From Lachnospiraceae bacterium (lineage in GTDB: Bacteria; Bacillota; Clostridia; Lachnospirales; Lachnospiraceae): a stretch of DNA of 45,510 nucleotides. The translations under genes were made by a program, and so were the position numbers. The notes beneath the pieces were generated by a model. That model had not been told where the DNA came from. It ran no database searches and worked only from the letters and a program-made list of their open reading frames with translations. The stretch's first letter is position 1. Every line of letters starts with the position of its first letter. Below are positions 1 to 45,510 of the stretch, piece after piece. The stretch lies in assembly GCA_014804605.1 (NCBI GenBank), contig JAAUZM010000005.1:127619-173128 (forward strand). Reading direction: 5' to 3'.

Positions 1-58
1 ATTCAATTCTTAAAAGCAAGTAATAATTAGCTGGGGCATTTGAGTACCATTCATAGGC

Positions 59-240
59 CAGCCAATACACCGGCTCGGACGAAAGTGAATATCTTAAGGA
101 GCCCCTTAAAATGCGTCGGCACTTAGCGAGGTCATGAGTTGCAAAGCAACTCACGAGCTTAGTGTCCGTTACGCATTTTACGGAGCGAAAGCGCGGCTCC
201 GTAGATATTCACTTCCGTCCGAGCGGCAACCTTAGCCAAT
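59..240 (+). repeat. Palindromic repeat element, copy R1
   Basis: The core palindrome spans 73-224 (152 bp). Its outer arms GCTCGGACG and CGTCCGAGC pair, followed inward by AAGTGAATATCT/AGATATTCACTT, GGAGCC/GGCTCC and an inner hairpin GAGTTGCaaaGCAACTC. A small GAGCGAAAGCGC side hairpin lies in the right arm. Flanks resembling the other copies (CAGCCAATAC on the left, CCTTAGCCAATG on the right) suggest the unit is about 180 bp. It sits just past the 3' end of typA. No coding gene was seen in 1-247. Further copies are at 2252, 33207 and 40974. Confidence 0.85.
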
Positions 241-247
241 GTGAGTT

Positions 248-2089
248 CTATTTCTTACTCGCCGCCGAAATAGCCGCCCTCTTTCTAAGCGTCGGATCCA
301 AAATCTTCTTACGTATTCTGATCGTCTTCGGAGTCACCTCCAACAGCTCATCCGTATCAATAAACTCCAAAGCCTGCTCCAGACTCAAAACCTTCGGCGG
401 CGTGAGCCGCAACGCCTCGTCCGCGCTGGAGGAACGGGTGTTGGTGAGCTGCTTCTTCTTGCAAACATTCAGCTCGATGTCCTCGCCCCGTCCGTTCTGC
501 CCCACGACCATGCCGGAATATACCTTAGTGCCAGGACCGATGAAGAGCGTGCCACGCTCCTGTGCGTTGAAGAGACCGTAAGTGATCGCTTCGCCTGCCT
601 CGAAAGCGATGAGAGACCCCTGTTTGCGGTACTGGATATCTCCCTTGTAGGGACCGTAGCCGTCGAAAATGCTGTTCATAATGCCGTTGCCCTTGGTGTC
701 CGTCATGAACTCGCCGCGATAGCCGATCAGGCCGCGGGAGGGAATGGAGAACTCCAAGCGGCTGTATCCGCCGGAGGCAAGTCCCATGTTCAGAAGTTCA
801 CCTTTACGCTGACTTAATTTTTCAATGACAGTTCCGGAGAATTCTTCCGGCACATCTATATAACACAGTTCCATAGGTTCCAGTTTCTTGCCGTTTTCAT
901 CTGTCTTGTATAATACTTCCGCCTTGCTGACCGCAAATTCATACCCTTCACGGCGCATGTTTTCGATCAGAACGGATAGATGCAGCTCACCCCGTCCGGA
1001 GACCTTGAAGGCTTCCGTAGTCTCTGTTTCTTCCACCCGGAGGGAAACATCGGTATTTAACTCCTTAAACAGTCTGTCGCGCAGATGGCGGCTGGTCACA
1101 TACTTGCCTTCCTGCCCGGCAAGAGGAGAGTCGTTGACGATAAAATGCATAGCGATGGTTGGCTCGGAAATCTTCTGGAACGGAATCGGCTGCGGATGAT
1201 CGGGAGAACAGAGGGTGTCTCCGATATGGATATCCGAGATGCCGGAGATCGCCACGATGGAACCAATTCCGGCTTCCTCGACGTCTACTTTATTTAAACC
1301 GTCATATTCATATAATTTACTGACTTTGACTTTGCGCATCTTGTCGGGGTCGTGATGATTGACAATGACCACTTCCTGATTAACCTTGACGGAACCGTTG
1401 TCCACTTTGCCTACCCCGATACGTCCCACGTACTCGTTGTAGTCTATGGTACTGATCAGCACCTGTGTGCCGGCATCAGGATCGCCCGTGGGTGCCGGGA
1501 TATGCTTTAGGATCGTGTCGAAAAGGGGAGTCATGTCGCCGCCCTTCACGGTGAGCTGTGTGCTGGCGGTTCCCGCCTTGGCGGAGGCGTAGACGAAGGG
1601 ACAGTCTAACTGTTCGTCGTTGGCATCTAAGTCCATGAAGAGCTCCAGTACTTCATCTACCACCTGAATGGGTCTTGCTTCCGGACGGTCGCATTTATTG
1701 ATACATACGATTACGGATAAGTCCAGCTCCAGCGCTTTCTTCAGAACGAATTTCGTCTGGGGCATGGGACCTTCGAAAGCGTCCACGACGAGGATGACAC
1801 CGTTCACCATTTTGAGCACACGTTCCACCTCGCCGCCGAAGTCAGCATGTCCGGGAGTGTCGATGATGTTGATTTTTACACCCTTATACATAACGGCAGT
1901 GTTCTTGGACAGGATCGTGATACCGCGCTCTTTCTCGATATCATTGGAGTCCATGACACGTTCCGCAACTTCCTGATTTTCCCTGAAAACACCGCTCTGT
2001 TTTAACAGCTCGTCCACCAGCGTCGTCTTGCCGTGGTCAACGTGAGCAATGATCGCTATATTTCTTACATCTTCTCTTGTCTGGTTCAT
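248..2089 (-). CDS. typA: Ribosome-associated translational GTPase TypA/BipA
   Basis: A 613-residue translational GTPase of the TypA/BipA family, which binds the 70S ribosome and acts in subunit assembly and stress or cold adaptation. The G-domain motifs are clear: P-loop AHVDHGKTT near residue 16, switch I with ERGIT near 54, DTPGHADF near 78 and NKCD near 131. They are followed by the beta-barrel and EF-G-like domains and the TypA-specific C-terminal domain ([26 protein letters not shown]). Length is normal for the family. The start ATG at 2089 is preceded by an AAGAAAGG-type ribosome binding site and a good promoter at 2138-2166. The gene is transcribed alone and is flanked by palindromic repeats R1 and R2. 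Identification rests on the whole domain order and is very secure. Confidence 0.97.
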
Positions 2090-2137
2090 GATTGATCTTG
2101 CCTTTCTTATTTTTATGAACTTTTACAAAACCTATTA

Positions 2138-2166
2138 ATTATATCACCTCGATTCTGAACTTGCAA
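2138..2166 (-). promoter_or_regulatory. Predicted promoter of typA
   Basis: On the minus strand TTGCAA (2166-2161) and TATAAT (2143-2138) are separated by 17 bp. This is a near-consensus sigma-A promoter, and the start codon of typA lies about 50 bp downstream. Confidence 0.7.
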
Positions 2167-2180
2167 GCACTGCATTATTC

Positions 2181-2217
2181 CGGATTTCGCGACCCCGGAT
2201 TTCGCGATTTCGCGATT
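2181..2217. repeat. Short ATTTCGCGA microrepeat
   Basis: The nonamer ATTTCGCGA, sometimes preceded by CCGG, occurs three times within about 37 bp upstream of the typA promoter. It looks like slippage and no function is visible. Confidence 0.5.
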
Positions 2218-2244
2218 TGCAATTGCTTTTCATACCCACGCCAC

Positions 2245-2405
2245 AGCCTAAGCTCAGAGGGGAGTTAATATCTGAAGGAACCCCTCAAAAAGCGTCGGCA
2301 CTTGACGAGGTACCTCACGAGTCTAGTGTCCGCTACGCTTTTTGCGGAGCGAGAGCGCGGTGACGCAGATATTAACTTCCCTCTGAGCGAACGGGTTGGC
2401 CAATG
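2245..2405 (+). repeat. Palindromic repeat element, copy R2
   Basis: The core spans 2252-2388 (137 bp). The arms GCTCAGAGG...AGTTAATATCT pair with AGATATTAACT...CCTCTGAGC. The copy is shorter than the others because the apical GAGTTGCaaaGCAACTC hairpin is replaced by GAGGTACCTC. The right flank ends GGCCAATGT, like copy R1. It lies in the 534-bp gap between typA and the SSB-like gene. Apart from the typA promoter and this repeat, I see nothing there that I can support as a gene. Confidence 0.85.
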
Positions 2406-2623
2406 TATGAATGGTACCTCTGTTATAGTTGTCTGTGGCGGTATATCTATCCCGGGACATGTTTTTAGTCGCATAAAATCCGTAAACCTTCGGTTTTTCG
2501 ACGATGACCGCACAATTCCGCGACACTTAACAGTTCTATTCGGGTCGATTTTCTTATATATTGATAGTACAATACAAAAAGGAATTTCTATGAGCAATTC
2601 CACAGTGTAGAAGGGAGAAAAAC

Positions 2624-3256
2624 ATGACAGATAAGGTTATTGAAAACAACCAGGTGGCAATTATGGGGGAGATCGTAAGCGATTTTACCTTCAGCCACGA
2701 GATTTTCGGAGAGGGATTCTATATGGTAGATATCAGTGTGGACCGCCTCAGCGACTCCACGGATATCATTCCGGTGATGGTTTCGGAGAGACTCCTTGAC
2801 GTAGGCGAGGACTACAAGGGGATGAAGATTTGTATCACAGGGCAGTTCCGCTCCTACAACAGACATGAAGAGAGAAAGAACAGGCTTGTTTTGTCTGTGT
2901 TTGCAAGAGAAATTGAGTTCGTGGAGGATATCGGGGAGAGCGCCAAGACGAATCAGATCTTTCTGGACGGCTATATCTGTAAGGCACCGATCTACAGGAA
3001 GACGCCGCTTGGACGAGAGATCGCCGATCTGCTGCTGGCGGTAAACAGACCTTACGGTAAATCCGATTACATACCCTGTATCTGCTGGGGGAGGAATGCA
3101 AGATTTGCGAGCAGCTTCGAGGTGGGAAGCCGCTGTGCGATCTGGGGCAGGATTCAGAGCAGAGAATATATGAAGAAATTATCCGAGGACCAGCTGGAGA
3201 GAAGAGTCGCTTATGAAGTGTCTGTGAGCAAGCTGGAAATGGTGGAGGAAGAATAA
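2624..3256 (+). CDS. SSB-like protein with two OB folds
   Basis: A 210-residue protein that reads as two consecutive single-stranded-DNA-binding OB-fold halves. The first, about residues 8-100, contains MGEIVSDFTFSHE, FYMVDISVDRLSDSTDIIPV and KGMKICITGQFRSYN. The second, about 108-205, contains IFLDGYICKAPIYRKTPLGREIADLLLAVNR and YIPCICWGRNA, the latter typical of the SSB core strand. It ends with an acidic MVEEE tail rather than the DDDIPF-type tip of housekeeping SSB. It probably binds single-stranded DNA or a replication partner, but it is not the canonical SSB. The start ATG is preceded by GAAGGGAG. The arrangement of domains is seen. The role is inferred. Confidence 0.75.
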   Translation: MTDKVIENNQVAIMGEIVSDFTFSHEIFGEGFYMVDISVDRLSDSTDIIPVMVSERLLDVGEDYKGMKICITGQFRSYNRHEERKNRLVLSVFAREIEFVEDIGESAKTNQIFLDGYICKAPIYRKTPLGREIADLLLAVNRPYGKSDYIPCICWGRNARFASSFEVGSRCAIWGRIQSREYMKKLSEDQLERRVAYEVSVSKLEMVEEE

Positions 3257-3286
3257 AACGGAATAAACCTGATATGGAACAAACAG

Positions 3287-3315
3287 TTGCACGAAAATCC
3301 CGATTGTGCTATGAT
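3287..3315 (+). promoter_or_regulatory. Predicted promoter of the CobO-like gene
   Basis: TTGCAC (3287-3292) and TATGAT (3310-3315) are 17 bp apart. The predicted transcript would carry the small hairpin repeat at 3344-3376 in its leader. Confidence 0.6.
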
Positions 3316-3332
3316 AGGCAAACATAGTATAG

Positions 3333-3384
3333 TAAAATCATACGTAACTGTGAAGAACAGGGGTCTTAACAGTTAAAATCATAC
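3333..3384. repeat. Solo hairpin repeat flanked by an 11-bp direct repeat
   Basis: TAACTGT (3345-3351) and ACAGTTA (3370-3376) form an inverted repeat. The unit sits between two copies of TAAAATCATAC (3333-3343 and 3374-3384), which looks like a target-site duplication. The unit resembles the right end of the larger element at 8032-8187 (shared TAACTGTGAAGAACA and AACAGTTA). It lies in the leader of the CobO-like gene. Confidence 0.65.
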
Positions 3385-3417
3385 AGGAAATGTGCGGGAA
3401 ATAGTGAGGGATACAAT

Positions 3418-3918
3418 ATGAGAAACGGCATGATTCAGATCTATAGCGGAGACGGGCATGGTAAATCTCCGGCAGCACTCGGCAGAGCGGTGCAGTCTGC
3501 ATGCAATGGCGAATATATAGTCATCATCCAGTTTTTGAAGGGAAGAGGATTGGCAGAGTCAGAGTTTGTGAAGCGGCTGGAGCCGGAGATCAAGATATTC
3601 CGTTTTGAAAAATCTAACGAGGATTTTATGGATCTTACGGAGGAGCATAAAGCGGAAGAGTGCCAGAACATCCGTAACGGACTCAATTTCGCCAAGAAAG
3701 TGATGAACACGGGAGAGTGTTCGCTGCTGATTCTGGATGAAGTGCTGGGCCTGATCGACAACGGGATCATCACGGTAGAGGAGCTGCAGACGCTTCTGGC
3801 ATCGAAACCGGACGAGATGGACATCATCATGACAGGGATTACGCTGAATGATGAGGTCTGTATGCTGGCGGACGAGGTGACTAAGGTTGAGACCATGCGC
3901 TTTAAGAAATGGGATTAA
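3418..3918 (+). CDS. CobO/BtuR-like ATP:corrinoid adenosyltransferase family protein
   Basis: A 166-residue P-loop protein of the CobO/BtuR (CobA) family, whose members transfer the adenosyl group of ATP to cob(I)alamin. The P-loop is GDGHGKSPAALG at residues 11-22, where the family usually has G(N/K)GKGKTTAALG. The Mg-coordinating Thr is therefore Ser, followed by Pro. IIQFLKGRG (38-46) and the Walker-B-like LLILDEVLGLID (about 101-112) match the family, but the usual C-terminal KHP-type motif is replaced by MRFKKWD. No other cobalamin genes lie nearby. It is transcribed from its own promoter. Family membership is well supported; enzyme activity is uncertain because of the P-loop changes. 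Confidence 0.8.
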   Translation: MRNGMIQIYSGDGHGKSPAALGRAVQSACNGEYIVIIQFLKGRGLAESEFVKRLEPEIKIFRFEKSNEDFMDLTEEHKAEECQNIRNGLNFAKKVMNTGECSLLILDEVLGLIDNGIITVEELQTLLASKPDEMDIIMTGITLNDEVCMLADEVTKVETMRFKKWD

Positions 3919-3942
3919 ACGGGTTCTTCATCGAAGAATCTG

Positions 3943-3971
3943 TTGACATCCCTATGGCATGGTGCTATGAT
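3943..3971 (+). promoter_or_regulatory. Promoter of the riboswitch-dapA transcript
   Basis: TTGACA (3943-3948) and TATGAT (3966-3971) have the ideal 17-bp spacer. Transcription would start about 20 nt before the P1 stem of the lysine riboswitch. Confidence 0.8.
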
Positions 3972-3994
3972 AATTTCAACAATAAAAATGGAGA

Positions 3995-4160
3995 TTGATA
4001 GAGGTTGCGTTTTTCATCAGTAGGAGTTTGGATGTTGCAGACACAGGTGAAGAGTTTCGAAAGGGGAAGACGCCGAAAGTGAGAGTTATCTGCGGATTCT
4101 CATCTTGGGCATACAGTTAAGAGCTGTATGACTGTCATCGAATCGATGGGGCGCTATCAG
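3995..4160 (+). ncRNA. Lysine riboswitch (L box)
   Basis: The P1 stem is formed by GATAGAGGTTGCG (3997-4009) with GCGCTATC (4151-4158). Between them lie typical L-box landmarks: CAGTAG, GGGGAAGACGCCGAAAGTG, CTTGGGCATAC and the GACTGTCATCGAATCGATGGGG arm. This aptamer binds lysine and in Firmicutes lies upstream of lysine synthesis or transport genes, which fits dapA directly downstream. A terminator follows, so control by premature termination at high lysine is expected. The 358-bp gap before dapA is filled by promoter, aptamer and terminator. Confidence 0.9.
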
Positions 4161-4173
4161 GTAAGTTAGAGTT

Positions 4174-4206
4174 AAAGCTGGCCCTGTGCGGTCAGTTTTC
4201 TTTTTG
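4174..4206 (+). terminator. Expression-platform terminator of the lysine riboswitch
   Basis: CTGGCC (4179-4184) pairs with GGTCAG (4190-4195), with one G-U pair and flanking A/U pairs, and is followed by TTTTCTTTTT. It lies after the aptamer and before dapA, as expected for an intrinsic terminator controlled by lysine. Confidence 0.75.
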
Positions 4207-4276
4207 CGTAAGCGGGAAGTGTACGGACGCACAGCGCCGATCAGCCGGACAAAGCGACCAGAAAGGCAGGGTATGT

Positions 4277-5161
4277 ATGGCAATTTTTAAAGGAGCCGGA
4301 GTGGCGATCGTCACGCCGTTTCATGAAGATGGAAGCATTCATTATGAGAAATTTGAGGAACTGGTGGAGGAACAGATCGCGGGCGGCTCAGATGCAATCA
4401 TCGTGTGCGGCACGACAGGAGAGGCTTCCACACTGACGCATGAGGAGCATCTGGATCTGATCAGGTTCTGTGCCGAGAAGGTGAATGGCAGAGTGCCGGT
4501 TATCGCGGGTACAGGTTCTAACTGTACGAAGACGGCAGTATATCTGTCTACGGAGGCCGAGAAATACGGAGTGGACGGATTGCTTGTCGTGACACCTTAC
4601 TACAATAAAGCTACCCAGAAGGGATTATACGAGCATTTTAAAACCATTGCGGATTCCGTGAAACTACCCATTATTCTGTATAATGTACCAAGCAGGACGG
4701 GATGCAATATTCTCCCCCAGACAGTAGTGAAGTTATGCACGGAGGTCAGCAATATCGTGGCGATTAAAGAGGCCAGCGGAAATATTTCTCAGGTGGTGAA
4801 GCTGATGGCTTTAGCGGGCGGTAAGCTTGATCTGTATTCCGGCAATGACGATCAGGTAGTACCTCTGTTGTCACTGGGCGGCAAGGGCGTGATTTCTGTT
4901 GTGTCCAACGTAGCGCCGAGGCAGATGCATGACCTCTGTCAGAAATTTTTCGACGGTGATATAGAGGGCAGTATGAAGGAGCAGCTTCGTGTCATTGAAT
5001 TGTTTGACGCGTTGTTTTGTGAGGTGAACCCGATTCCGGTGAAAACGGCGATGAATCTGATGGGCAAGAATGTGGGACCGCTGCATATGCCGCTGTCCGA
5101 GATGGAGCCCGGGAATGTGGAGACGCTTAAAACCGCACTTGTCAATTACGGCATTTTATAG
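4277..5161 (+). CDS. dapA: 4-hydroxy-tetrahydrodipicolinate synthase
   Basis: A 294-residue class I aldolase-fold enzyme that condenses pyruvate with aspartate semialdehyde, the first committed step of diaminopimelate/lysine synthesis. The family motifs are present: GTTGEASTL (pyruvate and Thr relay, about residues 45-53), YNVPSRTG with the catalytic Tyr near 135, and VAIKEASGN with the Schiff-base Lys near 163. Length is standard. The start follows GGCAGGGT. The gene is downstream of a lysine riboswitch and 72 bp upstream of dapB, with which it probably forms an operon. Identification is secure. Confidence 0.97.
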   Translation: MAIFKGAGVAIVTPFHEDGSIHYEKFEELVEEQIAGGSDAIIVCGTTGEASTLTHEEHLDLIRFCAEKVNGRVPVIAGTGSNCTKTAVYLSTEAEKYGVDGLLVVTPYYNKATQKGLYEHFKTIADSVKLPIILYNVPSRTGCNILPQTVVKLCTEVSNIVAIKEASGNISQVVKLMALAGGKLDLYSGNDDQVVPLLSLGGKGVISVVSNVAPRQMHDLCQKFFDGDIEGSMKEQLRVIELFDALFCEVNPIPVKTAMNLMGKNVGPLHMPLSEMEPGNVETLKTALVNYGIL

Positions 5162-5233
5162 AAACAGTTTACAGTGTCTGTCATTATCTGTGGCAGACAC
5201 TTACCAATTAGAGCAGAGGGAGGAGTACACAAC

Positions 5234-5992
5234 ATGACCAGAGTAATTATGCATGGCTGCAACGGCAAGATGGGACAGACCATATCGGGATTGATTGCGG
5301 CGGATGAAGAGATAGAGATCGTGGCGGGAGTAGATGCTTACGATGAGGGCAAGAATTCGTACCCCGTTTTTTCCTTGATTGCGGATTGTGACGTGGCAGC
5401 GGACGCGGTCATTGATTTCAGTGCGGCAGCAGCAGTGGACGGACTGCTTAATTATTGTGTGGAGAAGCAGGTGCCCTGCGTGCTCTGTACCACGGGGCTG
5501 TCGGAAGCGCAGCTTGCTAAGGTGCAGGAGGCATCGAAGAAGGTGGCAGTCTTAAAATCAGCGAATATGTCTCTGGGGATCAACATGCTTCTCAAGCTGC
5601 TGAAGGAGGCGGCAGGGATTCTTGCACCAGCGGGATTCGATATTGAGATTGTGGAGAAGCATCACAACCAGAAAGTGGACGCGCCCAGCGGAACCGCGCT
5701 TGCGCTTGCGGATTCCATTAATGAGGAGCTAAGTAATGCTTATAATTATGTATATGACAGAAGTCAGACGAGAGAGAAGCGGGCACAGAAAGAGATCGGA
5801 ATCAGCGCGGTCAGAGGCGGTACCATCGTAGGAGATCATGATGTGATCTTTGCGGGTGCGGACGAGGTCGTGACCTTCTCTCACAGAGCATATTCCAAGG
5901 CGGTATTCGGCAAGGGTGCGATTCAGGCTGCCAAGTTTATTGCGGGCAAGCCGGCAGGAATGTATGATATGAGTGATGTAATTAATGAATAA
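5234..5992 (+). CDS. dapB: 4-hydroxy-tetrahydrodipicolinate reductase
   Basis: A 252-residue NAD(P)H-dependent reductase for the second step of the diaminopimelate pathway. The N-terminal Rossmann motif is GCNGKMGQ (about residues 8-15), VIDFSAAAA lies near 72-80, and the catalytic/substrate loop EKHHNQKVDAPSGTA lies near 139-153. I chose the ATG at 5234 because AGGGAGGAG lies 8 bp upstream and the Rossmann strand then starts at residue 2. A longer reading frame opens at 5174 but has no good ribosome binding site. It follows dapA in the same direction, so both should respond to the lysine riboswitch. Confidence 0.96.
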   Translation: MTRVIMHGCNGKMGQTISGLIAADEEIEIVAGVDAYDEGKNSYPVFSLIADCDVAADAVIDFSAAAAVDGLLNYCVEKQVPCVLCTTGLSEAQLAKVQEASKKVAVLKSANMSLGINMLLKLLKEAAGILAPAGFDIEIVEKHHNQKVDAPSGTALALADSINEELSNAYNYVYDRSQTREKRAQKEIGISAVRGGTIVGDHDVIFAGADEVVTFSHRAYSKAVFGKGAIQAAKFIAGKPAGMYDMSDVINE

Positions 5993-6073
5993 AAACGGGA
6001 AATACAGTATGGAAGCCACAACTCTGCCATAATGGGATAGTTGCGGTGGAAAGGCAGTAATACGGAGGCATTT

Positions 6074-8032
6074 ATGGACGATTTAGAGCTACGATATTTG
6101 AAAAGTTTATCCAAACAGTATCCGACGATCGCGGCAGCATCGACAGAGATTATTAATCTGCAGGCAATCTTAAATCTTCCCAAAGGCACAGAGCATTTCA
6201 TGACGGATATTCACGGTGAATATGAGCAGTTCAATCATATTCTGAAGAACGGATCGGGTTCCATCAGACGCACCATAGATGAGGAGTTCGGTAATACGCT
6301 GAGCATCAAGGACAAGAAGAGTCTGGCAACACTGATCTACTACCCGAGAGAGAAGCTTGATCTGGTGCTGCGGGAGGAAGACGAAAGCACGATTGAAGAT
6401 TGGTATAAGATCACCCTGCACAGGCTTGTGCAGATTACGAAGAGGGTTTCTTCCAAGTATACCCGCTCCAAGGTGCGTAAGGCTCTTCCGCAGGATTTCT
6501 CCTATATCATAGAAGAACTGATTACGGAGAAAGCAGAGATACAGGATAAAGAAGCTTATTATAATGAGATCATTCACACGATCATACGTATCGGGCGGGC
6601 ACAGGAGTTCATCATTGCCCTAAGTTATCTGATCCAGCGTCTGGTCATCGACCATCTTCACATCGTGGGAGATATCTATGACAGAGGACCGGGACCGCAT
6701 ATTATTCTCGATACACTGTGTGCCTATCATTCCGTGGATGTACAGTGGGGCAATCATGATATTGTGTGGATGGGAGCTGCCAGCGGACATCTGGCGTGTA
6801 TCGCCAATGTAATCAGAATGGCTGCCAGATACGGCAATCTGGATACGCTGGAGGAAGGATACGGCATCAATCTGATCCCTCTTGCAACCTTTGCACTGGA
6901 CGCATACAAAGAGACGGACTGCAGCGCTTTTGCCATCAAATATAATACCGACTACGACACGAAGGATCTGAGTCTGGACATGAAGATGCATAAGGCGATT
7001 GCCATCATCCAGTTTAAACTGGAGGGGCAGTTGATCATGCGCAGACCTGAGTTCGGCATGCAGGACAGACTGCTGCTTGACAAGATCGATTATGAGAATA
7101 AGACTCTGGTGCTCGACGGGGTCTCTTACGCCATGAAAGATGTGGATTTCCCCACGGTCAACAGGGAGCGGCCGTATGAGCTGACATCGGAGGAAGAACA
7201 GGTCATGGAGCGTCTCAGACAGGGGTTTGTCAAATGTGAGAAGCTGCAGAAGCATGTAAGATTCCTTTTTTCCAAAGGCGGATTGTACAAGGTGTACAAT
7301 TCCAATCTGCTCTATCACGGGTGTGTGCCCATGGATGAAAGAGGAGATTTTAGAAAGGTCACTGTGTACGGAGAGGAGTACAGCGGCAAGGCACTCTATG
7401 ATGTGTTGGAGCATTATGCCAGAAAGGGATACTATGCCGATAACAATCTGAAAGAAAAACTGAAAGGGCAGGACATTATCTGGTATATATGGGCGGGACC
7501 TAATTCGCCGGTGTTCGGTAAGGATAAGATGGCGACTTTTGAACGGTATTTTCTGGAAGATAAGGAGATGCACAAGGAGACAAAGAACAGCTACTACAGA
7601 CTGCTTGATAACGAAATAGTGATCGACCGGATCTTCTGGGAATTCGGATTAGATGAAAAAGTTTCCCACATTGTCAACGGGCATGTGCCGGTGGAGCGTA
7701 AGAAAGGAGAGTCCCCGATTAAGTGCGGCGGCAAACTGCTTATCATAGACGGCGGTTTCTCCAAAGCGTATCAGGATAAGACGGGAATCGCAGGATATAC
7801 GCTGGTAGTCAATTCCCACGGCATGCGGCTGGTTGCCCATGAACCCTTCGAGTCTACGGAGGCGGCGATCCTGCACGAGTCGGATATCTTCTCGGATTCC
7901 GTGATCTTAGAGACCAGCAGTATGCGGCAGAAGATTGCGGATACCGATATCGGCGCGGAACTGCGGGAGAGCATACACCAGTTGGAGGAGCTTCTGCAGG
8001 CATACAGAGATGGTATTATTATAGAAAAATAG
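6074..8032 (+). CDS. fbp: Class III fructose-1,6-bisphosphatase
   Basis: A 652-residue Firmicutes-type (class III) fructose-1,6-bisphosphatase, a gluconeogenic enzyme unrelated to class I enzymes and built on a metallophosphoesterase core. Metal-binding motifs are visible: TDIHGEYEQF near residue 48, GDIYDRGPGPH near 198, WGNHDIVWMG near 219 and, late in the chain, NGHVPVERKKGESP near 535, followed by LLIIDGGFSKAYQ. The start at 6074 has GGAGG 5-9 bp upstream. A TTG at 6041 would add 11 residues without support. The stop codon abuts the hairpin element at 8032. It probably has its own transcription unit, ending at the 8205-8242 terminator. Confidence 0.96.
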   Translation: MDDLELRYLKSLSKQYPTIAAASTEIINLQAILNLPKGTEHFMTDIHGEYEQFNHILKNGSGSIRRTIDEEFGNTLSIKDKKSLATLIYYPREKLDLVLREEDESTIEDWYKITLHRLVQITKRVSSKYTRSKVRKALPQDFSYIIEELITEKAEIQDKEAYYNEIIHTIIRIGRAQEFIIALSYLIQRLVIDHLHIVGDIYDRGPGPHIILDTLCAYHSVDVQWGNHDIVWMGAASGHLACIANVIRMAARYGNLDTLEEGYGINLIPLATFALDAYKETDCSAFAIKYNTDYDTKDLSLDMKMHKAIAIIQFKLEGQLIMRRPEFGMQDRLLLDKIDYENKTLVLDGVSYAMKDVDFPTVNRERPYELTSEEEQVMERLRQGFVKCEKLQKHVRFLFSKGGLYKVYNSNLLYHGCVPMDERGDFRKVTVYGEEYSGKALYDVLEHYARKGYYADNNLKEKLKGQDIIWYIWAGPNSPVFGKDKMATFERYFLEDKEMHKETKNSYYRLLDNEIVIDRIFWEFGLDEKVSHIVNGHVPVERKKGESPIKCGGKLLIIDGGFSKAYQDKTGIAGYTLVVNSHGMRLVAHEPFESTEAAILHESDIFSDSVILETSSMRQKIADTDIGAELRESIHQLEELLQAYRDGIIIEK

Positions 8033-8187
8033 TAACTGTTCAGAAGGCGCTTCCGCGAGGTGTTTTTTGTGAGTGAAGCGTAAGCGGAAGTCACAGAAAA
8101 CCCGAGACAGACATGAGCGAAATTATGCAGAATGCATAATTTCTGTGCATCTTCGTAACTGTGAAGAACATGGTTCTGAACAGTTAC
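8032..8187. repeat. 156-bp multi-hairpin repeat with perfect 14-bp terminal inverted repeats
   Basis: The ends GTAACTGTTCAGAA and TTCTGAACAGTTAC are exact inverted repeats. Inside are CTTCCGC/GCGGAAG and AAATTATGCA/TGCATAATTT hairpins, and the right end alone can fold as CGTAACTGT...ACAGTTACG. It begins at the last base of the fbp stop codon. There is no reading frame of note. It resembles a non-autonomous MITE-like element related to the solo hairpin at 3344-3376. Confidence 0.7.
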
Positions 8188-8204
8188 GAAAAATAAAAAA
8201 GAGA

Positions 8205-8242
8205 AAATCCGTCCCATATACTGCAAGGGACGGATTTCTTTT
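8205..8242. terminator. Bidirectional terminator between fbp and the lipoprotein gene
   Basis: AAATCCGTCCC (8205-8215) pairs with GGGACGGATTT (8227-8237). T-runs follow on both strands, so it can end fbp (plus) and the lipoprotein gene (minus). Confidence 0.85.
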
Positions 8243-8267
8243 AGAGCCGAGTTCGCGAAGCGAATCT

Positions 8268-8747
8268 CTACCTTCTTGTTCCGCGTGTTGACATGTTGGA
8301 AGCGGTATTGTTGTTCGTGCTGCCGGTACCTGTCACGTCGTCTACCATATTCTCCACGCCGTTGGCGGCATCGTCAATTACATCGGAAACTGCGTTGCCA
8401 GCGTCACCGACTGCGTCGCCTACGTTATCGAGCATGGTGTCGCCAGTTGTGTCTCCGGCGGTTACGTCGTTGACATTGTCATTTTTGCCTGTGTTGCCTG
8501 TGGCTGTATCGTTTGCCGTGTTGTTCGCGGTGCCGTTAGCAGTACCGTTGTCCGTAATGTCTTGGGATGTCCCTGTGCCGCCTGTAGTTCCCGTATTCGC
8601 GTTGGTATCATTACCCGTACCGGAATCGGCAGCGGTGGAATTGTTGTTGCCATTGCCTGTCGCGTTGTCGTTTGTGCCGCAGGCTGTCAGCATGGTCATG
8701 GACAGCGCCATGAGAGAAACAAGTAACAATGCTTTTACCTTTTTCAT
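8268..8747 (-). CDS. Low-complexity Thr/Asn/Gly/Asp-rich lipoprotein
   Basis: A 159-residue predicted lipoprotein. The signal peptide MKKVKALLLVSLMALSMTML is followed by the lipobox LTAC with the cysteine near residue 23. The mature part is almost wholly Thr, Asn, Gly, Asp and Ala (for example NGTANGTANNTANDTATGN), with a short alternating segment MLDNVGDAVGDAGNAVSDVI that could form an amphipathic helix. It ends in RGTRR. The start at 8747 was chosen because GGAGG lies 5-9 bp upstream. A longer frame to 8855 lacks a signal. No enzymatic domain is seen. It is probably a surface-exposed, disordered envelope lipoprotein. The function is unknown. Confidence 0.75.
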   Translation of the reverse strand: MKKVKALLLVSLMALSMTMLTACGTNDNATGNGNNNSTAADSGTGNDTNANTGTTGGTGTSQDITDNGTANGTANNTANDTATGNTGKNDNVNDVTAGDTTGDTMLDNVGDAVGDAGNAVSDVIDDAANGVENMVDDVTGTGSTNNNTASNMSTRGTRR

Positions 8748-8972
8748 ATTTTCCTCCATTCCGAAGCATAATCGGGCATATCGTGTCGCCCGGGCTTGTG
8801 CTGCTTCTGCATTCATTTGAAACAGTAGGGCTCTTGGCCGGCTACTGTTGTACATAAATTCCGAAAGACAGGATGTTTTAGTGTAAAAACACCTGCTCCT
8901 ATGTTATTATGTCTGTTAGAAAATAAAATATGCACGGCAGACGGCCGGCAATTTGAACCATGGAGGTTAATA

Positions 8973-9779
8973 ATGGAATTTCGACCTTGTATAGATATTC
9001 ACAACGGAAGCGTCAAACAGATTGTAGGCAGCAGCCTGAGCGATCAGGGTGATACGGCGCAGGAAAATTATGTGTCCGGTCAGGATGCGGCATTTTATGC
9101 CGGACTGTATCGTGAATATAACATCACAAACGGGCATATTATAATGTTGAATCCGGTTACGTCACCTTACTACGAGGCGACGAAAAAGCAGGCGCTTAGC
9201 GCGCTTTATGCATATCCGGGCGGTTTGCAGGTGGGCGGCGGTATCACACCTGAGAATGCCGGTGAGTTTCTGTCCGCCGGAGCAAGTCATGTGATCGTTA
9301 CATCTTATGTTTTTAAAAACGGACAGATCCGGTACGATCATATAGAGAATATGGTGCGGGAAGTGGGCAGAGAACGACTTGTTTTGGATTTAAGCGCGAG
9401 GAAGAAGGAGAACCGCTACTTTATTGTAACCGACAGATGGCAGAAATATACCGATGTGGAATTGACGGAGCGTACGTTAGATGAGCTGTCGGATTACTGC
9501 GATGAATTTCTGGTTCATGCTGTGGACGTGGAGGGAAAGGCAGAAGGCATTGAGGAAGAACTGGCACGTCTGTTAGGCGACTGGGGTAAGCTGCCGGTCA
9601 CTTACGCCGGCGGTGTGCACAGCATGGAGGATCTGCGTCTGTTAAAGAGCATCGGCAGGGACAGAGTGAATGTAACTGTGGGAAGTGCATTGGATCTGTT
9701 CGGCGGCAGCATGAAATTTGAGGAAGTGCTTCGGGAATGCCAAGGAATTTCTTATACAATAAAAAAACCTGCCGAATGA
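8973..9779 (+). CDS. hisA: HisA, eukaryotic (HIS6)-type ProFAR isomerase
   Basis: A 268-residue TIM-barrel isomerase that opens the ribose ring of ProFAR to PRFAR in histidine synthesis. The sequence follows the fungal/plant HIS6 pattern rather than ordinary bacterial HisA: RPCIDIHNGSVKQIVG at the N terminus, LQVGGGI near residue 73, VIVTSYVF, LVLDLSARK, EFLVHAVDVEGK with the second catalytic Asp region, VTYAGGVHSMEDL and VGSALDLFGG. The start at 8973 has TGGAGG upstream. The upstream frame to 8901 is unsupported. No other his gene is near, so it stands alone here. The stop codon lies inside the terminator hairpin at 9762-9790. Confidence 0.9.
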   Translation: MEFRPCIDIHNGSVKQIVGSSLSDQGDTAQENYVSGQDAAFYAGLYREYNITNGHIIMLNPVTSPYYEATKKQALSALYAYPGGLQVGGGITPENAGEFLSAGASHVIVTSYVFKNGQIRYDHIENMVREVGRERLVLDLSARKKENRYFIVTDRWQKYTDVELTERTLDELSDYCDEFLVHAVDVEGKAEGIEEELARLLGDWGKLPVTYAGGVHSMEDLRLLKSIGRDRVNVTVGSALDLFGGSMKFEEVLRECQGISYTIKKPAE

Positions 9780-9790
9780 CAGGTTTTTTC
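9762..9790 (+). terminator. Terminator overlapping the hisA stop
   Basis: AAAAAACCTG (9762-9771) pairs with CAGGTTTTTT (9780-9789) around an 8-nt loop. The T-run is part of the stem, and the hisA TGA lies in the loop. Confidence 0.85.
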
Positions 9791-9894
9791 TAATCTGTTA
9801 CAATAATATCGCTGATTCTAAATAAAAATTATCATTTATATTTAAGAACAGGTACATCGTAATAGAGATTATGGTGTTACAAGAACGATGTTTC

Positions 9895-10095
9895 TTATAA
9901 CTTTGTTACGTTTACGGCCTGAGGTCCCTTTTCGCCATTAACTACTTCGTACTCAACTGCAGCGCCCTCTTCGAGAGACTTGAAGCCTTCCATGTTGAGT
10001 CCTGAGTAATGAACGAATACATCGTTACCCTGCTCATCAGAGATGAAGCCGTAACCCTTTTGGTTGTTAAACCATTTAACTGTACCTTTGTTCAT
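9895..10095 (-). CDS. Cold-shock domain protein (CspA/CspB family)
   Basis: A 66-residue single cold-shock domain, an RNA/DNA chaperone that melts mRNA secondary structure. RNP1 is KGYGFIS (residues 13-19) and RNP2 is VFVHYS (26-31). The N-terminal [11 protein letters not shown] is classic. Length matches CspB-type proteins. The start at 10095 has GGAGGT upstream; an extension to 10140 is unlikely. Its own promoter is at 10145-10173 with a short leader of roughly 40 nt, unlike the long cspA leader of enterobacteria. Confidence 0.95.
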
Positions 10096-10144
10096 CGTAC
10101 ATACCTCCAAAAAATAAAAAATAAATTGTTGTGTCAACATTCAT

Positions 10145-10173
10145 AGAATAGCACATGTCTTTATAAATGTAAA
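10145..10173 (-). promoter_or_regulatory. Promoter of the cold-shock gene
   Basis: On the minus strand TTTACA (10173-10168) and TATTCT (10150-10145) are separated by 17 bp. Confidence 0.65.
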
Positions 10174-10219
10174 GCATTGTTTTTGCGAATCTTTATCAGA
10201 CATGGGTTTTGTGTTTTTC

Positions 10220-10248
10220 TTGTACGGTGAATCAACATATGGTATAGT
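10220..10248 (+). promoter_or_regulatory. Promoter of niaR
   Basis: TTGTAC (10220-10225) and TATAGT (10243-10248) are 17 bp apart, about 85 bp upstream of the niaR start. Confidence 0.6.
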
Positions 10249-10334
10249 TTCTGTAGTGAAATACCGTGCATTGATTCGTATTCTGATGTAAGAGTTGTTA
10301 CGGTGTGATCATATAGATGGAGTGAGCGGAAAGA

Positions 10335-10856
10335 ATGAAGAGTGAAGCGAGGAGACAAGAGATCATAGAAATCTTAAGCGGAGCGAAGGAGGCAGTATCC
10401 GGAACCGAGCTTGCGAGGCGGCTGGGCGTCAGCCGCCAGGTGATTGTACAGGACATGGCGCTGCTGCGGACTTCCTATCGCAATATTATCTCCACCAACA
10501 GGGGATATCTTCTATATGAAGAATCCCCGAAACGGGAGTGGTTCAGAAGAGAGGTCAGGGTCAGACACGGCAGGGAGGATATTGTACGGGAGCTGGACTG
10601 TATCGTGGACGCAGGCGGCTGGGTGGTGGACGTGATTGTGGAGCACGAGATCTATGGGCGGTTGTCCGGTGATCTGGTGATCCGCAGCCGCGCCGATGTG
10701 CGGGAATTTATGCGCAGAGTGGAGGAACATCGGACGAAACCGCTTACCGAGCTAACTGAGGGCATACATTTACACACCATCGAGGCAGAGCGTAAGGAGA
10801 CGCTCGATGCAGTCGAGAAAGCGCTGGCGGAAGCTGGTTTTTTGTGCGGAGAATAG
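10335..10856 (+). CDS. niaR: NiaR-type niacin-responsive transcriptional repressor
   Basis: A 173-residue regulator with an N-terminal winged helix of the HTH_11 type (RRQEIIEILSGAKEAVSGTE, then LARRLGVSRQVIVQDMALLR) and a C-terminal 3H domain named for its conserved histidines. These are visible in VRHGREDI, VIVEHEIYG and GIHLHTIEA. NiaR (YrxA) proteins repress NAD synthesis and niacin uptake genes and respond to niacin. No obvious target gene lies next to it. The start at 10335 has GAGCGGAAAGA upstream. Domain assignment is strong. The regulon cannot be read from this window. Confidence 0.88.
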   Translation: MKSEARRQEIIEILSGAKEAVSGTELARRLGVSRQVIVQDMALLRTSYRNIISTNRGYLLYEESPKREWFRREVRVRHGREDIVRELDCIVDAGGWVVDVIVEHEIYGRLSGDLVIRSRADVREFMRRVEEHRTKPLTELTEGIHLHTIEAERKETLDAVEKALAEAGFLCGE

Positions 10857-10936
10857 TTTTTATGTAAACAAAAGATTGTATTATACATAGTACTTGTGGT
10901 ACAATAGTACTATATACGGGCTGGAGGTGATTTTCG

Positions 10937-11659
10937 TTGAGCGATACAGAAGGCAGCAGGAGAAAGAGAAAGTTTAATTATACATTGATGCTTTTTGCGG
11001 ATTCCAAGGACGGGAGCATTCGGCAGATGGGGATCGGACCGAAGTTAATAGAGGTGTTGGCAGTGATCGTGCTGGCAGCAATCATAATTCTGTCGATTAT
11101 ATGTTACAGATATGCGGAGAGGATAGAGGCTCTGGAGGCGGAGACCGTCAGGCAGCAGGAAGAGATCACGCAGCTGACTGAGGAGAATGCAGACTTGGTT
11201 GCTCTCAGGGAAGAACTGACGGATAAGGTTATTATCTTAAGCGATACGATCAATCAGAAGGTGGAAGAAGAAGAGGCCATGGAGCAGATCAGGGCGCAGG
11301 CGCATATGCCGGTGGGGTTCCCCATGTCTTCATCGGCTTCACTGGAGGAAGCAGATGGTGAGAATCCGATGGTTAAGTTAAACGGCGCTGAGGGCAACAG
11401 TATCATCGCGGCGGCGGACGGCACGGTGGCATCGATTACGACGGACAGCGGTTATCTTCATTGTATCAGGATAGATCATGGGAACGGATACAACAGTATC
11501 TACCGCAATGACGGAGAGGCAATGGTCAAAGAAGGCGATGAAGTAGTCAGAGGAGCGATCCTGTATGTGATCGGCGAAGACAATACGGAGTTGGGATATC
11601 AGATTACCTATGATGAGAAATACATCGATCCCATGGATCTGATTAATATTGACGGATAA
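10937..11659 (+). CDS. Membrane-anchored LytM/M23-like protein, catalytic residues missing
   Basis: A 240-residue single-pass protein with a basic cytosolic N terminus, a transmembrane helix near residues 37-57 (IEVLAVIVLAAIIILSIICY), a coiled coil near 60-105 (EALEAETVRQQEEITQLTEE) and a C-terminal LytM-fold domain (about 145-235: SIIAAADGTVASI, HCIRIDHGNGYNSIY, VKEGDEVVRGAILYVIG). M23 metallopeptidases need an HxxxD and an HxH motif. Here the last motif is YQITYD and the first His is absent, so it is probably an inactive regulator or scaffold of peptidoglycan hydrolases. The start is TTG at 10937 with GGAGGTGA 6-13 bp upstream. The TTG start is unusual but well supported. Confidence 0.8.
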   Translation: MSDTEGSRRKRKFNYTLMLFADSKDGSIRQMGIGPKLIEVLAVIVLAAIIILSIICYRYAERIEALEAETVRQQEEITQLTEENADLVALREELTDKVIILSDTINQKVEEEEAMEQIRAQAHMPVGFPMSSSASLEEADGENPMVKLNGAEGNSIIAAADGTVASITTDSGYLHCIRIDHGNGYNSIYRNDGEAMVKEGDEVVRGAILYVIGEDNTELGYQITYDEKYIDPMDLINIDG

Positions 11660-11710
11660 TGACAGAAGAGCCGGCAGGTCAGCCGGTTCTTCTTTGATAA
11701 GGCGCACGTT

Positions 11711-12004
11711 TCAGGAATTGGAATTCAGGCGCTCGAAGATCATCTCATATCCGTCATTGCCATAGTTGAGGGAACGGTTGACACGGCTGATCGTGGCAGT
11801 TGACGCGCCGGTTTTATCAGCGATTTCCAGATAAGTGCGCTTGTCCTTGAGCATGGAGGCAACCTCGAAACGCTGGGATAAGGACAGCAGTTCATTGACC
11901 GTACACAGATCCTCGAAAAAATTGTAACATTCTTCTCTTGTGTTCAGACACAGTACGGCATCGAATAATCGGTCAACTGCCTCGGTCTTTATTTTTTGAT
12001 TCAT
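11711..12004 (-). CDS. yerC: YerC/YecD-type TrpR-like DNA-binding protein
   Basis: A 97-residue protein of the TrpR-related YerC/YecD family: a helical N-terminal half (EECYNFFEDLCTVNELLSLS) followed by a helix-turn-helix (TYLEIADKTGASTATISRVN, about residues 57-76) and RSLNYGNDGYE. The family is a small repressor-like group of Firmicutes without a well-defined ligand. The start has AGGAGG upstream. It converges with the LytM-like gene across 51 bp. Family assignment is secure; target genes are unknown. Confidence 0.9.
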   Translation of the reverse strand: MNQKIKTEAVDRLFDAVLCLNTREECYNFFEDLCTVNELLSLSQRFEVASMLKDKRTYLEIADKTGASTATISRVNRSLNYGNDGYEMIFERLNSNS

Positions 12005-12156
12005 AGTATAAATCCTCCTATTACGCTATCTATTCGGGGAAAGAAAGCTTGCTTTCGCACGTTAAAACTTTAGCACTTTTGTGTATGAATATACCATGAT
12101 TATGATGTGTTGTAAATAAAATTGTCGGAACAAAATTGTTGCGGCTAATAAAAGAC

Positions 12157-12185
12157 TTGTCATGTAGTAATAAAAACTATATAAT
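12157..12185 (+). promoter_or_regulatory. Promoter of the DUF1836 gene
   Basis: TTGTCA (12157-12162) and TATAAT (12180-12185) have a 17-bp spacer. Downstream, ATATGAT...ATCATAT (about 12222-12244) forms an inverted repeat in the leader that could be an operator. Confidence 0.7.
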
Positions 12186-12284
12186 AAAACATGTATATTA
12201 AATAAGGGAATCAGCTCCGGCATATGATTCCGCCGGTATCATATAGAGAACGAGGCGGTGTGTCGGAAATGGAAGGTGCACAAG

Positions 12285-12938
12285 ATGACGATCAATAATG
12301 AGAATCTGCTGGAGAGCATACTGGAAAGTCTGGACAGAATCGAATATATCAAATCAGAGGATATTCCGGATATTGATCTGTATATGGATCAGGTCACGAC
12401 CTTTATGGAATCACATCTGCGAAGTACTACCAGAGATCCTGCGGAGGATAAGATTCTGACTAAGACAATGATCAATAACTATGCCAAAAATAATCTGCTT
12501 CCGCCGCCAGTGAAGAAGAAATATTCCAAGGAGCATGTGCTGCTGCTTATTTTTATCTACTATTACAAGGGAATACTGTCGATCAGCGATATACAGGAGC
12601 TGTTAGCGCCGATTACGGAAAAGTTTTTTCACGCTTCGGGCGGATTTGATCTGGAGCAGGTCTATGAAGAAGTATTCGGGCTGGAGAGAGAACAGACAGA
12701 TGTGTTGAAAGCGGATCTCGTAGATAAATTCAAGATTGCAGGGCAGACTTTTCAGGATGCGCCGCAGGAGGATCAAGAATTTCTGCAGTTGTTTTCGATG
12801 ATCTGCATGTTAAGCTTTGATGTGTATGTGAAAAAGCTGATCATTGAGAAGATGATAGACGGTCTTACGGAAGGTAAGGAGAAGAAAGAACGAAAAAAAC
12901 CAAAAAAGCAAGAAGACAGTAGCCAAACCGACATCTGA
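12285..12938 (+). CDS. DUF1836 domain protein
   Basis: A 217-residue cytosolic protein with the DUF1836 signature: the segment ILTKTMINNYAKNNLLPPPV followed by KKKYSKEHVLLLIFIYYYKGILSISDI, roughly residues 55-105. The 'MINNYVKxxLIPPP' pattern resembles MerR-like winged-helix recognition, so it is probably a DNA-binding regulator. This is inference. The C-terminal tail is highly basic (EKKERKKPKKQ). The start at 12285 has GGAAGGTG upstream and removes nine unsupported residues. It is transcribed from the promoter at 12157 and followed by the Hpt gene. Confidence 0.75.
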   Translation: MTINNENLLESILESLDRIEYIKSEDIPDIDLYMDQVTTFMESHLRSTTRDPAEDKILTKTMINNYAKNNLLPPPVKKKYSKEHVLLLIFIYYYKGILSISDIQELLAPITEKFFHASGGFDLEQVYEEVFGLEREQTDVLKADLVDKFKIAGQTFQDAPQEDQEFLQLFSMICMLSFDVYVKKLIIEKMIDGLTEGKEKKERKKPKKQEDSSQTDI

Positions 12939-13002
12939 TGTGATATTATTATAACAATGCTTTTAAATATTTATGATGATCATGACAGAATGGAGGGTGA
13001 GA

Positions 13003-13380
13003 ATGGAACCGGTTCGTACCATTAACGATTTAGAAAAAAGGGGATTCGATGTCGAAGAAGGAATTGTGATGTGTGCCGGGGATGAGGAGATTTACTTAGA
13101 AGTTTTGGATGCTGCTCTGGAGGAAGGCAGGGAGAAACTGCCGTTAATCAGAGAGTGTTATGAACGAAAAGATTACGAACGGTATTGTATAGAGATGCAC
13201 GGACTGAAGAACGCCATGAAATCAATCGGTGCAAGTAGGTTGTCCGAGGCGGCCAGAGAGCAGGAGCTGGCTGTCAAAGAGAATCGTTTGAATCTGGTAG
13301 AAGAGAAGGCGGAAGAGGTTCTTGAACAGTACCGGGATGTCATAGATGTGCTGGATGAACTAATGACTAATCTCAAGTAG
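13003..13380 (+). CDS. Histidine phosphotransfer (Hpt) domain protein
   Basis: A 125-residue stand-alone Hpt protein, a four-helix bundle that relays phosphate between a receiver domain and a response regulator. The phosphorylatable His lies in the motif EMHGLKNAMKSIGASRLSEAA, near residue 61, with the expected H-x-L-K-x-x-x-x-x-I-G-A spacing. GDEEIYLEVLDAALEEGREK forms the preceding helix. The start at 13003 has GGAGGGTG upstream. No kinase or receiver gene is adjacent, so its partners are elsewhere. It ends before a strong terminator. Confidence 0.85.
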   Translation: MEPVRTINDLEKRGFDVEEGIVMCAGDEEIYLEVLDAALEEGREKLPLIRECYERKDYERYCIEMHGLKNAMKSIGASRLSEAAREQELAVKENRLNLVEEKAEEVLEQYRDVIDVLDELMTNLK

Positions 13381-13386
13381 AATATA

Positions 13387-13434
13387 AATACGGGTGCTTC
13401 CGAGCTGACGGCTTGCGGGGCACCCGTATTTTAG
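13387..13434. terminator. Bidirectional terminator between Hpt gene and binding-protein gene
   Basis: AATACGGGTGC (13387-13397) pairs exactly with GCACCCGTATT (13420-13430), with a T-run on the plus strand. A weaker A/T run on the other side may also serve the minus-strand gene ending at 13448. Confidence 0.8.
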
Positions 13435-13447
13435 TCTGAATATTCGG

Positions 13448-14467
13448 TCAGTGTGCTGCAGCTTTTGCGTAGGAGGTATCTACCAGATCAGCATAGGGGA
13501 CACGTTCGTCCAATTCACCGGCTTCCTCCAGAATGTTCTGCAAGAGTGTGAAACTGTCCTCCTCGAAGATCAGATCGCTCTTCCATGTTTTTTGGGAAGC
13601 ATAACGATCCACGATGGTGGTGATGGTATCGATATCTGTTCCGTCAAACTGCGGTGCGATGATCTGTGCAATTTCGGCGGAGGAATGGGTCTGCACATAG
13701 TCCATGCCTTTTTGCAGGGCATTGGTGAAGGAAGTAATTATCTCCGGATTTGCCGCAATATAACTCTTCTTGGCTGAGAAGGCAGTGTAGGGAACGTAGC
13801 CGGAGTCCTCGCCAAGTGAAGCTACGACATAACCGTCGCCTTTGGCTTCCAAGGAGGTGGCGTGGGGCTCGAATTCTACCGTGAATTCTGCCTGACCGCC
13901 GGAGAAGGCCGCTGCCGTGGAACCGAAGTCGATGCTTTGGTCAATGGAGAGGTCATTTGCGGGATCGATGCCGTTTTTCTTCAGAATATATTCGAAGACC
14001 ATCTCGGGCATACCGCCGGCTCTGCCGCCGAGTACATCTTTGCCGATCAGCATATCCCAACTAAAATTATCGATCGGTTCTCTGGAAACTAAGAAGTTGC
14101 CGGCCCGCTGAGTCAACTGTGCGAAGTTGACGGCATAGTCGGAAGCTCCTTCCTTATAAGTATAGATCGTACTTTCACTGCCCATGAAACCGATGTCGGC
14201 TTCGCCGGTCAACAGGGCGGTCATGGTCTTGTCGGCACCGAAACCGGTTACCAGCGTCAGATCAATGCCTTCGTCTGCAAAATATCCTTCCTCTATTGCC
14301 ACATACATCGGCGCGTAGAAGATAGAATGGGCTACCTCGTTTAATACGACCGGGGTATTGCCGGAAGCGCCTTTAGAGTCTTTGGCCGTGCCGGCCTGAC
14401 TGCCGCATCCGCTAAGCGCGCCGATCATGAGGAATGTTGTAAGAAGTAAACACAATATTTTTTTCAT
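13448..14467 (-). CDS. SsuA/THI5-type ABC transporter substrate-binding lipoprotein
   Basis: A 339-residue extracytoplasmic binding protein of the NMT1/THI5/SsuA class, which delivers nitrate, sulfonates, taurine or thiamine precursors to ABC importers. The lipoprotein signal MKKILCLLLTTFLMIGALSG ends at GCG (lipid Cys near residue 21). Family features are HSIFYAPMYVAIEEGYFADE, TALLTGEADIGFMGSE and VGGRAGGMPEMVFEYILK-like segments. The length is typical. No permease or ATPase gene is adjacent in the window, so it is an orphan here. Substrate cannot be read from the sequence. The start at 14467 is the only plausible one given the signal peptide. Confidence 0.88.
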   Translation of the reverse strand: MKKILCLLLTTFLMIGALSGCGSQAGTAKDSKGASGNTPVVLNEVAHSIFYAPMYVAIEEGYFADEGIDLTLVTGFGADKTMTALLTGEADIGFMGSESTIYTYKEGASDYAVNFAQLTQRAGNFLVSREPIDNFSWDMLIGKDVLGGRAGGMPEMVFEYILKKNGIDPANDLSIDQSIDFGSTAAAFSGGQAEFTVEFEPHATSLEAKGDGYVVASLGEDSGYVPYTAFSAKKSYIAANPEIITSFTNALQKGMDYVQTHSSAEIAQIIAPQFDGTDIDTITTIVDRYASQKTWKSDLIFEEDSFTLLQNILEEAGELDERVPYADLVDTSYAKAAAH

Positions 14468-14624
14468 AATTTGCTACAAATCCTGTAAGCGCATTTTATT
14501 ATAGACTATGCGGCGGATCGCAATATGTGATTGTTTGAGGGGATACTTCTTATTTTTCAAATTCAGAATTCAGTATCAAAAAAGCTATGAAATGCTTTAG
14601 TTAAGCGCCTCATAGCCCGTTTGC

Positions 14625-14695
14625 AGCGGATAACGGGAATCGAACCCGCCTCTCCAGCTTGGGAAGCTGGCGTTCTACCGATGAACTATATCCGC
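14625..14695 (-). tRNA. tRNA-Gly (CCC anticodon)
   Basis: A 71-nt cloverleaf on the minus strand. The acceptor arms GCGGATA and TATCCGC pair exactly, the anticodon arm is CCAGC-TTCCCAA-GCTGG giving anticodon CCC (glycine), and the T arm is GCGGG-TTCGATT-CCCGT. The discriminator is T (U) and no CCA is encoded. The gene stands alone between the binding-protein and DMT-transporter genes. Confidence 0.95.
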
Positions 14696-14895
14696 ATGAA
14701 ACTAGTATAACAGCAAATGAGGAAAAAGAAAAGCAGAAATTTATAATACTGCAATCACCGCAGCGGGACATGAAAATATAACCGCTGAAAATCCAATGAA
14801 AATATTGCAGTGAAAGAGAAAGCGCGGTAAGGTAAAGATAAAAGCATATCGAAGCAAATATACAAAAGTAATGAGGCCTGATAAGGTCGAAAGGT

Positions 14896-15768
14896 ATGGG
14901 TATAGAAATGATGTGGATACCGTTAGTACTATTATACGGCGTGTTGAAAGGCGTCAGAGAAATTGTCAAAAAGAAGGCATTGGAGAAAAACTCTACCATA
15001 GAGGTATTGTTTATGTATACTTTCCTGTCTTTCCTGTTTGTTTTGCCTGAGGTGAAAGAGGCGGTGGAAATGGAGACAAGGTTTTATCTCTATGTGGCGC
15101 TTAAATCTTTCGTGATCTTTCTGGCGTGGATGTTCAGTTTCAAAGCAATTAAGAAAATGCCCATCAGTCTGTACGGTGTGCTGGATCTGTCCAGAGTGCT
15201 CTTTGCCACGCTGCTTGGGGTATTCGTACTGCAGGAAGTGTTAAATGGTTATCAGGTGGTCGGTCTGCTGTTCGTATCGGCAGGGCTGCTTTTGCTCAAA
15301 TATCAACCGCGCGCCGGGCGGCAGGGAGAAACGGCAGCGCAGAGCGTGGAAATGAAATATGTGATTATGGCGTTTGCCTCCTGTGTGCTCAACGCCGTGT
15401 CCGGGCTTCTGGATAAGCTGTTAATGAAACAGATCAGTAGTGCACAGCTGCAGTTCTGGTATATGTTCTTTCTGGTGACGATGTACCTTGCCTTTATTCT
15501 GTGCACACGTACGCCCGTTAATATACGCAGTATGGCGCGCAATCAGTGGGTGTGGATACTGAGCATATTGTTTGTGATTGCTGATCGGGCGCTCTTTATT
15601 GCAAACGGTATGCCGGGGAGCCGTGTTACGGTGATGACGCTGCTCAAGCAGGCGGGGTGCGTCGTGACGATCTTGGCGGGGCGGTATCTTTTCAAGGAAA
15701 AGAATACGACGCATAAGATGTTTTGTGCGGGGATTATTATTGCGGGAATTGTGATTGCGGTATTATAG
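14896..15768 (+). CDS. EamA/DMT-superfamily transporter
   Basis: A 290-residue integral membrane protein of the drug/metabolite transporter (EamA) type, with about ten hydrophobic helices in two repeats of five. Typical features are the conserved amphipathic stretch AIKKMPISLYGVLDLSRVLF at the middle of the first repeat, VLQEVLNGYQVVGLLFVSAG, and the second-repeat counterpart VTVMTLLKQAGCVVTILAGR followed by YLFKEKNTTHKM. The substrate is unknown; relatives export amino acids or metabolites. The start ATG has GAAAGG just upstream. It is monocistronic as far as can be seen. Confidence 0.85.
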   Translation: MGIEMMWIPLVLLYGVLKGVREIVKKKALEKNSTIEVLFMYTFLSFLFVLPEVKEAVEMETRFYLYVALKSFVIFLAWMFSFKAIKKMPISLYGVLDLSRVLFATLLGVFVLQEVLNGYQVVGLLFVSAGLLLLKYQPRAGRQGETAAQSVEMKYVIMAFASCVLNAVSGLLDKLLMKQISSAQLQFWYMFFLVTMYLAFILCTRTPVNIRSMARNQWVWILSILFVIADRALFIANGMPGSRVTVMTLLKQAGCVVTILAGRYLFKEKNTTHKMFCAGIIIAGIVIAVL

Positions 15769-15813
15769 AGAGAAATATACCAGATGGTACATATGATACA
15801 TATATGAAAATCC

Positions 15814-15843
15814 TTGTGGGAAGATTGCAGTTTATGGTATACT
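15814..15843 (+). promoter_or_regulatory. Promoter of the chemoreceptor gene
   Basis: TTGTGG (15814-15819) and TATACT (15838-15843) are 18 bp apart, about 28 bp upstream of the predicted start codon. Confidence 0.5.
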
Positions 15844-15871
15844 GTGACTTAGATTAACAATAGAGAAAGGT

Positions 15872-17374
15872 ATGGTTACGGATATGGGAACAAAGGCGAA
15901 TGATGCGGTGTTTAGCGAGGCGAGGGCGACAAATAAGGTGGCGCTTGCCTGTCACATTGTATTGGCGGCAGTGCTGGAGGCTTCTTATTTTCTGGAAGTT
16001 GTCAAAGGAGCCAGAACCGTCCCGTATTATTTGGTTTTTTCAGTGCTGGCGCTGGGACCGGTGATCTGGGAGATATTAGTGTATAGCAAGAACTCAGAAA
16101 GTCCGAGACTGAAATATTATATTGGTACGTTCTATACAATATTCTACATATTTGTTGTGTTTACTACGGTCAACCCGATTGCATTTACTTTTATTATTCC
16201 GATCTATATGGTATTGATTCTGTTTTCTGACCTCAGGTTATGTGTTGCGGTGTCGGGCGGAGGATTCCTGATCAATGTAATATTCCTTGTATATCAGGGA
16301 GTGGGCGGCAATCTGAGTAAAGCGGATATGGCGACTTATGAGATCAGGATGGCGCTCCTGCTTATTATAGCGATTTTTATCTGTCTGGCGACACAGACGC
16401 TTGCACGGGTCAATCAGGCGAAGCTGTCGGAATTAAATAAGGAAAAAGAAAATGTGTCCGATCTTCTGAACAACGTAATGGCGGTATCGGGGCAGATGTC
16501 GGAAGGAATCATAGACGTGACCGGTCATATGTCGGAGCTCGGCAATGCAGTGTCGGAGACGCGTAATGCCATGCAGGAGGTATCCGAGGGAACGAATGAC
16601 ACCGCGGAATCCATACAGAATCAGCTCAGTAAGACAGAAGAGATCCAGAACTATATCGAGCAGATGGCGAAGGTCGTGGAGAGCATCAGCGGGAACGTGG
16701 AGCAGACCAATGACAGCGTAAGAAACGGTAAGCAAAACATAGATGTGCTGATGAAGCAGATGACTGCATCCGAGAAGATCGGTAAAGAAGCCGTGGAAGA
16801 TATGAAAGCTCTGGAAGAGTACACGACGAATATGCAGTCGATCATAGATCTGATTACCAGTGTGGCGAGTCAGACCAGTCTGCTGGCACTCAACGCCAGC
16901 ATTGAGGCTGCCCGCGCGGGCGAGGCGGGAAGAGGTTTCGCAGTGGTGGCAACGGAGATATCCAATCTGGCGAATCAGACACAGACGGCAACGGTTAATA
17001 TCACCGAGGTGATACAGAATGTTTCCTCCAAACTGTCCATTGCGGCAGAGGCGGTAGGTCAGTTGATGGAAAGCAACAGAAAACAGAGTGAATCCGCCGC
17101 ACAGGCATCAGAGAACTTCGGAGTGATTGCGGAGGGCACGGAACATGTGAACGAACAAAGCACTTATCTGAGTGACGCGGTTGCAAGGCTGTCGGACGCA
17201 AACAGCGGTATTGTGGAGAGTATCCAGACGATCTCGGCCATCGTGCAGGAGGTGTCCGCACATGCGCAGGAGACATATACGGTCAGCGACAAGAATACCG
17301 GTATTGTGCAGGAGGTATCCAGACTGGTGGAGAACTTAAACGAACAGGCAGAGCGGCTTAACAGGAGCATGTAA
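15872..17374 (+). CDS. Methyl-accepting chemotaxis protein with six-helix membrane domain
   Basis: A 500-residue chemoreceptor. The N-terminal 180 residues form about six transmembrane helices with very short loops, so there is no periplasmic ligand domain and no HAMP. The rest is a coiled-coil signalling domain with the kinase-interaction hairpin [20 protein letters not shown] near residues 345-364, the region that contacts CheA and CheW. Such membrane-only sensors are thought to respond to membrane state or small molecules. Two starts are possible: 15872, whose AGAAAGG lies unusually close, and 15884 (MGTKAND). No che genes are nearby. Confidence 0.9.
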
Positions 17375-17415
17375 TATTAAGAGCAAATAATATAGAAAAC
17401 ATGGAGGATGAGACT

Positions 17416-18102
17416 ATGGGAATTATGACAAGATTTAAAGACATTATGACGGCGAATGTGAACGCACTTTTGGATAAGGCTGAGGATCCGGAGAAGATGA
17501 TCGATCAGTATCTGAGAAATCTGGAATCCGATTTCGCCAAAGTGAAGGCTGAGACGGCCTCCATCATGGCGGAGGAGAAGAGCGCCAAGAGGAAGCTGGG
17601 AGAGTGCGATGAAGAGATTGCCAAGATGGGCGATTATGCGAAGAAAGCCGTAGCGGCAGGCAATGATAACGATGCACGTCAGTTCCTGACAAAGAAGAGT
17701 GAACTGACACAGAAACGGGAAGTGCTTGTGAAGAACTACGAGATGGCACGGGATAATGCCGAAAAAATGCGTCAGATGCATGATAAATTGGAAGCGGATA
17801 TCTCTGAGATGAAGAGTAAAAGGGATATGCTGAAAGCAAAGGCAAAAGCGGCACAAACCCAGAGAAAGATCAACGAGATGGGTGCCGGGCTTGAGAGTGC
17901 GGGCAACAACGCCGCTGCTTTTAACAGAATGGAAGAGAAGGTTAATAAGATGTTAGACGAAGCGGATGCCATCGGCGAATTGAATAAGTCCGCCTCCGGC
18001 AATGATATCGACGATCTGACAAGCAAATATGATACGGCTGATACCGGGTCCGATGTGGATGACGAGCTGGCGGCGCTGAAAGCGGAGATGGGAATGAATT
18101 AA
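17416..18102 (+). CDS. pspA: PspA/IM30 (LiaH-like) envelope-stress protein
   Basis: A 228-residue coiled-coil protein of the PspA/IM30 family, which oligomerises on damaged membranes and preserves their integrity. The N-terminal amphipathic helix is MGIMTRFKDIMTANVNALL, followed by DKAEDPEKMIDQYLRNLESD, the family signature, and long heptad helices to residue 190. The C-terminal DVDDELAALKAEMG matches the family end. The start at 17416 has GGAGGATG upstream; the ATG at 17401 would overlap this ribosome binding site. It lies 70 bp upstream of an SPFH protein, as pspA-like ydjF and ydjI are clustered in Bacillus subtilis. Confidence 0.93.
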   Translation: MGIMTRFKDIMTANVNALLDKAEDPEKMIDQYLRNLESDFAKVKAETASIMAEEKSAKRKLGECDEEIAKMGDYAKKAVAAGNDNDARQFLTKKSELTQKREVLVKNYEMARDNAEKMRQMHDKLEADISEMKSKRDMLKAKAKAAQTQRKINEMGAGLESAGNNAAAFNRMEEKVNKMLDEADAIGELNKSASGNDIDDLTSKYDTADTGSDVDDELAALKAEMGMN

Positions 18103-18172
18103 AGCAGACAGAATCCGGCCGGCGGGCTGTATGTAGATTTGTAGAAAATGACATTGCAGTAGGAGGAAGACA

Positions 18173-19144
18173 ATGGGATTTCTGAAAAATCAGTTTTCTA
18201 ATTTGGTGGAATGGAATGAGAACAGTGCGGGCGTATTGTTCTATAAATGGCAGAATCAGGAGATCAAGAAAGGCTCCAGACTGATCATCCGTCCGGGGCA
18301 GGATGCTATATTCCTGTATAACGGCAGAGTGGAGGGAATCTTCGAGGATGACGGCGATTACGACATTGAGTCGGATATCATTCCTTTCCTGACTACATTA
18401 AAAAGTTTTAAGTTCGGTTTTAACACGCCTCTTCGTGCCGAGGTACTTTTCATCAATACGAAGGAGCAGTTGGTGAAATGGGGAACGAAGAATGCGATTA
18501 ACTTACAGGCGCCGGGACTGCCGGGCGGTATGCCGATCCGGGCTTTCGGCACTTTCAACTGCCGGGTCGTGGAGCATGATGTGGTGATTGAGAAGCTGGC
18601 GGGCATCCGGCAGCGCTATACGGTAGATGACGTTAAGGAGCGTATCATCGCGAGTCTTGACCAGTTATTGATGAGCTGGATCAGCAAAGAGGGCAGGGAT
18701 ATGTTTAACCTGCAGGCGGATGCGCGAAGCATCGCTAAGGGCATTGAAGCGGATCTGGATATGGATATGCGTAAGCTGGGCATCGGCATCTCCGATTTTA
18801 CGATCGAGAGCTTCTCCTATCCGGAGGAGATCAAGAAGATGCAGGAGAAGGCGGCGGCACAGTCCATGGTTGGCGATATGGGCAAATATACACAGATGGC
18901 GGCAGCAGACGGTATGGCGAAGGGAGGCCGCAGCGGCAGCGCAGTTGCCTCCGACATGGTCGGTTTACAGATGGGCATGGCTATGGGGCAGCAACTGGTG
19001 AACCAGATGAATATGGGTGGTAACGCCGGAGCGCAGGTGCAGCAAGGGGCACAGTCCGGAGCAGGACCGAAATTCTGTCCGAACTGCGGCACGCCCACTA
19101 CGGGATCGAAGTTCTGCGGAAACTGCGGAAATCAGCTTTTCTGA
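18173..19144 (+). CDS. SPFH-domain protein with C-terminal zinc ribbon (YdjI-like)
   Basis: A 323-residue protein of the YdjI type (sometimes named virion core protein-like). Residues 1-215 form an SPFH/flotillin-like domain (LVEWNENSAGVLFYKWQNQE, IKKGSRLIIRPGQDAIFLYN, FGTFNCRVVEHDVVIEKLAG). Then come an Ala/Met/Gly-rich linker (240-300) and a zinc ribbon CPNCGTPTTGSKFCGNCG near 303-320. In B. subtilis YdjI is recruited to membranes with a PspA homologue and the zinc-ribbon membrane protein YdjG. Adjacent pspA supports the same role. GGAGG lies before the start. A terminator follows. Confidence 0.88.
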   Translation: MGFLKNQFSNLVEWNENSAGVLFYKWQNQEIKKGSRLIIRPGQDAIFLYNGRVEGIFEDDGDYDIESDIIPFLTTLKSFKFGFNTPLRAEVLFINTKEQLVKWGTKNAINLQAPGLPGGMPIRAFGTFNCRVVEHDVVIEKLAGIRQRYTVDDVKERIIASLDQLLMSWISKEGRDMFNLQADARSIAKGIEADLDMDMRKLGIGISDFTIESFSYPEEIKKMQEKAAAQSMVGDMGKYTQMAAADGMAKGGRSGSAVASDMVGLQMGMAMGQQLVNQMNMGGNAGAQVQQGAQSGAGPKFCPNCGTPTTGSKFCGNCGNQLF

Positions 19145-19153
19145 GTTAATGGT

Positions 19154-19196
19154 AAAAGCCAATACCATGAGGAAAACTCATGATTGGCTTTTTTCT
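19154..19196 (+). terminator. Terminator after the pspA-SPFH unit
   Basis: AAAAGCCAAT (19154-19163) pairs with ATTGGCTTTT (19183-19192), with an inner ATGAG/CTCAT stem, and is followed by T-rich sequence. It isolates the pair from pcrA. Confidence 0.85.
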
Positions 19197-19245
19197 TGAC
19201 AGGAAGCATGGGACAGAAACGGATAATAAAGGAATCAGAAGAAAT

Positions 19246-21621
19246 ATGAGTATATATGATACGTTAAATGACAGACAGAAACAGGCGGTCATGCAGACGG
19301 AAGGACCGGTGCTCATTCTGGCTGGAGCCGGATCGGGGAAGACCAGAGTGCTTACCCACAGAGTGGCATATCTGATCGATAAGGAAGGGGTTAACCCCTA
19401 TCAGATCATGGCAATCACTTTTACCAACAAGGCGGCGGGAGAGATGCGGGAGCGTGTGGATCAGATCGTGGGCTTCGGTTCCGAGCAGATCTGGGTGTCC
19501 ACTTTTCACTCTACCTGTGTGAGAATCCTGCGCAGATATATAGACCGGCTGGGATATGATAATAATTTCACGATCTATGATACGGATGACCAGAAGGGTG
19601 TCATGAAGGAGATCTGTAAGAAATTGCAGATCGATACGAAGACACTGAAAGAGCGGACGATCCTGAGTGCCATTTCCTCGGCGAAAGATGAGCTGATCGA
19701 CCCGGTGCAGTATGAAATGCAGAATGGGTTTGACTATAACGGCGGAAAGATCGCTAAAGCGTACAAGGAATATCAGGCTGTTCTGCATAAGAATAATGCG
19801 CTGGATTTCGATGATCTGATCATGAAGACAGTGGAGCTCTTTAAGGCGGATGCACAGGTATTGCATAATTATCAGGAGCGGTTCCGCTATATCATGGTAG
19901 ATGAGTATCAGGATACCAACACGGCGCAGTTTGAACTGATCAGACTGCTTGCGGACCGGTATCGGAATTTGTGTGTTGTAGGAGATGACGACCAGTCTAT
20001 CTATAAATTCAGGGGCGCTAATATACGGAATATTCTTGACTTCGAGAAGGTATATCCGGAGGCGTGCGTGATCAAGCTGGAGCAGAATTATCGTTCTACC
20101 CAGATCGTACTGGATGCGGCGAACGCCGTTATTAAGAATAACAGGGGGCGTAAGGATAAAGCACTCTGGACAGAGAAGACAGAAGGAAACCGCATCCATC
20201 TCAGACAGTTTGACACTGCTTATGAGGAAGCGGAGTATATCGCAGGTGACGTGGCGAAGAAGAAGCGTGAGGGGGCAGCGGAGTACGGAGAATGTGCCGT
20301 GCTGTACCGTACCAACGCACAGGCGCGTCTCTTGGAAGAGCGTTTTATTATGGAAGGAGTTCCCTATGATGTCATCGGCGGGACGAACTTTTATGCCAGA
20401 CGGGAGATCAAAGATGTTCTGGCGTATCTTAAGACGATTGACAACGGACGGGATGACGTGGCGGTAAAACGTATCATCAATGTTCCCAAACGGGGAATCG
20501 GTATGACGACCATCGTGCGCGTGCAGGAATATGCAGATGCCAGACAGATCAGCTTCTACGACGCGCTGCGTGAGGCGGATCAGATCATGACCATCGGCAG
20601 GAGCGCTTCTAAGCTGAAACCCTTCGTCAACATGATACAGGCTTTCCGCAGCAAGCAGGAGTTCTACAGTCTGTCAGAGCTTGTGAAGGATATTCTGGAG
20701 ACGACCGGGTATGTGAAAGAGCTGGAGGAGTCGGATGAGGAGGATGCAGCTGACCGTATTGAAAATATTGACGAGCTGATTAGTAAGGTGACAGCTTATG
20801 AGGAGACCCACGACGAACCGACCTTAAGTGAATTTCTGGAGGAAGTGGCGCTGGTCGCCGATATTGACCGGGTGGACGGGGAGGACAACAGGGTGCTTCT
20901 GATGACGCTTCACTCCGCAAAAGGACTGGAATTTCCGCATGTCTATCTGGCAGGTCTGGAGGACGGTATCTTCCCCAGCTATATGACGATCATGTCCGAT
21001 GATCCGATGGAAGTGGAAGAGGAGAGAAGGCTTGCCTATGTGGGGATCACGCGGGCGAAGGATGATCTGACCATCACCTATGCCAAGCAGCGTATGATCA
21101 GGGGCGAGACGCAGTATAATCCGGTGAGCCGTTTTATCAGAGAGATTCCGGCGGAGCTGATGGATGACAAGCCGCCGGTGCAGAAACGACGGGATTATCC
21201 GGAATATGATGAGGATTCCCGGGAAAGAAGCTTTTTCAAGGATACGCCATACAGACGGATAGCGGATACTGAGTTTGATAAACCCATATCGAAGCCGTCC
21301 TTCGGGAAAGCGCTTGGCGGACAGCCGACAGCGACCGTACAGGCGAAGCCTAAGGCGATCGTTCGTCCGAAGCGTACGGCCATAGAGAATCAGCCTTATA
21401 TCTCAAGGGCGGCGCAGGGCATCGGGGCGGTAACCTTGGAACCAGTGGGAAATAAGACACTTGCATACGGTGTGGGTGACAGAGTACGGCACATGCGCTA
21501 TGGAGAAGGCACGGTGCTAAAAATCGAGGCGGGACCGAGAGATTCGCAGGTGACGGTGGTGTTTGATGAGGCGGGGCAGAAGATCATGTATGCCGGATTC
21601 GCCAAGCTGACGAAAGTGTAG
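19246..21621 (+). CDS. pcrA: UvrD/PcrA-type ATP-dependent DNA helicase
   Basis: A 791-residue superfamily 1A helicase, the Gram-positive PcrA involved in repair and clearing of DNA-bound obstacles. Motif I GAGSGKTR lies near residue 30, followed by TFTNKAAGEMRER (Ia), VDEYQDTN (II), VGDDDQSIYKFRGA (III), LEQNYRST (IV), LMTLHSAKGLEF (V) and AYVGITRAKDDL (VI). The C terminus is a Tudor-like domain VRHMRYGEGTVLKIEAG...VVFDEAGQK. The start at 19246 gives the family N terminus SIYDTLNDRQKQAV; an upstream frame from 19180 runs through the terminator. Length is standard. No ligA follows. Confidence 0.97.
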   Translation: MSIYDTLNDRQKQAVMQTEGPVLILAGAGSGKTRVLTHRVAYLIDKEGVNPYQIMAITFTNKAAGEMRERVDQIVGFGSEQIWVSTFHSTCVRILRRYIDRLGYDNNFTIYDTDDQKGVMKEICKKLQIDTKTLKERTILSAISSAKDELIDPVQYEMQNGFDYNGGKIAKAYKEYQAVLHKNNALDFDDLIMKTVELFKADAQVLHNYQERFRYIMVDEYQDTNTAQFELIRLLADRYRNLCVVGDDDQSIYKFRGANIRNILDFEKVYPEACVIKLEQNYRSTQIVLDAANAVIKNNRGRKDKALWTEKTEGNRIHLRQFDTAYEEAEYIAGDVAKKKREGAAEYGECAVLYRTNAQARLLEERFIMEGVPYDVIGGTNFYARREIKDVLAYLKTIDNGRDDVAVKRIINVPKRGIGMTTIVRVQEYADARQISFYDALREADQIMTIGRSASKLKPFVNMIQAFRSKQEFYSLSELVKDILETTGYVKELEESDEEDAADRIENIDELISKVTAYEETHDEPTLSEFLEEVALVADIDRVDGEDNRVLLMTLHSAKGLEFPHVYLAGLEDGIFPSYMTIMSDDPMEVEEERRLAYVGITRAKDDLTITYAKQRMIRGETQYNPVSRFIREIPAELMDDKPPVQKRRDYPEYDEDSRERSFFKDTPYRRIADTEFDKPISKPSFGKALGGQPTATVQAKPKAIVRPKRTAIENQPYISRAAQGIGAVTLEPVGNKTLAYGVGDRVRHMRYGEGTVLKIEAGPRDSQVTVVFDEAGQKIMYAGFAKLTKV

Positions 21622-21684
21622 GACGGTATATTTTGCCGTGAAAGGGCGGCAACATGGGATGATGAGGACAGGAGGAAGAACCAT

Positions 21685-22206
21685 ATGCCGCTTACGGCTG
21701 TACAGAATCTGCAACTGCATAATCAGATCGAGCGGGTGCTTCATGTGCCGGGCAATTATCGGGGCGGCATTCTGGAGATGGCTGTGGTGATCGACCGCAC
21801 TTATGAGAAAGGGGCAGTACAGAGCCTGTGTGCGGATATCATCGCATCCTGTAAGAAGCAGAGCGAGGTTTTCCGCAACGTGCGGTTGAATATGGTTATG
21901 TGGGGTGCGGAACAAATACGGTCGGAAGTTGTGGCATCTGCATATGTGCAGATGGGAACCTACTTTGACAATTACGAGAGGGATGACGACACCGCGCATA
22001 TGCAGCCGGAAGAGATCATGGAGTATCTCAAGAAATTCCATGCCAGAAGTAAGCTGATCCTGCTGCTTACGCCGGATCGGGAGAGAATGCGCAGGAATGC
22101 ACAGCAGGATCGGTTATGGCAGGCGATGAATCCGTTCCTGAAACAGAAGCTGGTATTGATTTACCCTGATCAGATGGAATCCGGAACGGAATTCCTTATG
22201 CGATAA
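21685..22206 (+). CDS. Hypothetical protein of unknown family
   Basis: A 173-residue soluble protein that I do not recognise. The pattern AVVIDRTYEKG near residue 33, with later strands RLNMVMWGAEQ and KLILLLTPDRE, suggests an alternating alpha/beta fold and faintly recalls a von Willebrand A-like domain lacking the DxSxS metal site. That is only a shape impression. The start is convincing (CAGGAGGAAGAACC before ATG). It lies 63 bp after pcrA on the same strand and may be co-transcribed with it. Codon use matches its neighbours. Confidence 0.65.
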   Translation: MPLTAVQNLQLHNQIERVLHVPGNYRGGILEMAVVIDRTYEKGAVQSLCADIIASCKKQSEVFRNVRLNMVMWGAEQIRSEVVASAYVQMGTYFDNYERDDDTAHMQPEEIMEYLKKFHARSKLILLLTPDRERMRRNAQQDRLWQAMNPFLKQKLVLIYPDQMESGTEFLMR

Positions 22207-22366
22207 GAAAAAATATTAAAATATTATAGTAAAAATTACCTGAAAGTGGTATATTATTAATAATAATAGTTCAGATATTGGGACAAAAGCGGCAAGAATG
22301 CCGTCTCATACGGAAATTACGATGGTTTCCGATTAAAGAAAGAATAGGAAAGAAAGAGAGGATTAC

Positions 22367-22660
22367 ATGATGAGCAAGAAGGAGATTATAAATAAATTGG
22401 ATGATATTCTGGAGAATGCCGGTGTGAATGAGATGCTTGGCAGGAAGAAAGAAGAAGAGAAGAAGTGCAACACACTGTTGTGGGTGCTGGCGATCATAGG
22501 TGCGGTTGCGGCGGTTGCAGCGATTGCGTATGCAGTATATCGTTATCTGACACCGGATTACCTCGAGGATTTCGAGGATGACTTCGACGACGATTTTGAT
22601 GATGATTTCTTCGAGGATGAAGAAGACGACGAGATACTCGGAACGAAGGAATCCAAATAA
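22367..22660 (+). CDS. Small single-pass membrane protein with acidic tail
   Basis: A 97-residue protein: a short helical N terminus (KKEIINKLDDILENAGVNEM), a charged KKEEEKK stretch, one transmembrane helix near residues 37-59 (LLWVLAIIGAVAAVAAIAYA) and a strongly acidic cytosolic or external tail (DFDDDFDDDFFEDEEDDE). It resembles the small DUF-type proteins common in Clostridia, but I cannot name a family. The start follows GAGAGGA. It has an AT-rich leader of its own and a terminator at 22725. The function is unknown. Confidence 0.7.
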   Translation: MMSKKEIINKLDDILENAGVNEMLGRKKEEEKKCNTLLWVLAIIGAVAAVAAIAYAVYRYLTPDYLEDFEDDFDDDFDDDFFEDEEDDEILGTKESK

Positions 22661-22724
22661 GAGAGGGCTCTCTTTACGTAAATAGTAGTAGTTTGTGATG
22701 AAAAAGATATTATGTAAACTAAAG

Positions 22725-22757
22725 GCGGGATGTGTATTTATGCATCCCGTTCTTTGT
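22725..22757 (+). terminator. Terminator after the small membrane-protein gene
   Basis: CGGGATG (22726-22732) pairs with CATCCCG (22743-22749), followed by TTCTTTGTTCT. It lies between this gene and rlmD. Confidence 0.65.
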
Positions 22758-22828
22758 TCTATAGAATTCATGTGTCAAAAGGTGCTTGTGAAAGGCTGAG
22801 AGGGCAGATTGCACAAGAGAGGAGCAGT

Positions 22829-24325
22829 ATGAAAAAAGGACAGGTTATCGAGGGAATTGTCAAGAGGGTTGATTTTCCGAATAAAGGGATCGTGGAAACC
22901 GAAGACGGGATATGTGTTGTGAAGAATGCACTGCCGGGACAGAAAGTGCAGTGCAGTGTGAATAAAGTGCGTAAAGGGAAGGCGGAGGGATGCTTGCTGC
23001 GGATACTGGAGCCCTCCACGCTGGAATGCGGCAGTCCTTGTCCGCATTTCGGGATCTGCGGCGGATGTACTTATCTGTCACTGCCATATGAAGAACAGTT
23101 GAGGATCAAGGAAGAGCAGGTCAAGAAGCTGCTGGATAGTGTGTTAGATCAACAGGATTCATGGCAGTTTGAGGGGATCAAGGAGAGTCCGGTCTGCTTC
23201 GGTTATCGCAATAAGATGGAGTTTTCTTTCGGTGACGAGGTGAAAGACGGTCCCCTTGCGCTGGGTATGCATAAGCGGGGCAGCTTCTATGATATCGTGT
23301 CGGTGACGGAGTGCCGGATCGTGGATGAGGATTATCGTAGTATCTTAAGGTGTGTCAGGGACTATTTCGCCGGTCTGCAGGAGGAAGGGGTGGAGGTTCC
23401 TTTTTATCACCGACTGCGGCATACCGGATATCTGCGCCATCTGCTCGTGCGTAAGGCATCTAAGACAGGCGAGATACTGATTGCGCTTGTGACAACGACG
23501 CAGACAGTCGGGCGGCTGACGGGAGACGGAGAAGAAGCCGTGCTGGAGCAGGAGATTCTTGACGGATTGAAACAGAAGCTGCTGGAACTTACCCTGCTGG
23601 GGTCGATTGTCGGGGTATTGCACATCAAAAATGATGCGGTGGCGGACGTGGTGCGAAGCGATGAGACGCGGATACTCTACGGGCAGGACTTTTTCTATGA
23701 GGAATTGCTGGGACTTAAGTTTAAGGTTTCGCCCTTTTCCTTTTTCCAGACGAACAGCCGTGGCGCGGAGGTGCTCTATCAGACTGCTCGGGAGTATATA
23801 GCGGAATATATCGCTTCCGCCGGTTCGGGGGAAGGAAGTGAAGCGGTAAAGGATAAGATTGTATATGATCTCTACAGCGGCACCGGTACGATCGCGCAGT
23901 TGATGGCACCGGTGGCTAAGAAAGTGGTCGGCGTGGAGATCGTGGAGGAGGCTGTGGAAGCGGCAAAAATGAATGTGGAACTTAATGGTTTACATAACTG
24001 TGAGTTTGTCGCAGGAGATGTCCTGAAAGTGTTGGATGAGATAGGAGAGAAGCCGGATATCATCATTTTAGATCCGCCCCGTGACGGTATTCATCCGAAG
24101 GCGCTGGATAAGATCATACGATATGGCGTGGAGCATATTCTGTATATTTCCTGCAAGCCGACGAGTCTGGTGAGAGATCTGGAGGTCTTCCTGGCGCGGG
24201 GGTATGAGGTGAAACGGGCTGTGGCGGTGGATCAGTTTCCTTGGACGGCGAATGTGGAGACAGTGTGCCTCTTGCGACGTTCGAGAAGTTCCTTTTCAGG
24301 ACATTCGCTGCAACGCTTGGTGTAA
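22829..24325 (+). CDS. rlmD: 23S rRNA (uracil-5-)-methyltransferase RlmD/RumA type
   Basis: A 498-residue SAM-dependent RNA m5U methyltransferase. A TRAM domain (about residues 1-60, EGIVKRVDFPNKGIVETEDG) precedes the iron-sulfur cysteines in CGSPCPHFGICGGC (about 70-83). The methyltransferase domain has DLYSGTGTIAQLMAP (SAM binding), ILDPPRDGIHPKAL with the general base region and ISCKPTSLVRDL carrying the catalytic Cys. The start at 22829 has AGAGGAG upstream; an earlier frame from 22730 runs into the terminator. The C-terminal tail after VDQFPWTANVETVCLL is unusual (RRSRSSFSGHSLQRLV) and overlaps a decayed gene in another frame, so the last residues may be recombinant. Confidence 0.92.
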   Translation: MKKGQVIEGIVKRVDFPNKGIVETEDGICVVKNALPGQKVQCSVNKVRKGKAEGCLLRILEPSTLECGSPCPHFGICGGCTYLSLPYEEQLRIKEEQVKKLLDSVLDQQDSWQFEGIKESPVCFGYRNKMEFSFGDEVKDGPLALGMHKRGSFYDIVSVTECRIVDEDYRSILRCVRDYFAGLQEEGVEVPFYHRLRHTGYLRHLLVRKASKTGEILIALVTTTQTVGRLTGDGEEAVLEQEILDGLKQKLLELTLLGSIVGVLHIKNDAVADVVRSDETRILYGQDFFYEELLGLKFKVSPFSFFQTNSRGAEVLYQTAREYIAEYIASAGSGEGSEAVKDKIVYDLYSGTGTIAQLMAPVAKKVVGVEIVEEAVEAAKMNVELNGLHNCEFVAGDVLKVLDEIGEKPDIIILDPPRDGIHPKALDKIIRYGVEHILYISCKPTSLVRDLEVFLARGYEVKRAVAVDQFPWTANVETVCLLRRSRSSFSGHSLQRLV

Positions 24326-24375
24326 GGACAAAGCTTGTCATATCGACCGGCTTATGATCCACCCACACTGGTTGT

Positions 24376-24568
24376 AGCGCCTAAAAAAGCTTATCCACAT
24401 TGATACATCAAAGGTTAAGGCAGACGTTCTTGTAAAGCATAAGGTATTTGGCGTCGGTGAAGTAAAAGGAATTGGCAGTTAAGAATCGTTGTAAGTTTCA
24501 AGGCAAAAGATAAAACATTCTAGTTCTTAGGTGTCTTTGAACAGGGATTTTTGGTACTTGAAGAATAA
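24376..24568 (+). pseudogene. Decayed C terminus of a PcrA/UvrD-like (Tudor domain) protein
   Basis: One frame reads ADVLVKHKVFGVGEVKGIGS then stops. After a frameshift the next frame reads IVVSFKAKDKTF-stop-FLGVFEQGFLVLEE. The order KHKVFGVGEV...IVVSF...K matches the Tudor-like tail of helicases, as in the intact PcrA of this window (VRHMRYGEGTV...VVFDEAGQK). There is an internal stop at about 24521 and a frameshift near 24480. Upstream, the same frame carries a cysteine-rich stretch interrupted by TAG at 24373. The start and catalytic domains are gone. It lies between rlmD and the McrB-type gene, and the 275-bp gap holds nothing else. Confidence 0.6.
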
Positions 24569-24600
24569 TTAATAAATTATAGGATTGGAAGGAGAAGCGC

Positions 24601-27444
24601 ATGATTGATTTAGAAAAACTGAATCCCATACTGGAAGGTTACAAAGCGTACTTTCCAAACCATTGGAATGATGAAAAGTACAAATGGGAAGCCGTCAAAC
24701 ATTTTCAGGATCACTGGAACATAGATGCTGAGAATTTTGGCGAGATGTTTAAGCTGGCAACAGATAAGACCTTTAATCTTCTGGCATCCGGCTATGCTTA
24801 TCCACGAGGAATGATCATGAACTTTGCTAAAGCAGATGATGAAGCTACCAGAGCGATGTTCTGGCACCTTTATGATGAATCAAAGGATCTGGCTGAAAGA
24901 GTGGATGCATTCCAGACCGCATCAGAAGAGCTTCGAGTAAAATATGATGACGGTACCTGGAGAAATCATTATCAGAATACCAATGCGATAAGCACATATC
25001 TTTGGCTCAGGTATCCGGACAAATATTATATCTACAAGTATGAGCTGCTCCGCGCTGCTGCAAGGGAATTAGAATCGGAATATATGCCTAAGAAAAATGG
25101 AGCTGTTGAGAGTCTGACGGGTGGCTTTCAGATGTATGATGAAATCTGCAATGCCATTAAAGCAGATCCTGATATCAGGGATATGATTCAGACTGCTATG
25201 ACAGCGAGCTGTTATCCGGATCCGGAAATGAAGACAGCAACAATTGATGTGGGATTCTATCTGGGGAGATTTTATCTGAGCGAACAGGATGCCGATAAGG
25301 AAGAAGATGAATGGTTTCCTAAAGATTATTCTCCGGAATTGGGTGTTGATGACTGGATCGAGCTTTTGAATGACAGTTCGATATTTACTATAAGCAGTCT
25401 TCAGATTATGAAGCGAATGAAGGATTATGGTGGAGCGGCAACATGCAAACAGCTTTCGGTTAAGTATGGTGGGAAACCTCATTTTTATAATGGCGAATCA
25501 TGGTCTTTGGCGCAGAGAGTAGCAAAGAAAACCGGCTGTCCGGTTATGATCAGAGATACAGATGATTCTAAATGGATGCCGATTCTGTATGTCAGCAGAA
25601 AAGCAGACAAGGCACCTAATGGTGCATACATCTGGAAACTTAGAGACGAACTTGCAGAAGCTTTGGATAAGGTGGATTTAAATGAGATTGATTTATATGT
25701 CGATAATTCACCGGCAATATGGAAAATAAGTCATGGTTCTATATCGGATAATAACAAAATTATATTTGAAGGCAGACAGGTTGTTACAGTACGTAGCACA
25801 ACAAAAGCAAAAGCGACGGCTAAAGTATCCCAAGGCGAGAATTTCATGGACGGTATAAAGAAAGGGGATTACTTCTATCTTTGCTATGGAAACAGCATTA
25901 GGCTATTGGGACAGTTCGTTGCCGACAAGGCTGTTTTAAATCCTGAAATGGCAGATGGATGGTATGAGAGAGAATATCGTCTCATAAAAGAATCCAAAGA
26001 TACATCTGCATACAAGGGCATTCAGAAATGGTGGACACCAAATGATAATTCAACTTGTATAAAAGTAGAGTCTGAGGATAAGCCTTTGTTTGAAGACTCT
26101 ATCTTGAAGCCTTATTTTGAAATGACTTTGGATGAATTGCTTGGCGATGAAAGCCAGAATCAGGGATACTGGTGGCTGACAGCCAATCCTAAGATTTGGA
26201 GCTTTTCTGATATTAAGATAGGCGAAGAACAGAGCTATACGCTGTATAACGAGAACGGAAATAAGCGAAGAATATTCCAGAACTTCCTGAATGCGAAGGT
26301 TGGAGATATTGTCATTGGATACGAGGCAAATCCTGTAAAGAAGGTTGTAGCTATCGCAAGGATTACACAGGCGAATGACGGGAAAGCAATATATTTTGAA
26401 AAGGTCGAAGGCCTGACAACACCTATCGAATATCTGGCTCTTAAGGAGTGTCCGGAGTTGGAAAAGATGGAATTTTTCAAGCAGCCGAATGGCAGTCTCT
26501 TTAAACTGACAAAAGGCGAATATGCTTTCATCATGGATATTATTCGTGATGAGAATCCACTGCAGAAACCGGATGCTATTATTCAGAAATATACAAAGGA
26601 AGATTTCCTCAGCAAGGTATATATGACGAAGGAACGGTTTGATGTTCTGGAGGCGCTTCTTAGAAATAAGATGAATGTGATCCTGCAAGGTGCTCCGGGA
26701 GTTGGTAAGACCTTTACGGCCAAGAAACTTGCGTATGCAATGATGGGAGAGGTTGATGATTCCAGAATTGAAATGGTTCAGTTCCATCAGAATTATTCCT
26801 ATGAGGATTTTATCATGGGATATCGACCGGATGGAGCTGACTTTAAGCTGACTGATGGCATTTTCTATAAGTTCTGTCAGACGGCTGCGAATCATCCTGA
26901 TAAGGAATATTTCTTCATTATTGATGAGATTAACCGTGGAAATATGAGCAAGAATTTTGGCGAATTGCTCATGCTTATTGAGAAGGATTACAGAGGGACA
27001 AAAGCAACTCTGGCATACAATGGAATGCCGTTCTCTGTTCCAGAGAATCTGTTCATTATAGGTATGATGAATACGGCAGATCGAAGCCTTGCGATGATTG
27101 ATTATGCGCTTCGAAGAAGATTTAGTTTCTTTGAGATGGAGCCCGGATTCAATTCGGAAGGATTCACAAATTATCAGAAGGCGCTTGGAAATGAGACCTT
27201 TAATGCCCTTATTGATCAGATTAAGCTTTTAAATAAAAAAATTGCTGAAGATAAATCACTGGGACGCGGTTTCCAGATTGGGCATAGCTATTTCTGTGGC
27301 AGAGAGGAACTGGGATGTATCGATGAGTGGATGCGGTCTGTAGTTGAGTTTGATATTCTGCCGATGCTGGGTGAATATTGGTTTGATGAGCCGGATAAGC
27401 TAACACGATGGGAAAAGAATTTACGTGGGGTGTTTGATGACTAA
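24601..27444 (+). CDS. mcrB: McrB-type AAA+ restriction protein with EVE domain
   Basis: A 947-residue protein. Residues 1-380 are an N-terminal region of unknown type, about 400-510 a segment that could be a further modified-base reader fold, and about 521-660 an EVE domain (YWWLTANPKIWSF, VIGYEANPVKKVVAIARI). EVE domains read modified bases. The AAA+ motor has Walker A GAPGVGKT (about 697-704), Walker B FFIIDEINRGN (771-781) and the McrB-type motif MNTADRSLAMIDYALRRRF (823-841). Such proteins power translocation for a McrC nuclease. It overlaps mcrC by 8 bp. GGAAGGAG precedes the start. The region is AT-rich compared with its neighbours. Confidence 0.88.
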   Translation: MIDLEKLNPILEGYKAYFPNHWNDEKYKWEAVKHFQDHWNIDAENFGEMFKLATDKTFNLLASGYAYPRGMIMNFAKADDEATRAMFWHLYDESKDLAERVDAFQTASEELRVKYDDGTWRNHYQNTNAISTYLWLRYPDKYYIYKYELLRAAARELESEYMPKKNGAVESLTGGFQMYDEICNAIKADPDIRDMIQTAMTASCYPDPEMKTATIDVGFYLGRFYLSEQDADKEEDEWFPKDYSPELGVDDWIELLNDSSIFTISSLQIMKRMKDYGGAATCKQLSVKYGGKPHFYNGESWSLAQRVAKKTGCPVMIRDTDDSKWMPILYVSRKADKAPNGAYIWKLRDELAEALDKVDLNEIDLYVDNSPAIWKISHGSISDNNKIIFEGRQVVTVRSTTKAKATAKVSQGENFMDGIKKGDYFYLCYGNSIRLLGQFVADKAVLNPEMADGWYEREYRLIKESKDTSAYKGIQKWWTPNDNSTCIKVESEDKPLFEDSILKPYFEMTLDELLGDESQNQGYWWLTANPKIWSFSDIKIGEEQSYTLYNENGNKRRIFQNFLNAKVGDIVIGYEANPVKKVVAIARITQANDGKAIYFEKVEGLTTPIEYLALKECPELEKMEFFKQPNGSLFKLTKGEYAFIMDIIRDENPLQKPDAIIQKYTKEDFLSKVYMTKERFDVLEALLRNKMNVILQGAPGVGKTFTAKKLAYAMMGEVDDSRIEMVQFHQNYSYEDFIMGYRPDGADFKLTDGIFYKFCQTAANHPDKEYFFIIDEINRGNMSKNFGELLMLIEKDYRGTKATLAYNGMPFSVPENLFIIGMMNTADRSLAMIDYALRRRFSFFEMEPGFNSEGFTNYQKALGNETFNALIDQIKLLNKKIAEDKSLGRGFQIGHSYFCGREELGCIDEWMRSVVEFDILPMLGEYWFDEPDKLTRWEKNLRGVFDD

Positions 27445-28561
27445 GGATAAAAGCATATTTATAAAAAATATATATTATATGCTTTCCTATGCTTTTCAGA
27501 TTCTGAAGCAATCGAATTATGATGAGGTTGCTTCAGAAAAATTTGACAAAGCACAGGATCTTTTTGCGGCAATTCTTAGCAAGGGTATAGCTCAGCAGCT
27601 GAAGCAGGGGCTGTTTCGTGAGTATGTTACCAAGAATGAAACACTGCCTGTGATGCGTGGAAAGCTGGATATGCCGAATACGATACGTAACCAGATTCAG
27701 AGAAAACAGAAGCTGGCATGTGAATTTGATGAGCTGTCTGAGGATAACCTGTTTAATCAGATTCTTAAGGCCACAATTCATTTTCTGATTATAGATGATG
27801 GTGTAGATTCAAAACGTAAGAGTACGCTTAAAAAACTTCTGGTTTTCTTTGATGGCATACAACAGCTGGAACCGTCAGAGATTCAGTGGAGCCGACTGCA
27901 TTATCAGAGAAATAATAAGAACTATGAGCTGTTGATGAATATCTGTTATTTTGTACTGGACGGGATGCTTCAGACAACAGAGAAAGGCGAATACAAAATG
28001 ACGGCTTTCTCTGATGACCATATGGCTAGGCTTTATGAGAAATTCATTTTGGAATATTATCATCAGCATCATACATATTTTTCTGAGGTTAAGGCAGGAC
28101 AGGTCAAATGGAATCTGGTCGGTGATAACAGTGAGTCTATGATGCGATTTCTTCCGGTTATGCAGACAGACATTATGCTCCGATTGAATGAACGGATCCT
28201 TATTATAGATGCAAAGTATTATGGGCGAACATTGCAGACGCGGTTCGATAAGTATTCACTGCATTCCGGTAACATATATCAGATATTTACCTATGTGAAA
28301 AATCAGGATAAGGATAATACCGGAAACGTGGCGGGGCTTCTGCTATATGCAAAGACAGACGAAGAAATCACGCCGGATTGCACTTTAAATATGGGCGGTA
28401 ATCAGATAGGTGCAAAGACGTTGGACTTGAATAAAGAGTTTTCATTGATAGCTGCTCAGTTGGATAAGATTGCTGATGATTTTTTTCAACCGCAATTACC
28501 AAAAGCAAGCTATAGGGAGAATGAGATGGCACAAATCATTGTTTTAGGGCAACAATATTGA
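27437..28561 (+). CDS. mcrC: McrC-type restriction endonuclease subunit
   Basis: A 374-residue McrC-like protein, the nuclease partner of the McrB-type motor. N-terminal FIKNIYYMLSYAFQILKQ and LPVMRGKLDMPNTIRNQI are typical of the 5-methylcytosine restriction McrC family. The PD-(D/E)xK core is visible as D245 (TDIMLRL), followed by LIIDAKYYG with D258 and K260. The C-terminal helices include FDKYSLHSGNIYQIFTYVKN. The start at 27437 (ATGACTAA) overlaps the mcrB stop by 8 bp, indicating translational coupling. An upstream start at 27425 exists but has no better support. Together they form a type IV-like restriction system. Confidence 0.9.
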   Translation: MTKDKSIFIKNIYYMLSYAFQILKQSNYDEVASEKFDKAQDLFAAILSKGIAQQLKQGLFREYVTKNETLPVMRGKLDMPNTIRNQIQRKQKLACEFDELSEDNLFNQILKATIHFLIIDDGVDSKRKSTLKKLLVFFDGIQQLEPSEIQWSRLHYQRNNKNYELLMNICYFVLDGMLQTTEKGEYKMTAFSDDHMARLYEKFILEYYHQHHTYFSEVKAGQVKWNLVGDNSESMMRFLPVMQTDIMLRLNERILIIDAKYYGRTLQTRFDKYSLHSGNIYQIFTYVKNQDKDNTGNVAGLLLYAKTDEEITPDCTLNMGGNQIGAKTLDLNKEFSLIAAQLDKIADDFFQPQLPKASYRENEMAQIIVLGQQY

Positions 28562-28776
28562 TCAGGCATTCTGCACAAGGAAAAAGTATCTGTATGATAT
28601 TCTGGACATAAAGAAAGAAACGAGCAACTCTTTCAACTCATAATGAGCCTACCAGACACAAAACCCATTTCTCTTTGACAGAAACATAACATAGAAGATA
28701 CCGTTTTGTCAACTGAACTTTTTCAAGTGAGAGAATGAATAATGGCATCATAAACATAAAAAAGAGGAAAATCAAT

Positions 28777-28820
28777 ATGGATATAGCAAAAAGAGTAATG
28801 GAACTTCGTGACAGATTATT
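28777..28820 (+). pseudogene. Truncated start of a plus-strand gene, possibly LigA-like
   Basis: After the ribosome binding site GAGGAAAA, an ATG opens MDIAKRVMELRDRL and then loses coding character, ending in a random frame that meets the toxin gene on the other strand. The first 14 residues recall the N terminus of NAD-dependent DNA ligase (LigA). That resemblance is short and low confidence. It suggests that insertion of the toxin locus or a deletion cut off a gene. The preceding 28562-28776 contains no supported gene. Confidence 0.3.
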
Positions 28821-28830
28821 TTGCTTCCTG

Positions 28831-29331
28831 TCAATTTGGATAATAATTTTTAGCAGCTTCTTCAAGCAACTTGAAATCGCATGAAGATTTAACAAGTCCA
28901 TGGTCTATGCCGGCAATAACCGTGTTATATGTATCTTCGGCCATTTTTCGTATATCGCTTTCAATGGAATTACAGTATACCCATTGGCGACGGAGGAATT
29001 CCCTGCGGCTGGGCGTTTCTTTCGAAAAATCGCGACGTGTAATGTATTTGTCATCAACCGGAAACATATAGTTAAATCTAAGCGAACCTTTGATAGGATT
29101 GAACTTATCATCATTTAATTGAATTAATAAATTGTTATCTTGCTTAGTTTTGTAAGAAGATATAGGTACATAGTATTTAAAACTATTGATTTCCATAACC
29201 ACGCCACAGACCATCTTCTTCTCATTTTGGTATTCTATGTCAGGTACGCGTGTAAAACCACGATTTGCGATTTCTGACGTTTTTAGATATCTTACATAGT
29301 CTACATCTACATCGTAAAAGAATAGATTCAT
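28831..29331 (-). CDS. toxN: ToxN/AbiQ-family endoribonuclease toxin of a type III toxin-antitoxin system
   Basis: A 166-residue protein fitting the ToxN/AbiQ fold: NLFFYDVDVDYVRYLKTSE at the N terminus, GVVMEINSFKYYVPISSYK with the SSxK active-site region (residues 58-61, corresponding to TSPK in ToxN), RFNYMFPV and the C-terminal CDFKLLEEAAKNY (compare ToxN CNFSLLEEKY). ToxN cleaves RNA and is neutralised by repeat RNAs from its own operon; AbiQ aborts phage infection. Just upstream are the required RNA repeats and terminator (29343-29449). AGGAG lies before the start ATG at 29331. It is AT-rich and in an island with McrBC. The function is inferred from family and architecture. Confidence 0.85.
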   Translation of the reverse strand: MNLFFYDVDVDYVRYLKTSEIANRGFTRVPDIEYQNEKKMVCGVVMEINSFKYYVPISSYKTKQDNNLLIQLNDDKFNPIKGSLRFNYMFPVDDKYITRRDFSKETPSRREFLRRQWVYCNSIESDIRKMAEDTYNTVIAGIDHGLVKSSCDFKLLEEAAKNYYPN

Positions 29332-29342
29332 AAATTTCTCCT

Positions 29343-29379
29343 AAAAAGTAATGAGTAAGGAAGAATATCCTTACTCATT
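29343..29379 (-). terminator. Terminator between antitoxin repeats and toxin gene
   Basis: On the minus strand AATGAGTAAGGA pairs with TCCTTACTCATT (12 bp, 29379-29368 with 29361-29350, 6-nt loop), then CTTTTTAG. In type III systems such a hairpin keeps antitoxin RNA in excess and lets some transcripts through to the toxin. Confidence 0.85.
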
Positions 29380-29381
29380 CA

Positions 29382-29449
29382 TCATAATTCGCCCTTCATG
29401 GTGGCGGAACACCAGTCATAATTCACCTTTAAGGTAGTGGAACACCTAG
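29382..29449 (-). ncRNA. Type III antitoxin RNA: two 34-bp tandem repeats
   Basis: Two head-to-tail copies (29449-29416, then 29415-29382). Both begin near GGTGTTCC and end GAATTATGA. The middle differs, yet a short stem is kept: CACT/GGTG in the distal copy and CGCC/GGCG in the proximal one. They lie between a promoter and the terminator ahead of the ToxN-like gene. Known ToxI and antiQ RNAs are tandem repeats of about 35 nt, so the size fits; only two units are present here. Confidence 0.82.
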
Positions 29450-29468
29450 GAAGCTTTTTCCTACTTAT

Positions 29469-29498
29469 ATATTATGTGTAATTTTCCGTTTTTGTCAA
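29469..29498 (-). promoter_or_regulatory. Promoter of the type III toxin-antitoxin operon
   Basis: On the minus strand TTGACA (29498-29493) is followed after 17-18 bp by ATAATA/TAATAT (29475-29469). Transcription would begin about 12 bp before the first antitoxin repeat. Confidence 0.8.
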
Positions 29499-29617
29499 GG
29501 AAAATTACTGCATTCAGCAAGAAAATTGTAATCACATCAAATACACCGAAACCATTTTATAATGATGACGGTATATTGATGATGAATGTATACGACTTTG
29601 CATGTCACTCCCGTCCA

Positions 29618-30475
29618 TCACCCTTTCCGAAACTTAGAAGGCGTTATCCCTTCCATTTTTTTAAATACCTGAATGAAATAAACGGAATCGGAGAATCCCG
29701 TCTGATGGCTTATTTCTTCGATGGATAGTTCTGTTGCCTTCAGAAGATACTTGGCGTTGTAGATACGGAGCCTTGTGATATATTCATGCGGTGCAAAACC
29801 TGTGTACTCCTTAAAGCATCTGGACATATGGGTACGGCTTAAGCCGAAATGGTGCGATAGGTCATCTAATGAGAGATTTTTCATATAGTTTGCCTGCATG
29901 TAAGAAACTATTTTCTCAACAATGTCAGAAGTTGTACTGCGCGTTTTGCTCCGGACGATCAGGAGATTTGTCAGGAGCAGATAAAAGGTGGCGGAAATTT
30001 CATATTCCATATATGAGGCAGCCTTTTGCGTGCATTGCAATATGTGTGTCTGGAATGGCTCAAAGTTTAAAAACTCGGTATTGGAAAATTTGACATTACC
30101 GGATTGCAGATAGGATTGTACTAACGGAGCAGCCGGCGTACCATCGAAATACAGAGAGGTACTGACCCAGTGGTAGCTGCTGGTCTGGTAATAATATTTC
30201 TGGCGGCAGTCGATCAGGCAGCCGTCTCCTTTTTTCAGCAGATAGCTCTTTCCGTTATATTTTAAATAGCCTTCTCCTTCTAATATATATCGAATTTCAT
30301 AGAATTCCTGATTGTTGCCTTCCGTGTAGTAGTCGTAAGCTGTTTTCAACAAGCTGAAAGATTTCGGATAGATCAACGTTTCTTTTGCTTTGCTGCTGAT
30401 GATAAATTCAGGGATGATATGTTCCGTTCCGTAAGCGAAAGAGTGTTTAATCAGTGGTAAGAAATCATATCTCAT
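29618..30475 (-). CDS. AraC-family transcriptional regulator
   Basis: A 285-residue regulator: an N-terminal cupin-like sensing domain (about residues 40-140; EFYEIRYILEGEGYLKYNGK, KGDGCLID) and a C-terminal pair of helix-turn-helices (about 185-285) with LSLDDLSHHFGLSRTHMSRC, FKEYTGFAPHEYI and the second motif LSIEEISHQTGFSDSVYFIQ, FKKMEGITPSKFRKG. The start at 30475 was chosen for AAGGAAATG upstream; an in-frame ATG at 30508 is possible. It is divergent from the PTS IIC-type permease gene, so it probably controls it and may sense a sugar. Inference from position only. Confidence 0.85.
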   Translation of the reverse strand: MRYDFLPLIKHSFAYGTEHIIPEFIISSKAKETLIYPKSFSLLKTAYDYYTEGNNQEFYEIRYILEGEGYLKYNGKSYLLKKGDGCLIDCRQKYYYQTSSYHWVSTSLYFDGTPAAPLVQSYLQSGNVKFSNTEFLNFEPFQTHILQCTQKAASYMEYEISATFYLLLTNLLIVRSKTRSTTSDIVEKIVSYMQANYMKNLSLDDLSHHFGLSRTHMSRCFKEYTGFAPHEYITRLRIYNAKYLLKATELSIEEISHQTGFSDSVYFIQVFKKMEGITPSKFRKG

Positions 30476-30646
30476 AATGATCATTTCCTTGCGTGGTTCA
30501 AAATTCATGTTTTATGCTTCTTTTTTCTATATAAGTATAGAATGAAATATTGTACAATTCAAGCATGAAAACCCAATTCGAAGATTGTATACAAAAGTGT
30601 AAAATTAATGTTTTGGGGAACGAGTAACCAAACAGAGGGGAAAATT

Positions 30647-31684
30647 ATGAGAGTAAAAGAGTTTCTGAGAAAAAAAGATATTGTTATTTCACCGAAACGA
30701 TACGGCATCGACGCATTGTCTCAAATGGCGCAGGCGGTATTTGCCTCTTTACTGATCGGCTTAATATTTAAGACGGTCGGGGAGCAGGGGCAGAATCTTT
30801 TGGGAGAATATAGAATCTTTACTTATTTTACACAATTGGGCAGCTTTGCCATGAAACAGGTTGGAGCAGCGATCGGTGTTGCAGTTGTATGGGCATTGAA
30901 AGCGCCACCGCTTGTTTTATTTACAAGTGCGGTGACAGGAGCGTTTGGTGCCGGTATCGGCGGGGAAGCGGCGGCACTTGTTTCTGCAATCGTAGGGGCG
31001 GAATTTGGTAAGGCGGTATCGAAAGAAACAAAGGTTGATATTCTAGTAACCCCGGGAGTTACTCTTCTGGTAGGAGGGCTTACAGCCACATTCATTGGAC
31101 CTGGGGTGAAAATGTTAATGAGTGGGATAGGTTTGATTATCATGAAAGCGACGGAATTACAGCCATTTTTTATGGGAATCATTGTGTCGGTGATTGTAGG
31201 TCTTGTCCTAACCTCGCCGCTTTCCAGTACGGCTTTATGCATCATGCTGAATTTGTCAGGAATATCGGCGGGCGCGGCCGCGGTTGGATGCTGTGCGCAG
31301 ATGGTAGGATTTGCTGCAACAGGTTACCGGGATTGCAGGATGGGCGGGGTAATGGCAATGGGACTGGGTTCTTCCATGTTTCAGTTTCCTAATATTCTAA
31401 AGAATCCTTGGATTTTATTACCGCCCACTTTATCCTCGATTATCATAGCGCCAATCGCAACATGCATTCTGGAGGCAACCAATACACCTGCGGGAGCCGG
31501 CATGGGAACCTGCGGATTTGTAGGGCAGATATTTACGTTTACGGATATGGGAATTAATACTAAATCCATCGTTTCGGTGGCACTATTGCATTTCATCTTC
31601 CCGGTTTGTTTTTCTCTGTTTTTTGACGGGATTTTAAGAAAAAAAGGAAAAATAAAGAAAGGAGATTATTCTTTTGAAATATAA
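30647..31684 (+). CDS. PTS IIC-like permease (PTS_EIIC_2 family)
   Basis: A 345-residue polytopic protein with about nine hydrophobic helices rich in Gly and Ala (GAAIGVAVVWALKAPPLVLF, GAFGAGIGGEAAALVSAIVG). It resembles the PTS_EIIC_2 family of stand-alone IIC-type permeases. The pattern LVTPGVTLLVGGLTATFIGP and LTSPLSSTALCIMLNLSG is typical. No IIA or IIB domain gene is nearby. The start at 30647 has AGAGGGG upstream, and the frame opening at 30608 is not credible. It is divergent from the AraC-type regulator. The substrate is unknown. Confidence 0.75.
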   Translation: MRVKEFLRKKDIVISPKRYGIDALSQMAQAVFASLLIGLIFKTVGEQGQNLLGEYRIFTYFTQLGSFAMKQVGAAIGVAVVWALKAPPLVLFTSAVTGAFGAGIGGEAAALVSAIVGAEFGKAVSKETKVDILVTPGVTLLVGGLTATFIGPGVKMLMSGIGLIIMKATELQPFFMGIIVSVIVGLVLTSPLSSTALCIMLNLSGISAGAAAVGCCAQMVGFAATGYRDCRMGGVMAMGLGSSMFQFPNILKNPWILLPPTLSSIIIAPIATCILEATNTPAGAGMGTCGFVGQIFTFTDMGINTKSIVSVALLHFIFPVCFSLFFDGILRKKGKIKKGDYSFEI

Positions 31685-31689
31685 ATGCG

Positions 31690-33018
31690 TCAGACGGCTT
31701 TCCGCCACGGCCCTCTCCGATAAAAGGTAATCGACAGCCCTGTAGCTAACGTCCAGCCGATGGGCCATGCGCACCAGATGCCGATATAGCCGATCTGCCC
31801 GGACAAAATTTCGGCCAGCACGACCCGCAGGATCAGATCCGTGAAGGTTGCGATCATGAAGTTTTTCATAAGCCCAGCGCCGCGCAGGATGCCATCAGCG
31901 ATCAGTTTGACCGATATAATAAAGTAGAAAGGCGCTACAATATAGAGAAACCGCATACCGGAAGCAAGCGCCAGCTCGGAGGGGTCGTTGATGAAGAAGG
32001 TGACAAGAGCCTTTGCGGCTAGAAGATACAGTGTCACGAGGGGAACGCAGAGCAGCCACACCATCTTAACGCCCGCTTTGAAGCCGTCCTTGATCCGCGG
32101 CAGAATGCCGGCACCTATATTCTGTGCAGTATAGTTGGACAATCCGTTGGCCAGCGTGGTGAAGGAGGTAATGACCAGATTGTTAAGCTTGACCGCCGCG
32201 GCATATCCGGCAGTAACCTCCACCCCGCAGTCGTTGATCACGCTCTGGATAATGATATTGCCGACAGAGATAAAACTCTGTTGTAAGATACTGGGAACCG
32301 CAATCACCGCTATTTTTTTAAACATCTCAAAAGAATATAAGACGACCCTTCCCTCGGTCGGGATACCGGACAGCCGCTTTAATACAACGATTACTGCAAG
32401 CACACAGCTTACACCCTGACAGAGAAAAGTTGCCCATGCCACGCCGGCCACTCCCATGTTGAAAGCGGCTACGAACAGAATATCTACCAGAATATTGGCA
32501 GTCGAGGAGATTGCCAGAAAGATAAACGGCGTCTTGGAATCGCCCAGCGCCGAGAAGATTCCCGTTGCTATATTATAGAAGAAAAGGAAGGGAAGTCCCC
32601 ATATGTAAATGTTCAGATATAATTTAGAGTCGGAGAGAATCTCAGACGGCGTATGGATCAGATCAAGAAGGACATCGCAGCAGACAAGCCCGAAGATCAT
32701 CAGGATCGCACACAAAACAGCGCTGGAGATCATGGTCGTGTAAACCGATGTTTTCATTTCCCCGTATTTTTTAGAACCGAACAGCCGCGACACGATGACC
32801 GAGCAGCCGATATTGCATCCGAAGGCAAAAGCGATAAAGATCAGAGTGATCTCGTAACTGTTTCCCACTGCGGCCAAGGCGTTTTCCCCGATAAATTTGC
32901 CGGCGACCAGACTGTCGGCAATATTGTATAACTGCTGAAAAATAATACTGCCAAACAACGGCAGACAGAACTGCCACAGTACAGTTTCCGGTTTTCCCAC
33001 GGTCAGATCCTTGTTCAT
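31690..33018 (-). CDS. MATE-family multidrug/organic cation exporter
   Basis: A 442-residue membrane protein with about twelve helices in two MATE repeats. Signatures are LFGSIIFQQLYNIADSLVAG with FIGENALAAVGNS in the first half and the matching second-half motif VPSILQQSFISVGNIIIQSV near residue 240. These proteins use H+ or Na+ gradients to expel drugs and metabolites. The start has GGAGGCG upstream. It converges with the PTS IIC-type gene, the stop codons being 6 bp apart. Substrates are unknown. Confidence 0.93.
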   Translation of the reverse strand: MNKDLTVGKPETVLWQFCLPLFGSIIFQQLYNIADSLVAGKFIGENALAAVGNSYEITLIFIAFAFGCNIGCSVIVSRLFGSKKYGEMKTSVYTTMISSAVLCAILMIFGLVCCDVLLDLIHTPSEILSDSKLYLNIYIWGLPFLFFYNIATGIFSALGDSKTPFIFLAISSTANILVDILFVAAFNMGVAGVAWATFLCQGVSCVLAVIVVLKRLSGIPTEGRVVLYSFEMFKKIAVIAVPSILQQSFISVGNIIIQSVINDCGVEVTAGYAAAVKLNNLVITSFTTLANGLSNYTAQNIGAGILPRIKDGFKAGVKMVWLLCVPLVTLYLLAAKALVTFFINDPSELALASGMRFLYIVAPFYFIISVKLIADGILRGAGLMKNFMIATFTDLILRVVLAEILSGQIGYIGIWCAWPIGWTLATGLSITFYRRGPWRKAV

Positions 33019-33194
33019 AATATCACGCCTCCGTTTCCAAATCCCTTATTATACTCTTTTCTTTCTAAAATGCAATCATAAACTGACATTTCTCCATTCT
33101 CATCTGCTTTCCAGTTCCTCGGCATTTCTCCAATTCTTCATTTCTACATCCTACATGACATTTCGGATTTTTCAGCATTTCTGTTTTCAGCAAT

Positions 33195-33372
33195 TTCCAA
33201 TACCCAGCACTGATGAAGATTAATATCTTAAGGAACCCCTTAAAAAGCGTCAGCGCTTAACGAGGTTCTGAGTTGCAAAGCAACTCACGAGTTTAGCGTC
33301 TGCTACGCTTTTTACGGAGCGAAAGCGCGGTTCCGTAGATATTAATCTTCATCTGTGCGGACGTCTTAGATA
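33195..33372 (+). repeat. Palindromic repeat element, copy R3
   Basis: The core spans 33207-33358 (152 bp). The arms GCAC-GATGAAGATTAATATCT and AGATATTAATCTTCATC-GTGC pair over about 22 positions with one mismatch, then GGAACC/GGTTCC, AAAAAGCGT/ACGCTTTTT and the apical GAGTTGCaaaGCAACTC. It lies in the 574-bp gap upstream of the phosphorylase operon, in opposite orientation to copy R4. Between the MATE gene and R3 the DNA is pyrimidine-rich with no supported gene; R3 is followed by the operon promoter. Confidence 0.9.
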
Positions 33373-33410
33373 ATCCATCAACAATACCGCAATTTCCCGT
33401 CCCCACCCGA

Positions 33411-33439
33411 TTGAAAAAACCCAAATTCAACGCTATAAT
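33411..33439 (+). promoter_or_regulatory. Promoter of the phosphorylase operon
   Basis: TTGAAA (33411-33416) and TATAAT (33434-33439) are 17 bp apart. The leader before the first gene is about 145 nt and contains the inverted repeat ACGGTG...CACCGT, which could be regulatory. Confidence 0.75.
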
Positions 33440-33592
33440 AAATAAAACGGTGCTTTCCCGGAATTCCTATAAAAATAACACACCTAAATATAAAAAATGA
33501 CACCGTAATTTATGCTCAAAATCTATATGATATTGATAGGAGTAACCCGGTAAAAGTCCGATTACTATATTATAACAGGGGGTAACAACCAT

Positions 33593-36307
33593 ATGCGCAA
33601 TGCAGAAATGAAATCGTACGAATTTATGGATCATCAGGGAACTTTTCGGCTGGAGCAGCCGGAGAACGTAAGCTATCTTTATTTTCCCATAGCGGGGGAG
33701 CAGGGATTAAAAGGAGCCGTCACGCCGAGATTAGGCGGTGACTTGAAACGCAGTCAGAATGAATTTGTTTTACAGCCTGTCAGCGCGGAGGAGCTTCATA
33801 ACAACAAATCAACAAGGAATTTCTGGTGCCGGCTTGCTGACGGTGCATGCTTCTCAGCCACGGGCGTTTCGGCGCAGGCGGAAGCGAAGCGCTTTACGGA
33901 CGCACAGGACAGAAGCGTGTTGACTGCAGGGCCTATGTGGCATCAGATCGAACGGGAGATCGCAGAGTACGGCGTGGCTTCCAAAATCACTTCCTTCGTG
34001 CCGGTATCCGAATATTCTGTGGAGATCATGCATGTGGAGATTATAAACCGAGGGGATGAGGCAGTCACACTGACACCTACGGCGGCGGTTCCGCTCTACG
34101 GCAGGAGTGCGGACAACCTGAGGGATCACAGGCATGTGACTTCCTTACTGCACAGAGCCGAGACGACGAAGAACGGCGTTTTGGTTACACCGACACTTTC
34201 TTTTGATGAGAGAGGGCATCAGAAGAATCGGATCACTTACTATGTATGCGGTATGGAGCAGGATGGGACAGCGCCTGTGGGATTCATGCCCGTTGTGGAG
34301 GATTATATCGGCGAGGGCGGCAGCTACGAAAGACCGGAGAGTGTGCTGGCAGAGCGGCCATATGATCCCGCCGGCAGACAGTATGACGGCTATGAGATCA
34401 TCGGTGCCATGAGGTTTGCCCCGGTTACGCTGCAGGCGAAAGAGAGCAGAAGCTATATCATCTTCATCGGTGCGGAAGAGAACAGAGAGATGATTGACGG
34501 GATGTTAGCGACTTTTTGCGATGACGGTAAGGTACAGGAAGCGCTTCAGAATACGAAACAGTACTGGCTGGACAGGATCAATGTGTCCTATGAAACGGCG
34601 GATTCTAATTTTGATAATTTCATGTTCTGGGTGAATTTCCAGCCCATGCTGCGCAGAATCTACGGCTGTTCGTTCCTGCCTCACCATGATTACGGTAAGG
34701 GCGGCAGAGGCTGGCGTGATCTCTGGCAGGATTGTCTGGCACTGTTGATTATGCAGCCGGATGACGTGCGCCAGATGCTTATCGACAATTACGGCGGCGT
34801 GCGGATCGACGGCAGCAATGCCACGATCATAGGCAGCAGACAGGGCGAGTTCATAGCGGATCGTAACAATATCACAAGAGTCTGGATGGATCATGGCTTG
34901 TGGCCGCTTATGACGACTAAGATGTATATAGACCAGACCGGCGATCTGTCGGTTCTGTTAAAAGAGAATACATATTTTAAAGACAAGCAGGAAGCAAGAG
35001 GCACTGACATCGATCAGGCATGGGAAGCCGACGGATCGCCGGTTTTGAAAGATCAGGAAGGCCGTGAATATCTCGGATCCGTATTAGAGCACATTCTGGT
35101 GCAGAATCTTACGGTATTCTACGAGGTGGGCGAGCACAATCACATGCGGCTGCGCGGCGCAGACTGGAACGATGCGCTTGACATGGCGGCGGACAGAGGA
35201 GAGAGTGTGGCATTTACCGCTGCCTATGCGGATAATCTGGATGTGCTGGCGGAGTTGATCGGTCTGCTGCGTGAACGGCTGCAGATGGAGAGCGTGGAAG
35301 TATTAGCGGAGATAGAGCCGTTGTTAGCTTCCGGCACAGAACTGTATGAGGATGCAGAGCAGAAGAGAGCCCTGCTTGCAGATTACTGTAAGAGCATATT
35401 CCATCAGGTATCGGGCAGGAAGGTACAGCTTGACAGTGAACAGGTTCAGGCAAGCCTGCGGGAGAAGGCACAGTGGATCAGAGAACATATTCGCAGAACC
35501 GAGTGGATCGACGGCAAAGACTGCGGATGGTTTAACAGCTATTATGACAATAGCGGACGTCAATGTGAGGGAATCAAGCCCGAAGGTGTACGGATGATGC
35601 TGACGGGACAGGTATTTACCGTGATGTCCGGCACCGCTACCGATGAACAGACCGCGGAGATTGTTAAGGCGGCGGATAAATATTTATATCAGAAGGAAGT
35701 GGGGGGCTATCGCCTGAATACAGACTTTAAGGAATTGAAGACCGATCTGGGCAGGATGTTCGGTTTCGCATACGGGCATAAGGAGAACGGAGCAGTCTTT
35801 TCACACATGACCACAATGTATGCCAATGCGCTCTACAGACGTGGTTTCGGACGGGAAGGATACCGTGCCCTGTACACACTGTACGAGCAGGTGGCGGATT
35901 TTAATACCAGCATGATCTATCCGGGTATTCCGGAGTATTTTAATGACAGAGGAAGAGGCATGTACCATTATCTGACGGGCGCGGCGAGCTGGATGATGCT
36001 GACGGTGATCACGCAGATGTTCGGTGTCAGAGGAAACTGTGGCGATATGATTCTTGCACCGCAGCTTATGAAGGAACAATTCCAGGATGGCCGCGCGGGT
36101 CTCACCCTGAACTTCGGAGGCAAAAGGTGGCATATTGTCTATGTCAATGCGCAGAATGCGGAAGCCGGAACCTATCGAATCGGCAGTGTTACATTAGACG
36201 GCGGGCAGCTTGCGGTGCAGGATAATGAAGTGAGAATTCCGCTCACCGAGATCGAAAAGCTCAGTGAGGACAGCACCCATGAGATCATTGTGGAGCTGCA
36301 GGCATAG
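33593..36307 (+). CDS. GH94 glycoside phosphorylase, laminaribiose phosphorylase-like
   Basis: A 904-residue GH94 inverting phosphorylase: an N-terminal beta-sandwich domain (about 1-290), helical linker and (alpha/alpha)6 barrel. Catalytic Asp lies in GADWNDALD (about 521-529). GRGWRDLWQDCLALL near 370, NYGGVRIDGSNATIIGSRQG and KENGAVFSHMTTMYANALYR (active-site and phosphate region) match the family. These enzymes phosphorolyse beta-glucosyl disaccharides to sugar 1-phosphate without ATP. The closest group I recall is the roughly 900-residue laminaribiose phosphorylase type. Substrate is inferred. It starts the operon with the next two genes, 30 bp upstream of the second. Confidence 0.85.
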   Translation: MRNAEMKSYEFMDHQGTFRLEQPENVSYLYFPIAGEQGLKGAVTPRLGGDLKRSQNEFVLQPVSAEELHNNKSTRNFWCRLADGACFSATGVSAQAEAKRFTDAQDRSVLTAGPMWHQIEREIAEYGVASKITSFVPVSEYSVEIMHVEIINRGDEAVTLTPTAAVPLYGRSADNLRDHRHVTSLLHRAETTKNGVLVTPTLSFDERGHQKNRITYYVCGMEQDGTAPVGFMPVVEDYIGEGGSYERPESVLAERPYDPAGRQYDGYEIIGAMRFAPVTLQAKESRSYIIFIGAEENREMIDGMLATFCDDGKVQEALQNTKQYWLDRINVSYETADSNFDNFMFWVNFQPMLRRIYGCSFLPHHDYGKGGRGWRDLWQDCLALLIMQPDDVRQMLIDNYGGVRIDGSNATIIGSRQGEFIADRNNITRVWMDHGLWPLMTTKMYIDQTGDLSVLLKENTYFKDKQEARGTDIDQAWEADGSPVLKDQEGREYLGSVLEHILVQNLTVFYEVGEHNHMRLRGADWNDALDMAADRGESVAFTAAYADNLDVLAELIGLLRERLQMESVEVLAEIEPLLASGTELYEDAEQKRALLADYCKSIFHQVSGRKVQLDSEQVQASLREKAQWIREHIRRTEWIDGKDCGWFNSYYDNSGRQCEGIKPEGVRMMLTGQVFTVMSGTATDEQTAEIVKAADKYLYQKEVGGYRLNTDFKELKTDLGRMFGFAYGHKENGAVFSHMTTMYANALYRRGFGREGYRALYTLYEQVADFNTSMIYPGIPEYFNDRGRGMYHYLTGAASWMMLTVITQMFGVRGNCGDMILAPQLMKEQFQDGRAGLTLNFGGKRWHIVYVNAQNAEAGTYRIGSVTLDGGQLAVQDNEVRIPLTEIEKLSEDSTHEIIVELQA

Positions 36308-36337
36308 GAAATTCTATTCACCATTGAAAGGAGCATA

Positions 36338-39300
36338 ATGACAGAGATGAAAGAGAATACGGCGGCATACAGAATCGAGAATTACGGGAAACAGTCGGCT
36401 TTTGCCAGTTTCCTGCCGGGAATCAGCGGCGTGAGGGGCATCCCGATCTGGTGCTATTATGTAAACCGTGGACAGGGCGTGGTCAGTTTTGGAGTTGAGA
36501 ATAAGGATCATGCCATCATGGAGTTTTATCCGGCACATCAGGCTTACCAGAATGTAAAAAAGACCGGATTCCGTACTTTTATTAAGAAAGAAGGCAGGGT
36601 ATGGGAGCCTTTCCGGGACGAAAATATCCCGCATAGCATGTGCATCACCATGAACGGTCTGGAGATCGAGGAAAATCATGAGCAGGAAGGAATTGTGACG
36701 AGTGTGTCATATTATACACTGCCGGAAGAAAAGATCGGCGGTCTGGTGCGCAGAGTGTGTGTGAAGAATACCGGCAGTCAGGAGGCGCAGTTGGAGATTC
36801 TGGACGGTATGCCGGCATGCATTCCCTACGGCATCGATCAGGAGAGCCTGAAATTAATGGGACAGACCATGAAGGCGTGGATGCAGGTGGAAGATGTGGG
36901 CGGACATCCCTTTATGCGTGTCCGGGCGAGCACAGTGGATTCCGCAGCGGTGACGGAGATAAACGGCGGTAATTTCTCCATCGGCACACTGGCGGACGGT
37001 ACTATGCTGCAGGCAGTCACCGATCCGGAAGTGATATTTGCATATGATCTGTCTCTGGAGAGACCGGTGGGCTTTATCGAGCATGGATTACAGGAGCTTC
37101 TGGCGATGCCGCAGGTAAATCAGAATCTGGTACCCTGCAGCTTCTACGGAACGCAGGCGAAACTGGCGGCAGGAGAAGAGATCGTGCTCTATGAGCTGAT
37201 CGGGCAAGTGGAAAGTAAGGAACTGCTGGAGGAGTTTGCGGACAGGAAGCCGGATGCGGCATATTTTGAAGAAAAGAAGCAGGTGGCGGACCGTCTGGCG
37301 GAGGATCTGTGCAGACATATCAGAACGAAGACGGCGAATCCTGATTTCGACGCTTACTGTGAGTATACCTATATGGACAATGTACTGCGGGGCGGTTATC
37401 CCATCAAACTGACGGATGACAAGGTCTTCTACGTGTATTCCAGGAAACACGGTGATCTGGAGCGGGATTACAACTATTTCAGTATGCTTCCTGAGTTCTA
37501 TTCTCAGGGCAACGGCAATTTCCGCGATGTGAATCAGAACAGGCGGTGTGATGTGTTCTTTGCGCCTTTTACGGGTCGGGAGAGCATCAAGACCTTCTAC
37601 AGCCTCATTCAGCCTGACGGTTATAATCCGCTGGGAGTGGAGAAAGTCACCTATCGGCTGAATGCTGCGAAGACGGAGGAAATCTTCCGGGATGACAGCG
37701 CACAGGTGAGAGCGAAGCTTTGCGATATGCTCTCTAAGCCTTTTACGCCGGGAGCGCTTTACAGAGAACTGGATAGGTCCGATCGGACGAAAGAGCAGGT
37801 GGAAGAACTCTTTAAGCAGGTTATGACGGAGGCGGAAGGCGTCGTGAACGGTAAGTTCGGTGAGGGCTACTGGTCAGATCACTGGACCTACAACTTAGAT
37901 CTTCTGGAAAGCTACTTGAGTGTTTTCCCGGAGAAAGAGGAAGAACTTCTGTATGAAAAAGTGTACAGTTATTACAGACCTCAGGCAAAAGTAAAGAAAC
38001 GTGCACAGCGCTGTGTGAAAACGGAAAAGGGAATCCGCCAGTACAAGGCGATAGAAGAGCTGGATGTTAAGGATGGGCAGCTGCTTTGTGCGAAGGGAGG
38101 AGAAGGCGATACCATTTACGTTACATTGATGGAGAAGCTTCTGCTTTTGTCAGCGACCAAATTTGCGACGCTGGATGCTTACGGAATGGGCGTGGAGATG
38201 GAGGGCGGCAAGCCCGGCTGGTACGATGCATTAAACGGACTGCCGGCACTGTTCGGCTCCTCTATGGCGGAGAGCTGCGAGCTGGCGAGAAATCTGGAAT
38301 ATACGATACAGGCGTTGAAACGCTATCCGAGAGATGTGGAGGTGCTGGCCGAGCTGGCGGATTTCATAGAACAGATCGATCAGGTCGTAGCGGCGGAGAA
38401 GAAGACGCTGATGACGGAGCAGAAGGTAATGTCCTTCTGGAATCAGATCAATGATGTGAAGGAAGCTTACAGAGATCGGGTCTACGCCGGAGTGAGCGGC
38501 GACGTGAAGAGCCTTTCCGGTGAGAAGCTGGTGCAGATGCTGGGAGAGTGGCATGAGATCGTGCGTAGAGGTATCGAGAAGGCCTGCGAAATGGCAGGCG
38601 GTATCTGCCCCACTTATTTTTCTTATGAAGTGACGGAGTATCGGGAGTGTGAGGATGGCATCATGCCGCTTGATCTTCAGGTAGGAGAGGTGCCGCTGTT
38701 CTTGGAGGGTCCTGTGCGGTATCTGAAATTAGATCAGGCGATGTCCGGAAAACGCAAGCTGTACGAGCATGTGAAAGAGAGCGACCTGTATGACAATAAA
38801 CTGTCCATGTATAAGGTCAATGCCTCTTTGCAGGAGGCTTCCTATGAACTGGGGCGTGCGAGAGCGTTTACGCCGGGATGGCTGGAGAATGAGTCCATCT
38901 GGCTTCATATGGAATATAAATATCTGCTGGAACTGTTAAAATCCGAGATGTATAAGGAGTTCTTCGAAGATTTCGGCAAAGCGGCGATTCCGTTCCTTGA
39001 CAGCAAGGTGTACGGCAGAAGTATCTATGAGAATTCTTCCTTTATTGCCAGCAGTAAGAATCCTAACAGCAGTTATCACGGCAAGGGATTTGTGGCTCGT
39101 TTGAGCGGTTCTACGGTGGAGTTTTTGAACATGTGGATTATTATGATGTTCGGCAGACAGCCTTTTAAGGTATGCGACGGGGAACTTACACTGCAGCTTA
39201 CGCCGGCGCTGCCCGCTTATCTGCTTCAGGAGAACGGCAGTGTGGAAGCGGTATTTATGGGAGAGACGAAGGTGGTCTATCATGTGGGTGAGTGTAAAGA

Positions 39301-39451
39301 TTACATTCCCGATGAGTATCAGATCACGGAGTGCACGCTGGAATATGCGGACGGCAGTAAAGTGAGTGCGCTAAATGGTGTGATAAGCGGCAGTACGGCG
39401 GAAGATGTGCGTGACGGCAAGGTAAGTCGTATTGATGTTACACTCTGCTAG
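36338..39451 (+). CDS. GH94/GH161-like oligosaccharide phosphorylase
   Basis: A 1037-residue relative of GH94 enzymes with a longer chain. The N-terminal sandwich has [20 protein letters not shown]. The helical barrel carries [20 protein letters not shown] (about 625-644), where GWYDAL replaces the ADWND motif of standard GH94 and would hold the catalytic Asp. [18 protein letters not shown] near 902-919 is another conserved block. I believe this motif set fits the GH161 beta-1,3-glucan phosphorylases or a related branch, from memory only. The pair could degrade a beta-glucan: this enzyme the oligomers and the upstream GH94 the disaccharide. AAAGGAG precedes the start. Confidence 0.7.
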
Positions 39452-39502
39452 TGCGTGTTCCGGTTTGCGGTAAAGATAACACACCGGGAGGCGTGGAAGA
39501 AC

Positions 39503-40966
39503 ATGAATACATTGTTGATCGTAGAAGATGATAAAATGATCCGTCAGGTGATCAGGACGATCATACGGCGTTCAGATATTGCCGTTTCCAATATTATGGA
39601 GTGCGATGACGGCAGGACGGCATTAGAGATTCTGAAAAAACGCAAAGTGGATGTGATGATCACAGATATCATCATGCCCGGGATGGATGGAATCAGGCTG
39701 GTGCAGGAGATGCAGAAGCTTGCGCATAAGCCGTTTGTGGTGATCGTCAGCGGCTGCGATGATTTTGTCTGTGCGGTACAGCTTCTGCGCATGGGCATCA
39801 GGGATTATATCATGAAACCGATTGAGTCTGAGAGGCTTGTGGAGAGCCTTGGCAGGCTCGATCGGGAGATCAACGAGGACAAACGCAGGGCACGGGAACT
39901 CAGAATGATCGGCTGCCAGCAGCTTAAATATATGATCCTGAATGAGAGTATACCGGAACATGAGGTGCAGACAGTGACCAGCAGCTTTGAGGAACAACTG
40001 CTGGGTCAGGAGTATGTGGTATGTTGTCTGGAGAATATCGCCGGGGAGGACGAGGACAGCGAGAGCTATCTCTGTCTGGGTGAGATCGAAAACAACCGTA
40101 TCTATGTTGTTGGATGGGACAATAAAGACCTTCTGTTAAAAAACGAATTGAGGGACTGTCATGTGGGAGTCAGCAGAGTGCACTGCGGTGTAGTACAGCT
40201 ACGGACTGCGTACCGCGAGGCGAAGTCGGCAAGAAAAGAGGCGTTCCTGTGCGTCAGACACGAAGTGGAATACAGTGGGGAGCAGCCGGAAGATCAAGGC
40301 GGGCCGGATGAAGAGAAGATCCGGCAGATCGCGCAATTGCTCGGAACCGATAAGGGCGTAGCGGCGCTTAAAATGGCAGAGCAGTATTTCGCGAAGATCA
40401 GGCGGGAAGGGTATTCCTGCGATATGCTGTATATGAGTGTCAATATGCTGATCAATGAGATCTGCCGAATCTATCGAAACGTACTGCAGGAAGACGAGAA
40501 GGAGCTGATCGGATTCAGGGATATCTATCGGTTTGCCCACAGCGAAGAACTGATGGAGGAAGTGATCGGATGGATGATCGGGTTTCGGGAGAAGATCAGC
40601 GAGGAATTTGACGACTATAAGAACAGATCTAAAGTGGATATGGCGATTGCCTATATCCGAAACAATTATGATAAAGATTTAAACATGGCAGTGGTATCTA
40701 ACCATGTTTCTATGAATTATTCTCTTTTTTCTTATGCATTCAAACAATATACCGGTCATAATTTCGTGAGCTATTTAAAGGAGCTCAGAGTAGATGAGGC
40801 GAAACGCCTGCTGGCGGAGACTGATATGCGTGTGATCGAAATCAGCCGTCGGGTTGGTTATGAGAATGAGAAGCACTTTATGAAGACTTTTAAGAGTCAA
40901 TGCGGGATTTCTCCTACGGAGTATAGGAGGAATATGCAGTTTGGGGAGAGAGTGCGGAGTGTCTAA
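39503..40966 (+). CDS. YesN-like response regulator (REC plus AraC HTH)
   Basis: A 487-residue two-component regulator. The N-terminal receiver (about 1-120) has the acidic pocket EDD near residue 8, the phosphoacceptor Asp in VMITDIIMPGMDG near 56 and the conserved Lys in DYIMKPIES near 105. The middle is a variable region, and the C terminus is an AraC-type double helix-turn-helix (about 385-480: MAVVSNHVSMNYSLFSYAFK, VIEISRRVGYENEKHFMKTF). The start at 39503 fits GGGAGG...GGAAG upstream. It is the third gene of the phosphorylase operon and likely its activator. No sensor kinase gene is beside it. The stop codon lies in the flank of palindrome R4. Confidence 0.9.
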   Translation: MNTLLIVEDDKMIRQVIRTIIRRSDIAVSNIMECDDGRTALEILKKRKVDVMITDIIMPGMDGIRLVQEMQKLAHKPFVVIVSGCDDFVCAVQLLRMGIRDYIMKPIESERLVESLGRLDREINEDKRRARELRMIGCQQLKYMILNESIPEHEVQTVTSSFEEQLLGQEYVVCCLENIAGEDEDSESYLCLGEIENNRIYVVGWDNKDLLLKNELRDCHVGVSRVHCGVVQLRTAYREAKSARKEAFLCVRHEVEYSGEQPEDQGGPDEEKIRQIAQLLGTDKGVAALKMAEQYFAKIRREGYSCDMLYMSVNMLINEICRIYRNVLQEDEKELIGFRDIYRFAHSEELMEEVIGWMIGFREKISEEFDDYKNRSKVDMAIAYIRNNYDKDLNMAVVSNHVSMNYSLFSYAFKQYTGHNFVSYLKELRVDEAKRLLAETDMRVIEISRRVGYENEKHFMKTFKSQCGISPTEYRRNMQFGERVRSV

Positions 40967-41140
40967 GACGGACGCACAGAGGGAAGCTAATATCTACGGA
41001 ACCGCGCTTTCGCTCCGTAAAAAGCGTAGCAGATGCTAAACTCGTGAGTTGCTTTGCAACTCAGGACCTCGTTAAGCACTGACGCTTTTTAAGGGGTTCC
41101 TTAAGATATTAGCTTCCCTCTGTGCTGGGTGCTGGCTATG
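40960..41140 (-). repeat. Palindromic repeat element, copy R4 (inverted relative to R1-R3)
   Basis: The core spans 40974-41125 (152 bp). GCACAGAGGGAAGCTAATATCT pairs with AGATATTAGCTTCCCTCTGTGC, followed by GGAACC/GGTTCC, AAAAAGCGT/ACGCTTTTT and GAGTTGCtttGCAACTC. The flanks GTCTAAGACGG and CTGGGTGCTGGC match those of R3 in reverse orientation. It lies directly after the regulator gene. Confidence 0.9.
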
Positions 41141-41210
41141 ATTGAATAGGAACAATATGTTATTATCCTCTGAGAAATCGATATTGTAGATTTCCTTTTT
41201 ATATGGTAGT

Positions 41211-41909
41211 ATGTTAAATGCATCAGAGTGTTTGAAGTATCTGAGGATTTTGGCTCATGGTTCGCGGGAATTGAGGAGTATGAGGAAGCAGGTCGTACAA
41301 GGGTTTCACAGTTTTAAGGGAAAAATATATAGGGTTTTCGGACAGGACGGGGAGCGGGAGCAGCAGGAGGAGCTTTCCCGGGCGGAGACCGCAGATCTCG
41401 GGAATCAGGATATGCATGGGACGGGGCAGGATGCATTCGATAAGCTGGTCGAGCGAAGAGACTTCGAGCGGATTGTCGATGAGGAACTGCGCGCCGGGCA
41501 TAGTCAGGGATGTCTTCTTGTGAGCAATGTGGACCGGTTCAGAGAAGTGTGTGAAATCTACGGACAGGATACGGGCAATGCTGTCCTGCGGCGTGTAGTG
41601 GAGGTGCTTTTCTGCTCGTTTGCGGAAGCAGTCTGTATGAGCAGACAGGGCAGAGATACTTTTGCCATATGGCTGTCCGGTGTTTCGGCCGCGAACACGA
41701 CGCTGCTTTATCGGCGGGCTGGAGAGGTCAACGACGTGCTACTGCATCCGGCAGGAGAGCTTCCGCCGGTGACGCTGAGTATCGGCATGGCTTTCGGCGA
41801 TTCGGCGGAGAATTGCAGAGAGCTTGGCAAGAAGGCAGTCAGGGCGTTGAATCATGTCAAAGAGAGCGGAAGGTGCGGCTGTGAGATCTATGACAGGCAC
41901 GGAAGATGA
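41211..41909 (+). CDS. Degenerate GGDEF-domain protein
   Basis: A 232-residue protein. Residues 75-230 follow a diguanylate-cyclase (GGDEF) fold (FERIVDEELRAGHSQGCLLV, SNVDRFREVCEIYGQDTGNAVLRRV, LSIGMAFGDSAENCRELGKKA) but the GGDEF loop reads QGRDTF and the N-terminal Asp context is SNVDRF. Synthesis of c-di-GMP is therefore unlikely, and it may act as a GTP or c-di-GMP sensor. The N terminus (1-70) is basic and helical. The start is uncertain: ATG at 41211 has a poor ribosome binding site, and 41280 is an alternative. Confidence 0.7.
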   Translation: MLNASECLKYLRILAHGSRELRSMRKQVVQGFHSFKGKIYRVFGQDGEREQQEELSRAETADLGNQDMHGTGQDAFDKLVERRDFERIVDEELRAGHSQGCLLVSNVDRFREVCEIYGQDTGNAVLRRVVEVLFCSFAEAVCMSRQGRDTFAIWLSGVSAANTTLLYRRAGEVNDVLLHPAGELPPVTLSIGMAFGDSAENCRELGKKAVRALNHVKESGRCGCEIYDRHGR

Positions 41910-41978
41910 TGATTTGATGATTAAGAGCAGAGAATCTGAGCTGCTTTTGTAAGATAATAAACAGGAGAGGAGAATGTT

Positions 41979-43385
41979 ATGGGCGGATTTTTTGGTGTGG
42001 CTTCTAAACAGGACTGCGTATTTGACTTATTTTTCGGGACGGATTATCATTCGCACCTTGGAACGAGGCGGGCCGGTATGGCGGTATACAGCAAGGAGGA
42101 AGGCTTCGACCGGGCGATCCATAATATCGAGAATGCTCCTTTCCGTACGAAATTTGATAAAGATGCCAATACCATGCACGGTAGTTTCGGCATAGGCTGC
42201 ATATCTGATTATGAACCACAGCCGCTGATCATTCGCTCCCATCACGGAACTTATGCAATCACGACGGTGGGCAAAATCAATAATAAAGACGAGATCGTGA
42301 AGGAACTTTTCAGGAGCGGTCACGCTCATTTTCTGGAGATGAGCGGCGGGGATATTAATGCTACGGAGCTGGTGGCGGCGGTCATAAACCAGAGGGATAA
42401 TCTGATAGAGGGTATCCGCTATGCGCAGGAATTGATCGACGGGTCCATGACCATGCTGCTCATGACGCCGAAGGGAATCTATGCAGCGAGAGACCGATAC
42501 GGGCGCACGCCGGTGACCGTGGGGAAGAAGGAAGATGCATACTGTGTCTCTTTTGAGAGTTTTGCTTATCTGAATCTGGGGTATGAACCGGAACGGGAAC
42601 TGGGACCCGGCGAGATTGCGATTATCACACCGGAAGGCATGAAGTCTCTGGTGGCTCCGGGTAAAGATATGAAGATCTGTACCTTCCTGTGGATCTATTA
42701 CGGCTATCCCTCTTCTTCCTATGAGGGAATAAGCGTGGAACAGATGCGCTACAACTGCGGCGCCATGCTGGCGAAACGGGATGATGCGCATCCGGATATT
42801 GTGGCGGGAGTGCCGGATTCCGGAACCGCACATGCGATCGGCTATGCCAATGAGTCGGGGATTCCTTTTTCCAGACCTTTTATCAAATATACGCCCACAT
42901 GGCCGCGCTCCTTTATGCCTACGATTCAGAGTCAGCGCAATCTGATTGCTAAGATGAAGCTGATTCCCGTGCATGATCTGATCAAGGACAAAAGTCTGCT
43001 GCTGATCGACGATTCCATTGTGCGCGGTACACAGCTTCGGGAGACAACGGAATTCCTCTATCACAGCGGTGCGGGAGAGGTACATATCCGGCCGGCATGC
43101 CCGCCGCTTCTGTTTGGCTGTAAATATTTGAATTTTTCTCGTTCGACTTCGGAGATGGAGCTGATCGCACGCCGTGTAATCAGCGAGATGGAGGGAGAGA
43201 ACAAGTATCCGAATCTGTCGGTCTACGCTGATCCTGACAGCACGGAGTATAGTGAGATGTTAGAAAAAATAAGAGAGAAGCTGAACTTCACTTCTCTCAG
43301 GTATCATCGTCTGGATGATATGATCGCCTCCGTCGGGATAGATAAGTGCAAACTGTGCACCTACTGCTGGGACGGACGTGAATAA
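41979..43385 (+). CDS. purF: Amidophosphoribosyltransferase paralog lacking the N-terminal catalytic Cys
   Basis: A 468-residue PurF homologue. Ordinary PurF starts Met-Cys-Gly and uses that Cys to hydrolyse glutamine. This one begins MGGFFGVASKQDC, so residue 2 is Gly. The usual glutamine-binding region is also altered (SHLGTRRAGMAVY instead of LQHRGQ). The PRPP loop LLIDDSIVRGTQ near residues 340-351 is intact. Late cysteines (RPACPPLLFGCKY, DKCKLCTYCWDG) resemble iron-sulfur ligands of the Bacillus enzyme. It may work with ammonia or have a new role. AGGAGA lies before the start, with no upstream alternative. The 3' end overlaps the SDR gene by 25 bp. Confidence 0.85.
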   Translation: MGGFFGVASKQDCVFDLFFGTDYHSHLGTRRAGMAVYSKEEGFDRAIHNIENAPFRTKFDKDANTMHGSFGIGCISDYEPQPLIIRSHHGTYAITTVGKINNKDEIVKELFRSGHAHFLEMSGGDINATELVAAVINQRDNLIEGIRYAQELIDGSMTMLLMTPKGIYAARDRYGRTPVTVGKKEDAYCVSFESFAYLNLGYEPERELGPGEIAIITPEGMKSLVAPGKDMKICTFLWIYYGYPSSSYEGISVEQMRYNCGAMLAKRDDAHPDIVAGVPDSGTAHAIGYANESGIPFSRPFIKYTPTWPRSFMPTIQSQRNLIAKMKLIPVHDLIKDKSLLLIDDSIVRGTQLRETTEFLYHSGAGEVHIRPACPPLLFGCKYLNFSRSTSEMELIARRVISEMEGENKYPNLSVYADPDSTEYSEMLEKIREKLNFTSLRYHRLDDMIASVGIDKCKLCTYCWDGRE

Positions 43386-44188
43386 CTGTTGTTATTTACG
43401 GATTTCGGACGTGCACAGGGATTAATACGCTGCTGGCACAGCCAAAGCTTCATCATGACGCGCTGTGGCAGCAGTTTTGCGCCTATGTGGCAGAAGTTGA
43501 CGTAGAAGCTGTAGATCGAGATATCCCTGCCGCAGTCCGCGTCTGCAACCGCCTTCCTCGCCACTTTATCGGGGGTAGTCATGCCGCAGAACCTTCTGGT
43601 AGCTTTGGCGGCGCCGATGTTTGCCCGATCATATAGGTGGGTTTTCAACCAGCCCGGACAGACTGCGGTAGCGGTTATGCCGCGATCCTTGAGCTCCACG
43701 TTCAGCGCACGCGTGTAATTGCGCACGAAGGCTTTGGTGGAACTGTACAGATTCTGGTAGGGCAGCGGCTGGAATGCAGCCTGAGAGGCAATATTAATAA
43801 TGTGGCTTCCGCGCGGCATGTAGGGAATGCATACAAGCCCCATGGCTACGACACCGCTTATGTTCACATTGATCATGTCAATGGATTCGGTTACGTTTAA
43901 GTCGCCGTAAGAACAGAATTTAGCATAACCAGCGTTATTAATAAGGCATCGAACTTCGATCTCGTTCTCTGCCAGCATTGTGCCGAGCTCTTCAATGCGG
44001 GTGAGGTCGGCAACGTCCATGGAGATCGGACGAATCTTTCTTCCCATCTGTTTCTTCAGTTTATCCAGTTTATCCTGATGTCTGGCAATCGCCCAGATTT
44101 CCTCGATTTCGCTTTTTTCTTTCAGTATCTTTACAAATTCTCTGCCGAATCCGCTGCTTGCTCCGGTAATGATTGCTATTCTTTTCAT
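43361..44188 (-). CDS. Short-chain dehydrogenase/reductase (SDR)
   Basis: A 275-residue NAD(P)-dependent classical SDR with a Rossmann fold. The cofactor motif is TGASSGFG (residues 8-15), NNAGYA lies near 88-93, the catalytic Ser is in IINIASQAAF, and YSSTKAFV carries the Tyr-x-x-x-Lys pair (about 152-159). VCPGWLKTHLY follows. The substrate is unknown, and the C-terminal hydrophobic and basic tail may be membrane-associated. The start at 44188 has AAGGAGT upstream. Its end overlaps the purF-like gene tail to tail by 25 bp. A TTCTTTGT...ACAAAGAA inverted repeat at 44229-44253 lies in its promoter region. Confidence 0.9.
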   Translation of the reverse strand: MKRIAIITGASSGFGREFVKILKEKSEIEEIWAIARHQDKLDKLKKQMGRKIRPISMDVADLTRIEELGTMLAENEIEVRCLINNAGYAKFCSYGDLNVTESIDMINVNISGVVAMGLVCIPYMPRGSHIINIASQAAFQPLPYQNLYSSTKAFVRNYTRALNVELKDRGITATAVCPGWLKTHLYDRANIGAAKATRRFCGMTTPDKVARKAVADADCGRDISIYSFYVNFCHIGAKLLPQRVMMKLWLCQQRINPCARPKSVNNNSYSRPSQQ

Positions 44189-44228
44189 GGTTGACTCCTT
44201 GACCTTGTTTTGTTATGCTTTATTATAT

Positions 44229-44253
44229 TTCTTTGTATCAGTATAACAAAGAA
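44229..44253. promoter_or_regulatory. Possible operator palindrome upstream of the SDR gene
   Basis: TTCTTTGT (44229-44236) and ACAAAGAA (44246-44253) are exact inverted arms 9 bp apart in the divergent intergenic region between the SDR and zinc-ribbon genes. The pattern suits a dimeric repressor site. This is inference. Confidence 0.35.
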
Positions 44254-44324
44254 TGTGCCGTAATAAAAGGTTTTATTCCTGCATTATAAATAGTAGGTGT
44301 TATATATAGGAAGGGGAACGGAAT

Positions 44325-45308
44325 ATGTTATTTAAATGTAGAAACTGCGGCGGTAACGTGGTGTATGAACCGGGCAGAGGCAGAATGTACTGTCCCCATT
44401 GTGAGAGCGAGGACAGTGAAGATACGATACAGGGCGGCTCTCTTACACAGTGCGTTAACTGCGGTGCGCCTATGGAGGTGCCGGCTTATGCGTCGGCGGG
44501 CAGATGTGAGCATTGCGGCAGTTATATTGTATATAATGAGCGGGTAGATGGTGCTTTGGAGCCGCATCTGATTCTTCCGTTCTATATCAATAAGGAAAAA
44601 GCCGTGGCATCGATGGAGGCGGAATTTACAAGAAGATTGTTTACGCCATCTGATTTTATGTCGGCGAAGAGTCTGGAGAAAATGGTGGGAATCTATGTGC
44701 CGTTCTGGCTGTACGATTATAACGCTCGTTATGATTTTGCCGGAGAAGGCACTAAGGTCAGGAGCTGGACCAGCGGAAATACAGAATATGTGGAGACTTC
44801 ATACTATGAGGTAGTGCGCAGAATGGAGCTGGATTTCGATAAGATTCCCGTGGATGCTTCATTTGCAATGGATGACGGGATCATGGATCTGATGGAACCT
44901 TACGGCTATCGGCAGCTGCAGGACTTTCAGCCCAAATATATGTCCGGTTTCTACGGGGAGATCTATAATCAGGGAGCGCCGGAACTGGAAGGAAGAGCAC
45001 AGATGAAGGCGCGAGGTGCCTCCGAAGAATTGATGCAGCGGTCTCTTACCGGATACAATACGGTAAAACCCTATCGAAAGGATCTGAATCTACAGAGAAA
45101 CGGTGTCAATTATGCTCTGATGCCGGTATGGCAGTATCTGTACAGTTACCGGGGCAAAACCTATCAATTTCATGTCAACGGGCAGACGGGCAAGGTAATC
45201 GGCACAACGCCGGTCTCGATGGGGAAGGTCTTTGCCTATGGCGCGTCCGTGTTTGCCATCGTGACTGCAATATGCTCTTTGGCGGTCAGAGTACTTGAGA
45301 TTCTGTAA
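44325..45308 (+). CDS. Zinc-ribbon membrane protein (YdjG-like)
   Basis: A 327-residue protein with two zinc ribbons at the N terminus (CRNCGGN...YCPHCES near 5-27, CVNCGAP...RCEHCGS near 42-65). A soluble domain of about 200 residues follows (LILPFYINKEKAVASMEAEF, YVPFWLYDYNARYDFAGEGT, LMPVWQYLYSYRGKTYQFHV, NGQTGKVIGTTP). One hydrophobic helix closes the chain (about 305-325, VFAYGASVFAIVTAICSLAV). The architecture resembles B. subtilis YdjG, which helps recruit PspA-like YdjF and SPFH YdjI, both of which have homologues at 17.4-19.1 kb here. The start follows AGGAAGGGG. Function is inferred from family and local homologues. Confidence 0.75.
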   Translation: MLFKCRNCGGNVVYEPGRGRMYCPHCESEDSEDTIQGGSLTQCVNCGAPMEVPAYASAGRCEHCGSYIVYNERVDGALEPHLILPFYINKEKAVASMEAEFTRRLFTPSDFMSAKSLEKMVGIYVPFWLYDYNARYDFAGEGTKVRSWTSGNTEYVETSYYEVVRRMELDFDKIPVDASFAMDDGIMDLMEPYGYRQLQDFQPKYMSGFYGEIYNQGAPELEGRAQMKARGASEELMQRSLTGYNTVKPYRKDLNLQRNGVNYALMPVWQYLYSYRGKTYQFHVNGQTGKVIGTTPVSMGKVFAYGASVFAIVTAICSLAVRVLEIL

Positions 45309-45388
45309 AATTACGTGATGTAGGCTAGAGCCTTAATATGATTTGATCGTCTTATCGTTGCAGTAAACTTTTTGGTATGGAGTTAAGA

Positions 45389-45510
45389 GTGAAAGAATCT
45401 GATGATTTTTTTATAGTAGGGTTTGTGCCTTGGAAAGGAATGACGAAAACTATGAAAGAGTATTTTCATTATTTTAAATGGCTATATATTATACTGGGGG
45501 TTCTCCTGAT
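45389..45510 (+). CDS. Start of a gene cut by the window end
   Basis: An open frame runs off the window. The start is uncertain: GTG at 45389 has GGAG upstream, and ATG at 45440 or 45452 (MKEYFHYFKWLYIILGVLL) have GGAAAGGA upstream. The visible part ends in a hydrophobic helix, suggesting a membrane protein. It lies 80-140 bp after the zinc-ribbon gene on the same strand. The family cannot be told. Confidence 0.4.
   Translation, partial: MKESDDFFIVGFVPWKGMTKTMKEYFHYFKWLYIILGVLL

What the first reader, a model, noticed from the sequence alone, without database searches (positions are those of the whole stretch)
29382..29449. Antitoxin repeats covary: different sequence, same stem
Seen: the two 34-bp units differ at several middle positions, but the stem CACT/GGTG in one becomes CGCC/GGCG in the other. 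The two inner pair changes (A-U to G-C, U-G to C-G) keep pairing. GGTGTTCC and GAATTATGA ends are constant. This is what selection on a pseudoknot-forming RNA would give, and it could mean each unit still binds toxin. One unit is one base longer in the loop.
Basis: partly seen in the sequence, partly recalled or inferred. Interest (0 to 1): 0.7.

Follow-up and report, generated by a model that had tools for sequence, protein, structure and literature searches.

The report
Antitoxin RNA repeats with swapped-but-matching stems
A gut-type bacterium carries a toxin gene held in check by two slightly different copies of a small knotted RNA; comparison with relatives shows that each copy keeps its knot although its letters change, and that the copies stay different from each other, in a fixed order, across species, which surveys looking for identical repeats can miss.

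Summary
On the minus strand, window 29447-29380 holds two non-identical ToxI-type repeats. They lie upstream of a terminator and a ToxN/AbiQ-family toxin gene (28831-29331, PF13958): a type III toxin-antitoxin locus. The stem CACU/GGUG (unit 1) against CGCC/GGCG (unit 2) is as described, and the other stem also carries a double change (A-U to U-A). From these two units alone the effect is weak (chance 0.05-0.07).

Relatives settle it. With units found by stem 1 only, stem 2 is fully Watson-Crick in 108 of 113 units, against a mean of 34 after permutation. Within non-identical arrays, swapping stem-2 strands between sister units works in 1 of 98 cases; cognate strands pair in 96 of 98.

The repeats are not homogenised. 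In three clades whose units all differ, every unit resembles same-position units of other species more than its own sisters (74 of 74). In 53 of 77 arrays the last repeat's stem 2 is unlike all earlier ones, and it is never less G+C-rich (47 richer, 30 equal, 0 poorer).

The kind is known; the ordered, 3'-stiffened array is a variant I found no description of. A specialised role for each position is inferred, not shown.

The parts
29469..29498 (-). sigma-70-type promoter, TTGACA - 18 nt - TAATAT (or 16 nt - CATAAT)
   Evidence: 10-11 of 12 consensus bases; similar boxes stand at the same place in the relatives' upstream regions
29448..29462 (-). 5' leader hairpin AGGAA-AAAGC-TTCCT directly before unit 1
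   Evidence: leader folds at -3.2 kcal/mol (z -1.3); 65 of 77 family leaders fold at -2 kcal/mol or lower, median z -1.98; in L038 the stem is AAGAG/CTCTT instead of AGGAA/TTCCT
29415..29447 (-). antitoxin repeat unit 1: S1 AGGU/ACCU, S2 CAC(U)/(G)GUG, L2 of 5 nt, tail AATTATGAC
   Evidence: same-position conservation in relatives
29380..29414 (-). antitoxin repeat unit 2: S1 UGGU/ACCA, S2 CGC(C)/(G)GCG, L2 of 6 nt, tail AATTATGATG
   Evidence: median 97% identical at the same position in relatives
29343..29379 (-). Rho-independent terminator between antitoxin and toxin (12-pair stem, T run)
   Evidence: 1 found, 0.1 expected in shuffles
29338..29342 (-). ribosome-binding site AGGAG
   Evidence: sequence
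28831..29331 (-). ToxN/AbiQ-family endoribonuclease toxin, 166 aa
   Evidence: PF13958 ToxN_toxin E 7.7e-33, score 114 against cut-off 25; AbiQ E 3.9e-31; AbiQ 4glk E 1.9e-11; ToxN 2xd0 E 3.2e-8; residues S58, S59, K61 align with catalytic Thr52, Ser53, Lys55

Best explanation
This is a type III (ToxIN/AbiQ-family) toxin-antitoxin locus. SHOWN BY SEQUENCE: one promoter, a leader hairpin, two antitoxin repeats, an intrinsic terminator, then the toxin gene; each repeat can form an H-type pseudoknot (stem S1, positions 1-4 with 13-16; stem S2, positions 9-12 with the 3' strand), and both stems are kept by compensatory changes between sister repeats and between species. Each repeat position is conserved as its own lineage rather than homogenised. 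INFERRED from characterised ToxIN systems: the toxin cuts the precursor RNA between repeats, each repeat binds head-to-tail between two toxin molecules and blocks their active sites, and the terminator keeps antitoxin in excess over toxin; when RNA supply stops (for example in phage infection or loss of the locus) the toxin is freed. INFERRED, less secure: the repeats are kept non-identical and in order, with the strongest S2 at the 3' end, because divergence prevents slippage and fixes repeat number and/or because the terminator-proximal unit has a role of its own.
For: Toxin family. Promoter and terminator. S1-only detection in 46 arrays (0.0 shuffled loci give such a chain): S2 is 3/3 Watson-Crick in 108 of 113 units, against a permuted mean of 34.4 (maximum 50 in 500) and 1-4 when the 3' strand is taken at other offsets. 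Within-array strand swaps pair in 1 of 98, cognate strands in 96 of 98. Window-clade alignment: 98.6% of cells paired, covariation score 0.302 against 0.196 +/- 0.027 shuffled, 0/500; slid versions at most 64%. Two-sided changes that keep pairing at S2 pairs 1, 2, 3: 49, 79, 9, with none broken (these units were picked with S2, so one search is the unbiased test). Same-position units are closer than sister units in 20/20, 42/42 and 12/12 cases. Last unit's S2 G+C: 47 higher, 30 equal, 0 lower, against about 19 higher and 26 lower with order permuted; 13 to 0 over 25 distinct order signatures. Identical-toxin E. coli plasmids with near-identical repeats carry 3, 4 or 5 full repeats, whereas the window clade always has 2. 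Literature on processing, hexamer and repeat number: PMC8860590, PMC5086642, PMC5772629.
Against: No experiment here: pseudoknot folding, processing, binding and toxicity are not measured. Thermodynamic folding of the whole transcript prefers local hairpins (that program cannot draw pseudoknots). In L003 unit 1 is strongly diverged (CAU/AUG, G.U in S1, long L2), so one unit may be dispensable. One clade (TGC>TGC>CAC) has first and second units that are alike (7 of 18), so non-homogenisation is not universal. The polar S2 trend has only about five or six independent origins and the Pectobacterium array runs the other way (TGC to TAC).
Confidence: 0.92

Rival explanations
1. Structure-only neutral divergence: the units are interchangeable pseudoknots that drift apart by compensatory changes because such short chromosomal arrays are rarely homogenised; order and polarity mean nothing.
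For: All changes keep pairing, which is all that structural constraint requires; L113 (CAC unit present three times) and L064 (only TGC and CGC) show that units can be gained or lost.
Against: Same-position units are kept at a median of 91-97% identity between species in the window and TGC>CAC>CGC clades, whose toxins are only 69-76% identical; of 3-unit arrays with one odd S2 the odd one is last in 15, first in 1, middle in 2 (tallied from the signatures); the last S2 is never weaker. Pure drift predicts neither position-specific conservation nor asymmetry.
Confidence: 0.3
2. Anti-recombination: divergence is selected because identical 34-37 bp tandem repeats gain and lose copies, and repeat number is critical for function.
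For: Three plasmids with the identical toxin protein WP_000675351.1 have 3, 4 and 5 near-identical repeats; in AbiQ adding or deleting a repeat lowers phage resistance (PMC5086642); window-clade arrays all have 2 units.
Against: Does not predict why the last unit is the odd one or why its S2 is the strongest; AbiQ itself and E. faecium have identical repeats; heterogeneous arrays also change in number on occasion (L113, L064).
Confidence: 0.35
3. The repeats form simple local hairpins (positions 3-5 with 9-11) or serve as DNA sites, not pseudoknots.
For: The MFE of the full transcript shows local hairpins.
Against: The rival hairpin is Watson-Crick in only 49 of 193 units (154 if G.U is allowed), against 191 for S2, although these units were picked with S2; the unbiased S1-only set gives 108 of 113 for S2. 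DNA-site selection would not produce matched changes about 13 bases apart.
Confidence: 0.03
4. Chance similarity within one window.
For: The two units alone reach only 0.05-0.07.
Against: 77 arrays in the family, same register, 0 shuffled loci with an S1 chain.
Confidence: 0.01

Closest known systems
ToxIN of Pectobacterium atrosepticum pECA1039 (type III TA)
   Same: Toxin family, promoter-repeats-terminator-toxin order, S1 (AGGU/ACCU identical to unit 1), G at position 5, S2 at positions 9-11, repeat length 36 against 33-35
   Different: Five near-identical full repeats plus a divergent last one, against two non-identical repeats; Pa S2 is UGC/GCA with a 6-nt L2. The Pa 'half repeat' at the end also fits a pseudoknot with UUAC/GUAA.
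AbiQ/antiQ of Lactococcus lactis pSRQ900
   Same: Closest solved toxin (4glk, E 1.9e-11); about 3 repeats of 35 nt before a terminator and toxin
   Different: antiQ repeats are essentially identical to each other and of unrelated sequence
Fusobacterium polymorphum pKKCOM1330A ToxN locus (L140)
   Same: ToxN-family toxin; last repeat differs with a compensated S2 (CUC/GAG in three, CAC/GUG in the last)
   Different: First three repeats identical; different clade
CptIN of Eubacterium rectale (Lachnospiraceae)
   Same: Type III TA of related bacteria with pseudoknot antitoxin, two genetic repeats (PMC4627078)
   Different: Different toxin family, 45-nt repeats, heterotetramer

Membership tests
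Type III toxin-antitoxin, ToxIN/AbiQ family | ToxN/AbiQ-family toxin with the catalytic Thr/Ser52, Ser53, Lys55 | tested here: met
   PF13958 E 7.7e-33; AbiQ model E 3.9e-31; S58, S59, K61 at the catalytic positions (alignment; residues named in PMC8860590)
Type III toxin-antitoxin, ToxIN/AbiQ family | -35/-10 promoter upstream of the repeats | tested here: met
   TTGACA/TAATAT
Type III toxin-antitoxin, ToxIN/AbiQ family | Tandem array of repeats | tested here: met
   Two units 33 bases apart. They are not identical: Tandem Repeats Finder reports nothing here at score 50
Type III toxin-antitoxin, ToxIN/AbiQ family | Rho-independent terminator between repeats and toxin | tested here: met
   29350-29379 stem plus T run
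Type III toxin-antitoxin, ToxIN/AbiQ family | Repeat folds as H-type pseudoknot (S1, S2) | tested here: met
   By covariation only; no probing or structure
Type III toxin-antitoxin, ToxIN/AbiQ family | Toxin processes the repeat RNA and is inhibited by it | not testable with these tools
   Needs kill/rescue and processing assays
Type III toxin-antitoxin, ToxIN/AbiQ family | Repeats near-identical to each other (as in Pa, AbiQ, E. faecium; usual, not a defining requirement) | tested here: not met
   Units 1 and 2 about 76% identical in the clade; 57 of 77 arrays have more than one S2 type
An Rfam family | Match to a curated covariance model | tested here: inconclusive
   No match, but the pECA1039 ToxI control does not match either
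CptIN or TenpIN families | CptN/TenpN toxin | tested here: not met
   The toxin matches ToxN_toxin PF13958 and no other Pfam family

The most novel reading that the evidence does not exclude
In Bacillota ToxIN loci the antitoxin is an ordered set of distinct pseudoknots rather than a repeat: each position is under its own purifying selection, and the terminator-proximal unit, with the strongest S2, has a separate job (for example protecting the precursor's 3' end, tuning read-through into the toxin gene, or nucleating the toxin-RNA ring), so that repeats are not interchangeable.
Probability: 0.33. Interest if true: 0.66.

Novelty: new variant of a known kind. Interest (0 to 1): 0.5.

Why it matters
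It supplies comparative support for the ToxI pseudoknot, known before from ToxIN crystal structures, in one clear setting: sister repeats of the same RNA serve as natural compensatory double mutants. It suggests that repeats described through a consensus sequence may be positionally distinct, that repeat-finder-based surveys undercount such loci (Tandem Repeats Finder at the published settings finds 14 of 36 arrays in which every unit has its own S2, against 18 of 20 homogeneous ones), and that the last 'half repeat' of the paradigm P. atrosepticum antitoxin may itself be a pseudoknot unit. All three are directly testable.

Tried and rejected
Rfam: no ToxI match in the window, but the positive control also failed, so uninformative. 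Viral contigs: no relative of the toxin and no copy of either unit, and only chance-level DNA matches in phages, so there is no sign of a phage mimic of this antitoxin; three phage records do carry ToxN relatives. Simple-hairpin rival rejected. Single-strand folding cannot represent pseudoknots and was not used as evidence. Idea that homogenisation explains the repeats: rejected for the window clade (20/20) but possible for the TGC>TGC>CAC clade (7/18). Idea that the locus moves with its McrBC neighbour: only L032 of the ten clade loci checked shared neighbours, and there it was the AraC and PTS genes that matched, so there is no fixed context. Pairing statistics from the full descriptor set are partly circular because units were picked by S1 and S2; the S1-only set was made for that reason.

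Full report
WHAT WAS CLAIMED. Two 34-bp repeats at 29382-29449 differ in sequence but keep a stem, as expected of a pseudoknot RNA that binds a toxin.

THE SEQUENCE. Everything lies on the minus strand. Unit 1 (29447-29415) reads AGGT GTTC CAC T ACCT TAAAG GTG AATTATGAC; unit 2 (29414-29380) reads TGGT GTTC CGC C ACCA TGAAGG GCG AATTATGATG. The described changes are exact. One more two-sided change is present in the other stem (A1-U16 to U1-A16). GGTGTTCCNCYACC occurs twice in the window, with 0 expected. The two units alone are only weak evidence: six substitutions placed at random keep all eight pairs in 4.8% of trials, and random bases at the six observed positions in 6.6%.

THE LOCUS. The repeats follow a TTGACA/TAATAT promoter and precede a 12-pair terminator and a 166-aa protein that is ToxN/AbiQ by Pfam (E 7.7e-33), PADLOC (E 3.9e-31) and solved relatives (AbiQ 4glk E 1.9e-11, ToxN 2xd0 E 3.2e-8). 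Ser58, Ser59 and Lys61 align with the catalytic Thr52, Ser53 and Lys55 named in PMC8860590. This is the architecture of type III systems (PMC5086642). A short hairpin precedes unit 1; 65 of 77 family leaders fold at -2 kcal/mol or lower (median z -1.98).

RELATIVES. Toxin relatives were fetched from 397 genomes of the family, 392 of the order and the GTDB contig set (76 loci). Nine further distinct arrays of the window's own clade (L033-L038, L072, L003, L040) and a near-identical one (L032) all have two units; pairwise toxin identity in this clade has a median of 69% (the lowest value, 27%, comes from toxin sequences fetched incomplete).

COVARIATION. To avoid choosing units by the stem under test, arrays were found by S1 only (46 arrays, 113 units; 0.0 shuffled loci). 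S2 was then 3/3 Watson-Crick in 108 units; permuting the 5' strand among units gave 34.4 on average (maximum 50 in 500), and other offsets gave 1-4. Within arrays that have more than one S2, cognate strands pair in 96 of 98 comparisons and strands swapped between sisters in 1 of 98. The count tool on the window clade gave 98.6% paired cells and a covariation score of 0.302 against 0.196 +/- 0.027, with 0 of 500 shuffles reaching either; every slid version was at or below 64.3% paired. In the full descriptor set (77 arrays, 213 units, partly circular) 59 of 65 non-identical arrays contain a two-sided compensatory difference. On the toxin tree the S2 sequence of the first unit changes at least 15 times and that of the last at least 8 times. 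A rival local hairpin is Watson-Crick in 49 of 193 units against 191 for S2.

EACH POSITION IS ITS OWN LINEAGE. (Clades are named by the three S2 5' letters of each unit in order.) In the window clade, CAC>CGC, unit 1 is a median 94% and unit 2 a median 97% identical between species, but units 1 and 2 only 76% within an array; all 20 units are closer to same-position units of other species than to their sister. The same holds for 42 of 42 units in the TGC>CAC>CGC clade (14 arrays) and 12 of 12 in CTC>CTT>CGC; in TGC>TGC>CAC it holds for only 7 of 18, because the first two units are alike.

POLARITY. In 53 of 77 arrays the last S2 differs from all earlier ones. Among 3-unit arrays with one odd S2 it is the last in 15, the first in 1, the middle in 2 (tallied from the signatures). 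G+C of the last S2 is higher than the mean of the earlier ones in 47 arrays, equal in 30 and lower in none; shuffling unit order gives about 19 higher and 26 lower, and over 25 distinct signatures it is 13 to 0. Judging by eye from the tree, the number of independent origins is only about five or six. In the window the S2 duplex energies are -1.8 (unit 1) and -5.0 kcal/mol (unit 2).

CONTRAST WITH KNOWN ARRAYS. AbiQ and E. faecium have essentially identical repeats. P. atrosepticum and E. coli plasmids have near-identical repeats followed by a divergent last one (AGGT, ATTTAC, T, ACCT, then GTAA), described in the literature as a half repeat ('5.5 repeats', PMC5772629) but able to form S1 and a UUAC/GUAA S2. 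Three plasmids with the same toxin protein hold 3, 4 and 5 full repeats. A Fusobacterium plasmid has three identical units and a last one with CAC/GUG instead of CUC/GAG. Published recognition was manual and verified by Tandem Repeats Finder (PMC8860590); on the 77 arrays those settings find 18 of 20 homogeneous arrays but 14 of 36 in which all units differ, and at a similar setting the program does not report the window array.

HOW IT WORKS. Shown here: genes, signals, stems and covariation. Inferred from PMC8860590, PMC5086642 and PMC5772629: toxin cleaves the precursor, units bind between toxin molecules and occlude the active sites, and the terminator biases expression to antitoxin. Least certain: why the units stay different. 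Anti-slippage explains fixed number (repeat number matters for AbiQ, PMC5086642); a separate role of the last unit explains polarity. They are compatible.

PRIOR WORK. Searches of the open library found consensus-repeat descriptions and structures, and a microbiome survey listing candidate structured RNAs upstream of ToxN in Clostridiales (PMC8040213), but no account of ordered, non-identical repeats. The primary classification papers (Blower et al. 2012 NAR; Short et al. 2013 PNAS; Samson et al. 2013), known to me from memory, were not consulted here, so priority is not established.

VERDICT. Observation confirmed, interpretation supported, system known in kind, array organisation a variant worth an experiment.

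Noticed in passing
L141 (pECA1039) and plasmid loci L143-L146, end of the ToxI array: The terminal 'half repeat' of the paradigm ToxI antitoxin, AGGTGATTTACTACCTTTAAGTAAT, fits a pseudoknot with S2 UUAC/GUAA, a compensated change from UGC/GCA; it is also present in E. coli and Salmonella plasmids.
   Followed up: partly
L143, L144, L145: Same ToxN protein (WP_000675351.1) with 3, 4 and 5 full repeats, differing by single repeat steps: natural repeat-number variation in near-identical arrays.
   Followed up: partly
window 29448-29462 and family leaders: A 5' hairpin directly before the first repeat is found in most relatives, with some stem covariation (AGGAA/TTCCT, AAGAG/CTCTT in L038); possibly a 5' stabiliser of the antitoxin precursor.
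   Followed up: partly
L113 and L064: In the TGC>CAC>CGC clade, L113 has three CAC-type units between TGC and CGC, and L064 has none: end units kept, middle unit variable.
   Followed up: no
L003 unit 1: Strongly diverged first unit (S2 CAU/AUG, G.U in S1, 7-nt L2) next to a conserved second unit: either decaying or re-specialised.
   Followed up: no
own genome G000:C7:75786-76073 (L002) and G000:C5:340441-340755: Two further, distant ToxN-family matches in the same genome; L002 has one ToxI-like unit (TGGT-GAG-TCC-T-ACCG-CAAAGT-GGA) upstream.
   Followed up: no
window 24601-28561: McrBC-like restriction pair (AAA_5 plus EVE domain protein, McrC) converging on the toxin gene; defence neighbourhood.
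   Followed up: no
L141 215-436: A 'hypothetical protein' is annotated across the ToxI repeats of pECA1039, probably a spurious ORF.
   Followed up: no
window 3991-4164: Lysine riboswitch (RF00168, 115 bits).
   Followed up: no
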